DNA from: Promicromonospora iranensis
GTDB lineage: Bacteria > Actinomycetota > Actinomycetes > Actinomycetales > Cellulomonadaceae
Length of the DNA stretch: 64,000 nt
Assembly (NCBI RefSeq): GCF_028994805.1
Contig: NZ_JAJQQP010000013.1
Location: 62,001-126,000 of the forward strand
Reading direction: 5' to 3'
Shown piece after piece: positions 1-64,000 of this stretch. A program made the position numbers and the translations under genes. Numbering within the stretch: position 1 is the stretch's first letter; each line of letters starts with the position of its first letter. A model generated the notes under the pieces. That model was not told where the DNA came from, searched no databases, and was given only the letters and a program-made list of their open reading frames with translations.

Positions 1-1063
1 CCGCGGCGACCGCCTCGGCGGAGAGCGACCGTGCGAAGAACCCGCTCCGGACGTCGTAGCAGGGCCGGTCGGCCGGTTCGGGCGTGTCCCCGGCGAACCG
101 CCGGACCGTGTCGAGGTGCGGCTCGGTGCGGATCGTATCGACCGTGCGCCCGCCGGGCAGCTCCCGCAGCCGTTCGGCGAGAGCGTCGTGGCCACCGAGC
201 GCGAAGGCGACGACGGACACCGAGGGGCCATTGACGTCCTTCTGCAGGCGGAGGGCCGACCACATCTCGTCCGGCAGGTCGGGCGCCCAGTCCTGCCAGG
301 CGGCGAGCACCTCCTCGGCCTGCGACCACGGCCACGCCAGGTCCGCGGACGAGGACTCGTGGACGGCGTGGGTCCTCAGGCGCAGCTCCGTGACGATGCC
401 GAAGCTGCCGTTCCCCGCCCCGCGCAGGGCCCAGAACAGGTCCGGCTCCTCCTCCGCGTCGCAGGTCCGGACCGTGCCGTCCGCCGTCACGACCGTCGCC
501 TCGACGAGGTTGTCGCACGAGAGACCGTAGGCACGCGACAGGAGGCCGTGCCCGCCGCCGAGCGTCAGGCCCGACACACCGACGGACGGGCAGGTGCCGC
601 CGGAGATCGTGACGCCGTGCTCGTCGAGCGCCGCGTAGACGTCGCCGAGGCCGGCGCCGGCGCCGACGAGCGCCGCGCCCGAGTGCACCGTCACGTGGTT
701 CATCCGTCGCACGTCGATGACCAGCCGGCCGTTCCCGCTGGACCAGCCGGCGTACGAGTGGCCGCCGCTCCGGACCGCCACCGGCACGCCGTGCGCCCGG
801 GCGAACCGCAGGCACTCCGCGACGTCGTCGGCCGACAGGACGAACACGACGGCGGCCGGCCGCAGGTCGTCGAACCGCCGGTTGAACAGCCGGCTCGCCG
901 CGGCGTACCCGGCGGCATCAGGCCGGAGGAGCTCGCCGTCGATCGACTGCTCCAGCGCTCGCCACGCAGCGGCCGGCGCGGTGCCGGACGCCGTCGTGTC
1001 GGCCGCCGTCGTGCCCGGCGTGGACGTGTCGTGCGGGGCGCGGGACCCGGGGTCTCGTGTCAT
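1..1063 (-). CDS. FAD-binding oxidoreductase, BBE/GOOX-like (3' end outside window)
   Basis: Flavoprotein oxidase of the berberine-bridge-enzyme / glucooligosaccharide-oxidase type, which oxidises alcohols, sugars or amines and passes electrons to O2. About 354 residues are visible from an ATG at 1063; the C-terminal substrate domain runs off the left edge. The p-cresol-methylhydroxylase-type FAD domain shows RSGGHSYAGWSSGNG with His102, and GGTCPSVGVSGLTLGGGHG with Cys158. In this family those two residues carry the double covalent flavin link (8-alpha-histidyl and 6-S-cysteinyl), so a bicovalent flavin is predicted. No signal peptide is visible. The start codon overlaps the stop of an upstream HsdR remnant (ATGA). 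The family is clear; the substrate is unknown. Confidence 0.88.
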   Translation of the reverse strand, partial: MTRDPGSRAPHDTSTPGTTAADTTASGTAPAAAWRALEQSIDGELLRPDAAGYAAASRLFNRRFDDLRPAAVVFVLSADDVAECLRFARAHGVPVAVRSGGHSYAGWSSGNGRLVIDVRRMNHVTVHSGAALVGAGAGLGDVYAALDEHGVTISGGTCPSVGVSGLTLGGGHGLLSRAYGLSCDNLVEATVVTADGTVRTCDAEEEPDLFWALRGAGNGSFGIVTELRLRTHAVHESSSADLAWPWSQAEEVLAAWQDWAPDLPDEMWSALRLQKDVNGPSVSVVAFALGGHDALAERLRELPGGRTVDTIRTEPHLDTVRRFAGDTPEPADRPCYDVRSGFFARSLSAEAVAA

Positions 1064-1335
1064 GCCTCCTGATTCTGCCCCGAGATGCACAGCTGTGAAG
1101 CGTGGTTCAGGGCGAGGGGTGCGCCCACCGGCTTCGCCTCGATCAAGATCTGGACTTCGCCGTCCTTGACGATGGCGTAGTCGATCTTCTCGCCCTTCTT
1201 GGTGCCGACGTCCGCGGTGAACTCAGGGATCACCTCGTCAGGATTGAAGACGTCGTAGCCCAGAACGTGTGCGATGAACGGCATGATGAAGGCGTTCTTC
1301 GTGGCTTCCTCGGTGAAGCTGGCGACGTCACCCGC
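1060..1335 (-). pseudogene. Remnant of type I restriction HsdR N-terminal-domain protein
   Basis: The reading frame encodes FTEEATKNAFIMPFIAHVLG, then GYDVFNPDEVIPEFTADVG and KKGEKIDYAIVKDGEVQILI, ending near ALNHASQL. This matches the conserved core of the HsdR-N nuclease-like family (TEEATK..VMPF...GYDVF.P.EV.PEFTADVG.KKGEK.DYA). The match stops after NHASQL and hits a stop after eight unrelated residues, so the rest of the domain is missing. No in-frame start lies before Met at 1284, which falls inside the conserved block, so the 5' end is missing too. It is a fragment cut at both ends between the APH-like gene and the oxidase. No methylase or specificity subunit lies nearby. Confidence 0.72.
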
Positions 1336-1355
1336 CGACCCACCACACTGTCCGG

Positions 1356-2192
1356 ATGACTCACTCGACGACCGGCGAGGACGCCGGGATCGGGCCCCGG
1401 CTGGGCGCAGGCCGTGAGGCCGAGGTCTACGCGTGGGGCGTCGACGCGGTGCTGAAGCTGTACCGCCCGGGCTACGCCGGGCACCGTGCGGAGGCCGCGG
1501 CGCTGGCCGGCCTCACGGGACACGACATCGCCCCGGAGCTGGTCGACGTCGTCGAGCACCGCGGCCGGCCGGGGCTCGTGCTGGAGCGCGTCGCCGGCAG
1601 CGACCTGCTGGACCAGCTGCGACGTCGGCCGTGGCGGATGCCGGCCCTCGCCCGCGCGTTGGCGCAGACCCATCTCGCCGTCCACGACGCCCAGGCGCCC
1701 GCGGAGCTGCCCGACGTCCGCCAGGTCCTTGCCGAGCGGATCGAGTCGGCGCCCCTGCCGCGGGAGCTGCAGGGCTTCGCGCTGCGGGTGCTCGACGGGC
1801 TGCCGTCCGGCGACCGCCTGTGCCACGGCGACTACCACCCCGGCAACGTCATGGTGGACGGCGGCCGGGTGGTCGTCATCGACTGGCCCAACGCCGCCCG
1901 CGGCGTCCCGGAGGCCGACCACGCACGCTCCCTCCTGCTGCTGCGCTGGGCCGACGCCGATCCCGGCACCCGACCGGCGACGCGGGGCCTGATGGCGGCC
2001 GGGCGCGGGGCGTTCACGCGCGCCTATGCGCGGGCGTACGCCCGCGGTGCGCGCGGCCCGCTGCGTGACGTCGAGCCCTGGCTGGTGGTGCACGGCGCGG
2101 CGCGCCTGTCAGAGGGCGTCGGAGCCGAGCGTGCCCGGCTCGTCGACAGGCTGCGCCGCGCCCGGCACGAGGCCGGTCCGCTCGGCAGCTAG
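1356..2192 (+). CDS. Aminoglycoside phosphotransferase (APH)-family kinase
   Basis: Cytoplasmic protein-kinase-like phosphotransferase of 278 residues that would transfer the ATP gamma-phosphate to a small molecule. The N-lobe begins GPRLGAGREAEVYAWG (P-loop-like) followed by VLKLYRPG with the candidate ATP-anchoring Lys. The catalytic loop is LCHGDYHPGNVMVDGG and the metal-binding segment is VVVIDWPNAARG, both classic for APH. The ATG at 1356 directly precedes the glycine-rich loop region. It is divergent from the HsdR remnant and convergent with the cytochrome b gene. Many such genes are housekeeping kinases of unknown substrate, so antibiotic resistance should not be assumed. Confidence 0.85.
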   Translation: MTHSTTGEDAGIGPRLGAGREAEVYAWGVDAVLKLYRPGYAGHRAEAAALAGLTGHDIAPELVDVVEHRGRPGLVLERVAGSDLLDQLRRRPWRMPALARALAQTHLAVHDAQAPAELPDVRQVLAERIESAPLPRELQGFALRVLDGLPSGDRLCHGDYHPGNVMVDGGRVVVIDWPNAARGVPEADHARSLLLLRWADADPGTRPATRGLMAAGRGAFTRAYARAYARGARGPLRDVEPWLVVHGAARLSEGVGAERARLVDRLRRARHEAGPLGS

Positions 2193-2225
2193 CCGGGCGC
2201 GGCTGCCCGACAACGGTGGGCCGGC

Positions 2226-3851
2226 TCACCCGGACCGGGTCAGGTCGGTCCCGCTGCCAGCACCGCCGCCCGTGCCGCGGCTCTCCGTTCCGGCCGGCCG
2301 GTCGGCCTGCCCCACCTGGCCCGCCCGACCCGCCACCAAGACCCGGTCGTGCTCCACCACCGGGACGACATGACCCGTGCCGAACCGCCGCGACAGCGCA
2401 CCGCGCAGCCGCTCGCGCCCGCTGAGCCGCCCGTCGCCGCCCGCCCGCCCGGGCGCCGCCGGGACCGGGGTGACGGACAGCAGGGCCAGCTCCGCGTCAC
2501 CGGCCGGCTGGTGGATCTCCGCGTACCCGCCGTTCGACATCCGGACGACCCGTCCCGTCTCGTGCCCGTGCAGCGCGACCTCACGATCCTTGCGCTGCAG
2601 CCCGATGCAGACGCGCCGGGTCACCTCGAACGCCAGCGCGGGACCGACGAGCAGAGCGACCTGCAGCGTCGTGATGATCGTCTCGAACGGGACGCTGAGC
2701 TCCGTGGAGACGATGTCGGCGCTCGCGGCGCCCCACAGGATCCCGTAGAAGAGCACACCGGCCACGCCGATGCCCGTACGGACCGGGACGTTCCGCGGCC
2801 GGTCGAGCACGTGGTGCGGCGCGCGGTCCTGGTCGACCCACGCCTCGAGGTACGGGTAGACGATCAGGACCGCGAAGTAGCCGGCGATCACGACCAGCGG
2901 GACCAGCGTCGCGAAGGTGACGGTCCAGCCCAGCCACTCGGCCTCCCAGCCGACCGGCACGAGCCGGAGCGCGCCGTCGAGGAAGCCCATGTACCAGTCG
3001 GGCTGGCTCCCCGCACCGACCTCGCCCCCGGACGCGGGCCCGTAGGACCAGACGGGGCTGATCGTCGACGTCGCCCCGAGCAGGACCAGCACCGCGGCGG
3101 TCATCCCGGTCATCCCGGCGGCCCGCAGGGCGGCGTCGGGCCAGAGGCGCAGGCCGAGCGAGGCGGCCGGGGCGGACCGCGGGTGCGCCGCCTGCCCGTG
3201 CCGCAGGCTGAGGACGCCCCGCACGACCATGACCAGCACGAGCAGTCCCGGTGCGACGACGGCGTGGACCGGGTACAGGTTCTCGATGATCTGCCCCGGG
3301 AACGGCCCACCGAACATCCAGCTCGCCACCCAGGTGCCGATGAACGGGATGCTGAGGACGACGCCCTCCACGATCCGTAGGCCGGTTCCGGACAGCATGT
3401 CGTCGGGGAGCGCGTACCCGCTCCAGCCGGCCACCAGCACCAGGATGAAGGCCACGACCAGCAGCACCCAGCTCAGCTGCCGCGGACGGCGGAACCCGCC
3501 GGTGAAGAACGTGACCAGGAGCTGCACGATCATCGAGGCCGGCATGACGAGGGCTGCCCAGTGGTGCGTCTGGCGCACCAGCAGGCCGCCGGTCTGCTCG
3601 AAGGAGATGCGCATCGTCGAGTCGAAGGCCTCGGTCACGGTCGCTCCCCGCAGCGGCCCGTACGGCCCGTCATAGGTGACGAGCTCGTTCGACGGCGTGT
3701 ACCAGAACGCCAGGAGCACCCCCGTCACGGCGAGGACGATCAGGCAGGCGAAGGTCACGACGCCGAACAGGTTCGACCAGCGCAGCTGTACCCGGCGCCG
3801 GCCGAGCATCGCGAGGAACGCGGTCCGACGACGGTCGCGGTCAGCTCGCAT
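2226..3851 (-). CDS. qcrB: QcrB-like cytochrome b lacking both heme bH ligands
   Basis: Menaquinol-cytochrome c reductase cytochrome b homologue of 541 residues, collinear with mycobacterial QcrB (TYDGPYGPLRG, ISFEQTGGLLVRQTHHWAA, FFTGGFRRPRQ, GYALPDDMLSG, AGSQPDWYM, CIGLQRKDRE). In helix B His96 is kept, but the residue 14 later, normally the second His, is Gln110 (MIVQLLVTFF). In helix D His196 is kept, but the residue 15 later is Arg211 (MVVRGVLSL). By family knowledge the retained pair ligates heme bL and the lost pair ligates heme bH. The Qo-site PDWY motif remains. No qcrA or qcrC is adjacent. Its start overlaps the end of ndh by 11 bp, implying translational coupling. It is probably an extra, specialised copy; integral membrane. 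Confidence 0.9.
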   Translation of the reverse strand: MRADRDRRRTAFLAMLGRRRVQLRWSNLFGVVTFACLIVLAVTGVLLAFWYTPSNELVTYDGPYGPLRGATVTEAFDSTMRISFEQTGGLLVRQTHHWAALVMPASMIVQLLVTFFTGGFRRPRQLSWVLLVVAFILVLVAGWSGYALPDDMLSGTGLRIVEGVVLSIPFIGTWVASWMFGGPFPGQIIENLYPVHAVVAPGLLVLVMVVRGVLSLRHGQAAHPRSAPAASLGLRLWPDAALRAAGMTGMTAAVLVLLGATSTISPVWSYGPASGGEVGAGSQPDWYMGFLDGALRLVPVGWEAEWLGWTVTFATLVPLVVIAGYFAVLIVYPYLEAWVDQDRAPHHVLDRPRNVPVRTGIGVAGVLFYGILWGAASADIVSTELSVPFETIITTLQVALLVGPALAFEVTRRVCIGLQRKDREVALHGHETGRVVRMSNGGYAEIHQPAGDAELALLSVTPVPAAPGRAGGDGRLSGRERLRGALSRRFGTGHVVPVVEHDRVLVAGRAGQVGQADRPAGTESRGTGGGAGSGTDLTRSG

Positions 3852-5208
3852 CGCGCACCACGCTCAGCTCGGGACGTTCGCCGTCGACGCCGGCGAACGG
3901 GTCGCCGCCCGCGAGGAAGGCCGCCCGCGGCCGCTGCACCGTGGCGAGCGGGATGATGTCTCGCCCGAAGAACATCGCCGAGACCCAGACCAGCAGCACG
4001 CGCACCTTGCGCTCCCAGGTGGGGACGGCCAGGACGTGGTAGCCGCGGTGCATGAGCCAGGCCAGGAACCCCGTGATGACCAGGCGGCGGTACTGGAAGA
4101 TGCCCTGCCCGATGCCGAGGGTCGCCACCGTGCCGAGGCTGTGGTGGAGATACTGCCGCGGCTGCTTGCCTCGGAGGTCCGCGACGAGGTTCTTCGCCAG
4201 CAGCCGGCCCTGGCGTACCGCGTGCTGTGCGTTGGGCACCGTCCGCGCGCCGGGGACCGGGGCGGCGAGGTCGGGCACGGCGGCGTTGTCGCCGGCGGCC
4301 CAGGCGTGGGCCACCGGAGCGTCGTCGGTGCCGACCCGGAGGTCGGCCCGGACGCGGACGAGGCCGCGCTCGTCGACCGGCAGGTCCGTGTTCCGTGCGA
4401 CGACGGGGTTGCTGGCGTTGCCGGCCGCCCAGACGAGCAGCCCGTTGCCGTAGGACTCGCCGGTGGACAGCATGATCCGGCCGTCCGCGGCCGAGACGAC
4501 CTGGGTGCCCAGATGGACGCGCGCCCCTCGGCGCTCGAGGTGCCGCACCACCCAGCGGCCGGGCTTGTCGGTGACCTCGGGCAGGATGCGGTCGTTCGCG
4601 TCGACCAGGTGGAACGCCAGGTCGTCGCGGCTGAGCTCCGGGTAGGCGCGCAGCAGGCTCGTGGCCAGGGACAGCAGCTCGCCGAACACCTCGACCCCGG
4701 TGAACCCGCCGCCCACGACGGTCACCGTCAGCAGCCGGCGGCGCTCGGGACCTGGCGGGAGCAGGGCGGCGTGGTCGAACGCGGTCAGGAGGCGGTCGCG
4801 GATCGCCACCGCCTCCTCGACGTGCTTGAGGCCTATCGCCTCCTGCTCGATCCCCGGGACAGGGAACGTGCGGGTCACCGCCCCGGCGGTCACGACGATC
4901 GTGTCGTACCCGATCTCGCGCAGGGCGCCGTCGTTCGTCCGGACGGTCGCCGTGCGGTGCGCGTGGTCGATCGACGTCGTGTGGCCCGCGACGATCGTCG
5001 TGCGCCGTAGGTGCCTGCGGAGCGACACCATGACGTGCCGCGCCTCGATCGAGCCGGCGGTGACCTCCGGCAGGAACGGCTGGTAGGTCATGTAGCCGTG
5101 CGGGTCGACGAGGGTGACCTCCGCCTCGCCCCGGCGGAGCTTCTTCTCCAGCCCCCACGCGGTGTAGAAGCCGGCGTAGCCGCCGCCGACGATCAGGATC
5201 TTCTCCAT
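3841..5208 (-). CDS. ndh: Type II NADH dehydrogenase (NDH-2)
   Basis: Non-proton-pumping NADH:menaquinone oxidoreductase of 455 residues on the inner membrane face. It begins MEKILIVGGGYAGFYTAWGLE (FAD Rossmann GxGxxG variant) and has a second dinucleotide motif VTVVGGGFTGVEVFGEL for NADH. The family signatures LVWAAGNASNP and HAWAAGDNAAVPD (FAD-binding) and a C-terminal hydrophobic segment near VRVLLVWVSAMFFGRDI for membrane attachment are visible. A good AGGAGG ribosome site precedes the ATG at 5208. It is the first gene of a two-gene operon with the aberrant qcrB, so reduced quinone would be made beside that protein. Related carotenoid or sulfide:quinone oxidoreductases are possible alternatives, but NDH-2 fits best. 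Confidence 0.85.
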   Translation of the reverse strand: MEKILIVGGGYAGFYTAWGLEKKLRRGEAEVTLVDPHGYMTYQPFLPEVTAGSIEARHVMVSLRRHLRRTTIVAGHTTSIDHAHRTATVRTNDGALREIGYDTIVVTAGAVTRTFPVPGIEQEAIGLKHVEEAVAIRDRLLTAFDHAALLPPGPERRRLLTVTVVGGGFTGVEVFGELLSLATSLLRAYPELSRDDLAFHLVDANDRILPEVTDKPGRWVVRHLERRGARVHLGTQVVSAADGRIMLSTGESYGNGLLVWAAGNASNPVVARNTDLPVDERGLVRVRADLRVGTDDAPVAHAWAAGDNAAVPDLAAPVPGARTVPNAQHAVRQGRLLAKNLVADLRGKQPRQYLHHSLGTVATLGIGQGIFQYRRLVITGFLAWLMHRGYHVLAVPTWERKVRVLLVWVSAMFFGRDIIPLATVQRPRAAFLAGGDPFAGVDGERPELSVVRDAS

Positions 5209-5254
5209 GACAACCTCCTGTGGTCTTACCTGATCGACAACGCAGCGCCGCGAG

Positions 5255-5277
5255 ATGTGACGTGGTGGTGGTCACAT
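5255..5277. promoter_or_regulatory. Inverted repeat upstream of ndh-qcrB
   Basis: The sequence ATGTGAC, nine bases, GTCACAT lies 47 bp upstream of the ndh start, between ndh and the NPP1 remnant. The half-sites resemble CRP/GlxR-type TGTGA/TCACA, but the spacing is longer than the usual six bases. It is therefore only a candidate operator for the ndh-qcrB operon. Confidence 0.35.
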
Positions 5278-5328
5278 GCGACGCGCGGAGGGATCGGGGA
5301 AGGATCACAGGCGGGTTGGCGCCGGGTG

Positions 5329-5999
5329 TTATGCGGCCGGGTCGAACGGGATCCCGGCCGGCTTCATCCGCTCCAGCCACGACGCGAAGTCGCCGTCGTC
5401 GATCTTGATGGTCGCCCCGCCGAAGTCGGCGGTCATGAGACGGTCGCGCAGCGACGTGCTGGGCCAGCCGTCCCAGCCCACGATCGGCGGGTAGCGCCAG
5501 TCGCCGTAGTGGTTCTCCGGCGGGTCGTCGTTGCCGTTCGCGAGCCGGAACAGGTGCGTGCTCGGCCCGTCCTTGTGGAAGACGATCTTGGGGTGCGAGC
5601 CCTCGAACAGGACCTCCGACCGGGGGTAGGTGGCCGACCCGCTGTGCTCGGTGATCGAGACGTGCTCGACCTGGTTCGAGCCCTGGTCGACCCACACGAC
5701 CACGTGCTCCCAGTCGTGCTTGTGGCTGCCGATCGCGATCGGCCCGTTCATGGTCTGGTCCTTCTCGAAGTAGCTCGCGTACATCACGGCGCACCAGCCG
5801 TTGTTGCACTTCTCGCGCGAGTACGTCTGCGAGTTGTCCAGGTCGGACTGGTCGCGGCAGTTCCCGTTGACGGCGCCGCCGATGTTCAGCCCGGGTGTGA
5901 TCGTGCCGTCCGGGCCGATGGCGGGCGTGGCGTAGCAGCCGTCGCCGTCGTAGTCGTAGGCGGGGGAGAACGACTGCTCGATACCGGCTACCTTGAGGC
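5329..5999 (-). pseudogene. NPP1 / NLP (necrosis-inducing-like) protein gene, 5'-truncated
   Basis: The frame encodes about 220 residues of an NPP1 fold: SFSPAYDYDGDGCYATPAIG, NCRDQSDLDNSQTYSREKC, NGWCAVMMYASYFEKDQT, the signature SHKHDWEHVVVWV (family GHRHDWE), VFHKDGPSTHLFRLANG and a GIPFDPAA end. In this family the signature His, Asp and Glu residues bind the metal needed for membrane damage. No ATG, GTG or TTG start exists before Met at 5787, which lies in mid-domain, and no signal peptide is visible in any frame. The homology fades just at the start of the divergent molybdoenzyme gene at 6000, so the promoter, signal peptide and first strands appear deleted. An internal GTG/ATG start near 5790 would make only a partial domain. 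Confidence 0.75.
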
Positions 6000-6662
6000 A
6001 TGACCAGCGCGACCCCGCCCGTACCAGGCGGCTCCGATCCTGCCGGGCTCGACCACGACCCCGGCGCCGCCCTCACCCCCGGTTTTCGGGGCCGGGCCCG
6101 CCCGGAGGGCGTGACTCTCCCTCCGGGGCAGTACGCGGAGGAGGGATTTCCCGTCCTCTCGGCGGGTCCCACGCCCAACGTCAGCACCGCGACCTGGAGC
6201 TTCGCCGTCACCAACGAGGTGGGCGCCACGAAGTCCTGGACCTGGGCGGAGCTGATGGCGCTGCCCCAGGACACCCCGACCGTGGACATCCACTGCGTCA
6301 CCCGCTGGTCCAAGTTCGGCACCCGCTGGCGCGGCGTCTCCCTCGACGTGCTGCTCGCCGAGGTGGAGTCCACGGCGGAGTTCGCGATGGTGGGCTCCTA
6401 CGGCGGGTACACCACCAACCTCCCGGTGGCGGACCTCCTGGGCGGCAAGGCATGGATCGCGCACACCTTCGACGGGGCGCCGCTGCACCCCGAGCACGGC
6501 GGCCCGGCCCGGCTGCTGGTGCCGCACCTGTACTTCTGGAAGTCGGCCAAGTGGGTACGCTCGCTCACCCTCATGCCGACGGACCGGCCGGGTTTCTGGG
6601 AGAAGCTCGGCTACCACGACCTGGGCGACCCGTGGCGTGAGCAGAGGTACCAGGGTGACTGA
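6000..6662 (+). CDS. Sulfite-oxidase-family molybdopterin-dependent oxidoreductase
   Basis: A 220-residue oxidoreductase molybdopterin-binding domain protein (SUOX/YedY-like core). The segment VDIHCVTRWSKFGTRWRGV carries Cys99, the expected cysteine ligand of molybdenum. GSYGGYTTNLPVADLL, GAPLHPEHGGPARLLVPHLY and WKSAKWVRSLTLM match the rest of the fold. There is no signal peptide or Tat motif, so it is probably cytoplasmic. The next gene, a ferredoxin-reductase-like flavoprotein, overlaps its 3' end, so the two likely form an electron-transfer pair: reductase supplying or accepting electrons, molybdoenzyme handling substrate. The substrate is unknown. Confidence 0.88.
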   Translation: MTSATPPVPGGSDPAGLDHDPGAALTPGFRGRARPEGVTLPPGQYAEEGFPVLSAGPTPNVSTATWSFAVTNEVGATKSWTWAELMALPQDTPTVDIHCVTRWSKFGTRWRGVSLDVLLAEVESTAEFAMVGSYGGYTTNLPVADLLGGKAWIAHTFDGAPLHPEHGGPARLLVPHLYFWKSAKWVRSLTLMPTDRPGFWEKLGYHDLGDPWREQRYQGD

Positions 6663-7464
6663 GGCCCGGTCCGCGGAGGCTGAGCCTCGGGGGGCGCGGC
6701 TCGGCGACCGGTACGCCGTCCCCTCCGGCTGGCAGGTCGCCACGCTGGTGGGGCGGCGGGCGGAGAGCGCGTCCGCGGTGACCCTCGTGCTCGATGTCCC
6801 GGGCTGGCCGGGCCACCTGGCGGGTCAGCACCTCGACCTGCGCCTCACCGCACCCGACGGCTACACGGCCGAGCGGTCGTACTCCCTCGCGAGCGGTCCG
6901 GCGGCGCCCGGGACCGGTCGGGTCGAGGTCACGGTCCAGCGCGTGCGCGACGGTGAGGTGTCCCCGTACCTCGTCGACCAGTTCCCGCTCGGCTCGGCGA
7001 TCGAGGTGCGTGGCCCCATCGGTGGCTGGTTCGTCTGGGACCCGGTGCGTGACGCCGGCACTCCCGTGCTGCTCGTGGCCGGCGGGTCGGGTCTGGTGCC
7101 GGTGATGGCCATGGCCCGAGCACGCCGGGAGTCCGGTGACCGTACGCCGTTCCGGCTGATCTACTCGGTGCGTACGCCGGAGGACCGGCTGTACCCGGAC
7201 GAGCTGGAGCGGCTCGCCGCCCGTGGCGACGGCTTCGAGGCCAGCACGATCTTCACCAGGGCGGTCTCGCTCACCGCTCTGCGTGGCCCACGACGCCTCA
7301 CCGACTCCGAGGTGGCGTCCTGGGGCTGGCCGGCCGAGCTGGAACCCCGGGTGTACATCTGCGGTCCCACGGGATTCGTCGAGGCAGTCTCGCGCATGGT
7401 CGTGGCCCAGGGACACGATCCGGCCCGCGTCCGGACCGAGCGGTTCGGGCCGGCTGCGGGCTGA
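6637..7464 (+). CDS. FAD/NAD(P)-binding ferredoxin reductase-like oxidoreductase
   Basis: FNR-fold flavoprotein of about 270 residues. The flavin-binding domain shows TAERSYSLASGP (RxYS FAD motif) and EVRGPIGGWFVW; the nucleotide-binding domain shows PVLLVAGGSGLVPVMAMARA, LIYSVRTPEDRLYPDEL and YICGPTGFVEAVSRMV (CGPxxF). No 2Fe-2S domain is present, so it is the reductase core only. The listed start is GTG at 6637; a second GTG at 6655, six codons on, is also plausible. It overlaps the upstream molybdoenzyme gene by about 26 bp, indicating co-translation and a shared reaction. Confidence 0.85.
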   Translation: MSRGTRVTEARSAEAEPRGARLGDRYAVPSGWQVATLVGRRAESASAVTLVLDVPGWPGHLAGQHLDLRLTAPDGYTAERSYSLASGPAAPGTGRVEVTVQRVRDGEVSPYLVDQFPLGSAIEVRGPIGGWFVWDPVRDAGTPVLLVAGGSGLVPVMAMARARRESGDRTPFRLIYSVRTPEDRLYPDELERLAARGDGFEASTIFTRAVSLTALRGPRRLTDSEVASWGWPAELEPRVYICGPTGFVEAVSRMVVAQGHDPARVRTERFGPAAG

Positions 7465-7474
7465 GGCCGGTCCG

Positions 7475-8074
7475 TCAGGGTCCGTCGACTCCGCGCCACA
7501 TGGGCTGGAGGAGCGGCCCTCCCTCGGGCAGCGGGATGGGCTCGCCGTGGTCCTGGAACCCGTGCCGCGCGTAGAGCTTCCGGTTCTGCGGCGTCGAGGC
7601 CTCCAGGTAGACCGGCAGGCCCAGGCCCTGCGCACGCTCGAGACCGTGCCGCAGCAGGGCGGTCCCGGCCCCCAGCCCTCGCCGGTGGGGGAGCGCGGCC
7701 ATGGCCGACAGGTACACGTGGGACACGTCGGGGTGCCGGGCGTCCGTGGCCGCGAGGACGGCGGCGAGTCGCCGGCTGGCCGACCGGCCGTCGTCGGGAA
7801 GCTCTGGCTCCGGCGGTGCGCCGTCGAGGTCGACCCAGACCGATGCGGCGACAGGGTCCCCGCCGGGAAGGAACGCGACGAGCAGCTGCCCGGCGTCGAC
7901 GGCGGCCCGCAGCGCGGGCTCGAAGAGCTCCCGGGTGTGTTCCTTCCGGCGTCCCGGCTCGGGCTCGACCCAGGCGGACACCGCCTCGTCGGCGAAGGCC
8001 TCGACGCACACGGGGAGCACCGAGGTGAACTCCGACGGCACGGATGGTCGGACGATCAGGTGAGGCATCGACAT
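7475..8074 (-). CDS. GNAT-family N-acetyltransferase
   Basis: A 199-residue acetyl-CoA-dependent acetyltransferase. The acetyl-CoA loop is ALPHRRGLGAGTALLRHGLE (motif A, R-x-x-G-x-G/A) preceded by HVYLSAMAALP, and motif B follows as PVYLEASTPQNRKLYARHGF. The start is MSMPHLIV at 8074 or the second Met at 8068. It is divergent from the TetR gene at 8150 with an inverted repeat between them, so that regulator is a likely controller. The substrate is not evident. Confidence 0.85.
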   Translation of the reverse strand: MSMPHLIVRPSVPSEFTSVLPVCVEAFADEAVSAWVEPEPGRRKEHTRELFEPALRAAVDAGQLLVAFLPGGDPVAASVWVDLDGAPPEPELPDDGRSASRRLAAVLAATDARHPDVSHVYLSAMAALPHRRGLGAGTALLRHGLERAQGLGLPVYLEASTPQNRKLYARHGFQDHGEPIPLPEGGPLLQPMWRGVDGP

Positions 8075-8113
8075 AGCTCCAGCCTCGTGCACCTCGGGCC
8101 ACCGGCGAAGTAG

Positions 8114-8140
8114 TTTCGTCTCACGAGCTGTGCGACGAAA
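8114..8140. promoter_or_regulatory. Candidate TetR operator
   Basis: A perfect inverted repeat TTTCGTC, thirteen bases, GACGAAA sits between the divergent GNAT and TetR genes, ending nine bases before the TetR start codon. The position and symmetry suit a dimeric autorepressor. Confidence 0.5.
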
Positions 8141-8149
8141 GGGCGAGGT

Positions 8150-8995
8150 ATGACCTGCGTGGAGTGCGGGCGAGGTCTCGGCCCGGCCTCGGGCACTGGG
8201 CGACCGCGACGCTACTGCTCCCGGTCCTGCCAGTCGCGGGCGTACCGGCGTCGTCGGGACGGCGGCCGCCTCGCGGCGTCGGCGGCGCAGCCGTCTGTCG
8301 GCCGGGGCGGCGAGCCCGGCTCCGGCTCCGGCGACGCTCGCGCGGACCTGGTCCACGCAGCAGTCGGCCTGGCCGACGCCCACGGGCTCGACACGGTGAC
8401 GCTCCGTACCGTCGCCCAGCACGCGGGTATCGCGCTGCCGGAGGCACGCCGGGCGTTCGGCAGCCGCGACCGCCTCGTGGCAACGCTGGTCCAGCAGCTC
8501 CTGGCGCGCCGTCGCGGCACCGTGCCGGCGTCGGACGGCCCGGTCGAGACTCTCGCGCGGCTCGCCGCGGAGGAGTGGGCGACCTACCGGGAGCACCCGT
8601 GGCTCGTGTCCGTGCTCGCCAGCAGCCGGCCGCCGCTCGTCCCGGCCGTGCTCGACGCCGCGCGGGCGAGCACCGAGGCGTTCGGGCAGCTCGGGCTCGA
8701 CCCGCCGACGGCCCTCGCGCGGTACATCGCGCTGAGCGGGTACGTCCAGGGCATGGCCGTCATGCTCCTCGCGGAGCACGAGCAGGCGGGACGGTCCGGG
8801 ACGGCCTACCGGGCCTGGTGGGCCGAGGAAGCGAGGCGGCTCGACCGCACCGGCGCCCGCTGGCATCATCCATGGCTCGACGCCGCGAGCGGCGGCAGCC
8901 TCCCGGACACGTTCGACGCGGACGTCGACGCCTGGTTCCGCGACGGGCTGGCCCGGGTGCTCGCCGGGCTCACCCCGTCCGACGACGAGCCGTGA
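8150..8995 (+). CDS. TetR regulator with N-terminal Cys4 zinc-like motif
   Basis: A 281-residue regulator. Residues 1-40 form a small Cys4 motif (MTCVECGRGL, then RYCSRSCQSRAYRRRR; Cys3, Cys6, Cys23, Cys27), a likely zinc knuckle followed by a basic patch. The TetR DNA-binding domain follows at about 65-110 (LDTVTLRTVAQHAGIALPEA). The C-terminal ligand domain contains EEWATYREHPWLVSVLASSR, like the TetR_C domains of actinobacterial efflux regulators. The ribosome site GGGCGAGG precedes the ATG. It is divergent from a GNAT gene and convergent, five bases apart, with the MMPL exporter gene. Confidence 0.88.
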   Translation: MTCVECGRGLGPASGTGRPRRYCSRSCQSRAYRRRRDGGRLAASAAQPSVGRGGEPGSGSGDARADLVHAAVGLADAHGLDTVTLRTVAQHAGIALPEARRAFGSRDRLVATLVQQLLARRRGTVPASDGPVETLARLAAEEWATYREHPWLVSVLASSRPPLVPAVLDAARASTEAFGQLGLDPPTALARYIALSGYVQGMAVMLLAEHEQAGRSGTAYRAWWAEEARRLDRTGARWHHPWLDAASGGSLPDTFDADVDAWFRDGLARVLAGLTPSDDEP

Positions 8996-9000
8996 GCCGG

Positions 9001-11229
9001 CTACCGCGGACCGCGGGCCAGCCGGGAGGGCCACCAGACCGCCCGGCCGATGTCGTAGCTCAGGGCCGGGACGAGGAAGGACCGCACCGCGAAGGTGTCG
9101 AGCAGGACACCGAACGCGACGATGAAGGCGAGCTGCGCGAGGAACAGCACAGGGATGACCGCCAGCGCCGTGAACGTCGCGGCGAGCACCAGGCCTGCCG
9201 AGGTGATGATGCCGCCGGTCAGCCGCAGCCCGCGCAGCACGCCTTCCCGCGTGCCGTGCGCGAGCGACTCCTCCCGGACCCGGGTCATGAGGAAGATGTT
9301 GTAGTCGATCCCGAGCGCGACGAGGAAGACGAACCCGAACAGCGGCACCGCCGGGTCGGCCCCCGGGAAACCCAGCAGGTTGTTGAACACCAGGGCGGCC
9401 ACGCCCATGGCGGTCCCGAAGGACAGCACGGTGGTGAGGACGAGCAGCACGGGCGCGAGCACGGCGCGCAGCAGCAGCATGAGGATCAGCAGGATCACGA
9501 CGAGCACGATCGGGACGATCAGGGTCCGGTCGCGGATCGATGCGTCGTTGGTGTCCAGGTCGGTGGCGGACTCGCCGCCCACGAGCGCCTCGGGAACCGT
9601 GTCGGCGTAGGCGGTGCGCAGGTCGCGCACCGTCTGTTCGGCGGCGGCGGAGTCCGCGGCGTCGTCCAGCGTGCCCTGGAGGAGCACCGCACCGTCGGAG
9701 ACCACCGGCTCGGGCACGGGCGGTGCGGCAGCTTCGCCGGCTGCCTCGGCCGGCGGCCCGTCCTGCGCGCCCGGCCCGCCCGGCGGGCCGGCCTGGATGC
9801 CGTCGGCGGTCACCGGGGCCGTTCCGCTCGGGGTGTCCGCAGAGATGGCGACCTGGGCTATGCCGTCCTCCTGGAGCAGGACGTCGGCCGCCTGCTGCAG
9901 CTCGTCCTCGGGCGTGACGACGTAGACCGGGCTCCCGGAGCCCGCGGGGAAGTGCTCGGCGAGCCGCTCCTGCCCGGTCCGTGCCTCGGACGCGCCGAGG
10001 ACCAGCTCCGACTGCGGCACGCCGGAGGCCTGGAGCTGCGTGACGCCCACGCAGCCCAGTGCGAGGAGCGCCGCGGTCGTGACCCAGATGGTGCGTGGTC
10101 GCGTCCGGACGGCGCGCGAGACCCGCCCCCACAGGCCACGCTCCGCGCCGCCCGCGGTTCCCGCCTGGCCGGCGGCCGGGTCGTAGGCGGGACGCCGGGG
10201 CCAGAAGGCCGCGCGGCCGAGCATCAGCAGCAGAGCCGGGAGCAGGGTGAGCGCGGCGAGCATCGCGAAGACGATGCCGACGGCGGCGACCGGCCCCAGC
10301 GTGCTGTTGGAGCGCAGCTCGCTGAGCAGCAGGCAGAGCAGGCCGGCGATGACCGTGCCGCCCGACGCGAGGATCGGCTCGAACGACCCGCGCAGCGCCC
10401 GCCACGTCGCGGTCCACCGGTCGGGCGTGCGGACCAGCTCCTCACGGAAGCGGGCGACGTACAGGAGTGCGTAGTCGGTCGCCGCCCCGATGACAAGGAT
10501 GAACAGGATGCCCTGGGTCTGCCCGCTGAGGAGCAGCACGCCGGACCGGGCCAGGTGCCAGACCGTCAGCAGCGCGAGGCACAGCGCGAACATGCTCGTC
10601 GCGAGCACGGCCAGCGGGAGCAGCAGCGAACGGTAGACGACCACGAGGATGACCAGCACCGCCGCCAGGGCGACACCGAGCAGCAGCCCGTCGATCCCGG
10701 CGAACGCGGTCACCAGGTCGCTGGAGAAACCGGCGGGTCCCGTGACGTACAGGTCGACGCCGTCCGGCAGGCCGGCACGGAGCGTGTCCCGCAGCTCCGT
10801 GGTGGCTTCCCCCAGGTCGGCGGAGCCGGACAGCGGCACGAAGGCCTGCGCCGCGGCGCCGTCCTCGGCGGGGATCGGCGGCGACACCTCGCCGTCGACC
10901 ACGTCCAGCTCGCCGACCGCCGTCAGCGTCTCGCCGATCGTGGCGAGGTCGTCGTCGGTGAGCTCGCCGTCGTTGTCGCCCGAGCCTTCCGCGGCGACGA
11001 AGACGACGATCGCGGGTACCGCGTCACCCTCGGTGAAGCCGGAGAGCCGTTCCTGGACCTCGGTCGCCTCGGCGGTGGCGGGCAGGTAGGCCGTGCGGTC
11101 GTTGGAGGAGACCTCGTCGACGCGGCCGAAGTACGGGCCGCCGATCGCCGCACCGACGAGCCAGACCAGGATGAGCACGGCCGGCAACGTGACCCGGAGC
11201 CAGCGCGGCACGCGCGAACCGGCGGTCAC
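9001..11229 (-). CDS. MMPL-family (RND) transporter
   Basis: Proton-driven exporter of the MMPL/RND type, 742 residues, inner membrane. It shows the two-repeat layout: one membrane helix, a large extracytoplasmic domain (about residues 35-185), five helices, then the same again. The first repeat has GILFILVIGAATDYALLYVARFREE with the GxxxDY proton-relay motif; the second has PLFGFVFLVALGIDYNIFLMTRVRE. The extracytoplasmic loops contain a Pro/Gly/Ala-rich stretch around GGPGAQDGPPAEAAGEAA. The GTG start overlaps the stop of the upstream glycosylase gene (GTGA). A MarR regulator is divergent upstream, a common arrangement for drug or lipid efflux. Confidence 0.9.
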   Translation of the reverse strand: MTAGSRVPRWLRVTLPAVLILVWLVGAAIGGPYFGRVDEVSSNDRTAYLPATAEATEVQERLSGFTEGDAVPAIVVFVAAEGSGDNDGELTDDDLATIGETLTAVGELDVVDGEVSPPIPAEDGAAAQAFVPLSGSADLGEATTELRDTLRAGLPDGVDLYVTGPAGFSSDLVTAFAGIDGLLLGVALAAVLVILVVVYRSLLLPLAVLATSMFALCLALLTVWHLARSGVLLLSGQTQGILFILVIGAATDYALLYVARFREELVRTPDRWTATWRALRGSFEPILASGGTVIAGLLCLLLSELRSNSTLGPVAAVGIVFAMLAALTLLPALLLMLGRAAFWPRRPAYDPAAGQAGTAGGAERGLWGRVSRAVRTRPRTIWVTTAALLALGCVGVTQLQASGVPQSELVLGASEARTGQERLAEHFPAGSGSPVYVVTPEDELQQAADVLLQEDGIAQVAISADTPSGTAPVTADGIQAGPPGGPGAQDGPPAEAAGEAAAPPVPEPVVSDGAVLLQGTLDDAADSAAAEQTVRDLRTAYADTVPEALVGGESATDLDTNDASIRDRTLIVPIVLVVILLILMLLLRAVLAPVLLVLTTVLSFGTAMGVAALVFNNLLGFPGADPAVPLFGFVFLVALGIDYNIFLMTRVREESLAHGTREGVLRGLRLTGGIITSAGLVLAATFTALAVIPVLFLAQLAFIVAFGVLLDTFAVRSFLVPALSYDIGRAVWWPSRLARGPR

Positions 11230-11672
11230 GAGGCGCGCTCCCAGCTCGCCGCGGGGCCGGGGACGACCACGAACAGCGGGTGCGGGGACGGCGGCTCGGC
11301 CGAGACGACGTGGGCGCGGTGGGCAGGGGAGCGGACGGCGAGCTTGTGCAGGAGGTGCTGCCACTCGAGATCGAGCTGTCCGGCGGTCACGACGATCCGG
11401 GCGGCGCTCCGGGTGTGCTCGTCGAGAGGCTGCGAGATCCGCTGGGGGTCGAACGTGTAACCGCGCCGGGTCGCCTCGTCCCGGAGGCCGTGGAGGTAGG
11501 CAGAGATGGCGACGGCGGGCTGCGGGTGCTCCCGGAAGCGTTCGAGCTGCGGGTGCTGCGTGTACCCCTTGGTGCGACCCAGCAGCACGGCCTGCGCGAG
11601 CAGCGCCTCGCGCCAGCACGCGACGAGACCCTGCCGGTCGAGCATGGCCGGATCCAACGACCAGAGCCGCAT
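11226..11672 (-). CDS. Pyrimidine-dimer DNA glycosylase / endonuclease V-like
   Basis: A 148-residue protein beginning MRLWSLDPAMLDRQGLVACW and continuing REALLAQAVLLGRTKGY, HPQLERFREHPQPAVAIS and RGYTFDPQRI, all characteristic of the Pyr_excise family related to T4 endonuclease V. The expected role is excision of UV-induced pyrimidine dimers in the cytoplasm. Its stop codon overlaps the GTG start of the MMPL exporter (GTGA), so the two are co-translated. It is divergent from a MarR gene, whose operator probably controls both. Coupling of a UV-repair enzyme to an exporter has no obvious biochemical logic. Confidence 0.75.
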   Translation of the reverse strand: MRLWSLDPAMLDRQGLVACWREALLAQAVLLGRTKGYTQHPQLERFREHPQPAVAISAYLHGLRDEATRRGYTFDPQRISQPLDEHTRSAARIVVTAGQLDLEWQHLLHKLAVRSPAHRAHVVSAEPPSPHPLFVVVPGPAASWERAS

Positions 11673-11734
11673 GCGCCCGCACCTCCTTCGATGTCGGCCG
11701 GATCGGTTTCCGGCCGTGTGGGTGCCAATTTAGC

Positions 11735-11745
11735 TAGCCAGGCTA
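11735..11745. promoter_or_regulatory. Candidate MarR operator in divergent promoter
   Basis: The palindrome TAGCC-A-GGCTA, preceded by an overlapping TAGCTAGC, lies in an AT-richer patch between the glycosylase-MMPL operon and the MarR gene. TAGC-type palindromes are common for MarR dimers. Confidence 0.45.
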
Positions 11746-11790
11746 CATTCAAGCAAATGAAGCAATAAGTCGAAGGGGTAGCATCCCATC

Positions 11791-12354
11791 GTGGATCCCG
11801 ATACCCGCCCGGACGCCGAGCCGTCGATGATGGATCCGCGCGTGATGGATCCGCACCAGGAGATCGTGCGGCGCGCGGGCATGGACGACGCCGACGTCGA
11901 CCAGGTCGTGGGCGTCCTGGAGGCGCTGCGCCGCTGGCGCGAGACAGAGCGGCGGATGAGCGAGGCCTCGCGGCGCTACATGAAGCTCGGCGACACCGAC
12001 ATGCGCGCGCTGCGCTTCGTCATCGCCATGCAGAACCACGGCCGCGTGGTGACGCCGGGCGCGATCGCCGAGCACCTGGGCATCACGACGGCGTCGACCA
12101 CGAAGCTGATCGACCGGCTGGCGGCGGGTAACCACGTGCGTCGGTTCCCGCACCCCTCCGACCGGCGCAGCCTCGCGATCGAGGTCACCGAGGAGACGCG
12201 CCGTGCCGCGCGCGAGTCCGTCGGGCGCAGCCACGCCCGCCGGTTCGACGCCGCGGCGCGGCTCTCCGCCGAGGAGCGTGAGATCGTCACGCGCTTCCTC
12301 GACGACCTGGCGGGTACGGACCACGACACGGACCACGACACGGACCACGGTTGA
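11791..12354 (+). CDS. MarR-family transcriptional regulator
   Basis: A 187-residue winged-helix regulator. The core is MRALRFVIAMQNHGRVVTPG, AIAEHLGITTASTTKLIDRL (recognition helix) and HPSDRRSLAIEVTEE with the DxRxxxL wing typical of MarR. The GTG start at 11791 gives MDPDTRPDAEP; in-frame ATGs shortly after could also serve. The C-terminus is a small Asp/His/Thr repeat (DHDTDHDTDHG). It is divergent from the glycosylase-MMPL operon, which it likely represses, and convergent with the secreted hydrolase gene across a strong hairpin. Confidence 0.88.
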   Translation: MDPDTRPDAEPSMMDPRVMDPHQEIVRRAGMDDADVDQVVGVLEALRRWRETERRMSEASRRYMKLGDTDMRALRFVIAMQNHGRVVTPGAIAEHLGITTASTTKLIDRLAAGNHVRRFPHPSDRRSLAIEVTEETRRAARESVGRSHARRFDAAARLSAEEREIVTRFLDDLAGTDHDTDHDTDHG

Positions 12355-12361
12355 GCGTGCC

Positions 12362-12419
12362 GCCGGCCCAGTGATGGGGCCCAGGAACGACGAGTTTCTG
12401 GGCCCATCACTGGGCCGGC
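12362..12419. terminator. Large bidirectional hairpin between convergent genes
   Basis: Near-perfect inverted repeat: the arm GCCGGCCCAGTGATGGG is followed by a one-base bulge and CCCAG, then a short loop and the matching arm. It lies between the convergent MarR and hydrolase genes and would fold on either transcript. There is no clear U-tract, as is usual for high-GC actinobacteria. Confidence 0.7.
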
Positions 12420-12463
12420 CGGACCGGATCGCCGGGTGACCGCGCGGAGGCGGGAGCTCTCGG

Positions 12464-14209
12464 TCAGGACAGCGTGATGCTGTCCAGCTCCGCGTAGCCC
12501 GTGCCCCCCGGGAAGTTGGGGGAGCCCTTCGCCAGCCGGATCATGTTGTAGCCGGCGCGCAGCGAGACCGTCACGGTGGTCGTCCCGAACTGGCCCCAGC
12601 CCGCCGTCGGTGGGTAGGACACGGTGGAGAAGGCGCCGCCGTTGTAGGCCAGCCCGTGGGTCGACGTCGCCCCGGTGCCGTTCGCGTACCGCACCGCCAT
12701 CGTGTAGGTGCGGGCCGTCGGGACGTTGACCGTGAAGTCCACGAAGCTCTGCGAGCGCATGTCGGCGGTGCCGTCGATGCCGCCGACGTAGGAACCGTTC
12801 GACGCGCCGGACGACGCCCGGGTCTGGGCGTTCACGACGTTCGCGTTCTCCGCCTCGTAGACCTGCTGCCAGGCCGACGTCGGGCCGCCGGCCGGGGTGA
12901 CGACCACCTGGTAGGCGCCCTCCGCCGTCATCCCGTTGACCGGGACGGTGACCGTGCCGTTCGAGACCGGCATGGTCGACGTCGACAGCACGGTCGGTGC
13001 CGCCACGTGGGTGTGCCGCCCGCTGCCGGGGACCGCGTTCACGGTCACCCGGACGGACGAGCCGAACGAGCCCAGGCCGTTGACCCGCACGCTGTTGTTG
13101 CCGCTGTCCCCGCCGAGCACCACGTTGACGATCTTGCGGCTCGAGTCGTACGCCGCGACGCCGTCGAGCCAGCTCTGCGGCGTGGTCCGCACGACGTTGC
13201 CCGCTTGTGTGCCGTACCAGCGGTAGGCCCAGTACGAGGCGGTGGGCTGGCCCTGGAGCGTGAACAGGCCGTCGAACGTGCCGGCCTCGTACCAGTACGC
13301 GCGGTGCGCCTCGCGGGCACCGTGCCGCTCCAGCACCGAGATCCAGTGCACGGCGACGCTCGGGATGTCCATCTGGCTCAGTGAGTTGTACTCGTTGATG
13401 GCGATCTCGCGCGGGCTGATGCCGAGCGAGCGCTCGATGGCCCGGTAGTCGGCGACGTGGTCGTCGAAGTTGTCCCAGTCCATGTCGGTGAGCTCGTGCC
13501 AGACGATGACGTCGGGCAGGGTGTTCGTGTCGCGCGCGTTCCGCAGGAACGACACCATCCGGTCGTGGCTGTAGTACGAGTCGCTGGGGCCGACGATCGG
13601 CGTCACGGGGTCGAGCGACCGGATCAGGCGGTGCGTGCGGGTCCAGCCGGCGTTGAACGACCCGGCGGCGGCGGTGTCCCAGGTCCAGTCGGGCTCGTTC
13701 CACAGCTCCCAGCCGCGGATGTTCGTCGTCGACGTGGCCGCGAGGCGGTCCTGGACCATCGTGCGGACCTTCTGCTCCCAGTCGGCCCAGCCCTGCCACC
13801 GGTAGGGGAACGTCGGGTAGATGTCCGGCATGCGGATGAGCTGCTGCGCTCCGGCGCGCGTGATGTTGTCCGCGACGCCGAGGGCGTCGCAGCACGGCTC
13901 GGTGGCGCCGTTGCCGAGGTGGGTGGTGCCCGGCGGGGGCTGGGTGAACCCGTGAGGGCTCAGGGGCAGGAGCTGGTCGGTGGTGGGCTTCGTGTTCGAC
14001 CCGACGCCGTACAGGCCGCCCGACCCGACGTGGGTCACCGGCCGGACCACGGAGCCGACGTCGACCGTGAGGGTGTTGCCCGCGGCCTGCGCCGGGCCGG
14101 CGGGGGAGACCAGCGAGGCGCCCACGATCAGGGCGAGAACGCTGAGGCGGGACAGGGCCCGTTGCGCGGGGGCGCGGCGGGGCAGCACACGTTTCAGGGC
14201 GAGCTTCAT
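12464..14209 (-). CDS. Secreted clan GH-A-like glycoside hydrolase with C-terminal CBM35-like domain
   Basis: A 581-residue exported enzyme. The signal peptide has a basic start (MKLALKRVLPRRAPAQR), a hydrophobic core and a PAQA-A cleavage site near residue 42. The TIM-barrel-like region (about 50-400) contains IRGWELWNEPDW with Glu172 after Asn, as for a GH-A acid/base, and REIAINEYNSLSQ with Glu273 as candidate nucleophile, plus VIVWHELTDM. Residues about 450-581 (YEAENANVVNAQ ... YAELDSITLS) form a CBM6/35-type carbohydrate module. A paralogous catalytic domain occurs in the 1331-residue protein at 23563. It is divergent from lacI, with operators between. The family number and substrate cannot be given from sequence alone. 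Confidence 0.78.
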   Translation of the reverse strand: MKLALKRVLPRRAPAQRALSRLSVLALIVGASLVSPAGPAQAAGNTLTVDVGSVVRPVTHVGSGGLYGVGSNTKPTTDQLLPLSPHGFTQPPPGTTHLGNGATEPCCDALGVADNITRAGAQQLIRMPDIYPTFPYRWQGWADWEQKVRTMVQDRLAATSTTNIRGWELWNEPDWTWDTAAAGSFNAGWTRTHRLIRSLDPVTPIVGPSDSYYSHDRMVSFLRNARDTNTLPDVIVWHELTDMDWDNFDDHVADYRAIERSLGISPREIAINEYNSLSQMDIPSVAVHWISVLERHGAREAHRAYWYEAGTFDGLFTLQGQPTASYWAYRWYGTQAGNVVRTTPQSWLDGVAAYDSSRKIVNVVLGGDSGNNSVRVNGLGSFGSSVRVTVNAVPGSGRHTHVAAPTVLSTSTMPVSNGTVTVPVNGMTAEGAYQVVVTPAGGPTSAWQQVYEAENANVVNAQTRASSGASNGSYVGGIDGTADMRSQSFVDFTVNVPTARTYTMAVRYANGTGATSTHGLAYNGGAFSTVSYPPTAGWGQFGTTTVTVSLRAGYNMIRLAKGSPNFPGGTGYAELDSITLS

Positions 14210-14279
14210 GGCATCTCCTCATTGAGACTGCGGGTCGGTCGTGGGTCGGGACTGCGGGTGACTTCTGCGACGGAAGCTG

Positions 14280-14291
14280 CGAACCGGTTCG
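14280..14291. promoter_or_regulatory. LacI operator copy 1 (hydrolase side)
   Basis: Perfect palindrome CGAACCGGTTCG, 71 bp upstream of the leftward hydrolase gene. It is identical to two other copies at 14388 and 23169, all before units of the same sugar locus. Confidence 0.75.
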
Positions 14292-14387
14292 ACGTTCCCG
14301 CCTGCCAAGACGTTAGTTTCGAACGCCGTGCGCCGCAAGAGTCCAAAAAGTTCGATCTTGCGGACCCGGGAAGGGTGTGGTTAGAGT

Positions 14388-14399
14388 CGAACCGGTTCG
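14388..14399. promoter_or_regulatory. LacI operator copy 2 (lacI side)
   Basis: Second perfect CGAACCGGTTCG, about 60 bp upstream of the lacI start and close behind TTAGAG, a possible promoter element. It suggests autoregulation and control of the downstream transporter operon. Confidence 0.75.
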
Positions 14400-14460
14400 C
14401 AACAGAAGCGAGCCGGCACGAGCAATGACGCACACACGAGCAGCAACGCAAGGAGGCGAA

Positions 14461-15483
14461 GTGGCCACCATCGGGGATGTCGCCCAGGCGGCAGGGGTGT
14501 CGCGCAGCACGGCGTCGTACGCGCTGTCGGGCAAGCGAGCGATTTCGGCGGACGTGCGCCGCCGTGTCGAGGACGCCGTCCGGCAGCTCGGCTACACGCC
14601 GAACGCCGGGGCGCGGGCGCTGGCCACCTCGCAGACGATGGTGATCGGGCTGCTCGCCCAGTTCCTCGAGGACGAGTTCGCCCCGGCGATGCTCCAGTAC
14701 ATGCTGGGTGTCTCGAACACGGCACGCGAGCTCGGCTACGACATCCTCCTGGTGTCCGACGCCGACGGCACGCGCGCCCTGCGCCGCATCACCGACTCAC
14801 GGATGGTCGACGGGGTCGTGCTGCTCAACGTCGCCGAGCGCGACGAGCGCCTGCCGATCCTGCGTTCCGCGGCCCAGCCGGGCGCGCTGGTCGGGCTGCC
14901 CGCCGACTGCACCGGCGTCGACGTCTTCGACCTCGACTTCGAGGAGGCGGGCCGCCTCATGGTGGACCACCTGCACCGCCTCGGGCACCGCGAGATGGCC
15001 CTGGTGTCGCAGCCGGAGCACGTGATCGAGCGGGGTGGCGCCTACGTGTGGCGCCTGCAGAACGCGGCCCTCGAAGCGGCCAGGGCGCGCGGCATCACGC
15101 TGCACACCGTGTCCGCGTCGTCGCACCAGCCCGACGTCGGCCAGGACCTGAGCGCCCTGCTCGACACGTACCCCGATGTCACCGGGCTGCTGATCAACAA
15201 CGAGGCGGCGGCGGCAGCCCTGCCGACCGTCCTGCACCAGCGCGGGCTGACCGCGCCCAGCGACCTGTCGGTCGTGGGCCGGTACTCGGACGAGTTCGCC
15301 CGTACCTTCTCGCTGCCCTACTCCTCGATCGAGAGCGCACCCGACCGGCTCGGCCGCATGGCCGTGCGCCAGCTCGTGCGTCGCATCGAGGGCGACGTGG
15401 CGGCCGACGAGCCGCACGTCGTGCGGTTCGTGACGCCGGAGCTGGTCGACCGCGGCAGCACCGGCGTGCCGCGGCCGGCCTGA
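14461..15483 (+). CDS. LacI-family transcriptional regulator of the glycan locus
   Basis: A 340-residue repressor. The LacI helix-turn-helix and hinge are clear: ATIGDVAQAAGVSRSTASYA followed by LSGKRAISADVRRRVEDAV and LGYTPNAGARALATSQT. The periplasmic-binding-protein-like sensor domain fills the rest, ending with the usual PYSSIESAP and VRFVTPELV strands. The GTG at 14461 is preferred because AGGAGG sits six bases upstream and the HTH starts directly; an earlier in-frame GTG at 14377 would overlap the operator. It is divergent from a secreted hydrolase and upstream of the CUT1 genes. It is expected to bind the CGAACCGGTTCG palindromes and release on an imported sugar. Confidence 0.92.
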   Translation: MATIGDVAQAAGVSRSTASYALSGKRAISADVRRRVEDAVRQLGYTPNAGARALATSQTMVIGLLAQFLEDEFAPAMLQYMLGVSNTARELGYDILLVSDADGTRALRRITDSRMVDGVVLLNVAERDERLPILRSAAQPGALVGLPADCTGVDVFDLDFEEAGRLMVDHLHRLGHREMALVSQPEHVIERGGAYVWRLQNAALEAARARGITLHTVSASSHQPDVGQDLSALLDTYPDVTGLLINNEAAAAALPTVLHQRGLTAPSDLSVVGRYSDEFARTFSLPYSSIESAPDRLGRMAVRQLVRRIEGDVAADEPHVVRFVTPELVDRGSTGVPRPA

Positions 15484-15595
15484 CCGCTCCGCACCACGGG
15501 CCAGCCCTCAGCTACCCCCAGCTACCCCCCCCAGCAAGCAAGCACCCCCCAGCCGGACGACGGCGTCGTCGACCGGACCCGTTCAAGGAGGAACC

Positions 15596-16861
15596 ATGTA
15601 CCACACCCGGCGCAAGCCCACCACCCTCGCAGCGGTCGGCGCGCTCACCCTGGTCGGCGTGCTCAGCGCCTGCTCATCCGGCGGTGCCGCCGCGGGCGGC
15701 GAGACCGCGGGCGGCGGCGACGCCACCTACACCTGGTGGGACCCCTACCCCCAGCACGACGACTCGTCGGACTGGACGGGCCGCGTCCAGGCCTGCGGCG
15801 AGGAGGCCGGCGTCACCATCGAGCGCACCGCGTACGACACGACGGCGCTGACCAACCAGGCGCTGCTCGCGGCGCAGGAGGGCACGTCCCCCGACGTCAT
15901 CCTGCTCGACAACCCGGCGGTGTCCACGCTCGCGGACACCGGCATGCTCACCACCGTCGAGGAGTTCGGCCTGGACACCTCGGCGATCGACGAGAACCTG
16001 CTGGCGGCGGGCGTCGTCGACGGGGAGACGTACGGCATCCCGATCGGCGCCAACACGCTGTCGCTCTACTACAACGCGGAGGTCCTGGAGGCCGCGGGCG
16101 TGGACCCGGCCTCGATCACCGACTGGGAGTCGCTCACCGCCGCCCTGAAGACGGTCACGGACAACGGCGACAAGGGCATCACCTTCGCCGGTATCGGCAC
16201 CGAGGAGGGCTCGTTCCAGTTCCTGCCGTGGTTCTGGGGCGCGGGCGCCGACCTGCGTGACCTCGACTCGCCGGAGGCCGTCGCCGCGCTCGAGCTGTGG
16301 ACGGGCTGGCTGGAGGAGGGCTACGCGCCCAACTCGGTGATCAACAACTCGCAGAACACGGTCTGGGAGGAGTTCCTCACCGGGGACTTCGGCTTCGCCG
16401 TGAACGGCACCTGGCAGGTCGACAGCGCCGCCGGGGCCGACTTCGAGGCCGGCACCGTCCAGCTGCCCGGTCGCGACGGCGGCGTCGCGCCGGCACCGAC
16501 GGGCGGCGAGTTCATCATGGCGCCCGTCCAGGAGGTCACCGAGCGCTACGACGTCACCCGGCAGATCGTCGAGTGCATGACGACGCCGGAGGGCTTCGTC
16601 GAGACGGCGAACACGTTCGCCTACTACGTGCCGCCGACGGCGGACGGCCAGGCCGCGCTCGTCGAGGAGAAGCCGGAGCTCGAGCCCTGGGTCGAGGCCG
16701 TGCGCAACGCCAAGGGCCGCACGAGCGACGACCTCGGAGCCGACTACCCGGTGATCTCCGAGGCCCTGTGGACGGCAGTCCAGAACGCCCTCTCGGGCGC
16801 GGCCACGCCGGAAGAGGCTCTCACCACGGCCCAGACGGAAGCAGAAACGGCCACCAGCTAA
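15596..16861 (+). CDS. CUT1 sugar ABC transporter substrate-binding lipoprotein
   Basis: A 421-residue extracytoplasmic solute-binding protein of the MalE/UgpB type. The lipoprotein signal is MYHTRRKPTTLAAVGALTLV followed by lipobox LSAC at about residue 25. Then DATYTWWDPYP, the hinge-region GIPIGANTLSLYYN and FAVNGTWQVDSA are typical of the family. The ribosome site AAGGAGGAACC precedes the ATG. A strong inverted repeat separates it from the permeases, which should allow more binding protein than membrane components. No ATPase is encoded, so a shared MsiK-like ATPase elsewhere is inferred. Confidence 0.9.
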   Translation: MYHTRRKPTTLAAVGALTLVGVLSACSSGGAAAGGETAGGGDATYTWWDPYPQHDDSSDWTGRVQACGEEAGVTIERTAYDTTALTNQALLAAQEGTSPDVILLDNPAVSTLADTGMLTTVEEFGLDTSAIDENLLAAGVVDGETYGIPIGANTLSLYYNAEVLEAAGVDPASITDWESLTAALKTVTDNGDKGITFAGIGTEEGSFQFLPWFWGAGADLRDLDSPEAVAALELWTGWLEEGYAPNSVINNSQNTVWEEFLTGDFGFAVNGTWQVDSAAGADFEAGTVQLPGRDGGVAPAPTGGEFIMAPVQEVTERYDVTRQIVECMTTPEGFVETANTFAYYVPPTADGQAALVEEKPELEPWVEAVRNAKGRTSDDLGADYPVISEALWTAVQNALSGAATPEEALTTAQTEAETATS

Positions 16862-16872
16862 CCCACCCGCCG

Positions 16873-16933
16873 TCGTTGAGTGCTGGGTATTTGCGCCGTG
16901 AACACCTCTCGAACCGCAAATACCCAGCACTCA
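16873..16933. repeat. Dispersed inverted repeat, family A copy 1 (SBP-permease junction)
   Basis: Perfect 19-bp arms at 16877-16895 and 16915-16933 (TGAGTGCTGGGTATTTGCG and its complement) around a 19-nt loop. The 25 bases at 16873-16897 recur without mismatch at 55964-55988. It lies between the binding-protein and permease genes, where a hairpin could stabilise the upstream message or attenuate downstream transcription. Confidence 0.85.
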
Positions 16934-16958
16934 GCTTGAAAGACTTAAGGACGCTCTG

Positions 16959-17924
16959 ATGACCACCACCGAGGCCTTGGCCACGGCGGGCGCGCCTTCC
17001 GGCGTGGACCGGCAGCCGCCGAGACCGCGCCGCCGGCGTGGCCCCGCGGTCTCCCAGTGGACCGCCGTCGGCTTTGCCGCGCCGCTGCTCGTGTACCTGA
17101 TCCTCTTCTACGTCTACCCGCTGTGGCGCAACATCGACCTCAGCGTGCACGACTACACGATCCGCGCGTTCGTGCAGGGCAACGCCGAGTTCGTCGGGTT
17201 CGAGAAGTACGCCGAGGTGTTCAGCTCGTCGACGTTCCCGACGGCGCTGTGGAACACCGCGGTCTTCACCGTCGTCTCCATCGTGTTCCAGTACGCGATC
17301 GGCCTGGCTCTCGCGGTGTTCTTCCGCTCCGGGTTCCGGCTGTCCGGCCTGCTGCGGGCGATGTTCCTCGTGCCGTGGCTGCTGCCGCTCATCGTGTCGG
17401 CGTCGACCTGGGCGTGGATGCTGAACAGCGACAACGGCATCGTGAACTCGGTGCTCGCGGCGTTCGGCGGGGAGCAGATCAACTGGCTCACCTCCCCGGA
17501 CACCGCCCTCCTGTCGGTGACGATCGCGAACATCTGGCTGGGCATCCCGTTCAACCTCGTGATCCTGTACTCCGGGCTGCAGAACATCCCGGGAGAGGTG
17601 TACGAGGCGGCGTCGCTCGACGGCGCCGGGCCGTGGAAGCAGTTCTGGAGCATCACGTTCCCGCTGCTGCGCCCGGTGTCCGCCATCACGCTCCTGCTCG
17701 GGCTGATCTACACGCTGAAGGTCGTCGACGTCATCTGGATCATGACCACCGGCGGGCCCGGTGACGCGTCGACGACGCTCGCCATCTGGTCCTACCGGGA
17801 GGCGTTCGGGACCGGCCAGCCGGACTTCTCGCCCGCCGCCGCGGTCGGCAACCTGCTCATCCTCATCGCCCTCGTCTTCGGATTCCTGCACCTGCAGCTC
17901 CAGCGCCGTCAGGAGGACTCATGA
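16959..17924 (+). CDS. CUT1 sugar ABC transporter permease (MalF-like)
   Basis: A 321-residue inner-membrane permease. A basic, Pro-rich N-terminus precedes six predicted helices starting AVGFAAPLLVYLILFYVYPL. The EAA loop that docks the ATPase is YEAASLDGAGPWKQFWSITF (EAA---G---------I-LP type). It pairs with the following permease, with which it overlaps by ATGA. It lies downstream of the binding-protein gene and the family A hairpin. Import of an oligosaccharide released by the secreted hydrolases is the likely job. Confidence 0.92.
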   Translation: MTTTEALATAGAPSGVDRQPPRPRRRRGPAVSQWTAVGFAAPLLVYLILFYVYPLWRNIDLSVHDYTIRAFVQGNAEFVGFEKYAEVFSSSTFPTALWNTAVFTVVSIVFQYAIGLALAVFFRSGFRLSGLLRAMFLVPWLLPLIVSASTWAWMLNSDNGIVNSVLAAFGGEQINWLTSPDTALLSVTIANIWLGIPFNLVILYSGLQNIPGEVYEAASLDGAGPWKQFWSITFPLLRPVSAITLLLGLIYTLKVVDVIWIMTTGGPGDASTTLAIWSYREAFGTGQPDFSPAAAVGNLLILIALVFGFLHLQLQRRQEDS

Positions 17925-18751
17925 CCGGCCGTCGTCTCGTGCAGAAGCCGTGGTGGAAGACCGCCCTCGGCCTTGTCCTCACCGCGTTCATGCTGTTCCC
18001 CGTCTACTGGATGGTGAACGTCTCCCTCACGCAGACCAGCGACCTGCGGTCCGACCCGCCGCACTGGTTCCCTCTGCACCCCACGTTCGAGGGGTACACG
18101 GCCGTGTTCCAGCAGCAGCTCCCGGCTCTCGGGACGAGCCTGCTGGTCGGGCTCGGCTGCGTGGCACTCACCGTCGTGATCGCCGCACCGGCGGGGTACG
18201 CGCTCGCGCTGCTCAACCTGCGCGGCGGGCGCACGCTGAACTTCCTGCTGCTGGTCGCGCAGATGATCCCGGCGGTGGTCATGGCCATGGGGTTCTACGC
18301 GGTCTACAACAGCCTGGGCCTGCTCAACACCGTCGGCGGGCTGATCATCGCCGACTCGACGGTCGCCGTGCCGTTCGGCGTGCTGCTGTACACGGCGTTC
18401 ATGTCGGGCATCCCGCGCGAGCTGCTGCAGGCGGCCCGGGTGGACGGCGCGGGCGCCTGGCGCACGTTCCGCTCGATCGTGCTGCCCGTGAGCCGCAACT
18501 CGACGCTGACGGTCTCGCTCTTCGCCTTCCTGTGGGCGTGGTCGGACTTCATCTTCGCGTCGACCCTGAACCGCAACGGCGAGCTCATCCCGATCACGCT
18601 CGGCATCTACAACTACATCGGCAACAACACGACGCAGTGGAACGCCATCATGGCGACCGCCGTCGTCGCGTCGGTGCCCGCGACGGTCCTGCTCGTCGTG
18701 GCGCAACGCTACGTGGCGGCGGGCGTCACGGCCGGCGCCGTCAAGGACTGA
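17921..18751 (+). CDS. CUT1 sugar ABC transporter permease (MalG-like)
   Basis: A 276-residue membrane permease. It opens RRLVQKPWWKTALGLVLTAF and MLFPVYWMVNVSLTQTSDL, classic for the MalG side. The EAA loop is LLQAARVDGAGAWRTFRSIV. ATGA overlap with the upstream permease shows co-translation, and a GH127 gene follows after 45 bp. With its partner it forms the channel of the importer; no ATPase gene is present in the locus. Confidence 0.92.
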   Translation: MTGRRLVQKPWWKTALGLVLTAFMLFPVYWMVNVSLTQTSDLRSDPPHWFPLHPTFEGYTAVFQQQLPALGTSLLVGLGCVALTVVIAAPAGYALALLNLRGGRTLNFLLLVAQMIPAVVMAMGFYAVYNSLGLLNTVGGLIIADSTVAVPFGVLLYTAFMSGIPRELLQAARVDGAGAWRTFRSIVLPVSRNSTLTVSLFAFLWAWSDFIFASTLNRNGELIPITLGIYNYIGNNTTQWNAIMATAVVASVPATVLLVVAQRYVAAGVTAGAVKD

Positions 18752-18796
18752 CGGGCAAGGACTCACGCCGATGAAGCAGAGAGACGAAGGAACCCT

Positions 18797-20869
18797 GTGA
18801 CACAGCACCACTCGACGCCCACCGCGTCGCAGCGTCAGGCGGCCCGGGCGCGCCCGGTCGCCCCGCGCGGCCCGCGCCGCGGTCTCGGCGTCGGCGAGCT
18901 GCGGCTCGACGGCGGTTTCTGGGGCGCGCTCCAGGAGACGAACGCGCGGGCCACGCTGCAGCACTGCCTGGACTGGATGGAGCAGCTCGGCTGGCTCGGC
19001 AACTTCGACCACGTCGCCGAGGGCACCACGGGCGGGGAACGGCCGGGCTGGCAGTTCTCCGACTCCGAGGTCTACAAGCTGCTCGAGGCGCTGGCCTGGG
19101 AGCACGGTCGCACGGGCGACCCGGCGGTCGATGCCCTGCTGCGCAAGGTGGTGGACCGGGTGGCGGCCGCGCAGGACGAGGACGGCTACCTGAACACGTG
19201 CTTCGGCCACGCGGGGCAGGCCGGCCGGTACAGCGACCTCTCGACGGGTCACGAGCTGTACTGCACCGGCCACCTGCTGCAGGCGGCCGTCGCCCGGGTG
19301 CGGACCGCAGGGTCGGCAGGGGAGCGGGGCGGGGACGGGGACCTGCTGGTCGAGGTCGCCCGCCGCGCCGCCGACCACGTGTGCCGCGAGTTCGGCGCGG
19401 AAGGCCGGGGCGGCGACGGCCGGGACGGCATCTGCGGGCACCCCGAGATCGAGCTCGGCCTGGCCGAGCTCGGCCGCGCGCTCGACGAGCCCCGCTACAC
19501 CGAGCAGGCGCGGATCTTCGTCGAGCGCCGCGGGCGCGGCACGCTCGCGCCGATCGCGCTGCTCAGCCCCGCGTACTTCCAGGACGACGTACCGGTGCGC
19601 GACGCCGACGTCTGGCGCGGCCACGCCGTGCGCGCCCTGTACCTCGCGGCCGGGGCGTTCGACGTCGCCGTGGACACGCAGGACGACGGCCTGCGCGCCG
19701 CCGTCGAGCGGCAGTGGGCACGCTCCGTGGAACGCCGCACGTACCTCACCGGCGGCATGGGCTCGCGGCACCAGGACGAGGGCTTCGGCGACGACTGGGA
19801 GCTGCCGCCCGACCGCGCGTACTGCGAGACCTGCGCCGGCGTCGCGTCGGTCATGGTCTCGTGGCGCCTCCTGCTCGCCACGGGCGAGGTGCGCTACGCC
19901 GACCTCATCGAGCGCACCCTGTACAACGTCGTGGCGACCTCGCCCCGCACCGACGGGCGCGCGTTCTTCTACGCCAACCCGCTGCAGCAGCGCGAGCCCG
20001 GCGCCGACGTGCAACCCGACGCCGTCAACCCGCGCGCCGAGGGCGGGGTGCGGGCGCCGTGGTTCGACGTGTCGTGCTGCCCGACCAACGTCGCGCGCAC
20101 GCTCTCCTCGTGGCAGGCGTACGCGGCGTTCGTCGAGGAGGCGCCCGACGGCGGCGTCGTCGTATCGCTCGCCCAGTACGCCGCGGGTGAGCTGCGGGTG
20201 GCGCTGGACCACCCTTCGGCAGGCCCGGGGTCGAGTGACGAGCTCGTCCTGCGGGTGAGCACCGACTACCCGCACGACGGTCGCATCCGCGTCGAGGTCA
20301 CCGCCGTCCCCGAGCGGCCCGTCACGCTGCGGCTGCGCGTACCGCACTGGGCCGACGACGCCACGCTCACCGGCCCCGACGGTTCCACCACCGCCGTCCG
20401 ACCGGGGTGGGCGACGGCCGGCGCTGCCGGGACTCCTACGCTCGCGGTGGGCGACGTCGTCACGCTCGACCTGCCCGTCGGCCCCCGTCTGACCTGGCCC
20501 GACCCGCGGGTCGACGCCGTGCGCGGGACCGTGGCCGTCGAACGGGGCCCGCTCGTGCTCGCGCTGGAGTCGGTGGACCTGCCCGACGGCGTGCTGCTCG
20601 ACCAGGTCCGGCTCGACCCGGCGGTCGCGCCCCGGGCGCAGGGCGACGGCGCGGTGGTCCGCGCCGCCGTCGTGCCGCTGCCCGGGGACGGGGCGGGTAC
20701 CCCGCCGTTCGGCTCGGGCGGTCCGGGAGGCGCCCTCGCGCCGACGCCGGGCGCCGGTGCACCCGGTGCGTTCGACCTGGCCCTGGTGCCCTACCACCGC
20801 TGGGCCGAGCGCGGCCCGTCGACCATGCGCGTCTTTGTTCCGACGGCCCGACACGAGGAGACCCGATGA
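18797..20869 (+). CDS. GH127 family protein, probable beta-L-arabinofuranosidase
   Basis: A 690-residue cytoplasmic glycoside hydrolase of the GH127 (former DUF1680) family, whose founding member removes beta-L-arabinofuranose. The family's unusual zinc-thiolate active site is complete: AYCETCAGVASVMVSWRL gives Glu344 and Cys346, and WFDVSCCPTNVARTLSS gives Cys427 (nucleophile) and Cys428. LDGGFWGALQETN and SDSEVYKLLEALAWEHGRTG mark the (alpha/alpha) barrel. No signal peptide is present, so it should act on imported sugars. GTG start with a weak GAAGGA ribosome site. Its stop overlaps the GH31 start (ATGA). Other GH127-clan activities cannot be excluded. Confidence 0.88.
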   Translation: MTQHHSTPTASQRQAARARPVAPRGPRRGLGVGELRLDGGFWGALQETNARATLQHCLDWMEQLGWLGNFDHVAEGTTGGERPGWQFSDSEVYKLLEALAWEHGRTGDPAVDALLRKVVDRVAAAQDEDGYLNTCFGHAGQAGRYSDLSTGHELYCTGHLLQAAVARVRTAGSAGERGGDGDLLVEVARRAADHVCREFGAEGRGGDGRDGICGHPEIELGLAELGRALDEPRYTEQARIFVERRGRGTLAPIALLSPAYFQDDVPVRDADVWRGHAVRALYLAAGAFDVAVDTQDDGLRAAVERQWARSVERRTYLTGGMGSRHQDEGFGDDWELPPDRAYCETCAGVASVMVSWRLLLATGEVRYADLIERTLYNVVATSPRTDGRAFFYANPLQQREPGADVQPDAVNPRAEGGVRAPWFDVSCCPTNVARTLSSWQAYAAFVEEAPDGGVVVSLAQYAAGELRVALDHPSAGPGSSDELVLRVSTDYPHDGRIRVEVTAVPERPVTLRLRVPHWADDATLTGPDGSTTAVRPGWATAGAAGTPTLAVGDVVTLDLPVGPRLTWPDPRVDAVRGTVAVERGPLVLALESVDLPDGVLLDQVRLDPAVAPRAQGDGAVVRAAVVPLPGDGAGTPPFGSGGPGGALAPTPGAGAPGAFDLALVPYHRWAERGPSTMRVFVPTARHEETR

Positions 20870-23097
20870 CCGACCTCACCACGCCGGACTCGCCGGTCCG
20901 CGCGGACGGCGCCCGTCTCACCTGGCGGAGCGGGGGCGAGACCCTGGTGGTCGAGCCGTGGGGCAAGGACAGCGTGCGCGTGCGCGCGACCGTCCTGGGC
21001 GATGTCGAGGACACCGACTGGGCGCTCCTGCCGCCCGCCGTCGCGGCGGACGGCGACGCCGCGCGCGTCGAGCTCCGGGCCGACGGCGCGACCCTCGTCA
21101 ACGGCGGCATCCGTGTCGAGCTGACCACCAGCACGGGGTTCAGCGAGATCGTCGGCTACGAGGTGTCGCACTGTGACCTGGCCTTCTACGACGCCGACGG
21201 CCGCCTGCTGCTGCGGGAGCTGGACCGCGGCGGCTCCCTCCAGCTGCGCGCCCGGAACTTCCGCCCGCGACTCGGCGACGACGGCCACACGCTCACCGCG
21301 TCGTTCGAGTCCGACCCGGCCGAGAAGCTGTACGGGATGGGCCAATACCAGCAGCACGTGCTGGACCTCAAGGGCTCCACGTTCGAGCTGGCGCACCGCA
21401 ACTCCCAGGCGAGCGTGCCGTTCGTCCTGTCGAGCGGCGGGTACGGGTTCCTCTGGCACGACCCGGCGATCGGGCGCGCGACGTTCGCGCGCAACCGCAC
21501 CGAGTGGCATGCCGAGTCGACGAAGCAGCTCGACTACTGGGTGACCGCCGGGCGCACGCCCGCGGAGATCTCGCGGGCCTACGCCGAGGCGACGGGGCAC
21601 GCCCCGATGATGCCGGAGCGCGGGCTCGGCTTCTGGCAGTGCAAGCTGCGCTACTGGAACCAGGAGCAGCTCCTGGAGGTGGCGCGCGAGCACCACCGGC
21701 GCGGGCTGCCGCTGGACGTCATCGTCGCGGACTTCTTCCACTGGCCGAAGATGGGCGACTACCGGTTCGAGGACGAGTTCTGGCCGGACCCGACGGCGAT
21801 GGTCGACGAGCTGAAGGAGCTCGGTGCCGAGCTCATGGTCTCCGTCTGGCCGCAGGTGTCGCTCGAGTCCGAGAACGACTCGCACCTGCGCCGGAACAAC
21901 CTGCTGGTGCGTGCCGACCGCGGGCTCGACGTCCACATGTCGTTCCAGGGCCCCAGCACCTTCCTCGACGTGACCAACCCCGAGACGCGGCGCTGGCTCT
22001 GGGACATCTGCCGGCGCAACTACGGCGCCCACGGCATCCGCACGTTCTGGCTGGACGAGGCAGAGCCCGAGTACGGCGTCTACGACTACGACGCGTTCCG
22101 CTACCACCTCGGCCCCGCCCTGCGCGTGGGCAACGTGTACCCGCAGGCATTCGCGCGGGCCTTCTACGAGGGCCAGCGCGCCGACGGCGAGACCGAGGTG
22201 GTCAACCTGGTGCGGTGCGCCTGGGCCGGCAGCCAGCGGTACGGCGCGCTGGTCTGGTCCGGTGACATCTCCTCGACGTTCGAGGACCTCGCCCGGCAGG
22301 TCACCGCGGGCATCCACATGGGGGTCGCGGGCATCCCGTGGTTCACCACCGACATCGGCGGCTTCCACCGCGGGGAGGTCACCGACCCCGCGTTCCACGA
22401 GCTCCTCGTGCGCTGGTTCCAGTTCGGCGCGTTCAGCCCCGTGATGCGGCTGCACGGCGACCGGTTGCCCCGTCAGGACGTCGCCGCCGCCGACGGCTCG
22501 CCACGCCTGCCCTCGGGCGGGCCCAACGAGCTGTGGAGCTTCGGCGAGGAGGTGTACGGCGTGCTGGAACGCTACGTCCACCTGCGCGAGGCCCTGCGCG
22601 ACTACGTGCGCGACGCGATGCGCGCCGCGCACACCGACGGCCAGCCCGTGATGCGCGGCCTGTTCCACGACTTCCCCGGCGACGGGCGGGCGTGGGACGT
22701 CGACGACCAGTTCCTGCTCGGTCCGGACGTCCTGGTCGCGCCCGTCCTCGCGGCGGGCGTGCGTGAGCGCGACGTCTACCTCCCGGCGGGTGCCCGCTGG
22801 ACCGACGCCGCCACCGGCCAGGTGCACGACGGCGGCACCACCGTGCGCGCCGCCGCCCCGCTCGACGTCGTGCCCGTGTTCCTGCGCGACGGCGCGCTGC
22901 CGCACGTGGTCGGCCGCACGACCGGGCGGGTGACCGGGCGCGTGGTGCCAGGTGCACCCAGCGGCGGGCCGGTGGCGACTGAGTCGGCGGTAGCTGAGCC
23001 GGCGACCACTGCGCCAACCACTGCGCCGACCACTGCGCCGACCACTGCGCCGACCACCGCGCCGACCACCGCGCCGACCGCCGCAGGGCCGGCCTAG
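20866..23097 (+). CDS. GH31 glycoside hydrolase, alpha-xylosidase-like
   Basis: A 743-residue cytoplasmic alpha-glycosidase. An N-terminal beta-sandwich precedes a GH31 barrel with EKLYGMGQYQQH, the nucleophile segment RTFWLDEAEPEYG (Asp397) and the acid/base segment LVWSGDISSTFEDL (Asp467), then GIPWFTTDIGGF. WLDxxEPE rather than WIDMNE points to the alpha-xylosidase or related GH31 subfamilies rather than alpha-glucosidases. ATGA overlap with GH127 implies joint action. The C-terminus is odd: after the last barrel and sandwich elements comes a Thr/Ala/Pro tail with TTAP six times, encoded by 12-bp repeats at 23005-23076. The tail has no known catalytic role. Confidence 0.9.
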   Translation: MTDLTTPDSPVRADGARLTWRSGGETLVVEPWGKDSVRVRATVLGDVEDTDWALLPPAVAADGDAARVELRADGATLVNGGIRVELTTSTGFSEIVGYEVSHCDLAFYDADGRLLLRELDRGGSLQLRARNFRPRLGDDGHTLTASFESDPAEKLYGMGQYQQHVLDLKGSTFELAHRNSQASVPFVLSSGGYGFLWHDPAIGRATFARNRTEWHAESTKQLDYWVTAGRTPAEISRAYAEATGHAPMMPERGLGFWQCKLRYWNQEQLLEVAREHHRRGLPLDVIVADFFHWPKMGDYRFEDEFWPDPTAMVDELKELGAELMVSVWPQVSLESENDSHLRRNNLLVRADRGLDVHMSFQGPSTFLDVTNPETRRWLWDICRRNYGAHGIRTFWLDEAEPEYGVYDYDAFRYHLGPALRVGNVYPQAFARAFYEGQRADGETEVVNLVRCAWAGSQRYGALVWSGDISSTFEDLARQVTAGIHMGVAGIPWFTTDIGGFHRGEVTDPAFHELLVRWFQFGAFSPVMRLHGDRLPRQDVAAADGSPRLPSGGPNELWSFGEEVYGVLERYVHLREALRDYVRDAMRAAHTDGQPVMRGLFHDFPGDGRAWDVDDQFLLGPDVLVAPVLAAGVRERDVYLPAGARWTDAATGQVHDGGTTVRAAAPLDVVPVFLRDGALPHVVGRTTGRVTGRVVPGAPSGGPVATESAVAEPATTAPTTAPTTAPTTAPTTAPTTAPTAAGPA

Positions 23098-23168
23098 ATG
23101 CAGTCGGTGCAGCCCGGTGGGCAGCGGAGCGTACCGACTCGGCGTCCGGCCGTCCGGCTGGGGATCGT

Positions 23169-23180
23169 CGAACCGGTTCG
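23169..23180. promoter_or_regulatory. LacI operator copy 3 (LamG-hydrolase gene)
   Basis: Third perfect CGAACCGGTTCG, 72 bp after the GH31 stop and 382 bp before the start of the 1331-residue hydrolase gene. It implies a separate LacI-controlled promoter with a long leader. Confidence 0.72.
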
Positions 23181-23258
23181 CTCGTCGAGGTGCCGCTACA
23201 GGGCCGGTCCGCTGCGCCGTCCAGGCCTGGTTTCGGTCCGTTGCACCGGGCCTGATGC

Positions 23259-23386
23259 GAGATCGGTCGTTTGCCTTGAGATCGGTCAATCAAACGACCG
23301 ATCTCAGAGCAAGCGACCGATGTCAAAGATTCAGGTCATCAACCGACCGATCTCGAGGAGCCCGACACCGGCAAGGGACCGATCTC
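23259..23386. repeat. Six copies of a 10-bp motif in two orientations within a leader
   Basis: GACCGATCTC or its complement occurs at 23259, 23278 (both as GAGATCGGTC), 23296, 23315 (one mismatch), 23345 and 23377. The first four are spaced 19, 18 and 19 bp. The left copies can pair with right copies: 23259-23273 forms a 15-bp perfect stem with 23291-23305, while 23278-23287 forms a competing 10-bp stem with 23296-23305. It lies between the third LacI operator and the hydrolase start. Confidence 0.8.
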
Positions 23387-23406
23387 AGCGCTCCGTGCCA
23401 CGTGGC

Positions 23407-23537
23407 TGAGCCCGACCCCAACCCCTGAGCCCGACTCCACCCCCTGAGCCCGACTCCACCCCCTGAGCCTGGTTCCACCCCCTGAGCCCGACTCCACCCC
23501 CTGAGCCCGGTTCCACCCCCTGAACCTGTTCCACCCC
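23407..23537 (+). repeat. 19-bp tandem repeat, seven copies, before a start codon
   Basis: The unit TGAGCCCGACTCCACCCCC is repeated head-to-tail six times plus a shorter seventh, with GACTCC alternating with GGTTCC in some copies. The array ends 26 bp before the ATG at 23563; the ribosome site AAGGAAGG lies in the gap. The period is not a multiple of three and the array is not coding. Confidence 0.9.
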
Positions 23538-23562
23538 ACGATGAGAAGGAAGGCACTCAACG

Positions 23563-26500
23563 ATGAGCACATCACCTTCAGCGAGCGGCGATCCGCGTAG
23601 CGGACCAGCACCCCACGGACCAGCGCCGCGCAGGCCTCGGCGCGCCGCCGTCGCGGCGCTCGCGGCCCTGGCGCTCGCCGGGAGCACGGCGGGGGCGGCG
23701 CTCGCCGCACCGGCCACGGCGAGCACCGGCCTGGCGACCGACACGGCGGCGGCCCAGGAGCTGCCCGCGCCGCACCTGCACTACACGATGGACGACGTCG
23801 CCGACGCCGTCGTGCCCGACACCTCCGGGAACGGGCTGGACGGCGCGATCTCCGGCACCACCGGCCTGGTCGACGTCGAGGGCGGTGGCACGGCGCTCGA
23901 CCTGCCCGGCGGGTCCGGCGGCGGCTACGTGACGATCCCGCGCGGCGCCCTGGAGGGCGCCACCGACGTCACCGTGTCGGCGCGCGTCCGCTGGGACGGC
24001 ACGGGCGGGGCGTGGCAGCGGGTCTTCGACCTCGGCACGGACACCACGCGCTACCTGTTCGCGACGCCGTCGAACGGCGACGGCCGCCTGCGTACCGCGC
24101 TGACGACGAACGGCGGCGGCGGTGAGGCGCAGAACAGCGGCTACGGCCCGCTGCGGGCCGGCGACTGGGTGACGCTCACGGTGACCCTCGACACGGACGC
24201 GGACCGGCTCACCACCTACCTCGACGGCGTGGCCGTCGGCTCGGCGCGGTCGAACCTGGCAGCGGGCGACCTGCTCACGGACGCCGCGCAGTCCGCCGGG
24301 TACCTGGGCCGGTCGTTCTACCCGGACCCGCTCCTGGACGGCGCGATCGACGACTTCCGCCTGTACCGGGCCGCGCTGAGCAGCGGGCAGGTGGCCGAGC
24401 TCGTGGACGAGCGGCCCGACCTGGTGGAGCTGACCAAGGACGCCTTCGAGGTGCGCACGACGGTCGCGGCAGCGCCTGAGCTGCCGGCGGCCGTGCGTGC
24501 CTCGTTCACCGACGGCTACGACCGTGACGTCCCGGTGACCTGGGACGAGATCGATCCCGCGCAGTACGCGCAGACGGGGGAGTTCACCGTCTCGGGCGAT
24601 GCGGCGGGCACACCGGTGACCGCGACCGTCACCGTGCACCGCGGTGAGCTGCGGGTCGACCTGGGCGCGGAGACCGGGACGTTCCACGGTGGGGCCTCCG
24701 GAACCCTGTACGGGCTCTACGGCGACGGGCTGCCCAGCGACAACCTCATCGAGGGGATGGGGATCCGGACCGTCTCGACGAAGGCGCAGGACGGCCCTCA
24801 GCACCCGGGCGCCGACGCGCTCGAGGTGGTCCGGCCGCTCGCCGACGCCACCGACGGTGACGTCTACGTCTACATGACCGACATCCACCGCGGCTTCCCG
24901 TACGAGTGGCCGGGCGACACCCCGCAGGAAAAGCTCGACGGCTTCGTGGACAAGATCGCCCTGCAGGTCGACCAGGTGCTCGAGATGCCGGCCGAGTACC
25001 AGGACAACGTCGTCTTCGTCCCGTTCAACGAGCCCGAGGGCAACATGTTCGGCACCGGGCAGTGGAGCTACGACGGCACGTCGTGGCTCGACGACCCGGC
25101 CGACTACTTCGCCGCCTGGGACCGGGTCCACGCGCTCATCAAGGAGCGCATGCCGGAGGCGCGGATCGCCGGACCGAACACGAGCATCCTCTTCGGCCAG
25201 GTCAAGGGCTTCCTCGAGCACACGGTCGAGGCCGGGACCGTCCCTGAGGTCATCACCTGGCACGAGCTGTCGCACCCGGAGAAGATCCGCGAGTCTGTGG
25301 CGACCTACCGTGACTGGGAGGCCGAGGTCTTCGCCGGCACCGAGCTGGCGGGCACCGAGCTGCCGATCAACATCAACGAGTACGCGTTCAACTACCACAC
25401 CTCGGTCCCGGGCCAGATGATCCAGTGGATCTCGGCCATCGAGGACTCCAAGGTCGACGCCGACATCGCGTACTGGAACATCGACGGCAACCTCTCCGAC
25501 TCCGCCGTGCAGTCCGACCGCGGCAACGGGCAGTGGTGGCTGTTCAACGCGTACGCCCAGATGAGCGGGAACACCGTCGCGGTCACGCCGCCGTTCCCGG
25601 GGGAGAACTACACGCTGCAGGGCGTCTCCGCGCTGGACACCGAGCGTGCGCTGTCGCGCACCATCATCGGTGGGGCCGACGGCGCCGCCCCGGTCGAGCT
25701 CGTCAACGTCCCCGACGCCGTGTTCGGCGACGACGTCCGTGTCACCGTGCGCGAGATCCCCTGGACCGGCCAGCTCGGCGACTCCGCGCAGCCGCGTCAC
25801 ATCGCCGAGACCACCATGCCGGTCACCGACGGGAAGGTCGCCGTGGACTTCGACGGCGAGACGCTGCCGCTGCTGCGGGAGTCGTCCGCCTACGAGATCG
25901 TCGTGACGCCCGCGGGCGTCGGGGAGTCGACGAGCACCGCCCCGACGCTCTGGGACGGCAGCTACGAGGCGGAGGACGCCACCTACACCGGGTCGGGCTA
26001 CAGCCTGAACGGGCCCGAGGGCTCGCCGGCCGACGTGGGCAAGTTCTACACCTCCGGCGGGTACGACGTCGGCGGCCTGCGCACCGGCTCCGACGGCGTC
26101 CTCGACTTCGAGGTCACGGTGCCCGAGGACGGCACCTACGACCTCTCCGTCTTCGCCAACAGTCTCAACACGTTCGACGCCGTGGCGGAGCAGGGCCCGA
26201 CCAACGTGTTCGTGCGGGTCGATGGTGCGGCGGAGCAGGAGCTCCACCTGCCGCTCGGCTACAAGTGGGTGGTCTGGGACCACGCCGACACGGAGGTCGA
26301 GCTCACGGCGGGCACCCACACCATCTCGCTCGCCGCCCGGAGTCTCGACGGCAGCCGCACCACCACGGGCGACGCGATCCTCGACCGGATCACCCTGGCC
26401 CTGCCCAACCCCGACGCCGGGACCGCCGTGTACGAGGCGGAGCACGCGACCCTCGACGGCGGGCGGGCGCTGTACACGGCGCCCGACGGCGCCGACCCGG

Positions 26501-27558
26501 CGACGGTCTCCGGCGCCGGCGGCGTCGAGCTGGCCGACGGCGAGACCGCGACGTTCTGGGTCTACAGCGCCGTCGACCGCGAGGCGACGCTCGGCGTCGA
26601 CACCCTGGGCGCGGGCACCGGCACGCTCGCGGTCAACGGCCGCGAGGTGCTCGACCTCGCAGCGGGCCGCGCAGGTCAGACCCACGAGGTGGCCGCGCAT
26701 CTGACCGGTGGCGTGAACAAGGTGGTGCTCACCGGCGGGGCCGACGGCGTCGTCGTCGACCGGCTGACCACCGCGCTCGGGACGGGGCAGCTCGGGGCGG
26801 CGGAGTACCAGGCCGAGGACGCCGAGCTCACCGGTTCGGCGACGGTGGCCGACCTCTCGCTCGCCGAGGGCGGCAAGGCGGTGACCGACGTCGGGGGAGA
26901 CCCGGGCAACGGCAGCACCCTGACGTTCCGGGTCGACGCCGGCCAGGCCGGGCCGCACGCCGTCGTGCTGCGGTACTCGAACCCGGAGCAGTCGCCGGCG
27001 TCGCACTACAACCCGGACCCGATCGCCCGCCGGGCGGACATCTCCGTCAACGGCGGCGCGTCGGCCCCCGTGCTCTTCCCCCACTCGTTCCACGAGAACA
27101 ACTTCTGGGAGAAGACGGTGGTGCTCGACCTGGAGGAGGGCGCGAACACCATCACGCTGAGCTCGGAGGAGGCGCCGAACTTCGACGGCGTCACCTACGC
27201 CTCGGACGTCTGGCCCGACTTCCCGCTGCGGTCGCGCTGGGCCCCGATCGTGGACCGGATCACGGTGTCGCCGCTCGCGGCGCCGCTGGCCGCGTCGACC
27301 ATCGAGGTGACGACGGAGTCGATCTGCCGCGGGCCGCGCGCGTTCGTGACGGTCAGCACGCGGAACGTCTCGGACGAGCCGCTGGACGTGCGGATCGACG
27401 GCACGCTCGGGAAGCGGGCGACCCAGGAACTGGCCGCCGGTGACAGCTGGCGCCAGTCCTTCAGCGCGCGCAAGGCCGCGCTGAAGGCCGGGTCGGTGAC
27501 GGTGACGGCGGACGGCGTCGCGACCGAGCACGCCTACCCGGCGGTGGCCTGCGACTGA
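23563..27558 (+). CDS. Large secreted multidomain glycoside hydrolase (LamG, Ig-like, GH-A-like, CBMs)
   Basis: A 1331-residue exported enzyme. A long signal peptide (basic RRPRRAAVAALAALALAGS, cleavage near ALAAPA) is followed by a LamG/concanavalin-like lectin domain (about 65-275), a bacterial Ig-like (Big_4) domain (about 288-362) and a catalytic TIM-barrel-like region (about 365-690). Candidate catalytic residues are Glu490 in VVFVPFNEPEGNMFG and Glu606 in PININEYAFNYH, with VITWHELSHPEKI between. Then come three CBM6/35-like modules (starting SYEAEDATY, AVYEAEHATL, AEYQAEDAEL) and a small beta domain at the end. The catalytic core is paralogous to the enzyme at 12464. It has its own LacI operator, a long repeat-rich leader and a good AAGGAAGG ribosome site. 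Confidence 0.82.
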   Translation: MSTSPSASGDPRSGPAPHGPAPRRPRRAAVAALAALALAGSTAGAALAAPATASTGLATDTAAAQELPAPHLHYTMDDVADAVVPDTSGNGLDGAISGTTGLVDVEGGGTALDLPGGSGGGYVTIPRGALEGATDVTVSARVRWDGTGGAWQRVFDLGTDTTRYLFATPSNGDGRLRTALTTNGGGGEAQNSGYGPLRAGDWVTLTVTLDTDADRLTTYLDGVAVGSARSNLAAGDLLTDAAQSAGYLGRSFYPDPLLDGAIDDFRLYRAALSSGQVAELVDERPDLVELTKDAFEVRTTVAAAPELPAAVRASFTDGYDRDVPVTWDEIDPAQYAQTGEFTVSGDAAGTPVTATVTVHRGELRVDLGAETGTFHGGASGTLYGLYGDGLPSDNLIEGMGIRTVSTKAQDGPQHPGADALEVVRPLADATDGDVYVYMTDIHRGFPYEWPGDTPQEKLDGFVDKIALQVDQVLEMPAEYQDNVVFVPFNEPEGNMFGTGQWSYDGTSWLDDPADYFAAWDRVHALIKERMPEARIAGPNTSILFGQVKGFLEHTVEAGTVPEVITWHELSHPEKIRESVATYRDWEAEVFAGTELAGTELPININEYAFNYHTSVPGQMIQWISAIEDSKVDADIAYWNIDGNLSDSAVQSDRGNGQWWLFNAYAQMSGNTVAVTPPFPGENYTLQGVSALDTERALSRTIIGGADGAAPVELVNVPDAVFGDDVRVTVREIPWTGQLGDSAQPRHIAETTMPVTDGKVAVDFDGETLPLLRESSAYEIVVTPAGVGESTSTAPTLWDGSYEAEDATYTGSGYSLNGPEGSPADVGKFYTSGGYDVGGLRTGSDGVLDFEVTVPEDGTYDLSVFANSLNTFDAVAEQGPTNVFVRVDGAAEQELHLPLGYKWVVWDHADTEVELTAGTHTISLAARSLDGSRTTTGDAILDRITLALPNPDAGTAVYEAEHATLDGGRALYTAPDGADPATVSGAGGVELADGETATFWVYSAVDREATLGVDTLGAGTGTLAVNGREVLDLAAGRAGQTHEVAAHLTGGVNKVVLTGGADGVVVDRLTTALGTGQLGAAEYQAEDAELTGSATVADLSLAEGGKAVTDVGGDPGNGSTLTFRVDAGQAGPHAVVLRYSNPEQSPASHYNPDPIARRADISVNGGASAPVLFPHSFHENNFWEKTVVLDLEEGANTITLSSEEAPNFDGVTYASDVWPDFPLRSRWAPIVDRITVSPLAAPLAASTIEVTTESICRGPRAFVTVSTRNVSDEPLDVRIDGTLGKRATQELAAGDSWRQSFSARKAALKAGSVTVTADGVATEHAYPAVACD

Positions 27559-27578
27559 CGCGGCACCGCTGGAGACCG

Positions 27579-27634
27579 CGCCCGCCGGTCGGGCTTGTCG
27601 AGACCTCTGTCCCGACAAGCTCGACCGGCGGGCG
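27579..27634. terminator. Hairpin between convergent genes
   Basis: 22-bp arms with one mismatch (CGCCCGCCGGTCGGGCTTGT and CG at 27579-27600; complement at 27613-27634) around a 12-nt loop. It separates the large hydrolase and the glycosyltransferase, which converge. The sequence GGTCGAGCTTGTCG is of a type often repeated in actinobacterial intergenic DNA. Confidence 0.72.
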
Positions 27635-27646
27635 TCGGGCGGCTGA

Positions 27647-29242
27647 TCACGAGCGGGCCAGGCGTCCCCCGACGAGGGAGTAGCCGACGGCGGTGGCCGC
27701 CACGACGCAGAACGCCCCCGCCGGTGCGACCGTCCCGGTCATCAGCACCGCCACGAGGACCGACGCGGCAGCGGCGGCGAGCTCGGGCCGTCGTCGGCGG
27801 ACGACGGTGCGCAGGCCCGCCCGGTCGCTGTTCTTGGGCGTGACGACGAACCGCGCGCGGATTCCGAGACCCACGCGCAGGACCGCACGCAGCGTGACGA
27901 TCGCGACGGACGCGTAGAGCAGGCCGCCGCGCAGCAGGAACAGGGCGGCCGTCACCGGGCCGCCGCGCCGGACGCTCCGGATCGCTTCGGGCAGCAGGGG
28001 CACCGACCCGAGGATCCCGAGCGACGCACCGAGCGGGACCGGTATCCCCGGCATCCGCTCGGCCGCCGCCGCGAGGGCGAACCCGAACAGCGAGACCAGC
28101 ATGACGGCGCCCACGAGCGGCGAGACCAGGTCCAGGAAGACGTCGAGCCGTCGTGCGGGGCGCAGCCGGGCGTCGAAGAGCAGGCCGCGGTCGCGGCCGA
28201 GCAGCTGCATGGCGCCCTCGGTGAACTTGCCGAACTGCGTGGTGAACGCCGTGTAGTCGGTGGGCGCGTCCTCGACGGAGACGAGGCCGGGCACGTAGCG
28301 CACGGTGCGTCCGCGGCGCGCCAGCTCGAGGGTGAGTGCGGCGTCCTCGGTGACGACCTCGGGGAGCCCTCCGACGTCGCGCAGCGCACGGACGTCGAGC
28401 AGCGCGCCCCGGCCCGCGAAGGTCGCCATGTCGAACCGGGCGCGGCCCGCTGATACCGCACGCAGGTGGGTGTCGAACATCCGGCGGAAGTCGCGAACGA
28501 ACCGGGTCTCGCCCCGCCGCGAGCGGATGGCGCCCTGCACGACCGCCACCTGAGGGATCGCGTGGAGGTGGTGCAGGGCGGTGCGCACGAAGTCCGGACC
28601 GATCTCCTGGTCGGCGTCGATGATCACGACGGCGTCCACGTCGTCCGCATGGTGGCGCAGGTAGTTGTTGATGTTGCCGGCCTTGAACCCGCGGCGGTCC
28701 GTCCGGCGGACCACCTGGACGGCGCCGACGGTCCCGGCGGCAGCTTCGGTGCGGGACACGACGGCGTCGACGGCGGCACGAGTCCCGGCGCCCCGCGAGT
28801 CGTCGAGGACGACGGTCCGGGTGCGCGGGTGCGTCTGACGCATGCTGCGCTCCACGACGTCGGCCCGGAAGTCGTCGGCGGTGGTGTAGAGCAGGGCGAC
28901 CACCAGGTCGTCGAGCTCGGGGCGCGGGATCCTGGCGCGCCGTCCGACGGACGGGTGCGACCGCCGGGTCGCGGCGACCAGGAGCACGGCGGCTCGGATG
29001 CCCACCAGCCAGGCGGCGGCGATCGCGGTGGCGGCGAGCGTCGTCGTCGTCCAGGTCAAGGGGCTCGCGGGGCGTGTCGCCGATACCAGGACGAGCCACG
29101 CGGCCGCCGAGAGGACGGTCCAGGACACGGCGAGCGCGAGCGCGGGACCGAGCGTGGCGAGGGGTCCCGGCACGTTCTCCCCGTGTCGTGGGCGGGGACG
29201 GGAGCCGTCCGGGTGGGGTTCGTCGGGGCCGGTCGTCAGCAT
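27647..29242 (-). CDS. Membrane GT2 glycosyltransferase, cellulose-synthase-like
   Basis: A 531-residue processive-type family 2 glycosyltransferase. Two N-terminal helices precede the cytosolic GT-A domain with VVLDDSRGAGTR (first Asp), VIIDADQEIG (DxD) and VVTEDAALTLELARRG (TED, catalytic base). The polymer-gripping QxxRW motif appears as TTQFGKFTEGAMQLL, with Lys-Phe replacing Arg-Trp while the following GxxQ spacing is kept. Several C-terminal helices follow. It would polymerise or extend a surface glycan at the membrane. ATG at 29242 chosen; longer starts lack membrane or domain support. It is divergent from a histidine kinase gene. Confidence 0.85.
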   Translation of the reverse strand: MLTTGPDEPHPDGSRPRPRHGENVPGPLATLGPALALAVSWTVLSAAAWLVLVSATRPASPLTWTTTTLAATAIAAAWLVGIRAAVLLVAATRRSHPSVGRRARIPRPELDDLVVALLYTTADDFRADVVERSMRQTHPRTRTVVLDDSRGAGTRAAVDAVVSRTEAAAGTVGAVQVVRRTDRRGFKAGNINNYLRHHADDVDAVVIIDADQEIGPDFVRTALHHLHAIPQVAVVQGAIRSRRGETRFVRDFRRMFDTHLRAVSAGRARFDMATFAGRGALLDVRALRDVGGLPEVVTEDAALTLELARRGRTVRYVPGLVSVEDAPTDYTAFTTQFGKFTEGAMQLLGRDRGLLFDARLRPARRLDVFLDLVSPLVGAVMLVSLFGFALAAAAERMPGIPVPLGASLGILGSVPLLPEAIRSVRRGGPVTAALFLLRGGLLYASVAIVTLRAVLRVGLGIRARFVVTPKNSDRAGLRTVVRRRRPELAAAAASVLVAVLMTGTVAPAGAFCVVAATAVGYSLVGGRLARS

Positions 29243-29373
29243 GCGTCCTATCCCACCGGGGGCGGGCCGGTGGGTCACTGGCGCGCGGGCGAGACCGGGG
29301 GTAGACCTGGCACTACCCCGGAGGTCCACCGGGCACTGTCCCGGGCCGGATTCCCCGGCGGTACCGTGAGCGG

Positions 29374-30711
29374 GTGAGCCGATCCGCGAGTCTTGCTCTC
29401 GCCCTGCGGCGGCGTGGCTACCTCGTGTCGCGCTGGCTGCCACGAGCGTGGCTGTTCACGTTCGTGAGCGCGCTGGTTCCCGGCCCCTTCGCCGCCCTCG
29501 TGTTCAGCGGCTTCCTCCAGGACCAGCGGCTCCCCGTCGTGGTGGGTGTGCTGCTCCTGCTCATGCTGGCGCTCAGCCCGCTGATCGCCCGGCTGGACCG
29601 CTCCCGGGTGCGGCTGCTCGGCAAGGACACGATCGCCGACCCCCACGTACCCACCGACCGTCGCGGTCTTGGCAGAGCGGCGTTCCGGCTGCGGGAGGCG
29701 GCGACCTGGCGCGAGGTGGCCTACGTTGTCGTCACCGTCCCGCTCGGGTGGGTGGGTGCCGCCGCGCAGATCCTCACGCTCTGGTCGGCGCTCCTTCTGG
29801 TGACGCTGCCGAGCCGCTTCGTGGGCAGCGACAACGTCTGGGCCGAGAACCCGGCAGGCAGCGTGCTCGGGTTCCTCGCCGCGCTGGTCGGGTTTCCCAC
29901 CCTCGGGTACGTGCACGGTCTGCTCGCCGAGGCGCAGGCCGCGCTCGCCCGGGCGCTGCTCGCGCCCCGGAGTGCCGAGCTGCGCCGGCAGGTCCAGCGG
30001 CTCACCGCCTCGCGCACCCGTCTCGTCCGGTCCTTCGAGGGCGACCTGCGGCGCATCGAGCGTGACCTGCACGACGGCGTGCAGCAGAAGCTGGTCACCC
30101 TCGCGATCGCCCTCGGCTCGGCCGAGCTCGACGCCGGCGACCTGGCGCGTACCGGGGTCGACGTCGGGCGCCTGCGTGACCATCTGGGCCGGGCCCACGA
30201 CCTGGCCGAGGCCGCGCTCGAGGACCTCCGCTCGACCGTCCGCGCCATCCACCCGCGGGTGCTCGCCGACCACGGGCTGACGGCGGCCGTGCACGAGCTG
30301 ACCTCCCGGATGCCGGTGCCGGTGGCCCTGGAGAGCACCGTCGAGGACCGCTTCGACGCGGAGATCGAGCTGTGCGCCTACTTCGTCGTCAGCGAGGCGC
30401 TGACGAACGTCGCGCGGCACAGCCAGGCGCGGACGGCGCGGGTGGTGCTCGCTCGCGACGGCGGGGTGCTGGTCGTCCGGGTGCACGACGACGGCATCGG
30501 CGGCGCCGGCACCGGCTCGGGCACCGGCTCGGGCACCGGGCTCGTCGGGCTGCGGGAGCGAGCCGAGGCGGCGCAAGGCAGCCTGACGGTGTCGAGCCCG
30601 GCCGGCGGGCCGACGACGGTCGCCCTGCTCCTGCCGGCCCGTGCACCACTGGCGGCTCCGCCCGCTGTGGCTCACCCCGTGACTCAGCCCGCCGTGACGG
30701 AGGTCGCCTGA
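29374..30711 (+). CDS. NarL-type sensor histidine kinase
   Basis: A 445-residue membrane kinase. About four to five N-terminal hydrophobic segments are followed by a HisKA_3 dimerisation domain RRIERDLHDGVQQKLVTLAI with phospho-acceptor His233, and a HATPase_c domain with N-box FVVSEALTNVARHSQA and G-box HDDGIGGAG...GLVGLRERAE. Between the Gly boxes is a repeated Gly-Thr-Gly-Ser stretch from short tandem DNA repeats. A GTG start is used. The response-regulator gene begins two bases after its stop, forming an obvious two-component pair. The signal is unknown; the sensor seems to be the membrane region itself. Confidence 0.92.
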   Translation: MSRSASLALALRRRGYLVSRWLPRAWLFTFVSALVPGPFAALVFSGFLQDQRLPVVVGVLLLLMLALSPLIARLDRSRVRLLGKDTIADPHVPTDRRGLGRAAFRLREAATWREVAYVVVTVPLGWVGAAAQILTLWSALLLVTLPSRFVGSDNVWAENPAGSVLGFLAALVGFPTLGYVHGLLAEAQAALARALLAPRSAELRRQVQRLTASRTRLVRSFEGDLRRIERDLHDGVQQKLVTLAIALGSAELDAGDLARTGVDVGRLRDHLGRAHDLAEAALEDLRSTVRAIHPRVLADHGLTAAVHELTSRMPVPVALESTVEDRFDAEIELCAYFVVSEALTNVARHSQARTARVVLARDGGVLVVRVHDDGIGGAGTGSGTGSGTGLVGLRERAEAAQGSLTVSSPAGGPTTVALLLPARAPLAAPPAVAHPVTQPAVTEVA

Positions 30712-30712
30712 C

Positions 30713-31366
30713 GTGCGGATCGTGCTGGCCGAGGACTCGATCCTGCTGCGCGAGGGCCTGGTCGGGCTGCTCGAACGGGTGGGGCACCAGGTGGTGCACG
30801 TGACGGACGACGCCGACGAGCTGGTGCGGCTCGTGCTGGCGGACGGCGCGCACGGTGCGCTGCCCGACCTGGTGATCACCGACGTCCGGATGCCGCCGCG
30901 GCTGCAGAACGACGGCATCGACGCGGCGGTGGAGCTGCGGCGCCACCATCCGGCGCTGCCGGTGGTGCTGCTGTCCCAGTACGTCGCCGACGCCTATGCG
31001 CGGGACCTGCTCGCCGGCTCGTCGGGCGGGATCGGCTACCTGCTCAAGGACCGCATCGGGCGGGTGAGCGACGTCATGACATCGCTGGAGGTCGTCGCGG
31101 CCGGCGGGACGGTCATCGACCCGCAGATCGTCCGGTCGCTGCTCGACCGGAGCTCGTCGCCGCTCGACACCCTGACACCGCGCGAGCGTGAGGTGCTCGC
31201 GCTGATGGCGGAGGGCAGGGCGAACCCGGAGATCGCCGAGCGGCTCGTCGTGAGCGACGCGGCCGTGGCCAAGCACATCGGCAACGTGTTCGCCAAGCTC
31301 GGCCTCACGGTCGACGACGCGGGCCACCGCCGGGTCCGGGCGGTGCTGGCGTACCTGCGCGGCTGA
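30713..31366 (+). CDS. LuxR/NarL-family response regulator
   Basis: A 217-residue regulator. The receiver domain has acidic pocket residues in LAEDSILLREGL and phospho-acceptor Asp57 in LVITDVRMPP, followed by VVLLSQYVADAYA and GYLLKDRIG (conserved Lys). The C-terminal LuxR helix-turn-helix is LTPREREVLALMAEGRANPE, IAERLVVSDAAVAKHIGNVF. The GTG start immediately follows the kinase stop, so it is co-transcribed and its partner. Targets are unknown; the divergent glycosyltransferase is a plausible one. Confidence 0.93.
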   Translation: MRIVLAEDSILLREGLVGLLERVGHQVVHVTDDADELVRLVLADGAHGALPDLVITDVRMPPRLQNDGIDAAVELRRHHPALPVVLLSQYVADAYARDLLAGSSGGIGYLLKDRIGRVSDVMTSLEVVAAGGTVIDPQIVRSLLDRSSSPLDTLTPREREVLALMAEGRANPEIAERLVVSDAAVAKHIGNVFAKLGLTVDDAGHRRVRAVLAYLRG

Positions 31367-31390
31367 CCGCACCCCATCCCGAGGCCCTTC

Positions 31391-31416
31391 TGCGCGGCGG
31401 CCCGTCCCGCCGCGCA
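31391..31416. terminator. Hairpin between convergent genes
   Basis: Perfect arms TGCGCGGCGG / CCGCCGCGCA with a six-base loop, between the response regulator and gluconokinase genes. Confidence 0.65.
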
Positions 31417-31432
31417 CCCGACCGGCCCCAGG

Positions 31433-32089
31433 TCAGCGGCCCCCGTGCTCGGTGCTCGACGGGATGTCGAGCAGGCGGAGTGCCTCCTCGACGATCTGGT
31501 CCGGCCGCGGGGTGATGTCGACGACGAACCCGGGCTCGTCGTCCTGCAGGGGTTCCAGGGCGGCGAGCTGGCTGTCGAGCATCTCAGGCTTCATGAAGTG
31601 CCCGGCGCGCCCCTGGATGCGCTCGCGCAGCAGCTCGGAGGAGCCGGTGAGGTGCACGAACTGCACAGCGCCTGTCGAGTCGGTGCCTGTCGAGTCGCTG
31701 CCCGTCGCACTGCTGCCGGCGGTCGCCAGCAGGTCACGGTAGTTCCGGCGCAGGGCGCTGCACGGCACGACCGCGCTCCGGCCCTCGGCGAGCTCCGCGG
31801 CGAACCAGTCGCGGATCCTGTTCAGCCACGGCCAGCGGTCATCGTCGTCCAGCGGGTGGCCGGCGGCCATCTTGGCGACGTTGGCGGGGGAGTGGAAGTC
31901 GTCACCCTCCGCGAACGACGCGCCGAGCCTGCCGGCCAGGAGTGCGGCGACCGTCGTCTTGCCCGAGCCGGCCACGCCCATGACGACGATCGCCCGGGGG
32001 CCGGGGCGGCTCGAGCCCGTCCCGCTGCTGGATGTCCCACTGGTGGTTCGGGTCGAGTACATCGCTGTCCCGGTGACGTCTGTGTCCAT
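31433..32089 (-). CDS. gntK: Gluconokinase
   Basis: A 218-residue cytoplasmic kinase converting gluconate to 6-phosphogluconate with ATP. AIVVMGVAGSGKTTVAALLA is the P-loop and FAEGDDFHSPANVAKMAAGH with PLDDDDRWPWLNRI is the gluconokinase signature. VVPCSALRRNYRDLL, GHFMKPEMLDSQLAALEPL and FVVDITPRPDQIV complete the family pattern. A Ser/Thr/Gly/Asp insertion (SSATGSDSTGTDSTG) after YRDLL is unusual and comes from short DNA repeats. The start at 32089 gives a 40-residue N-terminal tail; Met at 32062 is an alternative. It is divergent from a GntR regulator that likely represses it. Confidence 0.9.
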   Translation of the reverse strand: MDTDVTGTAMYSTRTTSGTSSSGTGSSRPGPRAIVVMGVAGSGKTTVAALLAGRLGASFAEGDDFHSPANVAKMAAGHPLDDDDRWPWLNRIRDWFAAELAEGRSAVVPCSALRRNYRDLLATAGSSATGSDSTGTDSTGAVQFVHLTGSSELLRERIQGRAGHFMKPEMLDSQLAALEPLQDDEPGFVVDITPRPDQIVEEALRLLDIPSSTEHGGR

Positions 32090-32107
32090 CCCCCTATCCT
32101 CACCCAT

Positions 32108-32141
32108 TGGTGACACCATTGTGACGTGATGAATATCATCA
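32108..32141. promoter_or_regulatory. Two palindromes in the gntK-gntR divergent promoter
   Basis: TGGTG-A-CACCA at 32108-32118 and TGATGA-ATA-TCATCA at 32127-32141 lie between the divergent gluconokinase and GntR genes in an AT-richer patch. Either could be the FadR-subfamily operator. Confidence 0.55.
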
Positions 32142-32167
32142 AGGTCGTGGCGCTCTAGTCTTGGAGG

Positions 32168-32869
32168 ATGTCCCCAGTGCTGCACAGCCCCGTCCTCGAG
32201 GCCCTGGGCCGTCGCATCACCGGTGGGGCGCTGCCGGCCGGGGCGACGCTGACGCTGGACGGGATAGGGACGGAGTTCGGGGTGTCGCGCACCGTCGCGC
32301 GCGAGGCGATGCGCCTGCTCGAAGGGCTCGGCCTGGTCCGTTCCGGGCCACGCGTGGGCATCGTCGTCCTGCCGCACGACGCGTGGAACGTGCTCGACCC
32401 CCGCGTCATCGAGTGGCGGCTGGCCGGGCCGGGGCGTGCGTCGCAGCTGCGGTCGCTCACCGAGCTGCGCCAGGCGGTCGAGCCGCTCGCCGCCTCGTGC
32501 GCCGCCCGCGGGGCCACCGCCGCCGTCCGCGACGAACTGGTCGCCACCGCGCGCCGGATGCGCGAGCTCGGCGAGGCCGGCAAGGGCGACGGCGAGGAGT
32601 TCCTGGCGCTGGACATCCAGCTGCACGAGCTCCTCCTGCGGTCCAGCGGGAACGAGCTGTTCAGCGCGCTCGCCGACGTCGTCGCCGTCGTCATCTCCGG
32701 GCGCACCCACCTCGGCCTGATGCCCGCCTATCCCGAGCCGGAGGCGCTGGACGCGCACGAGGCGGTGGCGCTCGCCGTCGCCCGCGGGGACGGCGCGGCC
32801 GCCGAGGAGGCGATGGCCCGGATCGTGCGCGAGGTGCGCGGGGCGCTGGGCGAGGGCACCAGGTCCTGA
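32168..32869 (+). CDS. GntR/FadR-family transcriptional regulator
   Basis: A 233-residue regulator. The N-terminal winged helix contains LEALGRRITGGALPAGATLT, FGVSRTVAREAMRLLEGLG and RVGIVVLPHDAWNVLDPRVI. The C-terminal FCD ligand domain has LRQAVEPLAASCAARGAT, ALDIQLHELLLRSSGNEL and DAHEAVALAVARGD, with the metal-binding Asp/His positions of the family. It is divergent from gluconokinase, so gluconate or 6-phosphogluconate is the probable effector. Confidence 0.9.
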   Translation: MSPVLHSPVLEALGRRITGGALPAGATLTLDGIGTEFGVSRTVAREAMRLLEGLGLVRSGPRVGIVVLPHDAWNVLDPRVIEWRLAGPGRASQLRSLTELRQAVEPLAASCAARGATAAVRDELVATARRMRELGEAGKGDGEEFLALDIQLHELLLRSSGNELFSALADVVAVVISGRTHLGLMPAYPEPEALDAHEAVALAVARGDGAAAEEAMARIVREVRGALGEGTRS

Positions 32870-32947
32870 CGGCGGGCCCCGGCCGCGGGGGCTGGTCCGC
32901 GCGGCGCAGGCAGTGCGCCGGGGTGGCGCCTCCGGTATGAATGGGGT

Positions 32948-33586
32948 GTGCACTCGTCCCGACGGCTCCGCGACGCGCGCGGTCCCGTGGTGGCGTCCGC
33001 CGCGACGGCCGTGGCGCTGCTGGCGCACCTCCTCGGCGGCGGTGTGCTCCCGGGGTGGCTCGGGATCCTCGTGCCCGGGGCCCTGTCGCTCGCGGTGTGC
33101 ACGGCCCTCGCGGGCCGCCGGCTCTCCCTGTGGCGGACGACGGCGTCCGTCGCGCTGAGCCAGGTCCTCTTCCACACGCTGTTCGTGCTGGGCGCGCCTG
33201 CCGGGTCCGGTGCCGCCGGGACGGCGCCCGCGGGCAGCCGGGCGGGCCACGGCATGCACGGTGTCGACGCGCTCCCGGCGTCGGGCGACGTGGTGCCCGG
33301 CGTGCTGCCCGGCGCGGAGCCGGCCATGTGGTTCTGGCACGGGGCCGCGGCCGCGGCGACCGTCGCCGGCCTGTACGGCGGCGAGCGTGCGCTGTTCCGC
33401 CTGCGCGACATCGCCGGGCAGACGGCGGACTGGGTGCGCCGCCGGTTCGGCCCGCCCGTCGACGCCGTCCCCTCGTTCCCGGTCGTGCGCGTGGTGGCGC
33501 CCGACTGGTTCACGGGATCCTTTCCCGCTCGTCCTGAGGTGTCGCCGTCGCGGCGCCGTGGTCCACCCCGCGCGCTCGCGACCTGA
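32948..33586 (+). CDS. Integral membrane protein of unknown function, upstream of PepSY gene
   Basis: A 212-residue protein with about four hydrophobic helices (AATAVALLAHLLGGGVLPGW, ILVPGALSLAVCTALAG, SVALSQVLFHTLFVLG, MWFWHGAAAAATVAGLYG) and a His/Gly loop GHGMHGVDALP between helices three and four. The soluble C-terminus is basic. GTG start. It is followed after 145 bp by a PepSY membrane protein with a His-rich loop, a pairing seen with actinobacterial copper-handling genes, so a metal-related role is a weak inference. I do not recognise a named family. Confidence 0.6.
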   Translation: MHSSRRLRDARGPVVASAATAVALLAHLLGGGVLPGWLGILVPGALSLAVCTALAGRRLSLWRTTASVALSQVLFHTLFVLGAPAGSGAAGTAPAGSRAGHGMHGVDALPASGDVVPGVLPGAEPAMWFWHGAAAAATVAGLYGGERALFRLRDIAGQTADWVRRRFGPPVDAVPSFPVVRVVAPDWFTGSFPARPEVSPSRRRGPPRALAT

Positions 33587-33731
33587 CTTTTCCGCGCAGC
33601 CTTTCCCGCGTGACCTTTCCGCGTGACCTTTCCCTGAGCACCGACCGGCTCGGCCCTGCCCGCCGTCCTGCCGTGGACGCGCCCGGGCGGGCGCCGTCGG
33701 TGCCGCCCTCATGACCTGAAAGCGAACACCC

Positions 33732-35225
33732 ATGACCACCACCGTCCTCGTCGCGCCCGAGACCGAGCGCGCCCCTCGACGCCCCGGCCGGCCGGTCCCC
33801 GCCCGACCGGCGCGCTCCGGCCGCCGGCAAGGCTGGTTCGGCGCCCTGCTGCTCCGCCTGCACTTCTACGCCGGCCTGCTCGTCGGCCCGTTCATCCTCG
33901 TCGCCGCGGTCACCGGCGCCCTGTACGCCCTGACCCCCGCGCTCGAGCAGGTCGTCTACCGGCACGCGCTGCACGCTCCCGCCACGGACACGCAGCTCAG
34001 TCTTGCCGCGCAGGTGGACATCGCCCGGGACCACATCGGCGACGGTGCGGCGACGCCGTCCGCGGTGCGCCCCGCACCCGAGCCGGGCGACACGACGCGG
34101 ATCATGTTCGCCGACGACCGCCTCGGCGCCAGCGAGTCCCGCGCCGTGTTCGTCGACCCGGGCACCGGCGAGGTCCGCGGCGACCTCACCGCCTACGGCA
34201 CCAGCGGTGCCCTGCCGCTGCGCACCTGGGTCGAGCAGCTGCACGGCAGCCTCCACCTGGGCGACGTCGGCCGCCTGTACAGCGAGCTCGCCGCCTCCTG
34301 GCTCGGGATCGTGGCGCTCGCCGGCCTCGGGCTGTGGCTCCGGCGCATCCGGACGTCGCGCGCCAGGAAGGACCTCGTACGGCCTGCCCGGGGACGCAAC
34401 GGCTACCGCAGGCTGTTCACCTGGCACGCCTCGGTCGGCATCTGGGTGCTGCTCGGTGCGCTGTTCCTCTCGGTGACGGGCATCACCTGGTCGCAGCATG
34501 CGGGCGGCACCGTGGACGCCCTGCGGGCGGCGCTCGACTGGAGCACACCCGCGGTGGACACGCACCTGCCGGACGGCGACGCCGGGCCGGCCGCCGGCGG
34601 GGCCGCGGGGCATGAAGGTCACGGCGGCCATGCCGGCCACCTGTCGGCCGGTGCCGGGGGAGCGACCGACGCCGCGCTGTTCGACGCCGTCCTCGCCACG
34701 TCCCAGGCGGTGAACGTCAACACCGGCCTCGTCGAGATCAGGCCGCCCGCCGAGCCAGGGACCGCCTGGGTCGTGCAGGAGATCCAGCGCAGCTACCCGA
34801 CCGAGGTGGACGCGGTCGCCGTCGACCCCAGCTCCCTGCAGGTGGTGCACCGTGTCGACTTCGCCGAGTTCCCGGTCGCCGCGAAGCTCACCCGCTGGGG
34901 GATCGACGCCCACATGGGCTCGCTGTTCGGCCTGCCCCACCAGCTGGCCCTGTTCGTGCTCGCGGCAGGCATCGCCACGATGGTCGTGCTGGGCTACCTC
35001 ATGTGGTGGAAGCGCCGCCCGACGCGGGAACCCCGGCCCCTGGGCGGGACGCCGCCGCGACGGGGAGCCCTGCGCGGCGCACCCTGGTGGGGGACCGGCG
35101 CGGTGCTCGCCGGGGCGGTCCTGGTCGGCTGGTGGCTGCCGCTGGTCGGCTGGACCCTCGCCGGGTTCGTCCTGATCGACCTGCTCGTCGGCGTCGCCGG
35201 CCGCCGGGCCGCGCGAGCCCGCTGA
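33732..35225 (+). CDS. PepSY-associated transmembrane protein (PiuB-like)
   Basis: A 497-residue membrane protein of the PepSY_TM / iron-regulated PiuB-like group. The first helix region reads LRLHFYAGLLVGPFILVAAV (R-x-H-F-Y-A-G typical), followed by VYRHALHAP, EQLHGSLHLGDVGRLYSELA, RRLFTWHASVGIWVLLGALF and IDAHMGSLFGLPHQLALFV with the conserved membrane histidines. A large external loop holds GHEGHGGHAGHLSAG, a potential metal-binding His cluster. Such proteins are implicated in transmembrane electron transfer for metal uptake. It probably acts with the upstream membrane protein. Confidence 0.85.
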   Translation: MTTTVLVAPETERAPRRPGRPVPARPARSGRRQGWFGALLLRLHFYAGLLVGPFILVAAVTGALYALTPALEQVVYRHALHAPATDTQLSLAAQVDIARDHIGDGAATPSAVRPAPEPGDTTRIMFADDRLGASESRAVFVDPGTGEVRGDLTAYGTSGALPLRTWVEQLHGSLHLGDVGRLYSELAASWLGIVALAGLGLWLRRIRTSRARKDLVRPARGRNGYRRLFTWHASVGIWVLLGALFLSVTGITWSQHAGGTVDALRAALDWSTPAVDTHLPDGDAGPAAGGAAGHEGHGGHAGHLSAGAGGATDAALFDAVLATSQAVNVNTGLVEIRPPAEPGTAWVVQEIQRSYPTEVDAVAVDPSSLQVVHRVDFAEFPVAAKLTRWGIDAHMGSLFGLPHQLALFVLAAGIATMVVLGYLMWWKRRPTREPRPLGGTPPRRGALRGAPWWGTGAVLAGAVLVGWWLPLVGWTLAGFVLIDLLVGVAGRRAARAR

Positions 35226-35258
35226 GGGACCGCGGCCCCGGGGTCAGCGGATCGCAGG

Positions 35259-35939
35259 TCAGCGGATCGCGGCCATCAGCGGAAGTCGGACGGCGGGCGG
35301 CAGGGGCCCGTCGTCCGGCCGCGCGCCGATCGACCGGAGCTGCAGCGCCACGAACCGGCGCGAGGCGGCCACCGCCGACTGGCGCGACGTGGCCCGGAGG
35401 CCGGAGTTGGCCATGATCAGCGCGACGATATCGTCCAGCACGACGTCGCGCCGCAGCCCACCGGACTCCTTGGCCCGCCGGATCAGCTCGGCCAGCGACC
35501 GCAGGGCACGGGTGCGCTCCTGAGCGAAGTCGACGGCCTGCGGGAACGCCGAGACGAACGCGGCCGTGAACCCCCGGTCCTGGGCGTGCATCACGCACAC
35601 CTGCTCGATCGCCCCGCTGAGCCCGTGCCACGGGTCGGGGTCCGCGAGGCCGTCGTCGACGATCGCGGTGCAGGTCGCCATCTGCTCCCGGAACGCCTCG
35701 GTGACCAGAGCCTCCTTGGTCGGGAAACGCCGGTACAGCGTCGCGGGACCGACCTCGGCGCGGCGGGCCAGCTCGCGCATCGAGACGTCGATGCCCTCCT
35801 CCGCGAAGACCTTGCGCGCCACCTGCAGGATGCGGTCGCGGTTGTCGCGCGCGTCGGAGCGCAGCTCGTGGGTGGAGTGCGGGACAGAGGGCTGCTCGGT
35901 CGATGCTCTCGCTTCGCCGAAACGGACGGGCTGTTCCAT
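35259..35939 (-). CDS. TetR-family transcriptional regulator
   Basis: A 226-residue regulator. The DNA-binding domain is RDRILQVARKVFAEEGIDVS, MRELARRAEVGPATLYRRFP, TKEALVTEAF. The C-terminal domain contains ADPDPWHGLSGAIEQVCVMH and GLRRDVVLDDIVALIMANSG, the pattern of TetR proteins that act beside redox enzymes. ATG at 35939. The last codons lie in a 14-bp direct repeat (GGTCAGCGGATCGC twice around 35242-35270), suggesting a small duplication at its 3' end. The Zn-alcohol dehydrogenase 240 bp upstream on the same strand is a possible target. Confidence 0.88.
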   Translation of the reverse strand: MEQPVRFGEARASTEQPSVPHSTHELRSDARDNRDRILQVARKVFAEEGIDVSMRELARRAEVGPATLYRRFPTKEALVTEAFREQMATCTAIVDDGLADPDPWHGLSGAIEQVCVMHAQDRGFTAAFVSAFPQAVDFAQERTRALRSLAELIRRAKESGGLRRDVVLDDIVALIMANSGLRATSRQSAVAASRRFVALQLRSIGARPDDGPLPPAVRLPLMAAIR

Positions 35940-35984
35940 GTGAACAGGATCGCGCGGCAGCGGCCGTGTTGCGACACTCGGACG

Positions 35985-36149
35985 ATGCACATCAACGCCC
36001 TGGCCACGCTGCCCGCCGTCTGGCAACAGCTGAACGCCGGCCCGATCGCCCAGGCCTTCACCACCACGAGCACCCTGCTGGGCGCCGCCGCCCTCGGCTT
36101 CCCCGGTCAGCTCGTCGAGGTCGACCCGACGGCGGCGCTCGCGGACTGA
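35985..36149 (+). CDS. Possible small protein, unknown (54 aa)
   Basis: An open frame from ATG at 35985 encoding MHINALATLPAVWQQLNAGP followed by a moderately hydrophobic stretch and ending TAALAD. It is divergent from the TetR gene and converges with the dehydrogenase gene. No ribosome site stands out and no family is recognised. Random GC-rich open frames of this size are common, so it is only a candidate. Confidence 0.25.
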   Translation: MHINALATLPAVWQQLNAGPIAQAFTTTSTLLGAAALGFPGQLVEVDPTAALAD

Positions 36150-36180
36150 CCGGCGTCGGCCCGTCCGCCGCGGTGCGCCG

Positions 36181-37203
36181 TCAGTTCTGCAGCAGCACCT
36201 TGATCGCGCGCCGCTCGTCCATCGCGCGGTACGCCTCGGCCACCTCGGACAGCGGCAGCGTGAGGTCGAAGACCTTGCCCGGGTCGATCTCGCGCTTCCA
36301 CACCAGGTCCAGCAGGTGCGGGAGGTAGGCGCGCACGGGGGCGACGCCCCCGCGGATGCCCTTGTTGCCCCAGAAGAGGGTGTCGGTCGGCAGGTCCCCG
36401 TGCGGGACACCCACCAGCCCGATCGTGCCGCCGGGGCGGACGAGCTCCACCGACTGCGCGCGGGCCTCCTCGGTGCCGACGCACTCCAGGACCGCGTCCG
36501 CGCCGATACCCTCGGTCAGCTCGAGCACCTGGGCCAGCCCCTCGGCGCCGCGCTCGGCGACGACGTGGGTCGCGCCGAACTCCTCGGCGACCTGCTGGCG
36601 GGGTGCGTGCCGGCTCATGGCGATGATCGTCGAGGCACCGAGCCGCGCCGCCGCGAGCACGCCGCTGAGCCCGACGGCGCCGTCGCCGACCACCACGACG
36701 CTCGAACCCGGCCCGACGCCGGCCGAGACCGCCGCGTGCCAGCCGGTGCACATCACGTCGGAGAGGCTCAGCAGGCTCGGGATCAGGTCGGCGTCCGGCT
36801 CGCCGGGGGTGGCGAGCAGCGTGCCGTCGGCGTTCGGGATGCGGATCTTCTCTGCCTGGCAGCCGTCGAAGCCGCCCCCGTGCAGGCAGTTGGCCTGCAT
36901 GCCCTTGCGGCAGACCGCGCAGGTGTTGTCGCTGTGCAGGAACCCGCCGACGACGAAGTCGCCGACCCCGACGGTCGTGACCGCCGCACCGACCTGCTCG
37001 ACGACGCCGACGTACTCGTGCCCGATCGGCGTCGGACGCTTGACCCGTGAGACGCCCCGGTAGCGCCACAGGTCCGAGCCGCACACGCAGGAGGCGACGG
37101 TGCGGATGACGGCGTCGGTGGGTTCCACGATGACGGGATCGGCGCGCTCCTCGAAGCGGACGTCCCCGGGGCCATGAATGATTGCTCCTCGCATGCACCC
37201 CAT
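36181..37203 (-). CDS. Zinc-dependent alcohol dehydrogenase (MDR family)
   Basis: A 340-residue NAD(P)-dependent oxidoreductase. Catalytic zinc ligands are in ASCVCGSDLWRYRG and PTPIGHEYVGVVEQVG. The structural-zinc lobe reads DNTCAVCRKGMQANCLHGGG, with three Cys and Asp in the first position, as in a known subgroup. The Rossmann motif is VVVVGDGAVGLSGVLAAARL. The start at 37203 gives MGCMRGAII; Met at 37194 is an alternative. It may be regulated by the TetR downstream. Substrate unknown. Confidence 0.9.
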   Translation of the reverse strand: MGCMRGAIIHGPGDVRFEERADPVIVEPTDAVIRTVASCVCGSDLWRYRGVSRVKRPTPIGHEYVGVVEQVGAAVTTVGVGDFVVGGFLHSDNTCAVCRKGMQANCLHGGGFDGCQAEKIRIPNADGTLLATPGEPDADLIPSLLSLSDVMCTGWHAAVSAGVGPGSSVVVVGDGAVGLSGVLAAARLGASTIIAMSRHAPRQQVAEEFGATHVVAERGAEGLAQVLELTEGIGADAVLECVGTEEARAQSVELVRPGGTIGLVGVPHGDLPTDTLFWGNKGIRGGVAPVRAYLPHLLDLVWKREIDPGKVFDLTLPLSEVAEAYRAMDERRAIKVLLQN

Positions 37204-37249
37204 TCAACACGCAGGATCGCGGTGCCGGAGCCCCGGTGCCCGATCCGGA

Positions 37250-37270
37250 TGGTCGGCAATTCGCCGACCA
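37250..37270. terminator. Hairpin downstream of qorB-like gene
   Basis: Perfect TGGTCGGC-AATTC-GCCGACCA hairpin, flanked by further complementary GC-rich blocks, between the 3' end of the QorB-like gene and the start of the dehydrogenase gene on the same strand. Confidence 0.6.
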
Positions 37271-37290
37271 CCCGGCTCCGGGGCTTCCGG

Positions 37291-38148
37291 TCAGGAGTGG
37301 GCGGCGTGGATGGCCTCGGCCAGCGGGGTGGCGGGGCGGCCGAGGAGGCGGGCCAGGTCGTCGCCGTCGGTCTCCAGGTCGCCGGCGGCGATCGACGCGT
37401 CGAGGCCCGCGACGAACCCGGCCGTGCCGGCGTCGAGCCCGTGCTGCTGCAGCTCGGCCTGGAAGTCCTCCACCGACAGGTCGCGGTAGGCCACCTTCGT
37501 CCCCGTGGCGTCGCTGATCGTCGCGGCGAGGTCGGCGAGGGTGAACGCGGGGCCGCCCAGCTCGTGGACGACCTCGTCGCCCTCGTCGGTCAGGAGTGCC
37601 GTTGCCGCCGCCGCGGCGTAGTCGGCGCGCGCGGCACCCGAGACCTTGCCGTCCCCGGCGGCTCCCACGATCTCGCCGCGCTCGAGGTACTGGTCGAGCT
37701 GTCCGGTGTAGTTCTCGGTGTACCAGCCGTTGCGGAGCAGGGTCACCGGGATGCCCGACGCGCGCAGCGCGGCCTCGGTCGCCTCGTGCTCACCCGCGAG
37801 CGGGTTGGAGGTGCTGCCCGCCTTGAGGATGCTGGTGTAGGCGATGCGCTCCACTCCGGCGGCCTTGGCGGCGTCGACCACCGCGGTGTGCTGGGGCACG
37901 CGCGCCCCGACCTCGCTGCCGGAGACGAACAGCAGGCGCTGCACGCCGGCCAGGGCCGCGGGCAGCGTCTCGGGTCGCGAGTAGTCGCCCTCACGGACCT
38001 GGACGCCGCGCCCGGCAAGATCCGCGGCCTTGCTGGGCGTGCGGACGATCGCCACGACGTCCGAGGCGGGAACGCCCCGGGACAGGAGCTCCTCGACGAC
38101 AGCACGGCCGAAGGGGCCGGTCGCTCCGGTGACGGCGTAGGTGGTCAT
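37291..38148 (-). CDS. QorB-like NAD(P)H:quinone oxidoreductase (NmrA/atypical SDR)
   Basis: A 285-residue NAD(P)H-binding protein. MTTYAVTGATGPFGRAVVEE carries the GATGxxG dinucleotide motif; ERIAYTSILKAGSTSNPLAG, HEATEAALRASGIPVTLLRN and GWYTENYTGQL match the E. coli QorB (YtfG) group. It would reduce quinones with NADPH, protecting against redox cycling. Met at 38148 is chosen over 38160 because GGAG sits just upstream. The divergent HxlR gene mirrors the ytfG-ytfH arrangement, which strengthens the call. Confidence 0.85.
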   Translation of the reverse strand: MTTYAVTGATGPFGRAVVEELLSRGVPASDVVAIVRTPSKAADLAGRGVQVREGDYSRPETLPAALAGVQRLLFVSGSEVGARVPQHTAVVDAAKAAGVERIAYTSILKAGSTSNPLAGEHEATEAALRASGIPVTLLRNGWYTENYTGQLDQYLERGEIVGAAGDGKVSGAARADYAAAAATALLTDEGDEVVHELGGPAFTLADLAATISDATGTKVAYRDLSVEDFQAELQQHGLDAGTAGFVAGLDASIAAGDLETDGDDLARLLGRPATPLAEAIHAAHS

Positions 38149-38249
38149 GTCACTCTCCATTGCTCAAGATTGCTCAAGTGGTTGCCAGCAGGAAGCACTA
38201 ACAATTCGAAAGTACACTATATTCCGACGGTGCGCGGTATCCTGGGTCC

Positions 38250-38702
38250 GTGAGCATCACCGATCAGGAGTCCGCCGCCCGGGAAGCCGCCCCCGGGGGC
38301 TCCGCAACGCCGGACGCCGCTCCCGCGCAGGAGCTGGTGGCCGACGTCTTCGCGCGCGACTGCAGCTCCCGTGCCGCGTTCGAGGTCGTCACCTCGAAGT
38401 GGGCCTCGCTCGCCCTGCTCGCGCTCGGCGAGGGTGGCTACCGCTTCAACGCCCTGCGCCGGCGGGTCGAGGGGGTCAGCGAGAAGATGCTCTCCCAGAC
38501 GCTGCAGGCGCTCGAACGGGACGGCATGGTGACCCGCGAGGTGGTCACGACCATCCCGCCGCGTGTCGAGTACGCGCTGACGCCGCTCGGCGAGGGCGTC
38601 GCGGAGCGGCTGCGCTCGCTCGCGGACCTGCTGGAGGCCAACGTGACCGAGGCTGCGCGGGAGTCTGCGCGGGAGTCTGCGGGGGAGTCTGCGGCGACCT
38701 AA
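38250..38702 (+). CDS. HxlR-family (QorR/YtfH-like) redox-type regulator
   Basis: A 150-residue winged-helix regulator. DVFARDCSSRAAFEVVTSKW places a single Cys just before the HTH, as in redox-sensing HxlR proteins; then LALLALGEGGYRFNALRRRV, EGVSEKMLSQTLQALERDGM and EYALTPLGEGV complete the domain. The C-terminus is an Ala/Arg/Glu/Ser repeat (ESARESAGES) from short DNA repeats. It is divergent from the QorB-like gene, with an AT-rich intergenic region holding a 10-bp direct repeat ATTGCTCAAG. Its stop overlaps the convergent ArsR stop. Confidence 0.88.
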   Translation: MSITDQESAAREAAPGGSATPDAAPAQELVADVFARDCSSRAAFEVVTSKWASLALLALGEGGYRFNALRRRVEGVSEKMLSQTLQALERDGMVTREVVTTIPPRVEYALTPLGEGVAERLRSLADLLEANVTEAARESARESAGESAAT

Positions 38703-39403
38703 TGAGCGAGCGGGTCGATGCCCCAGGCCCCGCGAAGCAGGTCGTGGCCTGCGGGGGTGACGTCCAGGCCCCTGCCGGACCGGTGGCGGTTGACCCACCC
38801 GGCGTCGAGGAACCGCGTGCCGACCGCGGCGCCGAGCGCCCCCGCCAGGTGCGGCCGCCGTTCCGTCCAGTCCAGGCACGCTCGCGTCGTCGGCCGCCGC
38901 GCGGAGAGGGCGCCGTCGACGTCCACCCCGATCCCACGCAGCCCGACGGCGCCGACGTCGGTCAGGACCAGCTCGTCGCGGCCCGCGAGCCAGCCGGACC
39001 GGACCCAGGCGTCGGTGAGCGCGGTGCCGAGCCGGCCCGCGAGATGGTCGTAGCAGAACCGGGCGGCGGCCAGGTACTCCGCCCGCCGGCTGCGGCGGTA
39101 TCCCGAGACCGGGGCAGCGTCGGCGACCATGCCGAGGGACTCCAGCGCCGCGGCGACCTCCGGGCCCGCGAGCGCGTAGTACCGGTGCCGTCCGCGGGTC
39201 TCGGAGATCACCAGGCCGGCGTCCACCAGGACGGACAGGTGGCCCGAGGCCGTGGACGCGCTCACTCCCGCCGCCCCCGCCAGCTCACCCGCCGGGCGCC
39301 GGGAGCCGTCCATGAGCAGGTTCAGGAACGTCGAGCGGGCCGGGGTGGACAGTGCCCGACCCAGCGTGGTGAAGTCTCTGTCCCTGCTGAGGGGCGGGGT
39401 CAT
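38699..39403 (-). CDS. ArsR-type winged-helix regulator
   Basis: A 234-residue protein. The N-terminal HTH is RALSTPARSTFLNLLMDGSR, PAGELAGAAGVSASTASGHL, SVLVDAGLVISETRGRHRYY, matching ArsR/HTH_20. A longer C-terminal part has AARFCYDHLAGRLGTALTDA and CLDWTERRPHLAGALGAA, as in actinobacterial ArsR proteins that carry a C-terminal effector region. No CxC metal site is present, so it is not an obvious arsenic or zinc sensor. Met at 39403 is preferred; 39439 is possible. It is divergent from the ACT-domain gene, its likely target. Confidence 0.85.
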   Translation of the reverse strand: MTPPLSRDRDFTTLGRALSTPARSTFLNLLMDGSRRPAGELAGAAGVSASTASGHLSVLVDAGLVISETRGRHRYYALAGPEVAAALESLGMVADAAPVSGYRRSRRAEYLAAARFCYDHLAGRLGTALTDAWVRSGWLAGRDELVLTDVGAVGLRGIGVDVDGALSARRPTTRACLDWTERRPHLAGALGAAVGTRFLDAGWVNRHRSGRGLDVTPAGHDLLRGAWGIDPLAH

Positions 39404-39467
39404 GGCCCGACCGTACGGCCGCGACATTTCGGCGTCCACCGAAGCGTTCCCGTCCTACGGTCCCGCC

Positions 39468-39542
39468 ATGACGACACGAGCGATGACGGCACGAGCGATG
39501 ACGGCACGAGCGATGACGACACGAGCGATGACCGCACCACTG
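39468..39542 (+). repeat. 15-bp tandem repeat creating five in-frame start codons
   Basis: The unit ATGACGACACGAGCG (or ATGACGGCACGAGCG) repeats head-to-tail about five times, placing in-frame ATGs at 39468, 39483, 39498, 39513, 39528, with a sixth ATG at 39543 directly before the conserved ACT domain. Confidence 0.9.
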
Positions 39543-39971
39543 ATGCAGGACATCGAGGTCCACCTGCCCGACCGCCCGGGGGCGCTCGCCGACCTGGGCC
39601 AGGCCCTGGGTGAGGCGGGCGTCAGCCTGGAGGGCGGCGGCGTCTTCACCCTCGACGGCCGCGCGGTGGCGCACTACCTCGTGCACGACGGCGCCCGCGC
39701 GCTCCGGGCGGTCGGCGACGCCGGGCTCGGGCCGGCGGTGGTGCGCGACGTCGTGCTCGCGCAGCTGGACCAGGAGGTGCCCGGTCAGCTCGGCACGCTC
39801 GCGCGGCGCCTGGGCGACGCCGGCGTGAACGTGCTGGTCCAGTACAGCGACCACGCCGGCAACCTGGTCCTCCTCGTGGCCGACGAGGACGCGGCGACGT
39901 GCCGCGAGGTGGTGGCGCACTGGGGGAGCCGCGGGTTCACCGCGCACGGAGGGCGCGCAGCCGGCCGATGA
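39468..39971 (+). CDS. ACT-domain protein with repeated N-terminus
   Basis: A 167-residue protein from the first ATG. After the repeated MTTRAMTARAM leader come two ACT-type modules: IEVHLPDRPGALADLGQALG (D-R-P-G ligand loop) with GVSLEGGGVF, then QEVPGQLGTLARRLGDAGVN and VLVQYSDHAGNLVLLVAD. ACT domains bind amino acids and usually regulate enzymes or act alone as sensors. No ribosome site is clear before any start, so the true start could be any of six ATGs; 39543 would give the minimal domain protein. It is divergent from ArsR and overlaps the convergent SDR by 35 bp. Confidence 0.75.
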   Translation: MTTRAMTARAMTARAMTTRAMTAPLMQDIEVHLPDRPGALADLGQALGEAGVSLEGGGVFTLDGRAVAHYLVHDGARALRAVGDAGLGPAVVRDVVLAQLDQEVPGQLGTLARRLGDAGVNVLVQYSDHAGNLVLLVADEDAATCREVVAHWGSRGFTAHGGRAAGR

Positions 39972-40815
39972 CGGTCCAGGCGATCATGCGCACCATCCGC
40001 AGCGGGCCGTACCGGACACCGGTCGCGAACGGCGCCTCGCCCCGCAGGACCGCCTCGGCCCCGCCGTCCACGAAGTGCACCTGCCCCGTGGTGAACCCGG
40101 CGTCCGGCGACAGCAGCCAGGCGATCGCCGCGGCGACCGGCTCGACAGGACCAGGCATCCCGAGGGGCTGCGGTAGAGCGTCCTGGAGCACCCGGGCGTT
40201 CGCGGGGTCCGCGAGCACGCCGCGCCGGGCGGCCTCGGTCTCGACGATGCCCGGCGCCACCGCGTTGAGGAGGATCCCGGCACCGGCCCAGTCGTCGTCG
40301 ACGGAGGTGCGGCGCAGCCACCGGTTGAGGGCGATCTTGGTCGACCGGTAGACGACTGTCCCACGTCCCCGTGCCACCAGGGAACCGGCGATGGCTACGG
40401 CGCGGCGCTCGTCGTCGGCGAGGCACGCGTCGACGAGATCGGCATCACCCGCGGAGAGCGACGACGAGGAGCTCACGACCACTGCGCGCGGCCGGGGCGC
40501 ACGCGCCAGGTCGTCACGCAGGGTGCTCAGCAGCGCGACGGTGCTGAAGTAGTTGAGCCGGACGGCGACGTCTGCGTTCCCGCTGCCCGCCACGAGCGCG
40601 ACACCGTCGATCCCCGCCGGAGCAAGGCTCCGGACCTGCTCGACGGTGGAGCCGCGGCCCTCGGGCGTGGTGAGGTCGGCCCGGACGTCAGCCGCCTCCC
40701 CGATGCCGCACCGGATGACGCGGGCGCCGCTCGCCTCGAGCCGTGTCGCGAGGACGGCGCCGATCCCCGAGTCGGTGCCGGTCACCACATAGGTCCGGCC
40801 GGTGTGCTCCGTCAT
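39937..40815 (-). CDS. Short-chain dehydrogenase/reductase (SDR)
   Basis: A 292-residue NAD(P)-dependent enzyme. TYVVTGTDSGIGAVLATRLE is the TGxxxGIG cofactor motif. The active site shows VVVSSSSSLSAGD and VVYRSTKIALNRWLRR, where YRSTK is the YxxxK pair. VAPGIVETEAARRG and DAGFTTGQVHFVDGGAEAVL complete the pattern, like 3-alpha-hydroxysteroid dehydrogenase / carbonyl reductase homologues. It is divergent from a TetR gene across a 30-bp perfect palindrome, so substrate-responsive repression is likely. Confidence 0.9.
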   Translation of the reverse strand: MTEHTGRTYVVTGTDSGIGAVLATRLEASGARVIRCGIGEAADVRADLTTPEGRGSTVEQVRSLAPAGIDGVALVAGSGNADVAVRLNYFSTVALLSTLRDDLARAPRPRAVVVSSSSSLSAGDADLVDACLADDERRAVAIAGSLVARGRGTVVYRSTKIALNRWLRRTSVDDDWAGAGILLNAVAPGIVETEAARRGVLADPANARVLQDALPQPLGMPGPVEPVAAAIAWLLSPDAGFTTGQVHFVDGGAEAVLRGEAPFATGVRYGPLRMVRMIAWTVIGRLRALRAR

Positions 40816-40908
40816 GTCTCCTCCTTGTGAGCCCCCGGTGAGCCCTTGGTGAGCCCCTGGTGAGCCGGCCCTGCTGAGTCAACCCTTGCTGGGCCGGTGC
40901 TTGCTGGC

Positions 40909-40938
40909 GTGTATTGATGCACTAGTGCATCAATACAC
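40909..40938. promoter_or_regulatory. 30-bp perfect palindromic TetR operator plus extra half-site
   Basis: A perfect 30-bp palindrome centred on GATGCACTAGTGCATC, between the divergent SDR and TetR genes. The core ACTAGTGCATC repeats 16 bp further on at 40937, giving an extra overlapping half-site just before the TetR ribosome site. Confidence 0.85.
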
Positions 40939-40966
40939 TAGTGCATCGCGCGCTAGGGTAGGAGCC

Positions 40967-41563
40967 ATGGGGGAGCAGACCGGAGCTCGTGCTCGACGAC
41001 GGGCCGAGACGCGGGGCGCCATCGTCCGCGCGGCCACCGGCCTGTTCCGCGAGCGTGGCGTGGCCGCGACGTCGATCGACGACATCGCGGCAGGGGCGGG
41101 AATCGCACGCCGCACGTTCTTCCTGCACTTCCCGTCCAAGGAGGACGTGCTCTTCCACTATCTGGAGGGCCACGTCGGCCGGGCGGCCGAAGCCCTGGAC
41201 GGCCTGCCCGCACAGGCGAGCCCTGCCCAGGGTGTCGCAGCTGTGATGGCGGTGCTGGTCGACCTCTTCGAAGACCCGACTGCCGGTACGGACGAGCTCG
41301 CCGACCTCCGTGCCGAACTGGTCACCGCGGCGCGCGGGCTGCCGGCGTCGCTCGTCGTGCGGCTGCAGCGCGCCCAGTCCGACCTGGTCGGCGCGCTCCG
41401 TCTGCGTTTCCCTGACCCCGCCGGCTGGCCGTTGATGGCGGCGCACCTCGGGGCCTGCATGGGGGCCGCGACGGCGGCGGCGGTCGCCGTCGAGCGGCCC
41501 GGGGCGCGGGCCGCCGCGATCCGGGACGCGGTCGGCCGCGCGAGCGCCGGCTTCGAGGCCTGA
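40967..41563 (+). CDS. TetR-family repressor of the divergent SDR
   Basis: A 198-residue regulator with RGAIVRAATGLFRERGVAAT, SIDDIAAGAGIARRTFFLHF, PSKEDVLFHYL as DNA-binding domain, where the FFLHFPSKEDVL form is typical of actinobacterial TetR. ATG at 40967 with GGAG five bases upstream is preferred over an earlier in-frame TTG near 40886 that would read through the operator. Divergent from the SDR gene with a perfect palindrome between, it is very likely an autorepressor controlling that SDR. Confidence 0.9.
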   Translation: MGEQTGARARRRAETRGAIVRAATGLFRERGVAATSIDDIAAGAGIARRTFFLHFPSKEDVLFHYLEGHVGRAAEALDGLPAQASPAQGVAAVMAVLVDLFEDPTAGTDELADLRAELVTAARGLPASLVVRLQRAQSDLVGALRLRFPDPAGWPLMAAHLGACMGAATAAAVAVERPGARAAAIRDAVGRASAGFEA

Positions 41564-41585
41564 CCCGGCTGGCGGAGCGCCCGCG

Positions 41586-42431
41586 TCAGCCCGCCGCGAC
41601 CCCGGTCAGCTCCGCGGTGCGGTCCCACAGTCGGCGGGCGAGGTCGGCGTCGCGCGCCTGCGGGTTGACGCGCCGTGCGACGCGGCCGCGCTCGTAGTAC
41701 TCACCCGACTGCCAGCCGACGCCGGGCTCGGTCTGCGCGAACCGGACCAGCTGCGCGGCGCCCCTCTCGGGCGTGGCCAGGACCAGCTTGCCGATCCGGT
41801 TCTGGTACAGGGGCCGCAAGAGGCTCGTGCTCTCCGTGCCGAAGCTCGTCGCGACGACACCCGGGTGGAATGCCGCCGACGAGAGGCCCTGGTCGTGGAA
41901 GCGCCGGTGCAGCTCGGTGGTGAACAGGATGTTCTCGAGCTTGGCCGTACCGTACGCGCGGTGCGGCGTGAAGTCCCGGTCGTGGTCGAGGTCGTCCAGG
42001 TCGAGGTGCCCGAAGAGCCGCGCGCCGGCGCTCGAGGTCTGGATGACCGAGGCGCGGCTCGCGAGGAGCTTGTCCAGGAGCAGGCCGGTCAGCAGGAACG
42101 GCGCCAGGTGGTTGACCTGGAGCGTCCGCTCGTGACCGTCGGCGGTCTTGGTGCGGTCGCCGAGGATGCCGCCCGCGTTGTTCGCCAGCACGTCGATGCG
42201 CGGATACGCGTGGTCGAGCTCGGCGGCCAGGCGGCGCACGTCCGCCAGGCGGGTGAAGTCGGCGACGAAGTGGTCCCCGCCCACCTCGCGGGCGACCTTC
42301 GCGGTCTTCTCCGGTGAGCGCCCGACGACCGCCACGTGATGGCCCGCAGCGCTGAGCAGACGGGCCGCGGCGGCGCCGATCCCGTCGCTCGCGCCGGTGA
42401 TGACGATGGTCCTGGGGAATGTGCTGTCCAT
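41586..42431 (-). CDS. Short-chain dehydrogenase/reductase (retinol-dehydrogenase-like)
   Basis: A 281-residue SDR. RTIVITGASDGIGAAAARLL is the TGxxxGIG motif, VLANNAGGILGDRTKTADGH the NNAG motif, VIQTSSAGARLFGHLDLDDL the catalytic Ser strand and HRAYGTAKLENILFTTEL the YxxxK pair. The long insert and HPGVVATSFGTES resemble the retinol dehydrogenase / light-dependent protochlorophyllide-like SDR group. Met at 42431 fits the Rossmann start. It is divergent from a TetR gene with a near-perfect palindrome between them. Confidence 0.9.
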   Translation of the reverse strand: MDSTFPRTIVITGASDGIGAAAARLLSAAGHHVAVVGRSPEKTAKVAREVGGDHFVADFTRLADVRRLAAELDHAYPRIDVLANNAGGILGDRTKTADGHERTLQVNHLAPFLLTGLLLDKLLASRASVIQTSSAGARLFGHLDLDDLDHDRDFTPHRAYGTAKLENILFTTELHRRFHDQGLSSAAFHPGVVATSFGTESTSLLRPLYQNRIGKLVLATPERGAAQLVRFAQTEPGVGWQSGEYYERGRVARRVNPQARDADLARRLWDRTAELTGVAAG

Positions 42432-42451
42432 ACGGCACAGCATGCAGCGGG

Positions 42452-42466
42452 TGGCACAGTGTGTCA
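42452..42466. promoter_or_regulatory. Candidate TetR operator
   Basis: TGGCACA-G-TGTGTCA, one mismatch from perfect symmetry, between the divergent SDR and TetR genes. Confidence 0.6.
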
Positions 42467-42496
42467 ACCGCGGCGCATCGTGTAACGTCCTGCCCC

Positions 42497-43144
42497 ATGG
42501 AGCGCAGCGCGGACAGCAGCACGGACAGCACCACGGACCAGCCCCGCACCGGCCTGCGGGAGCGCACCCGACGGGCGGTCCAGAAGGAGATCACCGAGGC
42601 CGCGGAGCGGCTCTTCGTCGAGCGCGGGTACGAGGCGACGACGATGGGGCACATCGCCGAGGCTGCCGGGATGTCGCGCCGCACGCTCTACCGGTACTTC
42701 TCGACCCGGGAGGACGTGGTGCTCGGGAAGCTCGACGTCGTGACCGACGAGGTGCTCGCCGCGCTGCGTGAGCGGCCCGCCGGGGAAGCGGTCTGGGTCT
42801 CCCTGCGGCACTCGTTCGACGCGATGATCGCGCACCTCGACGCCGCCGGGAGCAGCGGGCTCGCCGCGCCCATGCAGCGCATCATCCTGGAGACACCGGG
42901 CCTGCGCGCGCGCTACCTGGAGAAGATCGAGCGGGTCGAGGCCGCGGCGGAGACCGTCGTGCGCGAGCGGGCGGACGCGGCGGGCACGCCCTGGGCCGTC
43001 GACGACCCCACGCCGCGCGCCGTCGTCGCGGCCGCGCTGGGCTGCGTGCTGGCCGCCGAGCACGCGTGGCTCGCAGGCGGGGCCACGGAGACGATCGCGG
43101 TGCTCGTCGACCGTGCCATGGCCGCCGTCGGGCCGCGGGACTGA
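42497..43144 (+). CDS. TetR-family transcriptional regulator
   Basis: A 215-residue regulator. The HTH region is RAVQKEITEAAERLFVERGY, EATTMGHIAEAAGMSRRTLY, RYFSTREDVVLGKLD. The helical ligand domain follows. The leader residues are Ser/Thr/Asp-rich (SADSSTDSTTD) from short DNA repeats. ATG at 42497. It is likely to repress the divergent SDR through the adjacent palindrome. Confidence 0.9.
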   Translation: MERSADSSTDSTTDQPRTGLRERTRRAVQKEITEAAERLFVERGYEATTMGHIAEAAGMSRRTLYRYFSTREDVVLGKLDVVTDEVLAALRERPAGEAVWVSLRHSFDAMIAHLDAAGSSGLAAPMQRIILETPGLRARYLEKIERVEAAAETVVRERADAAGTPWAVDDPTPRAVVAAALGCVLAAEHAWLAGGATETIAVLVDRAMAAVGPRD

Positions 43145-43149
43145 GGCGC

Positions 43150-43623
43150 CTACGCCACCTCGACGTGCTTTCGTGCCGCCTCCACGAAGTCGAAGATGGC
43201 CTGTCGGGACACGTCGCGCGCGTCCTTGAAGTCCTCGGCAGGGGTGCGCAGCGTGAGCAGGTCGACGCTGTCGATCGCGTGCTGCGCCAGCTCGATCAGC
43301 TGCGGGGACTCCGTGACGAGCTGGACGCGGAACATCGCCTCGAGCGCGTTCGTCCGCAGCCGGTACGTCTCGTAGCGGATCGCATCCGGGTCGGCGTTCT
43401 GACGCTGCTCCTGGACCGCGTACCGGCGGTCGATCTGCGCCCGGCGCAGGCTGACCAGCGCGCCGCCGTACGTCGTGTACGCGCTGACCCGCTCCTGGCG
43501 CAGGCGCTCGTTGCGCTCGAAGCGCTCGGCGTCCGCCCGGTTCCGCCGCTGGAAGTAGTGCGTCGCGAGCGAGCCGAGCAGCGTTCCGACGACGGCGACC
43601 ACGCTGGTCACGATGATCTCCAC
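43150..43623 (-). CDS. Hypothetical protein with N-terminal membrane anchor and coiled helices
   Basis: A 157-residue protein. EIIVTSVVAVVGTLLGSLAT is a single N-terminal membrane segment; then HYFQRRNRADAERFERNERL, RQERVSAYTTYGGALVSLRR and similar charged stretches predict long helices. GTG start at 43623. Single-pass anchored helical proteins of this kind recur in actinobacteria without assigned function. It is convergent with TetR and divergent from an MDR operon. No function proposed. Confidence 0.65.
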   Translation of the reverse strand: MEIIVTSVVAVVGTLLGSLATHYFQRRNRADAERFERNERLRQERVSAYTTYGGALVSLRRAQIDRRYAVQEQRQNADPDAIRYETYRLRTNALEAMFRVQLVTESPQLIELAQHAIDSVDLLTLRTPAEDFKDARDVSRQAIFDFVEAARKHVEVA

Positions 43624-43746
43624 GGGCCGAAGCCAACCACGCCGGACGCTCGTGGGGGAACCCCGCTCCGAGCAGGCGGTCCGGCATGGAGAACGGCGCG
43701 GGGCGCACGCATGCGACGTCGGAAGGGGCGCCCCTAGACTCACAAA

Positions 43747-44859
43747 ATGGCAGCGATCCCTGAGGTGATGAAAGCCGTACAGCTCGTCGGGCACGGTGGT
43801 CTCGACCAGCTGGTCTATCGGGACGACGTGCCGACGCCGGTGCCGGACGCCGGCGAGGTGCTGATCGAGGTGCATGCCTGCGGCATGAACAACACCGACG
43901 TGTGGGTGCGGGAGGGCGCCTACGGCACGGAGGCCGACGCCGCCGAGGTGTCCACCTGGCGGCGGGGCAGATCCACGCTGACGTTCCCCCGGATCCAGGG
44001 CACCGACACGGTGGGCCGCATCGTCAACGTGGGTGAGGGCGTGCCGAGCGCGCGGATCGGCGAGCGCGTGATGGTGGACTTCAGCATCTACAACCGCCCG
44101 GAAGGTGACGACAGCCTGGCGGACATCGACTACATCGGCCACGGGCGCGACGGCGGGTACGCCGAGTACACGGTGGTCCCGGCCGAGAACGCCTACGAGA
44201 TCACCTCCGACATCGGCGACGCCGAGCTGGCGACGTTCTGCTGCGCGTACCTGACCGCCGAGCAGATGCTTGACCGTGCCCGGCTGGCCAAGGACGAGCG
44301 GATCCTGGTGACCGGCGCCTCCGGCGGCGTGGGGTCGGCGATCATCCAGCTCGCGCGGGTGCGCGGCGCGGTGCCGTACGCCGTCACGAGCCCTGGCAAG
44401 GAGGACGCGCTGCGGGAGATCGGTGCCGAGGACGTCATCCTGCGGGACGCTCCCGACCTGGTGGCCGAGGCCGAGCGCGTGGTCGACGGCCCGGTCGACG
44501 TGGTGGCCGACCTGGTCGCCGGCCCGATGTTCAACGACCTGCTCCGGATCCTCCGGCCGGAGGGGCGGTACACGACGGCGGGCGCCATCGGCGGACCGGT
44601 GGTGAACCTCGACCTCCGCACCATGTACCTCAAGCAGCTGGAGCTGCACGGTTCGTCCCAGGGCACCCGGACCGCGTTCCGCCGGCTGGTGCGCTACATC
44701 GAGGACGGTGCCGTCCGGCCGCTGCTCGACCGGACCTACCGGCTCTCGGACTTCCACGCGGCGCAGACCGCGTTCCTGGGCAAGGCCTACATCGGCAAGC
44801 TCGTGGTCGTCCCCGACCGGCACTGGGCAGAGATCGGAGCACCGCATGCAGCACCGTGA
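43747..44859 (+). CDS. Zinc-type alcohol dehydrogenase-like (MDR) protein
   Basis: A 370-residue medium-chain dehydrogenase. VLIEVHACGMNNTDVWVREG, FPRIQGTDTVGRIVNVGEGV and GGYAEYTVVPAENAYEI build the catalytic domain; ILVTGASGGVGSAIIQLARV is the cofactor motif. The zinc ligands are only partly evident, so a quinone-oxidoreductase-like or zinc-free reaction is possible. It is the first gene of a three-gene operon whose second gene starts inside its last codons, followed by an LLM flavoenzyme, suggesting a small catabolic pathway around a hydroxy or imino acid. Confidence 0.88.
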   Translation: MAAIPEVMKAVQLVGHGGLDQLVYRDDVPTPVPDAGEVLIEVHACGMNNTDVWVREGAYGTEADAAEVSTWRRGRSTLTFPRIQGTDTVGRIVNVGEGVPSARIGERVMVDFSIYNRPEGDDSLADIDYIGHGRDGGYAEYTVVPAENAYEITSDIGDAELATFCCAYLTAEQMLDRARLAKDERILVTGASGGVGSAIIQLARVRGAVPYAVTSPGKEDALREIGAEDVILRDAPDLVAEAERVVDGPVDVVADLVAGPMFNDLLRILRPEGRYTTAGAIGGPVVNLDLRTMYLKQLELHGSSQGTRTAFRRLVRYIEDGAVRPLLDRTYRLSDFHAAQTAFLGKAYIGKLVVVPDRHWAEIGAPHAAP

Positions 44860-45895
44860 GTGCACGCTGGAGCTGATCGACACCCAGTCCGGCGGGGACG
44901 TCAGCCGCATCGTCGTCGCCGGCGTCGAGCCGCTGCCGGGCGCGACGGTGCTCGAGAAGGCGCGATATCTGCAGAACGAGGGCGACGGGCTGCGGCGTCT
45001 GCTCCTGTCCGAGCCGTACGGCGACCCGGCGATGTCCATCGACCTGATCGTCGAGCCGAGCCGCCCCGGAGCCCAGGCCGGCTACATCATCATGGAGGCG
45101 ATGGGCTACCCGCTGTACTCGGGGTCCAACACCATCTGCACCGCCACGGCGCTGCTGCAGAGCGGCGCGATCCCCATGCAGGAGGGCCTGCAGAACGTGG
45201 TGCTCGAGTCGCCCGCCGGCCTGGCGCTGATCACCGCGCGGGTCTCCGAGGGCAGGGTGGACTCGATCACCACCCAGGGCGAGCCCGCGTACGTGGCCGA
45301 CGAAGGCCTGAGCGTGGAAGTGCCCCACTACGGCACGGTGGCGTTCGACCTGGTGTGGAGCGGCGCGTACTACGCCATGATCGACGCGTCCCGGCACGGC
45401 TTCGCCATCACCGCCGAGGAGCAGATCGCGCTGACCGCCTTCGGGGACGCCTTCGTGCGCGCCGCCCGGCCCGGGCTGCGGCAGGAGCACCCGGAGCTGG
45501 GCGACGTCGGCCCGCTGCCGTTCGCCCACTTCATGGGTCCGGTCCGCACCCTCGAGCCGGGGCGCATGGAGTCGCCGTCGGCGACCTACGTGCACCCGGG
45601 TGTGCTCTGCCGGAGCCCGACCGGGACGGGCACCTCGGCGCGACTGGCGCTGATGTCCCGGCGGGGCGAGATCCGCGAGGGTGAGTCGCTGGAGACGATC
45701 TCGCCGCGTGGCAGCCGGTTCGTCGGCGCCGTGCTGAACGACGCGCGGGTGGGCGACTACGCGGCCCTGCACTCGACGATCACCGGCCGCGCCCGGCTGA
45801 TCGCGCACTCCCGCATCACCGTCGACCTCGACGACCCGCTGGTGGACCCCAGCGACCTGGCGAACGTGCTGCTGCCGCGGCCCGCCGGGGAATGA
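44846..45895 (+). CDS. Proline racemase-family protein with Ser/Thr in place of both catalytic Cys
   Basis: A 349-residue member of the proline racemase / hydroxyproline epimerase / trans-3-hydroxyproline dehydratase superfamily. The first catalytic site is YPLYSGSNTICTATALLQSG, where Ser92 takes the place of Cys. The second is CRSPTGTGTSARLALMSRRG, where Thr259 replaces the second Cys. VLESPAGLALITARVSEGRV and GSRFVGAVLNDARVGDYAAL match the fold. A racemase needs the two thiols, so a dehydratase or other reaction is likelier. It overlaps the upstream MDR by 14 bp and the downstream LLM gene by ATGA, so all three are co-translated. Confidence 0.85.
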   Translation: MQHRECTLELIDTQSGGDVSRIVVAGVEPLPGATVLEKARYLQNEGDGLRRLLLSEPYGDPAMSIDLIVEPSRPGAQAGYIIMEAMGYPLYSGSNTICTATALLQSGAIPMQEGLQNVVLESPAGLALITARVSEGRVDSITTQGEPAYVADEGLSVEVPHYGTVAFDLVWSGAYYAMIDASRHGFAITAEEQIALTAFGDAFVRAARPGLRQEHPELGDVGPLPFAHFMGPVRTLEPGRMESPSATYVHPGVLCRSPTGTGTSARLALMSRRGEIREGESLETISPRGSRFVGAVLNDARVGDYAALHSTITGRARLIAHSRITVDLDDPLVDPSDLANVLLPRPAGE

Positions 45896-46740
45896 CGACG
45901 TCGTGGCGTCGGTTCGGGTCTGGCATGGAGCTACAGGTGGTGCTGCCCGACGAGTCGCCGACGATGCCCGTGCGGACGCTCGTCGATCTGGCGCGGGCGG
46001 CCGAGGACCTCGGATACACCACGGCGTGGCTGCCCGACCACGTCCTGCCGCCCGGCGAGTACGGCGCCACCTTCGGCGGCGTGTACGAGCCGCTGGTGAC
46101 GATCGGGCACCTGTCCGCGGTCACCGAGCGGCTGCGCTTCGGCACGTCGGTGCTCGTCGCACCGCTGCGCGACCCGTTCGTGCTCGCCAAGCAGGTGGCG
46201 ACCCTGCACCAGCTCTCCGGCGGGCGGGTGGTCCTCGGCCTCGGGGTGGGCTGGAACGTGCCGGAGTTCGACGCCGTGGGCGCGGACCACCGGCAGCGCG
46301 GCGCCGTCACGGACGACGTGCTGGCTCTGCTCCGGCACCTGTTCTCGGGTGGGACGGCGCCCTACCGTGCCAGGCGGTTCTCCTACGAGGAGGGCGTGTT
46401 CGCGCCGGTCCCCGAGGGGAAGGTGCCCGTCATGATCGGCGGGAACAGCGACGCCGCGCTCCGCAGGGCCGCGCGGTACGGCGACGTCTGGCAGGGCATC
46501 CCCGCAGGCCCCGGCGCGTTCGCCGAGCGTGTGCGGACGCTCGCCGGGCTGCCGAGCGGCGGCGACGTCGTGCCCGCGCTCCGGGTTGGCTGGGACGGCA
46601 GCACGCCGGTGGAGCAGGTCGCCGACGCCGTCGTCGCCTACCGGGAGGCCGGCGCTGCCCAGCTCGCGGTACACCTCGGGGCGTACGAGGGGACTCTCGG
46701 GCGGATGGAGGCCCTGGCCGGTGCGATGGCGGCTCGCTGA
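45892..46740 (+). CDS. LLM-class (F420-type) flavin-dependent oxidoreductase
   Basis: A 282-residue luciferase-like monooxygenase-fold enzyme. LARAAEDLGYTTAWLPDHVL, LRFGTSVLVAPLRDPFVLAK, QVATLHQLSGGRVVLGLGVG, WNVPEFDAVGADHRQRGAVT and VPVMIGGNSDAALRRAARYG are hallmarks of the F420-dependent subgroup. It ends with DGSTPVEQVADAVVAYREAG. It is the last gene of the MDR-racemase-like operon (ATGA overlap). Cofactor F420 is an inference from subgroup similarity; FMN use is possible. Confidence 0.88.
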   Translation: MTTSWRRFGSGMELQVVLPDESPTMPVRTLVDLARAAEDLGYTTAWLPDHVLPPGEYGATFGGVYEPLVTIGHLSAVTERLRFGTSVLVAPLRDPFVLAKQVATLHQLSGGRVVLGLGVGWNVPEFDAVGADHRQRGAVTDDVLALLRHLFSGGTAPYRARRFSYEEGVFAPVPEGKVPVMIGGNSDAALRRAARYGDVWQGIPAGPGAFAERVRTLAGLPSGGDVVPALRVGWDGSTPVEQVADAVVAYREAGAAQLAVHLGAYEGTLGRMEALAGAMAAR

Positions 46741-46749
46741 GCCGTCGGC

Positions 46750-48042
46750 TCAGGCCGGGGCCGGCGGCGCGAGGCGGTCCAGGGCCGCGACGACCAGGGC
46801 CTCGACGCCCGTCTCCAGGGTCGGGTGCGGCACCGGCGCGAACCGGGGGGAGTGGTTGGACGGGATGTCCTGGTCCACCGTGCCGGCCTCGACCGCCGCC
46901 TGGAAGGCCGCGGGGTCCCAGCCGCCGAGCAGCCAGTACACGATCGGCACGCCGGCGGCGGTGGCGAGCACGCCGACGTCCTCGCTGCCCGAGACCGGGC
47001 CGGGATCGATGACCCGCTCGGCGCCGAAGCGCGCCGCCAGCACGCCCCGGGTGCGCTCGGTCTCGGTGGGGTCGTTGATCACCGGCGGGAACGCGTCGCG
47101 GATGGTGATCTCGGGCGGCTGCGGCGCTCCCGCGGTGGCGGCCTCGCCCCGCGCGATGCGTTCGATGGCCGCCAGCACCCGGTTGCGGACCGTCTCGTCG
47201 AAGGAGCGGACGTTCACCCCGAGCCGCGCCTCGTCCGGGATGATGTTCTCCTTGGTCCCCGCGTGCAGCGTCCCCACGGTCACGACGGCGGCGTCGCCCG
47301 CCGCCACCTCCCGCGAGACGATGGTCTGCAGCCGCAGCACCGTCGACGCCGCCAGCACCACGGGGTCGACGGTGGCCTCCGGCCGGGACCCGTGGCCGCC
47401 CCGTCCGACGAGGCGGATGTCCACGGAGTCGGTGCCGGCGAACGCCGGTCCGCCGTGGACGCCGAGCAGGCCCGCCGCCACGGGTGCGACGTGCTGCCCC
47501 AGCACGATGTCCGGGCGGGGCACCAGGTCGTACAGGCCGTCGTCCACCATGGCGCGGGCGCCCTGGCCCAGCTCCTCGGCAGGCTGGAGGACGACGACGA
47601 GCGTGCCGGACCAGGCCGGCCGGCTCCGGCTGAGCAGGTCGGCGGCGCCGAGCAGGGCGGTGACGTGCACGTCGTGCCCGCAGGCGTGCATGACGCCCGA
47701 CTCGACGCCGTCCGCGGTGGTGGTGGTCCGTACGGTGCTGGCGTACGGCAGGCCGGTGTCCTCGGTGACCGGCAGGGCGTCCATGTCGGCGCGCAGCAGC
47801 ACGCACGGGCCGTCGCCGTTGACGAGCACTCCTGCGACGCCGGTCCCGCCGACCCCCGCGTGCACGACGAAGCCGAGGGCCGCGAGCCGCTCGACGGCCA
47901 GGGCCGCCGTGCGGTGCTCCTCGAAGGACAGCTCGGGATGGGCGTGGAGGTCGACGTAGGTCTCGCGGAGGCGCTGGCGCATCGAGCCCAGTGGCGCGAG
48001 GACAGCGTCGACATCGATGCCTGGTGCCGCGGGAACCATCAT
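46750..48042 (-). CDS. M20-family amidohydrolase / peptidase
   Basis: A 430-residue metal-dependent amidohydrolase of the HipO/IAA-amino-acid hydrolase type. YVDLHAHPELSFEEHRTAAL is the N-terminal signature; metal ligands appear in MHACGHDVHVTALLGAADLL and in VLQPAEELGQGARAMVDDG (Glu-Glu), with GPVSGSEDVGVLA and PSNHSPRFAPVPHPTLETG toward the end. VGRGGHGSRPEATVDPVVLA marks the dimerisation lid. It would cleave N-acyl amino acids or related amides in the cytoplasm. Met at 48042 or 48039. It converges closely with the LLM operon. Confidence 0.9.
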   Translation of the reverse strand: MMVPAAPGIDVDAVLAPLGSMRQRLRETYVDLHAHPELSFEEHRTAALAVERLAALGFVVHAGVGGTGVAGVLVNGDGPCVLLRADMDALPVTEDTGLPYASTVRTTTTADGVESGVMHACGHDVHVTALLGAADLLSRSRPAWSGTLVVVLQPAEELGQGARAMVDDGLYDLVPRPDIVLGQHVAPVAAGLLGVHGGPAFAGTDSVDIRLVGRGGHGSRPEATVDPVVLAASTVLRLQTIVSREVAAGDAAVVTVGTLHAGTKENIIPDEARLGVNVRSFDETVRNRVLAAIERIARGEAATAGAPQPPEITIRDAFPPVINDPTETERTRGVLAARFGAERVIDPGPVSGSEDVGVLATAAGVPIVYWLLGGWDPAAFQAAVEAGTVDQDIPSNHSPRFAPVPHPTLETGVEALVVAALDRLAPPAPA

Positions 48043-48142
48043 GCGCCCACCATGCCACCGGGCGGACGCGGCTGCGCGGGGGCTCCCCGGCCGAACGGGG
48101 TGGTCCGGAACGGGCGGTCCGGAACTGAGTGGTCGGAACAGA

Positions 48143-48208
48143 GTGGTCGGTAGAACGTCAGGAGATCGGCAACCTGAGCTGCCGACTTCCTGACGTGCCA
48201 CCGACCAC
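48143..48208. repeat. Long inverted repeat, family B copy 1
   Basis: 29-bp arms (25 matches) around an eight-base loop, starting GTGGTCGGTAGAACGTCAGG. The first 20 bases match, with one change, one arm of the palindrome at 51195. Just upstream (48100-48150) a GGTCCGGAAC-like motif recurs several times. The rest of the gap to the HNH gene (48209-48415) shows no recognisable gene or signal. Confidence 0.8.
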
Positions 48209-48415
48209 GTACCGCCCCCTGAGGCTTGGTCAGCTGCGCTTCGCCTCCAGAGTGCGGTGGCCGCCGAGCCTGCGCAGCCCGCCGTCGCCTGGGTCGCCGG
48301 GGCCAGGCGCTTTCGGCGGTCGGCCGTCGGTGGCCCGGCGGTGGATGGCTCCGCGGTTGGAGCCTGGTGTTCGGGAGCTCCGTGGTCGGTCGGGTCGGCG
48401 CACCGCCCGGGCGGG

Positions 48416-50254
48416 TCAGGCGGCTTCGGCTTGGGGTGGGGCTTCGATGGGTTCGGGCAGGGTGATGCGGTGTCCGCGGGCGTCGGTGAAGGCCCACCCG
48501 GTCTCGATCAGGGCACCCGGGACGGTGCCGCTCGTGGTGGTGCCGGTGGTGCTGTCGGCGGTGGTGGTTCCCGTGGTGGTGGTGGGTTTGCCGGTCCAGT
48601 GCATGGTGATGCCTTGGGTGTCGACGAGCTGGTGGTGGTACCAGCACAACAACGCACTGTTGGACACGGACGTGTTTCCGCCGTGGGCCCAGTGAGTGAT
48701 CGCGTGGTGCACTTCGCACCGTGATGGTGGTTGGTCGCATCCGGGGAAGACGCAGTGCTGGTCTCTGGCGATCACCGCTCGACGCATCTGTCCGGTGACG
48801 GTGCGTTGTGCGCGGCCGACGTCCAGGACGGCGCCGTCGGGTCCGAACACGATCCGGGTGACGGCACTGTCGCAGGCCAAACGGCGCAGGAGTGCTCGTG
48901 GTGCGCGGTCACCGGTCTCGGTGAACACGGGGCCACCACCGGACAGCAGCCCGGACACCGTCACGGCACTTCCAGTTGCTGGGTCTTCAGCTGCTGGGCC
49001 TCTAGTTGCTGGGCTGGCGGCTGGCGGGTCTGCGTTCGTCGGAGCCATACCCGTGCTCGTGCCCGTTGCACCTGCACCTGCACCTGCACCTGTGCTTGTG
49101 CCTGCGCTTGAGCCGGGTGCTTCTGCGCCGGTCGCGCGGCTGGGTGTGCGGCTTGGTGTTGTGCGGCCTGGTGCGGTTTGGCCGCAGGTCAGGCACAGGC
49201 CTTCGCGGGTACGGGTGGCCTGGGCGATCAGCTCGGTCCAGGACACCGTGACGTTCAGGTGGGGTGGGATCGCCGCCCCCGGGGAGGCCTGGTTGGTGTC
49301 CAGGACCACCCGGGCGACGTCCGCCAGGCCCTGTGCGCGGCGTTGCGTCGAGGTACGCGTGTCCTCGGCCGACGGGGCGCCGAGGATCGCGTTGATCGCT
49401 CCGGTGACCAGGAGGCCGTGTTCGTCGGTCAGGAAGCCTGCGAGGTGGTAGCCGCCGAAGGTTTTGGCCAGGTCGAGGAACTCGCCCAGGGCTGCCTTGT
49501 CGTCATCCACGTCATCGGTGTCGGGGTCGGTGATCGTCGCGAACCGGCGTGCCACGATCCGAAACTGGTCCGCGTTCAACGAACCCGCCTCCCGCAGGAC
49601 CAGACCCTCACCCGTGACCAAGGTGCCCTCGGTGACGGCGTCCTCCAGGACCTGGGTGATGAGCTGACGGGTGTGCTCCCCGTCGGGGTCCTGGGCCGGG
49701 TCGGGGAAGTCCACGGGCACGGTCTGCACGAACGCCTCCGGGGTGGCCCGCTCACCCGTGCGGGTGTCGATCAGCCACGCCAACGCGTCGGTGCGGGTCT
49801 CGCTGGTGGGGGCGACCTTGGTCATCACACGGGCATGGTCCGCACCGAGGGTGCCCGCGACCAGTCGCTCCCGGGTCCCGGGCAGCGCCGTGGCCAGGCG
49901 GCGGGCCATCGTCATGTCCTTACCCGCCGTCACCGCTGACACACCTTCTCGGATCCGCAGCCAAGTGGTGAACGCGCGGGCCATCCCGCCCGAGCGCCAG
50001 GACCCGTCCGCCTCGATCCTCGACAGCAGGGTGTATCGCACTCCGTCGAGGCGGCCGGTCAGTGCACGGATCCGCGTGTGTGCCTCCATCAGCCGGCCCA
50101 CGGTCGGCGCGTCCCACCCGTCCAACACCTCCGGATCGGTCAGGACCGCGAGCTCGTCCATCACATTCTCGAACCGGGCCAACGTCGCCTCGATCGACTC
50201 GCCCGGGGGCAGGCCAGGGCCGGGAACACCATCCGTCGACGTCGACTGCTCCAC
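48416..50254 (-). CDS. 13E12-type DUF222 / HNH endonuclease-domain protein
   Basis: A 612-residue protein of the actinobacterial 13E12 repeat family. DUF222 spans about residues 30-340 (RIEADGSWRSGGMARAFTTW, LPGTRERLVAGTLGADHARV). A Ser/Thr/Ala/Gly/Pro-rich, repeat-encoded linker follows (SSAGTSTGAGAGAGATGTST). The C-terminal HNH nuclease motif is HCVFPGCDQPPSRCEVHHAI then THWAHGGNTSVSNSALLCWY. Members are dispersed and multicopy in actinobacterial genomes, but their biology is poorly known. GTG start with a G-rich upstream. The gene plus the neighbouring GNAT is bracketed by two related palindromes. Confidence 0.88.
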   Translation of the reverse strand: MEQSTSTDGVPGPGLPPGESIEATLARFENVMDELAVLTDPEVLDGWDAPTVGRLMEAHTRIRALTGRLDGVRYTLLSRIEADGSWRSGGMARAFTTWLRIREGVSAVTAGKDMTMARRLATALPGTRERLVAGTLGADHARVMTKVAPTSETRTDALAWLIDTRTGERATPEAFVQTVPVDFPDPAQDPDGEHTRQLITQVLEDAVTEGTLVTGEGLVLREAGSLNADQFRIVARRFATITDPDTDDVDDDKAALGEFLDLAKTFGGYHLAGFLTDEHGLLVTGAINAILGAPSAEDTRTSTQRRAQGLADVARVVLDTNQASPGAAIPPHLNVTVSWTELIAQATRTREGLCLTCGQTAPGRTTPSRTPSRATGAEAPGSSAGTSTGAGAGAGATGTSTGMAPTNADPPAASPATRGPAAEDPATGSAVTVSGLLSGGGPVFTETGDRAPRALLRRLACDSAVTRIVFGPDGAVLDVGRAQRTVTGQMRRAVIARDQHCVFPGCDQPPSRCEVHHAITHWAHGGNTSVSNSALLCWYHHQLVDTQGITMHWTGKPTTTTGTTTADSTTGTTTSGTVPGALIETGWAFTDARGHRITLPEPIEAPPQAEAA

Positions 50255-50745
50255 CGGACCCCACCCCCCTCGCCGTTTCTAGTTCTCATATCCTTACTGC
50301 ATCTATTATCTCGAACGCCCGTACGCATCGCACGGCCAAAATGAAATCTGTGGATAACCCTTCAGGGCGCGCCAGAAGAGCCCAGGCCATAGGCGAGATG
50401 GCCCGAGACCAGACCAGACCAGACCAGACCAAGGCAGAGCGAGCGCCGGTCACCGGGCTGCCGCTCAGGTCCGGTCTCTTGTCTCAGGGCGAGGTGGTGT
50501 TCGACAGCCTGCGCGAGCGGGCATGGCTCGTCGGGTCCGAGGAGCTGCCGGTGGCGTTCGGGCCACGGCCGACGAAGCTGGTCGGAGGGCTGGTCGGAGG
50601 GCTGGTCGGAGGGCTGGTCGGGAACGACGCCGTCCGCTCGGCCGCGGCCGGACGGGTCATGGAGGTCCAGAGCCAGCCCGGATGGGCTACCCGTCCGCCG
50701 TCTTCCGCCGGCCTCGATTCCGCCCGGTCCTCGGCCGGTCGGCGG
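50255..50745. other. 490-bp gap: AT-rich leader, DnaA-box-like site, two tandem repeats
   Basis: The first 100 bases upstream of the HNH gene are unusually AT-rich and read TATCT/TATTATCT-like promoter boxes on the minus strand. A perfect DnaA-box consensus (TTATCCACA, minus strand) lies at 50349-50357. AGACC is repeated five times at 50406-50430, and the 12-bp unit CTGGTCGGAGGG three times plus a partial copy at 50578-50622. No convincing gene is seen here; the open frame across the second repeat has no recognisable relatives. Confidence 0.6.
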
Positions 50746-51147
50746 CTACAGGCTCAGCCGCATCCCGAGGCTGGGCGCGACGTCGACGAAGCCGAGGCTC
50801 TCGTAGAGCCGGCGTCCCGGCGGGTCCGCGACGAGGGTCACGTACGGGTCGGCCGGCGCCTTGGCGCGGATCTCGTCGAGCAGGCGGTCCATCACCATCC
50901 GGCCGAGCCCCTGCCGCTGGAACTCGGGCAGGGTGGCGACGTCGGCGACGTGGAAGTACCAGCCGCCGTCGCCGATGATCCGGCCCATCGCGACCGCCCG
51001 GTCGGCGTCGGACCGCACGTGGCAGAAGTACCAGCTGCCGGTCAGAGCGAGCGCACCCTGCTCGGGGCTCTTGGGCGAGAGGCCGGACGACCGGCGCAGG
51101 TCGAGGTACTCGTCGAGGCTGGGCGGCTCGTCCACCAGGCGGTACAT
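50746..51147 (-). CDS. GNAT-family N-acetyltransferase
   Basis: A 133-residue compact acetyltransferase. FHVADVATLPEFQRQGLGRM is strand beta4 plus the acetyl-CoA loop (QxxGxG/A), and YVTLVADPPGRRLYESLGFV is motif B with the Tyr commonly used as acid. The small size and MYRLVDEPPSLDEYLDLRRS start resemble the YpeA/phosphinothricin-like small GNATs. It is followed by the 66-bp palindrome at 51195. Substrate unknown. Confidence 0.85.
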   Translation of the reverse strand: MYRLVDEPPSLDEYLDLRRSSGLSPKSPEQGALALTGSWYFCHVRSDADRAVAMGRIIGDGGWYFHVADVATLPEFQRQGLGRMVMDRLLDEIRAKAPADPYVTLVADPPGRRLYESLGFVDVAPSLGMRLSL

Positions 51148-51194
51148 GCCCTGATCATCACACGTCTGGTCAGCCCGGAAGGGGGCAGGGACAC

Positions 51195-51260
51195 GTGGTC
51201 GGCAGAAGGTCAGGTGGTCGGTAGCCCGGGCTACCGACCACCTGACCTTCTACCGACCAC
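51195..51260. repeat. 66-bp near-perfect palindrome, family B copy 2
   Basis: Two 33-bp arms with a single mismatch and no loop, centred on GTAGCCCGGGCTAC. GTGGTCGGTAGAAGGTCAGG in one arm matches the family B copy at 48143 at 19 of 20 bases. It lies between the 5' end of the GNAT gene and the 3' end of the CUT1 permease gene. Confidence 0.9.
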
Positions 51261-51282
51261 ACGAAAACCGGCGAACCCGGGA

Positions 51283-52173
51283 TCAGCCCTTGACCGAGCC
51301 CGACATCAGGCCGCCCACGAAGTACTTGCCCAGCACGATGTAGACCAGCAGCGTCGGCAGCGACGCGAACAGCGCACCCGCCATAGAGACGCCGTAGTTC
51401 TGCAGCAGCGCACCGTTGGCGAGGTTGTTCAGCGCCACGGTGACCGGGCCGTTCTGCGACGAGGAGAAGAAGACCGCGAACAGGAAGTCGTTCCACGCCG
51501 AGGTGAACTGCCAGATGAGGACCACGACGAAGCTCGGCACCGAGAGCGGCAGGACGATCGACCAGTAGGTGCGCAGCATGCCGGCGCCGTCGACGCGTCC
51601 GGCCTCGATGAGCTCGTGCGGCACCGTCATGTAGTAGTTCCGGAAGATGAGCGTGGTGATCGGGATGCCGTAGACCACGTGCAGCATGATCAGCGTCGGC
51701 ACGCCGGTCGGTATGCCGAGGTCGAGGATCAGCTGGTTCAGCGGGATCATCACCGCCTGGTAGGGGATGAACATCCCGAACAGGATCAGCGTGAAGACGA
51801 GGTCCGCGCCGCGGAAGCTCCACCGGGCCAGCACGAACCCGTTCAGCGAGCCGAGGAACGCGGCGATGATCGCGCTCGGCACCACCACGGCGACGCTGCG
51901 CAGGATCGCGGGTGACAGCGCGGTCCAGGCCGTGACCCAGTTGTCGAGGGTCCAGACCTCGGGCAGGGCCCAGGCGCGGCTCGGGTCGGCGTCGCCGGTG
52001 CCCTTGAAGCTGGTCACCAGGAGCACGTACACCGGGATGAGGACGACCACCAGGAAGAAGATCAGTCCCGCGTACTTCAGGGTGCGCGAGAGCGCGTACC
52101 GGTCCTTGCTCGTGGGCCGGGGTGGATCCCTCCGGACACGGGGCGCGGCGAGCTGGTCGGCGGCGGCGGTCAT
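51283..52173 (-). CDS. CUT1 sugar ABC transporter permease (MalG-like)
   Basis: A 296-residue membrane permease. SRTLKYAGLIFFLVVVLIPV is the first helix, and the EAA loop is ELIEAGRVDGAGMLRTYWSI. It ends VYIVLGKYFVGGLMSGSVKG, the usual MalG-type tail. It is the last gene of the leftward SBP-permease-permease operon; its ATG overlaps the stop of the preceding permease (ATGA). No ATPase is present in the operon. Confidence 0.92.
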   Translation of the reverse strand: MTAAADQLAAPRVRRDPPRPTSKDRYALSRTLKYAGLIFFLVVVLIPVYVLLVTSFKGTGDADPSRAWALPEVWTLDNWVTAWTALSPAILRSVAVVVPSAIIAAFLGSLNGFVLARWSFRGADLVFTLILFGMFIPYQAVMIPLNQLILDLGIPTGVPTLIMLHVVYGIPITTLIFRNYYMTVPHELIEAGRVDGAGMLRTYWSIVLPLSVPSFVVVLIWQFTSAWNDFLFAVFFSSSQNGPVTVALNNLANGALLQNYGVSMAGALFASLPTLLVYIVLGKYFVGGLMSGSVKG

Positions 52174-53072
52174 CGCTTCTCCTCGCGGTTCGTGCGGATC
52201 AGGTACGGCACGATGACGAGCGCGACGATGATCAGCAGGATCGAGCCGACGGCGGCCGCGTTCGCGTAGTCGAAGCTCGACTTGAACACGAACATGTCGA
52301 CGGCCGGGACCTTGGTCTGGTAGTTGGCCGGCTTGGAGATCGACATGATGAGGTCGAACGCCTTGAGCGACATGTGGCCGATGATGATCAGCGCCGACAG
52401 CGCGACCGGCGACAGCTGCGGGAACAGGACATGGCGGTACAGCTTCCACTCGCTGGCGCCGTCCATCCGGGCGGCCTCGCGCAGCTCGTTCGGGATACCG
52501 CGGAAACCGGCGAGGAACAGCGCCATCACGTAGCCGGACAGCTGCCAGATCGCGGGGATCGCGATGGCGATGATGCCGAACGTGACGTTGTTCCACCAGT
52601 TGTTCTGCAGGGCGTCGAGCCCGACCATCTGGAACAGGCGGTTCAGGCCGGAGGCCTGCTCGTCCTGGTTGGAGTTGAGCAGCCAGCGCCACACCACACC
52701 GGAGGCGACGAACGAGACGGCCATCGGGAAGAGGTAGACCGAGCGGAACAGCCCCTCACCCTTGACCGGCTTCTCGAGCATCCAGGCCCAGAGGAAGCCC
52801 ATGACCATGGTGCCCGCCAGGAACACGACCGTGTACAGGACGAGGTTCATCAGCGAGTGCTGGAAGTCCTCGCTGGCCAGGAGGTCGAGGTAGTTCGTGA
52901 ACCACACGAACGCGGCCGGCTCCTGCCCGGTGGCCGTGGCGGCCGTGTGGTCGTCCCGGAAGGACGTGGAGAAGTTGGCTGCGATCAGCCCGTAGACGAA
53001 GACGCCGACGAGGATCAGGGACGGCGCGAGCAGGAGGAGCGGTGGCCCGAGTCGCCGCAGTGTGTTGAGCAT
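52170..53072 (-). CDS. CUT1 sugar ABC transporter permease (MalF-like)
   Basis: A 300-residue membrane permease. RRLGPPLLLLAPSLILVGVF opens the first helix; the EAA loop is ELREAARMDGASEWKLYRHV followed by LFPQLSPVAL. WRWLLNSNQDEQASGLNRLF is typical of glucose- or disaccharide-type CUT1 systems. Partner of the permease at 51283, with which it overlaps by ATGA, and of the binding protein at 53204, from which a GC-rich hairpin separates it. Confidence 0.92.
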   Translation of the reverse strand: MLNTLRRLGPPLLLLAPSLILVGVFVYGLIAANFSTSFRDDHTAATATGQEPAAFVWFTNYLDLLASEDFQHSLMNLVLYTVVFLAGTMVMGFLWAWMLEKPVKGEGLFRSVYLFPMAVSFVASGVVWRWLLNSNQDEQASGLNRLFQMVGLDALQNNWWNNVTFGIIAIAIPAIWQLSGYVMALFLAGFRGIPNELREAARMDGASEWKLYRHVLFPQLSPVALSALIIIGHMSLKAFDLIMSISKPANYQTKVPAVDMFVFKSSFDYANAAAVGSILLIIVALVIVPYLIRTNREEKR

Positions 53073-53126
53073 GTAGGTACCCCAGATGGATGGGCGAAGA
53101 TGGATGGGCGAGATGGTGGGCGCAGC

Positions 53127-53158
53127 CGCGCGCCGTCGGGTAGGCCCGACGGCGCGCG
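53127..53158. terminator. Hairpin between binding-protein and permease genes
   Basis: Perfect arms CGCGCGCCGTCGGG / CCCGACGGCGCGCG with a four-base loop, within the 131-bp gap after the SBP stop. It is probably a partial terminator or mRNA-stabilising stem. Its position matches the family A repeat in the other CUT1 operon. Confidence 0.75.
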
Positions 53159-53203
53159 ACGTACGGCGGTGCGCGTGACGCGAGAACGGTCAGCGCCCGG
53201 GTG

Positions 53204-54490
53204 TCAGCCCTGAGCGGCGGCCGCCAGCTCGGACTGGAACCCGGCCAGGTCGGACGCACCCGTCGTGAACTTGCTCGTCGCGTCGGAGACCGCGTTGAGC
53301 GTCGCGACCGGGGTCGCCGCGCCGTGCGCCAGTGAGGACACGATCGTGTCGTTCGCGAACGACTCGATGGCGGTCTGCTGGTACTCCGAGAAGTCCGCGG
53401 GGTCGGCGTCGGTGCGGGCCGGGATGGAGCCCTTCGCCTGGTTGAACGCGACCTGGCCCTCGAGCGAGCCGACGGTCTCGAGCCATGCCTTGGCGCCGTC
53501 CGGGTGGGGGGCGCCGACCGGCAGGGTGAACGAGTCGGCCAGGAAGTCGAACGTCCCGTCGGTGCCCGGGACCGGGGCCGCCGTGAAGTCCGTGCCGAGC
53601 GCCTTGTCCTGCTCCTCGAACGCCGCGACCGCCCAGTCGCCCATGACGTTGAACGCGGCGCCGCCGTCGATCACCATCTGGGTGGCCTCGGGCCAGTCGA
53701 GCCCGTCGCGGTCGTCGTTGGTGAAGCCCATGAGGGTCTCGAAGTTCTCGAGCGCGGCGGTGACCTCGGCGCCCTCCCAGTCGGTGCTCCCGTCCCACAG
53801 CCCGTTGTACGCCTCGGCGCCCAGGCTGGCGAGCAGCACGGTCTCGAGCAGGTGCACCTGGGTCCAGGTGGTGCCCACCGACAGCGGCGTGACGCCGGCG
53901 GCGTCGAGCTTCTCGAGGTCGGCGATCCATGCGTCGAGGTCCGCGTACTCGGCCGCGGGGTCGATGTCGTTCTCCTCGAGCACCGTCGGGTTGGCCCAGA
54001 CGACGTTCGCGCGGTGGATGTTCGACGGGATGGAGTAGATCGCGCCGTCGTCGGACGAGAGCCGGTCGACCAGGTCGGCCGGGAACGCGTCGGTCAGCCC
54101 GAACTCGTCGTACAGGTCGGAGACGTCCTCGATCTGCGCGGCGTCGATGTAGTCCTGCAGCTCCATGCCGGCGTGGGCCTGGAACGTGTCCGGCGGGTCC
54201 TGCGCCTGCAGACGGGTCTGCAGCAGGTCCTTCGCCGCGGAGCCCGCACCACCGGCGACGGCGCCGTTGACGAACTCGATGTCGGGGTGCTGCTTCTCGA
54301 ACTCGCCGACCAGGGCGTCCAGGCCGGCCTTCTCGGAGCCTGCCGCCCACCAGGTGAACACCTCGACCTGGCTGCCGCCGCCCTCGCCGCCGTTGTCGCC
54401 ACCTGTGTCGCCGCCGCCGCACGCGGCCAGCGTGAGACCGAGAACAGCAGCTGTCGCCACCGTCGCGGTCATCCTCCGGTTCAAACGCAT
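53204..54490 (-). CDS. CUT1 sugar ABC transporter substrate-binding lipoprotein
   Basis: A 428-residue binding protein. The signal MRLNRRMTATVATAAVLGLT leads to lipobox LAAC at about residue 24, then a Gly-rich linker and VEVFTWWAAGSEKAGLDALV. IYSIPSNIHRANVVWANPTV, NVMGDWAVAAFEEQ and FTLPVGAPHPDGAKAWLETV resemble glucose/mannose-type binding proteins. Met at 54490 is preferred over an upstream start at 54526 because it gives a proper signal peptide. It is the first gene of the leftward operon and divergent from the ROK regulator, which may control it. Confidence 0.9.
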   Translation of the reverse strand: MRLNRRMTATVATAAVLGLTLAACGGGDTGGDNGGEGGGSQVEVFTWWAAGSEKAGLDALVGEFEKQHPDIEFVNGAVAGGAGSAAKDLLQTRLQAQDPPDTFQAHAGMELQDYIDAAQIEDVSDLYDEFGLTDAFPADLVDRLSSDDGAIYSIPSNIHRANVVWANPTVLEENDIDPAAEYADLDAWIADLEKLDAAGVTPLSVGTTWTQVHLLETVLLASLGAEAYNGLWDGSTDWEGAEVTAALENFETLMGFTNDDRDGLDWPEATQMVIDGGAAFNVMGDWAVAAFEEQDKALGTDFTAAPVPGTDGTFDFLADSFTLPVGAPHPDGAKAWLETVGSLEGQVAFNQAKGSIPARTDADPADFSEYQQTAIESFANDTIVSSLAHGAATPVATLNAVSDATSKFTTGASDLAGFQSELAAAAQG

Positions 54491-54697
54491 CTGGGGTCCC
54501 TCAACCTTCCTCGGTCGCTGGAGCACCGACCCGGGCCGACATCGTCGTGCGCGCCGAAGGTGAAGTCACTTCGCGCCAGGACCACGTCGTTCCTGTGACC
54601 GGCCGGGCGCGCCTGTACGCCCGTGAACCCGGCTCCTATCGAACGGCCAGGCATCGTTGGTGTCAAGAATTGAACGCAAGCGTCGCCCGATCGTGAC

Positions 54698-54709
54698 CTG
54701 AACGTTCAG
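54698..54709. promoter_or_regulatory. Candidate ROK operator in divergent promoter
   Basis: Perfect palindrome CTGAACGTTCAG, 53 bp before the ROK start and about 208 bp before the divergent binding-protein gene. A related half-site TTGAACG lies at 54670. Confidence 0.55.
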
Positions 54710-54761
54710 TTCCTGTATCCAAACCCGTCATACCGCCGGGAAGGCGGTTACCCTGGGCGCT

Positions 54762-55946
54762 GTGCGCGCGGATCGGGTGACCCCGGGCTCGCAGACCTCA
54801 CTGCGTGAGGCCAACCGAGCCCGGATCGTGAGCGCCGTCCAGCAGCGTGGCTCCCTCACGCAGATCGAGCTGGCCGGCGTCACAGGGCTGTCCCCGGCCA
54901 CCATCTCGAACATCGTCAAGGAGCTCACCACCGCCGGCGTGCTCCACACCGCGCAGTCCACGCGCAACGGCCGTCGCGCGCTGCAGGTCACGCTCGCCCG
55001 CAACCTCGGGCTGGTGGCCGGTATCCGGTTCGGCATGCGCTCCCTGAGCGTCGCTCTCGCCGATGCGTCCATGCGGGTCCTGGCCGAGCAGCGCATGCCA
55101 CTCGCCCCCGACCACCGCGCCGACGCCGGTCTGCAGCGCGTCGCGATGCTGATCAGAGAGATGATGGAGTCTGTGGACGCCGACCCGTCAGAGCTGCTCG
55201 CCGTCGGCGTCGGGGTGCCCGCTCCCGTCGACATCCGCACCGGCCAGGTCGTGACCGTCGGCATGATGCGCGGCTGGGACGGCGTGCACGTCGACGAGAT
55301 CCTGGGCGCCGAGCTGGACGTCCCCGTGACCGCCGACAACGACTCGACGCTCGCCGCGATCGCGGAGGCCCGGTTCGGCGCGGGCGCCGGCTACGACTCG
55401 GTCGCCTACGTCCGCGTGTCCCACGGCGTGGGCGGTGGCCTCGTCCTCGGCGGGCGGGCCGTGCACGGCCGGTCCGGGGTGGCCGGCGAGATCGGGCACG
55501 TGTCCGTCGACGAGCACGGGCCCATCTGCCGGTGCGGCAACCGCGGCTGCCTCGAGATGCTGATCGGCGCCACCAGCCTCCTGTCGATGCTCCCGCGCGA
55601 GGCAGGCCACCTCACGCTCGCGGACCTCGTGGCCCGGGCGCTCGACGGCGACGCCGGCAGCCGCCGCGTCGTGTTCGACGCCGGACGCCACCTCGGCATC
55701 GCCCTCGCCAACCTGTGCAACCTCGTGGACCCCGACGTGGTGGTCATCGGCGGCACGCTCGCCGAGGCCGGCGAGGTCCTGCTCGAGCCGCTGCGCACCT
55801 CGCTCGGCCAGCGCATCGTCGCGACCTCCCGCGGCCCGGTCGAGGTGGTCCCGTCGGCACTGGGGGCCGACGCGGGCGTCCGTGGCGCTCTGGCGGCCGC
55901 CCTGGACCAGGCGCGGATGTTCGGCACGCTCGGGGTGGGCTCATGA
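54762..55946 (+). CDS. ROK-family (XylR/NagC-type) transcriptional regulator
   Basis: A 394-residue regulator. The N-terminal winged helix contains LREANRARIVSAVQQRGSLT and ELAGVTGLSPATISNIVKEL. The ROK sugar-kinase-like domain has GVGVPAPVDIRTGQVVTVG, VTADNDSTLAAIAEARFGAG, GEIGHVSVDEHGP and the zinc motif ICRCGNRGCLEMLIGA. GTG start at 54762. It is the first gene of a five-gene operon with a CUT2 transporter and a LacI regulator, with ATGA overlap to the next gene. It probably senses the transported pentose or hexose. Confidence 0.92.
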   Translation: MRADRVTPGSQTSLREANRARIVSAVQQRGSLTQIELAGVTGLSPATISNIVKELTTAGVLHTAQSTRNGRRALQVTLARNLGLVAGIRFGMRSLSVALADASMRVLAEQRMPLAPDHRADAGLQRVAMLIREMMESVDADPSELLAVGVGVPAPVDIRTGQVVTVGMMRGWDGVHVDEILGAELDVPVTADNDSTLAAIAEARFGAGAGYDSVAYVRVSHGVGGGLVLGGRAVHGRSGVAGEIGHVSVDEHGPICRCGNRGCLEMLIGATSLLSMLPREAGHLTLADLVARALDGDAGSRRVVFDAGRHLGIALANLCNLVDPDVVVIGGTLAEAGEVLLEPLRTSLGQRIVATSRGPVEVVPSALGADAGVRGALAAALDQARMFGTLGVGS

Positions 55947-57118
55947 CCCGCCCCACCCCCCGCTCGTTGAGTGCTGGGTATTTGCGCCCTCGAAACGGTT
56001 CGAGCCCACAAATATCACGCACTCAACGGGGGGTGGGGTGGGTTGTGGGGGTTGGGCTTTTGTTTGGGTTGGGGGGGTGTTCCAGCGGGGGGGCTGGTGG
56101 CCAGGCCGCCGCCGAGGGTGCCGCACCCGAGGGGACCATCGGCCTGCTCCTGCCGGAGGCCCAGACCGCCCGCTACGAGGCGTCCGACCGCCCGACCTTC
56201 GTCTCCGTCGTGGACCGCCGCTGCCCGGGCTGCACGGTCCTGTACGCCAACGCGGGGCAGGACGCCGCCGCGCAGCTCCAGCAGGCCGAGTCGATGCTCG
56301 CACAGGGCGCCGACGTGCTCGTGCTCGACGCCGTGGACACCGTCGCCGCGGCCGGCATCGTGGTGCAGGCCGAGCGGCTGGGTGCACAGGTCATCGCCTA
56401 CGATCGGTTCGTGGACGGCGCGGACTACTACGTGTCGTACGACTACGAGTTCATCGGCTTCCTGCTGGGCTCGGCCCTGGTCGGGGCGGTCAACGAGAGG
56501 GTCGGCGACACGGCCGACGGCGAGCGGCCGGGAGTACTGCTGGTGCACGGCTCGGCGACCGAGCCCAACGCGCTCGCGATCGCGGCCGGCACCCGCCGCG
56601 CCCTCGAGGGAGAGGACATCGACGTGCTCGCCGAGCACTACACGCCTGACTGGAGCCCGGACAAGGCGACCGAGTGGACCGAGGCCATGCTCACCAGGTA
56701 CCCGGGCCAGGTCGACGGCATCCTCGCCGCCAACGACGGCATAGCGGGCGGCGCGATCGCCGCGGCGAAGGCCGCGGGCCTCGACCCCGTGCCCGTGACC
56801 ACCGGGCAGGACGGCGAGCTCGCCGCCGTGCAGCGCATCCTCGCGGGCGACCAGTACATGACCGTCTACAAGGCGACCGACCAGCAGGCCCAGACCGCCG
56901 CCGAGCTCGCGGTGCGCCTGCTGCGCGGCGAGGACCCCCGTGCGGCGGTGGTCATCAAGGGTGTGCCCACGATGCTGCTGGCGCCCCGCGCCGTGGCCGC
57001 CGCCGACGTCCAGCACGTGATCGTCGACGGGCGCGTCTACTCCACCGAGCAGATCTGCGTGCCCGCGTACGAGGCCGCGTGCGAGCGCGCGGGCCTCATC
57101 GGGCAGGAGGCGTCATGA
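55943..57118 (+). CDS. CUT2 sugar ABC transporter substrate-binding protein (XylF-like), odd N-terminus
   Basis: A ribose/xylose-type periplasmic binding protein, 391 residues if started at the ATG at 55943, which overlaps the ROK stop (ATGA). GTIGLLLPEAQTARYEASDR, LQQAESMLAQGADVLVLDAV, VIAYDRFVDGADYYVSYDYE and GILAANDGIAGGAIAAAKAA are XylF-like. The N-region is encoded by a 64-bp palindromic repeat, and the hydrophobic signal core plus lipobox (LFGLGGCSS) by a G-tract-rich, rare-codon stretch at 56028-56093. An internal GTG at 56033 or 56045 could start a signal without basic residues. The mature protein looks intact; its export signal looks recently altered. Confidence 0.85.
   Translation: MTRPTPRSLSAGYLRPRNGSSPQISRTQRGVGWVVGVGLLFGLGGCSSGGAGGQAAAEGAAPEGTIGLLLPEAQTARYEASDRPTFVSVVDRRCPGCTVLYANAGQDAAAQLQQAESMLAQGADVLVLDAVDTVAAAGIVVQAERLGAQVIAYDRFVDGADYYVSYDYEFIGFLLGSALVGAVNERVGDTADGERPGVLLVHGSATEPNALAIAAGTRRALEGEDIDVLAEHYTPDWSPDKATEWTEAMLTRYPGQVDGILAANDGIAGGAIAAAKAAGLDPVPVTTGQDGELAAVQRILAGDQYMTVYKATDQQAQTAAELAVRLLRGEDPRAAVVIKGVPTMLLAPRAVAAADVQHVIVDGRVYSTEQICVPAYEAACERAGLIGQEAS
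55964..56028. repeat. Dispersed inverted repeat, family A copy 2, with nested inner palindrome
   Basis: The outer arms (24 bp, 19 matches) begin CGTTGAGTGCTGGGTATTTG. The inner loop is itself a palindrome, CTCGAA-ACGG-TTCGAG, resembling a LacI-type operator. The first 25 bases are identical to 16873-16897. It lies at the ROK-SBP junction, inside the binding-protein frame if the upstream ATG is used. Confidence 0.85.
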
Positions 57119-57900
57119 GCGACCCGATCCTCTCCCTGCGCGGCGTGTCCAAGCGGTTCGGCGGCGTCCGCGCCCTGGTCGACGTCGACGCGGACGTCCA
57201 CGAGCACGAGGTCCTCGCCGTCGTCGGCGACAACGGCGCGGGCAAGTCCACCCTCGCGGGCGTCCTGGCCGGCGCCTACCGGCCCGACGCGGGCGAGGTG
57301 CTGCTCGACGGGCGGCCCGTGGTGCTGGGCTCGCCCGCCGCCGCCCGGGCCCTCGGCATCGCCGCCGTCTTCCAGGAGCTGGCGCTCGTGGACGACCTGG
57401 ACGTCGTCGAGAACCTGTTCCTCGGGCACGAGACGCGCCGCGGGCCCCTGCTCGACGAGGTCGCCATGGAACGCGAGGCATGGCGCCTGCTCGACCAGCT
57501 CGCCGCCAGTGTGCCCACCGTGCGCGAACCGGTCCGCGCCCTGTCCGGCGGCCAGCGCCAGGTCGTCGCGGTGGCCAGGGCGCTGCTCGGCTCGCCGCGC
57601 GTCGTCGTCCTCGACGAGCCGACGGCGTCGCTCGGCGTGCGCCAGACGGCCGAGGTGCTCAACCTGATCGTCCGGCTGCGCGAGCGTGGCCACGCCGTCG
57701 TCCTGGTCAGCCACCAGGCCGGCGACCTGCAGGCCGTCGCCGACCGCATCCTGGTGCTGCGGCTCGGCCGCGTGCACGACGTGTTCGACGGCGACGCGTC
57801 CTACGAGGACCTGCTCGCCGCCATGACCGGCGCGGTCCGGCCCGGGGCGGTCCGGCCCGGCGCCAAGCACCCGGGCCCGAACCGGGCGGTGCGCCGATGA
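57115..57900 (+). CDS. CUT2 sugar ABC transporter ATPase (single-domain, XylG-like)
   Basis: A 261-residue ATP-binding subunit. Walker A is VVGDNGAGKSTLAGVLAGAY, the Q-loop AAVFQELALVDDLDVVENLF, the signature ALSGGQRQVVAVARALLG and Walker B VVVLDEPTASLG. It has one nucleotide-binding domain, unlike the tandem RbsA/XylG type, so it must dimerise. The C-terminus is a short repeat (GAVRPGAVRPGAK). ATGA overlaps on both sides bind it into the operon. It powers the adjacent permease. Confidence 0.92.
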   Translation: MSDPILSLRGVSKRFGGVRALVDVDADVHEHEVLAVVGDNGAGKSTLAGVLAGAYRPDAGEVLLDGRPVVLGSPAAARALGIAAVFQELALVDDLDVVENLFLGHETRRGPLLDEVAMEREAWRLLDQLAASVPTVREPVRALSGGQRQVVAVARALLGSPRVVVLDEPTASLGVRQTAEVLNLIVRLRERGHAVVLVSHQAGDLQAVADRILVLRLGRVHDVFDGDASYEDLLAAMTGAVRPGAVRPGAKHPGPNRAVRR

Positions 57901-59108
57901 CCGCGCAGACGCACACCACAGGCTCCGGGCTGCCCGCGGGCGGCGCCCTGTCCGGCGCGGTCTGGCAGCGGATGCGCGGCGGCAGCAGCCTGCTGCCGAT
58001 CGTCGCGGCGCTCGTCGGCATCTGGCTGATCCTCGGCGCCGTCAACCCGGCCTTCCTCGCGCCGGAGAACCTCGTCAACCTCACGCTGCAGAGCGCGCCC
58101 GTGGGCGTCATAGCGCTCGGCGTGGTGCTCGTGCTCCTGGTGGGCGAGATCGACCTGTCCGTCGGGTCGCTGAGCGGGCTGGCCGCGGCGGTGGTCGCCG
58201 TCGGCTCCGTGACCCTCGGGTGGCCCGTGGCGCTCGCGATCGCCGTCGCCCTGGCCTGCGGCGCGGTGGTGGGGCTGGCGTACGGTGCGCTCTCGACCCG
58301 GCTCGGGCTGCCCAGCTTCGTGTTCACGCTGGCCGGTCTGCTGTTCCTCGCCGGGGTACAGCTGCGGGTGCTCGGCCCGCTCGGCTCGATCAACCTGCCG
58401 TTCGAGTCGTGGTTCGTCCGCTCGGTGCAGCAGGGGTTCCTGCCCGCGGGGGTCGCGTGGGCGCTCGTGGGCGGGACGGTCGTGGCCTCTGCCGTGCTCC
58501 AGGTCGTCGCCCGGGCCCGACGGCGGCGCGCGGACCTCGCCTGCGCGAGCCTGCCGCAGATCGTCGTGCGCACCGCCGTCCTGGCGGCGGTGCTGTCCGG
58601 GATCGTGGCCTACCTGTACCTGGGAAGCGCGCGCGGGCTCGGCTGGTCGGTGGTGCTCTTCGCGCTGCTGGTCGTGATCACCGACGTCCTGCTGCGCCGC
58701 ACCCGGTGGGGCCGGTCGGTGCGGGCGGTCGGCGGCGACCGGCGCGCCGCGATGCTCGCCGGCGTGCCGGTACGGCGCACGGTGGTCCTGTGCTTCGTCG
58801 TCTGCTCGACCCTCGCCGCGCTCGGCGGGGTGCTCGCCGCCGGCCGGCTGGGCGCCGCCAACCAGGGGACCGGGGGCGCCGACACCTACCTCGTGGCGAT
58901 CGCCGCGGCGGTCATCGGCGGCACCAGCCTGTTCGGCGGGCGCGGCAGCGCCTGGTCCGCGGTGCTCGGCGTGCTCGTCATCCAGTCCATCGCCAACGGG
59001 CTCACGCTGATGAACGTGGACCAGGCCGCGCGCTACATGGTCACCGGGGCCGTGCTGCTGCTGGCGATCATCATCGACATGCTGCTGCGCAAGCGCCGGG
59101 AGGCCTGA
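57897..59108 (+). CDS. CUT2 sugar ABC transporter permease (XylH-like)
   Basis: A 403-residue membrane permease with about ten helices. LVLLVGEIDLSVGSLSGLAA is the CUT2 hallmark, followed by GLPSFVFTLAGLLFLAGVQL, LRRTRWGRSVRAVGGDRRAA (ATPase-contact loop) and VAIAAAVIGGTSLFGGRGSA. A large mid-protein loop resembles xylose-type XylH rather than RbsC. ATG overlaps the ATPase stop (ATGA). The LacI gene starts two bases after its stop. Confidence 0.92.
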   Translation: MTAQTHTTGSGLPAGGALSGAVWQRMRGGSSLLPIVAALVGIWLILGAVNPAFLAPENLVNLTLQSAPVGVIALGVVLVLLVGEIDLSVGSLSGLAAAVVAVGSVTLGWPVALAIAVALACGAVVGLAYGALSTRLGLPSFVFTLAGLLFLAGVQLRVLGPLGSINLPFESWFVRSVQQGFLPAGVAWALVGGTVVASAVLQVVARARRRRADLACASLPQIVVRTAVLAAVLSGIVAYLYLGSARGLGWSVVLFALLVVITDVLLRRTRWGRSVRAVGGDRRAAMLAGVPVRRTVVLCFVVCSTLAALGGVLAAGRLGAANQGTGGADTYLVAIAAAVIGGTSLFGGRGSAWSAVLGVLVIQSIANGLTLMNVDQAARYMVTGAVLLLAIIIDMLLRKRREA

Positions 59109-59110
59109 CC

Positions 59111-60115
59111 ATGATTCGTCGTCCGACGCTGGCAGTGGTCGCGGAGGCCGCGGGAGTGAGCCTGAAGACCGCGTCCCGGGTGCTCAACCGCGAGCCGAAC
59201 GTGGCGGACGCGACGCGCGAGCGCGTGCTCGACGCCGCCACCTCGCTGGGCTTCCGGCGCAACGCGGTCGCCGCCGACCTCGCGCGCGGCGGCTTCTCGC
59301 GACTGGTCGGGTTCATCACCGGAGACCTGGCCAACGAGTTCTACTCCGCCCTGGCCAGCGGCATCGAGCGCGAGCTGCGGGAGCACGGGCTGCAGCTGCT
59401 GACGGCGTCGTCCGACGAGGACCCCGAGCGGGAGGGGTCGCTGACGGGCGAGCTGCTCGAACGGCGCGTCGGGGCCCTCATCGTCACGCCGGCGGGCGCC
59501 GACCACTCGGCGCTACGGGGCGAGATCGCCGCGGGGCTGACCGTCGTCGTGGTGGACCGGCCGGCGGCCGGGATGGACGTGGACACCGTGGTCATCGACA
59601 ACCGCGGCGGCACGCGGGCCGCTGTCGACCACCTGCTGGCGCACGGGCACCGCCGCATCGCCTTCGTCGGCGACGCGCCCCACCTGTGGACCTACCAGGA
59701 GCGCAGCGCCGAGTTCCTCGCGGCCATGCAGGACGCCGGCGTGCCCGACGCCGAGCGGTGGCTCCGCTCGGGCGCGCACGACGCCGCGGCCGCCCGTGAT
59801 CTCGTGGTCGAGCTGCTCGCAGCACCGGAGCCGCCCACGGCGGTGCTCGCCGCCAACAACCGGGCGACCGTCGGGACGCTGCAGGCGCTGCGGGACGCCT
59901 CGGGCGGCGACCAGGTGGCCGTGGTGGGCTTCGACGACTTCGAGCTGGCCGACCTGCTGGGCATCACCGTCGTGGCGTACGACGCCGTCGAGATGGGCCG
60001 CCGGGCCGCGGAGCTGGCCGTCGCGCGGTCCGCCGACCGCGACCGGCCGGTGGAGCTCGTGGTGCTGCCGACCCGGGTGGTGCCCCGGGGGAGCGGGGAG
60101 CGACGGCCCCGTTGA
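59111..60115 (+). CDS. LacI-family transcriptional regulator (end of CUT2 operon)
   Basis: A 334-residue regulator. RPTLAVVAEAAGVSLKTASR, VLNREPNVADATRERVLDAA, LGFRRNAVAADLARGG is the LacI DNA-binding and hinge region. The sensor domain has LVGFITGDLANEFYSALASG and AVVGFDDFELADLLGITVVA. It is distinct from the regulator at 14461. As the last gene of the ROK-CUT2 operon it gives the transporter a second regulator in addition to ROK. ATG at 59111, two bases after the permease stop. Confidence 0.92.
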   Translation: MIRRPTLAVVAEAAGVSLKTASRVLNREPNVADATRERVLDAATSLGFRRNAVAADLARGGFSRLVGFITGDLANEFYSALASGIERELREHGLQLLTASSDEDPEREGSLTGELLERRVGALIVTPAGADHSALRGEIAAGLTVVVVDRPAAGMDVDTVVIDNRGGTRAAVDHLLAHGHRRIAFVGDAPHLWTYQERSAEFLAAMQDAGVPDAERWLRSGAHDAAAARDLVVELLAAPEPPTAVLAANNRATVGTLQALRDASGGDQVAVVGFDDFELADLLGITVVAYDAVEMGRRAAELAVARSADRDRPVELVVLPTRVVPRGSGERRPR

Positions 60116-60280
60116 CGCGGCCGCGCTGACACCAGCCGCGCTGGCATCGCCCGCGTGGGCGGGCATAAGGGACTGATAGGTACTTTCCACACGACGCCGT
60201 CCCACCCGTTCTGGTGGTGACCTGGCGTCAATACGCTCCCAGGCACACGAGGTTCCCCAGGCCTGAACGAGGAGCACACC

Positions 60281-61858
60281 ATGTCACGATCCTTGAGAAC
60301 GTCCCGTTCCTTGATAGCGCTGTCAGCCGCCGCGCTGATGGTCGGCACGGCACTCACCGGCGCCGGAGCCGCGGGGGCAGCGCCGCCCCCGGAGGCGCCC
60401 GCCACCCAGCAGTCCGGCACCACCCAGCAGTCCGGCACCACGCTGCCCGACGCCCAGGTCCGCGCGATGGCGCGCGACCTGGGGCTCACGCGGGCCGAGA
60501 TCCCTGGCCGGCTGGCGCTCGACGCCGAGGCCGCGATCGTCGAGGCGCACCTCACCGCCCGGCTCGGCGAGGCCTACGCGGGGACCTGGCTGCCCGACGG
60601 CGCCGACGCCCTGCGCGTCGCCGTCACCAGCGCCGCGGCGGCGAGGGTGGCCGAGCGCGCGGGCGCCGACGCCGTCGTCGTCGACCACAGCCTCGAGGCG
60701 CTCACGTCGTGGAAGGAGGCGCTCGACGAGGTGGGCGCCCCCGACACCGTGCACTCCTGGTACGCGGACCCCACCACCAACGAGGTCGTCGTCAAGGCCG
60801 CCGACGTCGCCGAGGCCCGGGCGATGATCGCCGAGGCGGACCTGCCGGCCGGCGTCGTGCGGGTCGAGAGGTCGAAGGTCGCGCCCGAGCTCGCGCGCGA
60901 CATCCGCGGCGGCGACGAGTTCCACCGGCCGACCGGCGACGGGTTCGTCACCCTGTGCTCGATCGGCTTCGCCGTGCAGGGCGGGTTCGTGACCGCCGGG
61001 CACTGCGGCGCGGCCGGCAACCCGGTGAACGCGCCGGACGGCGCGGCCCTCGGCACCTACCGGGCGTCGGTCTTCCCCGGCCGCGACTGGGCGTGGGTGG
61101 CGACCAACAGCAACTGGACGCCCACCCCGCGGGTGAACAACTACGCGGGCGGGACGGCGGCGGTCGCCGGCTCCGCCGAGCAGGGGATCGGCGCGACGGT
61201 GTGCCGGTCGGGCCGTACGACCGGCTGGCGCTGCGGCGTCATCCAGGAGAAGAACGTCACCATCAACTACGGCAACGGCGACATCCCCGGCATGGCCACC
61301 GGCTCGGCGTGCGCCGAGGGCGGCGACTCGGGCGGCTCGGTGCTGTCGGGCGACCAGGCGCAGGGCGTCACCTCGGGCCGGATCGGCGACTGCTCGTCGG
61401 GTGGCCGGTTCATCTACCAGCCGCTGAACCCGATCCTGAGTGCCTACGGGCTCCAGCTCACCACGACGTCCGGCGGGGGAGGCAGCGCGCTGGTCGGCGT
61501 CGGTGGCAAGTGCATCGACGTGCCGAACTCCGAGTTCACGGACGGCAAGCGCCTGCAGATCTGGACCTGCAACGGCACGGCGGCGCAGCGCTGGACCTTC
61601 CACGCCGACGGCACGCTGCGGGCCGGCGGCAAGTGCATGGACGTCGCGGGGGCCGGCACGGCGGACGGCACGGCCGTGCAGCTCGCGAACTGCAGTGGCA
61701 ACGCGGCCCAGCGGTTCACGCTCAGCGGGGCGGGGGACCTGGTCTCGATCCTCGCGAACAAGTGCGTGGACGTCCCGAACGGCAACAGTGCGAACGGCAC
61801 CCCGCTGCAGATCTGGACCTGCAACGGCACGTCGGCCCAGAAGTGGCGCGTCGGCTGA
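60281..61858 (+). CDS. Secreted S1-family (alpha-lytic-like) serine protease with ricin-type lectin domain
   Basis: A 525-residue exported protease. The signal peptide (RTSRSLIALSAAALMVGTAL, cleavage near AGAAPP) is followed by a pro-region (about 35-200) with the alpha-lytic pro-domain pattern. The mature domain has catalytic His241 in GFVTAGHCGAAG, Asp269 in FPGRDWAWVAT and Ser350 in EGGDSGGSVLSG, with family-typical spacing and Cys pairs. From about 405 a ricin-B beta-trefoil carries three QxW-type repeats (AAQRWTF, AAQRFTL, SAQKWRV), which should bind carbohydrate. It likely degrades proteins on cell walls or plant material. It ends beside a long inverted repeat. Confidence 0.92.
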   Translation: MSRSLRTSRSLIALSAAALMVGTALTGAGAAGAAPPPEAPATQQSGTTQQSGTTLPDAQVRAMARDLGLTRAEIPGRLALDAEAAIVEAHLTARLGEAYAGTWLPDGADALRVAVTSAAAARVAERAGADAVVVDHSLEALTSWKEALDEVGAPDTVHSWYADPTTNEVVVKAADVAEARAMIAEADLPAGVVRVERSKVAPELARDIRGGDEFHRPTGDGFVTLCSIGFAVQGGFVTAGHCGAAGNPVNAPDGAALGTYRASVFPGRDWAWVATNSNWTPTPRVNNYAGGTAAVAGSAEQGIGATVCRSGRTTGWRCGVIQEKNVTINYGNGDIPGMATGSACAEGGDSGGSVLSGDQAQGVTSGRIGDCSSGGRFIYQPLNPILSAYGLQLTTTSGGGGSALVGVGGKCIDVPNSEFTDGKRLQIWTCNGTAAQRWTFHADGTLRAGGKCMDVAGAGTADGTAVQLANCSGNAAQRFTLSGAGDLVSILANKCVDVPNGNSANGTPLQIWTCNGTSAQKWRVG

Positions 61859-61895
61859 CGCCCCGAACACCCTGACGGCCCCCGACCCGCATCCC

Positions 61896-61957
61896 CTTCG
61901 AGGCCTAAGTTTCTCGCTTCTGAAACGCTTCAGAGCGGAGAAACTTAGGCCTCGAAG
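61896..61957. terminator. Perfect 20-bp-arm hairpin with nested LacI-like palindrome
   Basis: The arms are CTTCGAGGCCTAAGTTTCTC at 61896-61915 and its exact complement at 61938-61957. The 22-nt loop contains TGAAACGCTTCA, close to a LacI-type operator half-pair. It lies between the convergent protease and metE genes, so termination in both directions is its likely role. Confidence 0.8.
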
Positions 61958-61988
61958 TGCAGAGGGTCATCTGCAGAGGGCCAGAGGG

Positions 61989-64000
61989 TCAGAGGGTCGC
62001 GCGGACCTCCTCGGTCGCCCGCACCAGGTTGCGGAGCGACTCCTTGGTCTCCGCGTACGCGCGGGTCTTCAGGCCGCAGTCCGGGTTGACCCAGACCAGC
62101 CGCGGGTCGATCGACTTGGCGGCGAGCGTGACGAGCTCGGTCACCTCCTCGACGGACGGCACGCGCGGGCTGTGGATGTCGTAGACGCCCGGTCCGATGC
62201 CGCGCCCGTACCCGGCGTCGGCCAGCTCGGGCACGATCTCCATCCGGGACCGCGCCGCCTCGACGGACGTCACGTCGGCGTCGAGGCCGTCGATCGCGCC
62301 GATGACCTGACCGAACTCCGAGTAGCACAGGTGCGTGTGCACCTGGGTGGCGGTACCCGCGCCGGCGGTGGAGAGACGGAACGAGCGCACGGACCAGTCC
62401 AGGTAGTCGGCGTGCGCGGACCGGCGCAGGGGCAGCAGCTCGCGCAGCGCGGGCTCGTCCACCTGCACGACGCCGATGCCCGCCTCCTCCAGGTCCGTCA
62501 CCTCGTCGCGCAGCGCCAGCGCGACCTGGTCGGCCGTGTCGCCCAGCGGGAGGTCGTCACGGACGAAGGACCACGCGAGGATCGTCACGGGACCCGTGAG
62601 CATGCCCTTGACGGGCTTGCTGGTGAGCGACGCCGCGTACGCCGTCCAGTCCACGGTCAGCGGCGCGGGCCGCGACACGTCGCCCCACAGGATCGGCGGC
62701 CGCACGCAGCGCGAGCCGTACGACTGCACCCAGCCGTGCACGGTGGTCGCGAAGCCGTCGAGCTGCTCGGCGAAGTACTGCACCATGTCGTTGCGCTCGG
62801 GCTCGCCGTGCACCAGGACGTCGAGGCCCAGCTCCTCCTGGAGCGCAACCGTGCTGGCGATCTCCGCGCGCATGGCGGCCGTGTACTCCGCGTCGGACAG
62901 CTCGCCGCGGACCCAGGCGGCACGCGTGCGGCGGATCTCCGCCGTCTGCGGGAACGAGCCGATCGTCGTGGTCGGCAGCGGCGGCAGGCTGAGCCTCGCC
63001 TGCTGGGCCGCGGCCCGCTCGGCGTACGGCGCGCGCTCGACGTCGGCGGGGGTCAGGGCCGCCGTCCGGTCCCGGACCTCCGGCACGACGACGCCGGGCG
63101 CCTGGGACCGCGACCGCACCACCGCGGCGGACTCCGCGAGGGTGTCGGCGACCGCCGTCCGGCCCTGGGTCAGGCCGGTCGCCAGCGTGACGACCTCGGC
63201 GACCTTCTGGTCGGCGAACGCGAGCCACGACTTCAGGCCCGGGTCGAGGCGGGGCTCGTCGGCGACGTCGTGCGGCACGTGCAGCAGCGACGTCGAGGTC
63301 CCGACGGCGACGGCGCCCGCGCCGAGGCCGGACAGGCTCTCCAGCGTCGTCAGGCGCGCGTCGAGGTCTGCCCGCCAGATGTTGTGCCCGTCGATGACGC
63401 CCGCGACCAGCGTCTTGGTCTCCAGGCCGGGAAGCGGGCCGTCGGGCACGGCGCCCTTGACGAGGTCGATCGCGATGGCCTCGACGTCGGTGCCGGCGAG
63501 CAGCGCGAGGCCGTCGCCGACCTCGCTGCGCAGGTCGCCGTACGGCGCGGTCACCAGGATCGCGGGACGCTCCGCCGGGCCCGCACCCTCGGCGCGGGAC
63601 GCGGGGGAGAGGTCGGTGGCGAGCCGCGCGTAGGCCCGGCGGACGGCGTCGGACACCTCGTCGAACGGGGTGTCCAGCAGGTCGGTGACCAGGGCGGGCT
63701 CGTCCAGCTGCACCCAGGGCGCGCCCGCGTCGGCCAGCGCGCGCAGCAGCTCGGCGTAGGCGGCGACGACGTCGTCGAGCCGGTCCAGCGGTCGGAAGCC
63801 GTCGGGTGCGTTGTCGGCCGCCTTGCTGAGCAGCAGGAACGTCACCGGCCCCACGAGCGCGGGCCGGGTCACGACGGCCTGGCCGCCGTCCGCCGGGCGG
63901 GCGAGCTCGGTGAACTCGCGCACCGCCCGGTCGTCCACGAACCCGATGGGGGTGTCCGGCCCGATCTCCGGGACCAGGTAGTGGTAGTTCGTGTCGAACC
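61989..64000 (-). CDS. metE: Cobalamin-independent methionine synthase MetE (5' end outside window)
   Basis: C-terminal about 670 residues of the zinc enzyme that transfers methyl from 5-methyltetrahydropteroyl-triglutamate to homocysteine. The right edge already reads the N-terminal-domain [40 protein letters not shown] marks the catalytic barrel; zinc ligands are in [20 protein letters not shown] (His, Cys) and [20 protein letters not shown] (Cys). [12 protein letters not shown] and [17 protein letters not shown] also match. The start and any upstream riboswitch lie beyond the window. It is convergent with the protease gene. Confidence 0.96.

Follow-up and report, generated by a model that had tools for sequence, protein, structure and literature searches.

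Cytochromes b that run a Q-cycle have as their hallmark a layout of two hemes and two quinone sites. In each of the two ligand-bearing helices (B and D), the first His ligates heme bL and the second ligates heme bH. Heme bL lies on the periplasmic side and bH on the cytoplasmic side, as described in PMC8616580. In actinobacteria, the canonical form is the QcrB subunit of bcc-aa3, as seen in the structures from M. smegmatis (6adq/6hwh) and C. glutamicum (7q21). What bL and the Qo site do in the absence of bH has so far been addressed with engineered mutants (PMC4330944 and PMC4892266). In Rhodobacter H212N, the helix-D ligand of bH is removed, bL is kept and reducible (PMC4330944), the Qi branch is inactivated, and the bH-knockout b-chain accepts one electron (PMC4330944, PMC4892266). 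Published QcrB paralogues also include QcrB2 and QcrB3 of S. coelicolor. Among the literature matches listed, obtained from a source with most subscription journals outside its coverage, there is no report of a natural cytochrome b lacking bH.

The window, i.e. the whole 64,000-nucleotide stretch of Promicromonospora iranensis DNA analyzed here, encodes a QcrB-type protein in an unbroken 541-aa frame, whose start is overlapped by 11 bp by the stop of an NDH-2-type gene (Table 1). The protein displays the full cytochrome b fold, with matches to PF13631 (136.4 bits, cut-off 27) and PF00033 (83.1 bits, cut-off 27.2) that are both above the curated cut-offs, and it scores 497.8 bits against NF050120, the NCBIfam model for actinobacterial QcrB, slightly below the 500-bit cut-off. 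Its PEWY-type Qo motif is present as PDWY, which is invariant in our alignment sets A1 and A2, in line with an earlier note made on this DNA that had listed the motif as kept. Only two of the four His ligands of canonical QcrB are found. A phmmer alignment with M. smegmatis QcrB (6adq) pairs H96, Q110, H196, and R211 with chain residues 109, 123, 211, and 226, which are the four heme-ligand positions. The earlier note had claimed that both bL ligands are retained and that Gln and Arg codons stand in place of both bH ligands; the codons are indeed as it read them, the 6adq alignment puts no His at either bH position, and the same pattern recurs in related proteins (see below). In contrast, each of the three further QcrB copies in the same genome (5.84 Mb, 31 contigs) has His at all four positions. 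A substitute bH ligand was sought among other His residues and rejected, the only invariant ones in A1 being 96, 97, 196, 428, and 447, with none at the bH site; His97 is the canonical neighbor of His96 and is therefore not a replacement.

Table 1. Coordinates, within the window, of the cytochrome b gene, its NDH-2 partner, and their sequence elements
Feature	Position	Strand	Remark
QcrB-type cytochrome b (P0001), 541 aa	2226..3851	minus	predicted one-heme (bL only)
PDWY, residues 284-287	2991..3002	minus	Qo/QP-site motif
Arg211 (CGG)	3219..3221	minus	replaces helix D bH ligand His
His196	3264..3266	minus	helix D bL ligand
Leu131 (CTG)	3459..3461	minus	helix C
Gln110 (CAG)	3522..3524	minus	replaces helix B bH ligand His
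His96	3564..3566	minus	helix B bL ligand
NDH-2-type FAD NADH:quinone oxidoreductase, 455 aa	3841..5208	minus	directly upstream of cytochrome b gene
AGGAGG	5214..5219	minus	likely NDH-2 ribosome-binding site, read from sequence
CGTCACA-N16-TGTC	5236..5262	minus	ECF41-type promoter match, just before NDH-2 gene

In a set of 59 genomes that includes our own, orthologues are present in 11 of 12 other members of the genus as well as in G014 and G056. In the remaining genus member (G009), the NDH-2 gene lies 919 bases from a contig end, so that the absence of the cytochrome b gene there tells little. Searches at E up to 1e-140, a threshold that can miss clade members near or below 50% identity, returned G301, G183, G222, and G305 besides our genome and G056 in an order sample of 297 genomes, added G515 in a class sample of 394, and, among 396 genomes sampled across the phylum, returned only our genome and G056. 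When named genomes were scanned, at least 79 loci were obtained among the best 80 rows kept. Among the matches listed, clade genera are Promicromonospora, Antribacter, Myceligenerans, Pseudactinotalea, Isoptericola (MAGs), Agromyces, Leifsonia, Microbacterium, Okibacterium, Humibacter, Naasia, Pseudolysinimonas, Nocardioides, and Microlunatus, plus further MAGs.

H96, Q110, H196, and R211 are present in all 19 rows of A1. To place these proteins relative to other QcrB, we used a tree of 107 rows from which nine trait columns had been removed, with identical rows dropped, the partial L078 excluded, and L074 included without its N terminus. All 49 rows with Gln at 110 fall on one side of a branch with an SH-aLRT support of 99, which becomes 100 upon inclusion of L060, a sister sequence from a Rhodoglobus MAG; the same grouping is obtained with the trait columns included. 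As judged from this tree, the gene is a member of a conserved clade of QcrB paralogues that arose once (50 rows, against 57 others), the rows of which are related, so that the counts below do not represent independent events. Five Streptomyces paralogues (L084, L090, L091, L093, and L116), which like clade genes are extra QcrB located away from the qcr operon, group with canonical QcrB, apart from the Gln/Arg clade. Two of these (L084, 7890-9515, and L090, 8007-9548) have Tyr at 211 and retain most other features of the bH site, including His110, Gly131, Arg113, and Glu31; in L090, His220 is replaced by Leu.

Because the gene is an extra copy beside three canonical QcrB, it could be a degenerate or artefactual one, a reading that we regard as highly improbable. 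The earlier note had named a lone degenerate copy as what would overturn it and had proposed a comparison with orthologues; in the tree-defined clade, Gln110 is found in 49 of 50 rows and Arg211 in 48 of 50, i.e. the paired, one-sided loss is conserved, and the replacements are nearly invariant over several families. This orthologue set rules out lone decay and sequencing error. The frame is unbroken, dN/dS over the core is 0.12-0.38 versus nine orthologues, and a promoter recurs upstream (see below). Moreover, 12 records of plasmid-borne QcrB were found (E up to 1e-100, identity at most 44.2%), and the nine examined all have four His. Five of these nine have annotated flanks, in which neither a Rieske nor a cytochrome c gene appears, although the gene table is incomplete. 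Life apart from the qcr operon is thus not in itself enough to erode the bH site. On four Streptomyces plasmids (L159, L160, L161, and L167), the four-His QcrB gene is followed by a DUF3099 gene, with no annotated Rieske in the stretch.

The clade differs from canonical QcrB well beyond the two bH ligands. Position 110 is His in 57/57 other rows and, within the tree-defined clade, only in L060, whereas position 211 is His in 55/57 others and is Trp in L075 (Microlunatus parietis) and Tyr in L060. Several further residues, namely Gly30, Gly131, Arg113, Arg93, Gly44, and Gly145, are presumably heme-packing or propionate residues, judged by their correspondence to the mitochondrial numbering. On the bH side, position 131 is Leu in 49/50 clade rows and Gly in 57/57 others, and Arg113 is found in 0/50 versus 57/57. 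On the bL side, His96, His196, and Gly145 are retained in 50/50 clade rows, and Arg93 and Gly44 in 49/50, with one gap. Gly30, which belongs to the bH side, is still present in 47/50 clade rows, which tells against a complete remodeling of that side. Other near-invariant residues are gone as well, i.e. Glu31 (1/50 versus 57/57), Phe21 (2/50 versus 56/57), Phe27 (0/50 versus 57/57), and His220 (0/50 versus 56/57), and there is a one-residue deletion before helix D. Of these, 21, 31, and 220 are on the QN side; by alignment offset, sites 21 and 31 correspond to Phe39 and Glu49, which PMC8616580 names as QN-site residues. L060 has lost Gly131 and Arg113 (Val131 and Ser113) but keeps His110 and Glu31, which suggests, from the sequences, that the helix-D ligand of bH was the first to go.

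When canonical-invariant sites were counted by side, as assigned from predicted helices and with clade rows picked by the Gln/Arg trait (plus L075), which would make ligand counts from this set circular, the clade kept 34/42 periplasmic but only 11/32 cytoplasmic sites in the four-helix part (Fisher p 9e-5), and 16/20 periplasmic and 20/21 cytoplasmic sites in the C-terminal half. The latter figure rules out a general decay of the cytoplasmic side. Such side-specific losses argue that a heme site was abandoned along with a quinone site while most else was held. The residue patterns show, at the level of aligned sequences, that the clade retains the pocket of heme bL and the periplasmic QP/Qo site and that the bH ligands and the bH-side and QN-side residues are replaced. 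That the bH pocket was filled by bulkier side chains is unsupported, because although G131L alone adds 107 cubic angstroms, the summed side-chain volume over 26 presumed bH-contact positions, carried over from bovine cytochrome b for this crude count, is 87 cubic angstroms lower in the clade than in canonical QcrB. There may be a cavity, or some other ligand may sit between Gln110 and Arg211.

It is therefore very probable, on the evidence of the residues kept and lost, that the protein binds one heme only, bL, although AlphaFold itself places no heme. Without bH and without a QN site, an electron could not cross the membrane within the subunit, so the paralogue alone is probably incapable of a normal Q-cycle. 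This is what the earlier note had predicted from the ligands, and the loss of residues 131, 113, 21, 31, and 220 alongside retention of their bL-side matches lends it support. The best reading is that of a natural counterpart of the laboratory "bH knockouts". Loss of the helix-D ligand and retention of bL are common to H212N and the clade, but H212N is an engineered substitution in a complete bc1, whereas in the clade the replacement is natural and conserved, affects both ligands, is accompanied by a remodeled site, and comes with no linked Rieske or cytochrome c1.

The neighbor of the gene is of the NDH-2 type, with a PF07992 (Pyr_redox_2) match of 133.1 bits, whose best PDB match is 9mqy, a non-electrogenic NADH:ubiquinone reductase (1.4e-35). 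The quinone-site motif of NDH-2 is AQxAxQ; the translation has AQHAVRQ, which is one residue longer. The closest match to this NDH-2 in each of 12 other members of the genus has 88-95% identity, and these genomes as well as our own (13 in all) contain another NDH-2 with 41-42% identity. An NDH-2 of this type accompanies 21 of the 42 clade loci with names, lying directly upstream in 20 and close by on the opposite strand in one, and 1 of 32 canonical loci. Half of the named clade loci thus lack a flanking NDH-2, so that this partner is not universal; many members in Agromyces, Microbacterium, and Nocardioides stand without it, as judged in part with a home-made gene caller that missed some genes, such as the NDH-2 of L059. 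Within flanks of up to 8 kb, no Rieske motif was found near the gene in the 42 named clade loci versus 23/32 canonical loci, and qcrC is linked in one (L060, about 7 kb off) versus 23/32. An ECF41-like sigma gene (Sigma70 r2/r4 + SnoaL_2) occurs in 17/42 clade versus 1/32 canonical loci, and an NmrA-like gene in 11/42 versus 0/32. Clade genes differ from bcc-aa3 QcrB in lying outside a qcrCAB operon, with an NDH-2-type partner in about half of the named loci and an ECF41-type promoter match in most of those examined, in addition to having lost the helix-C Gly, the propionate-type Arg, and the QN residues.

Three side observations concern these neighborhoods. Close to the gene for cytochrome b or NDH-2, 3/42 clade and 2/5 Streptomyces loci encode an SdhA/FrdA-like flavoprotein with a length of about 576 aa (L046, 4810-6540; L048, 4767-6497; L075, 9188-11089; L084, 9582-11345; L093, 11193-12950), the L048 copy having FAD_binding_2 and Succ_DH_flav_C domains, and L084 has the same type of NDH-2 (72%) upstream. 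Just upstream of the operon in the window lies an NPP1-family (necrosis-inducing-like) gene (5329-5985, minus strand; PF05630, 187 bits), relatives of which are found near some other Promicromonospora loci. Further on, molybdopterin oxidoreductase and FAD/NAD reductase genes overlap in an apparent two-gene operon (6000-7464, plus strand).

The overlap of the cytochrome b and NDH-2 genes, the 20/42 loci with NDH-2 directly upstream, the lack of a Rieske motif in all 42, and the recurrent SdhA/FrdA-like flavoprotein would fit a self-standing NDH-2/cytochrome b module, in which menaquinol produced by NDH-2 would reduce bL at QP and bL would pass its electron, without Rieske, to oxygen or to an acceptor in the periplasm or outside the cell. 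We hold this for possible but doubtful, considering that no conserved periplasmic redox partner was found adjoining the gene, that so many members in the three genera named above lack NDH-2, and that a quinol yields two electrons whereas a single b heme accepts one.

According to PMC3426412, ECF41 promoters have the consensus TGTCACA-n16-CGTC, and target operons contain oxidoreductase and NmrA/epimerase genes; clade loci have similar neighbors and, in many cases, a promoter match of this type. The copy in the window deviates from the consensus at one base per element. A first, loose scan gave matches in 1/25 NDH-2-led, 11/26 cytochrome b-led, and 0/27 canonical loci. With the pattern [TC]GTCACA-N15-17-[CTG]GTC, which was loosened after that scan once the window copy was known, matches were found in 15/25, 15/26, and 0/29 loci, respectively, where shuffles expect 0.10, 0.12, and 0.05. 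The canonical loci were scanned directly upstream of qcrB, inside the operon, where no promoter is expected, which makes them a weak control. In the NDH-2-led loci, the 15 matches start 54 to 68 bases ahead of the gene start. When the five Streptomyces loci are set apart (2/5 with a match; ECF41-like sigma gene nearby in 4/5), 28 of 46 clade loci have a match and 18 have none. Over whole loci and both strands, we counted 62 matches in 42 clade loci (33 with at least one), 36 in the five from Streptomyces, and 5 in the 32 canonical ones (in three of them), i.e. 4.6, 20.6, and 0.5 per 100 kb of strand. When only the gene's strand and the first 8000 bases are considered, one of 32 canonical loci has a match; this is L113 (Actinomadura geliboluensis), with ECF41-type matches at 4317 and 7695, upstream on the gene's strand, and an NDH-2-like gene (35%) upstream as well. 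A narrower, fixed-N16 pattern has 10 matches in our genome, including the window site, versus 4 for the reversed control. This genome has several ECF41-like sigma genes (best match 47% identity), none of them on the window's contig. The cytochrome b paralogue is probably controlled by a stress sigma factor. The main text of PMC3426412 contains no word starting with "cytochrome" or "NADH", and a quinone-linked cytochrome b as ECF41 target would be new relative to that text.

The ECF41 link, which suggests a stress role, would also fit a protein that no longer transfers electrons, i.e. one that anchors or regulates NDH-2 or lowers bcc activity as a decoy subunit, its bL being purely structural; the loss of one ligand pair and the lack of a clear acceptor point the same way. 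Yet the whole clade retains PDWY, both bL ligands, and the residues around them, which an anchor would not need, and half of the named loci have no linked NDH-2, which makes such a role unlikely in our view.

We favor, with a probability of roughly 0.55, a reading in which a one-heme bL cytochrome b is fed by NDH-2 under an ECF41-signaled condition, borrows QcrA and QcrC, and carries out less-coupled or one-electron menaquinol oxidation under stress. NDH-2 would feed menaquinol into the membrane, and the cytochrome b, with bL as its only heme, would take one quinol electron at QP. By analogy with the bH knockouts, this electron would be held on bL until an outside acceptor takes it. Working with the housekeeping QcrA/QcrC, which we infer to be the most likely arrangement and which is plausible given that the periplasmic face and the C-terminal half are preserved, the paralogue would thereby form a branch of menaquinol oxidation that is less coupled or transfers one electron.

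Borrowing could go further, with a canonical and a one-heme QcrB forming a mixed dimer in the bcc complex and the electron leaving by bL-bL transfer and then through the partner's bH. A bc1 engineered to lack bH in one of its halves functions via bL-bL transfer (PMC4330944). Each of the 14 genomes that carry a clade gene also encodes another cytochrome b (41-45% identity; the His are confirmed for the copies in our own genome). In the latter, only one of four PF00355 matches, the one examined, abuts a QcrB gene. In addition, preparations of nitrate reductase from S. coelicolor contained the unlinked QcrB3, which is not in our tree, together with bcc-aa3 components, and the authors propose that it may join the supercomplex (PMC7931247). 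However, clade proteins are only about 40-47% identical to canonical copies and their operon is apart from the qcr genes, and we rate a mixed dimer as improbable. A specific form of it, in which an inducible one-heme QcrB pairs with a normal QcrB, electrons exit only by bL-bL transfer, and the bH cavity serves as a Gln/Arg site for e.g. menaquinone, appears quite improbable.

Having kept one half of the two-heme, two-quinone-site layout while subject to purifying selection, the clade amounts to a natural experiment on what bL and the Qo site can do without bH. It is relevant to the question of whether living cells make use of bL-bL transfer between monomers or of a Q-cycle bypass, and it suggests that actinobacterial genes annotated as bc-complex cytochrome b can include proteins unable to run a Q-cycle alone. 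Concerning the canonical copies in our genome, one qcrB lies on contig C12 (L121), where qcrA and qcrC were not recognized beside it. The other two form a tandem pair on contig C27 (L120, 6159-11041), with what is, by eye, a superoxide dismutase-like gene between them.
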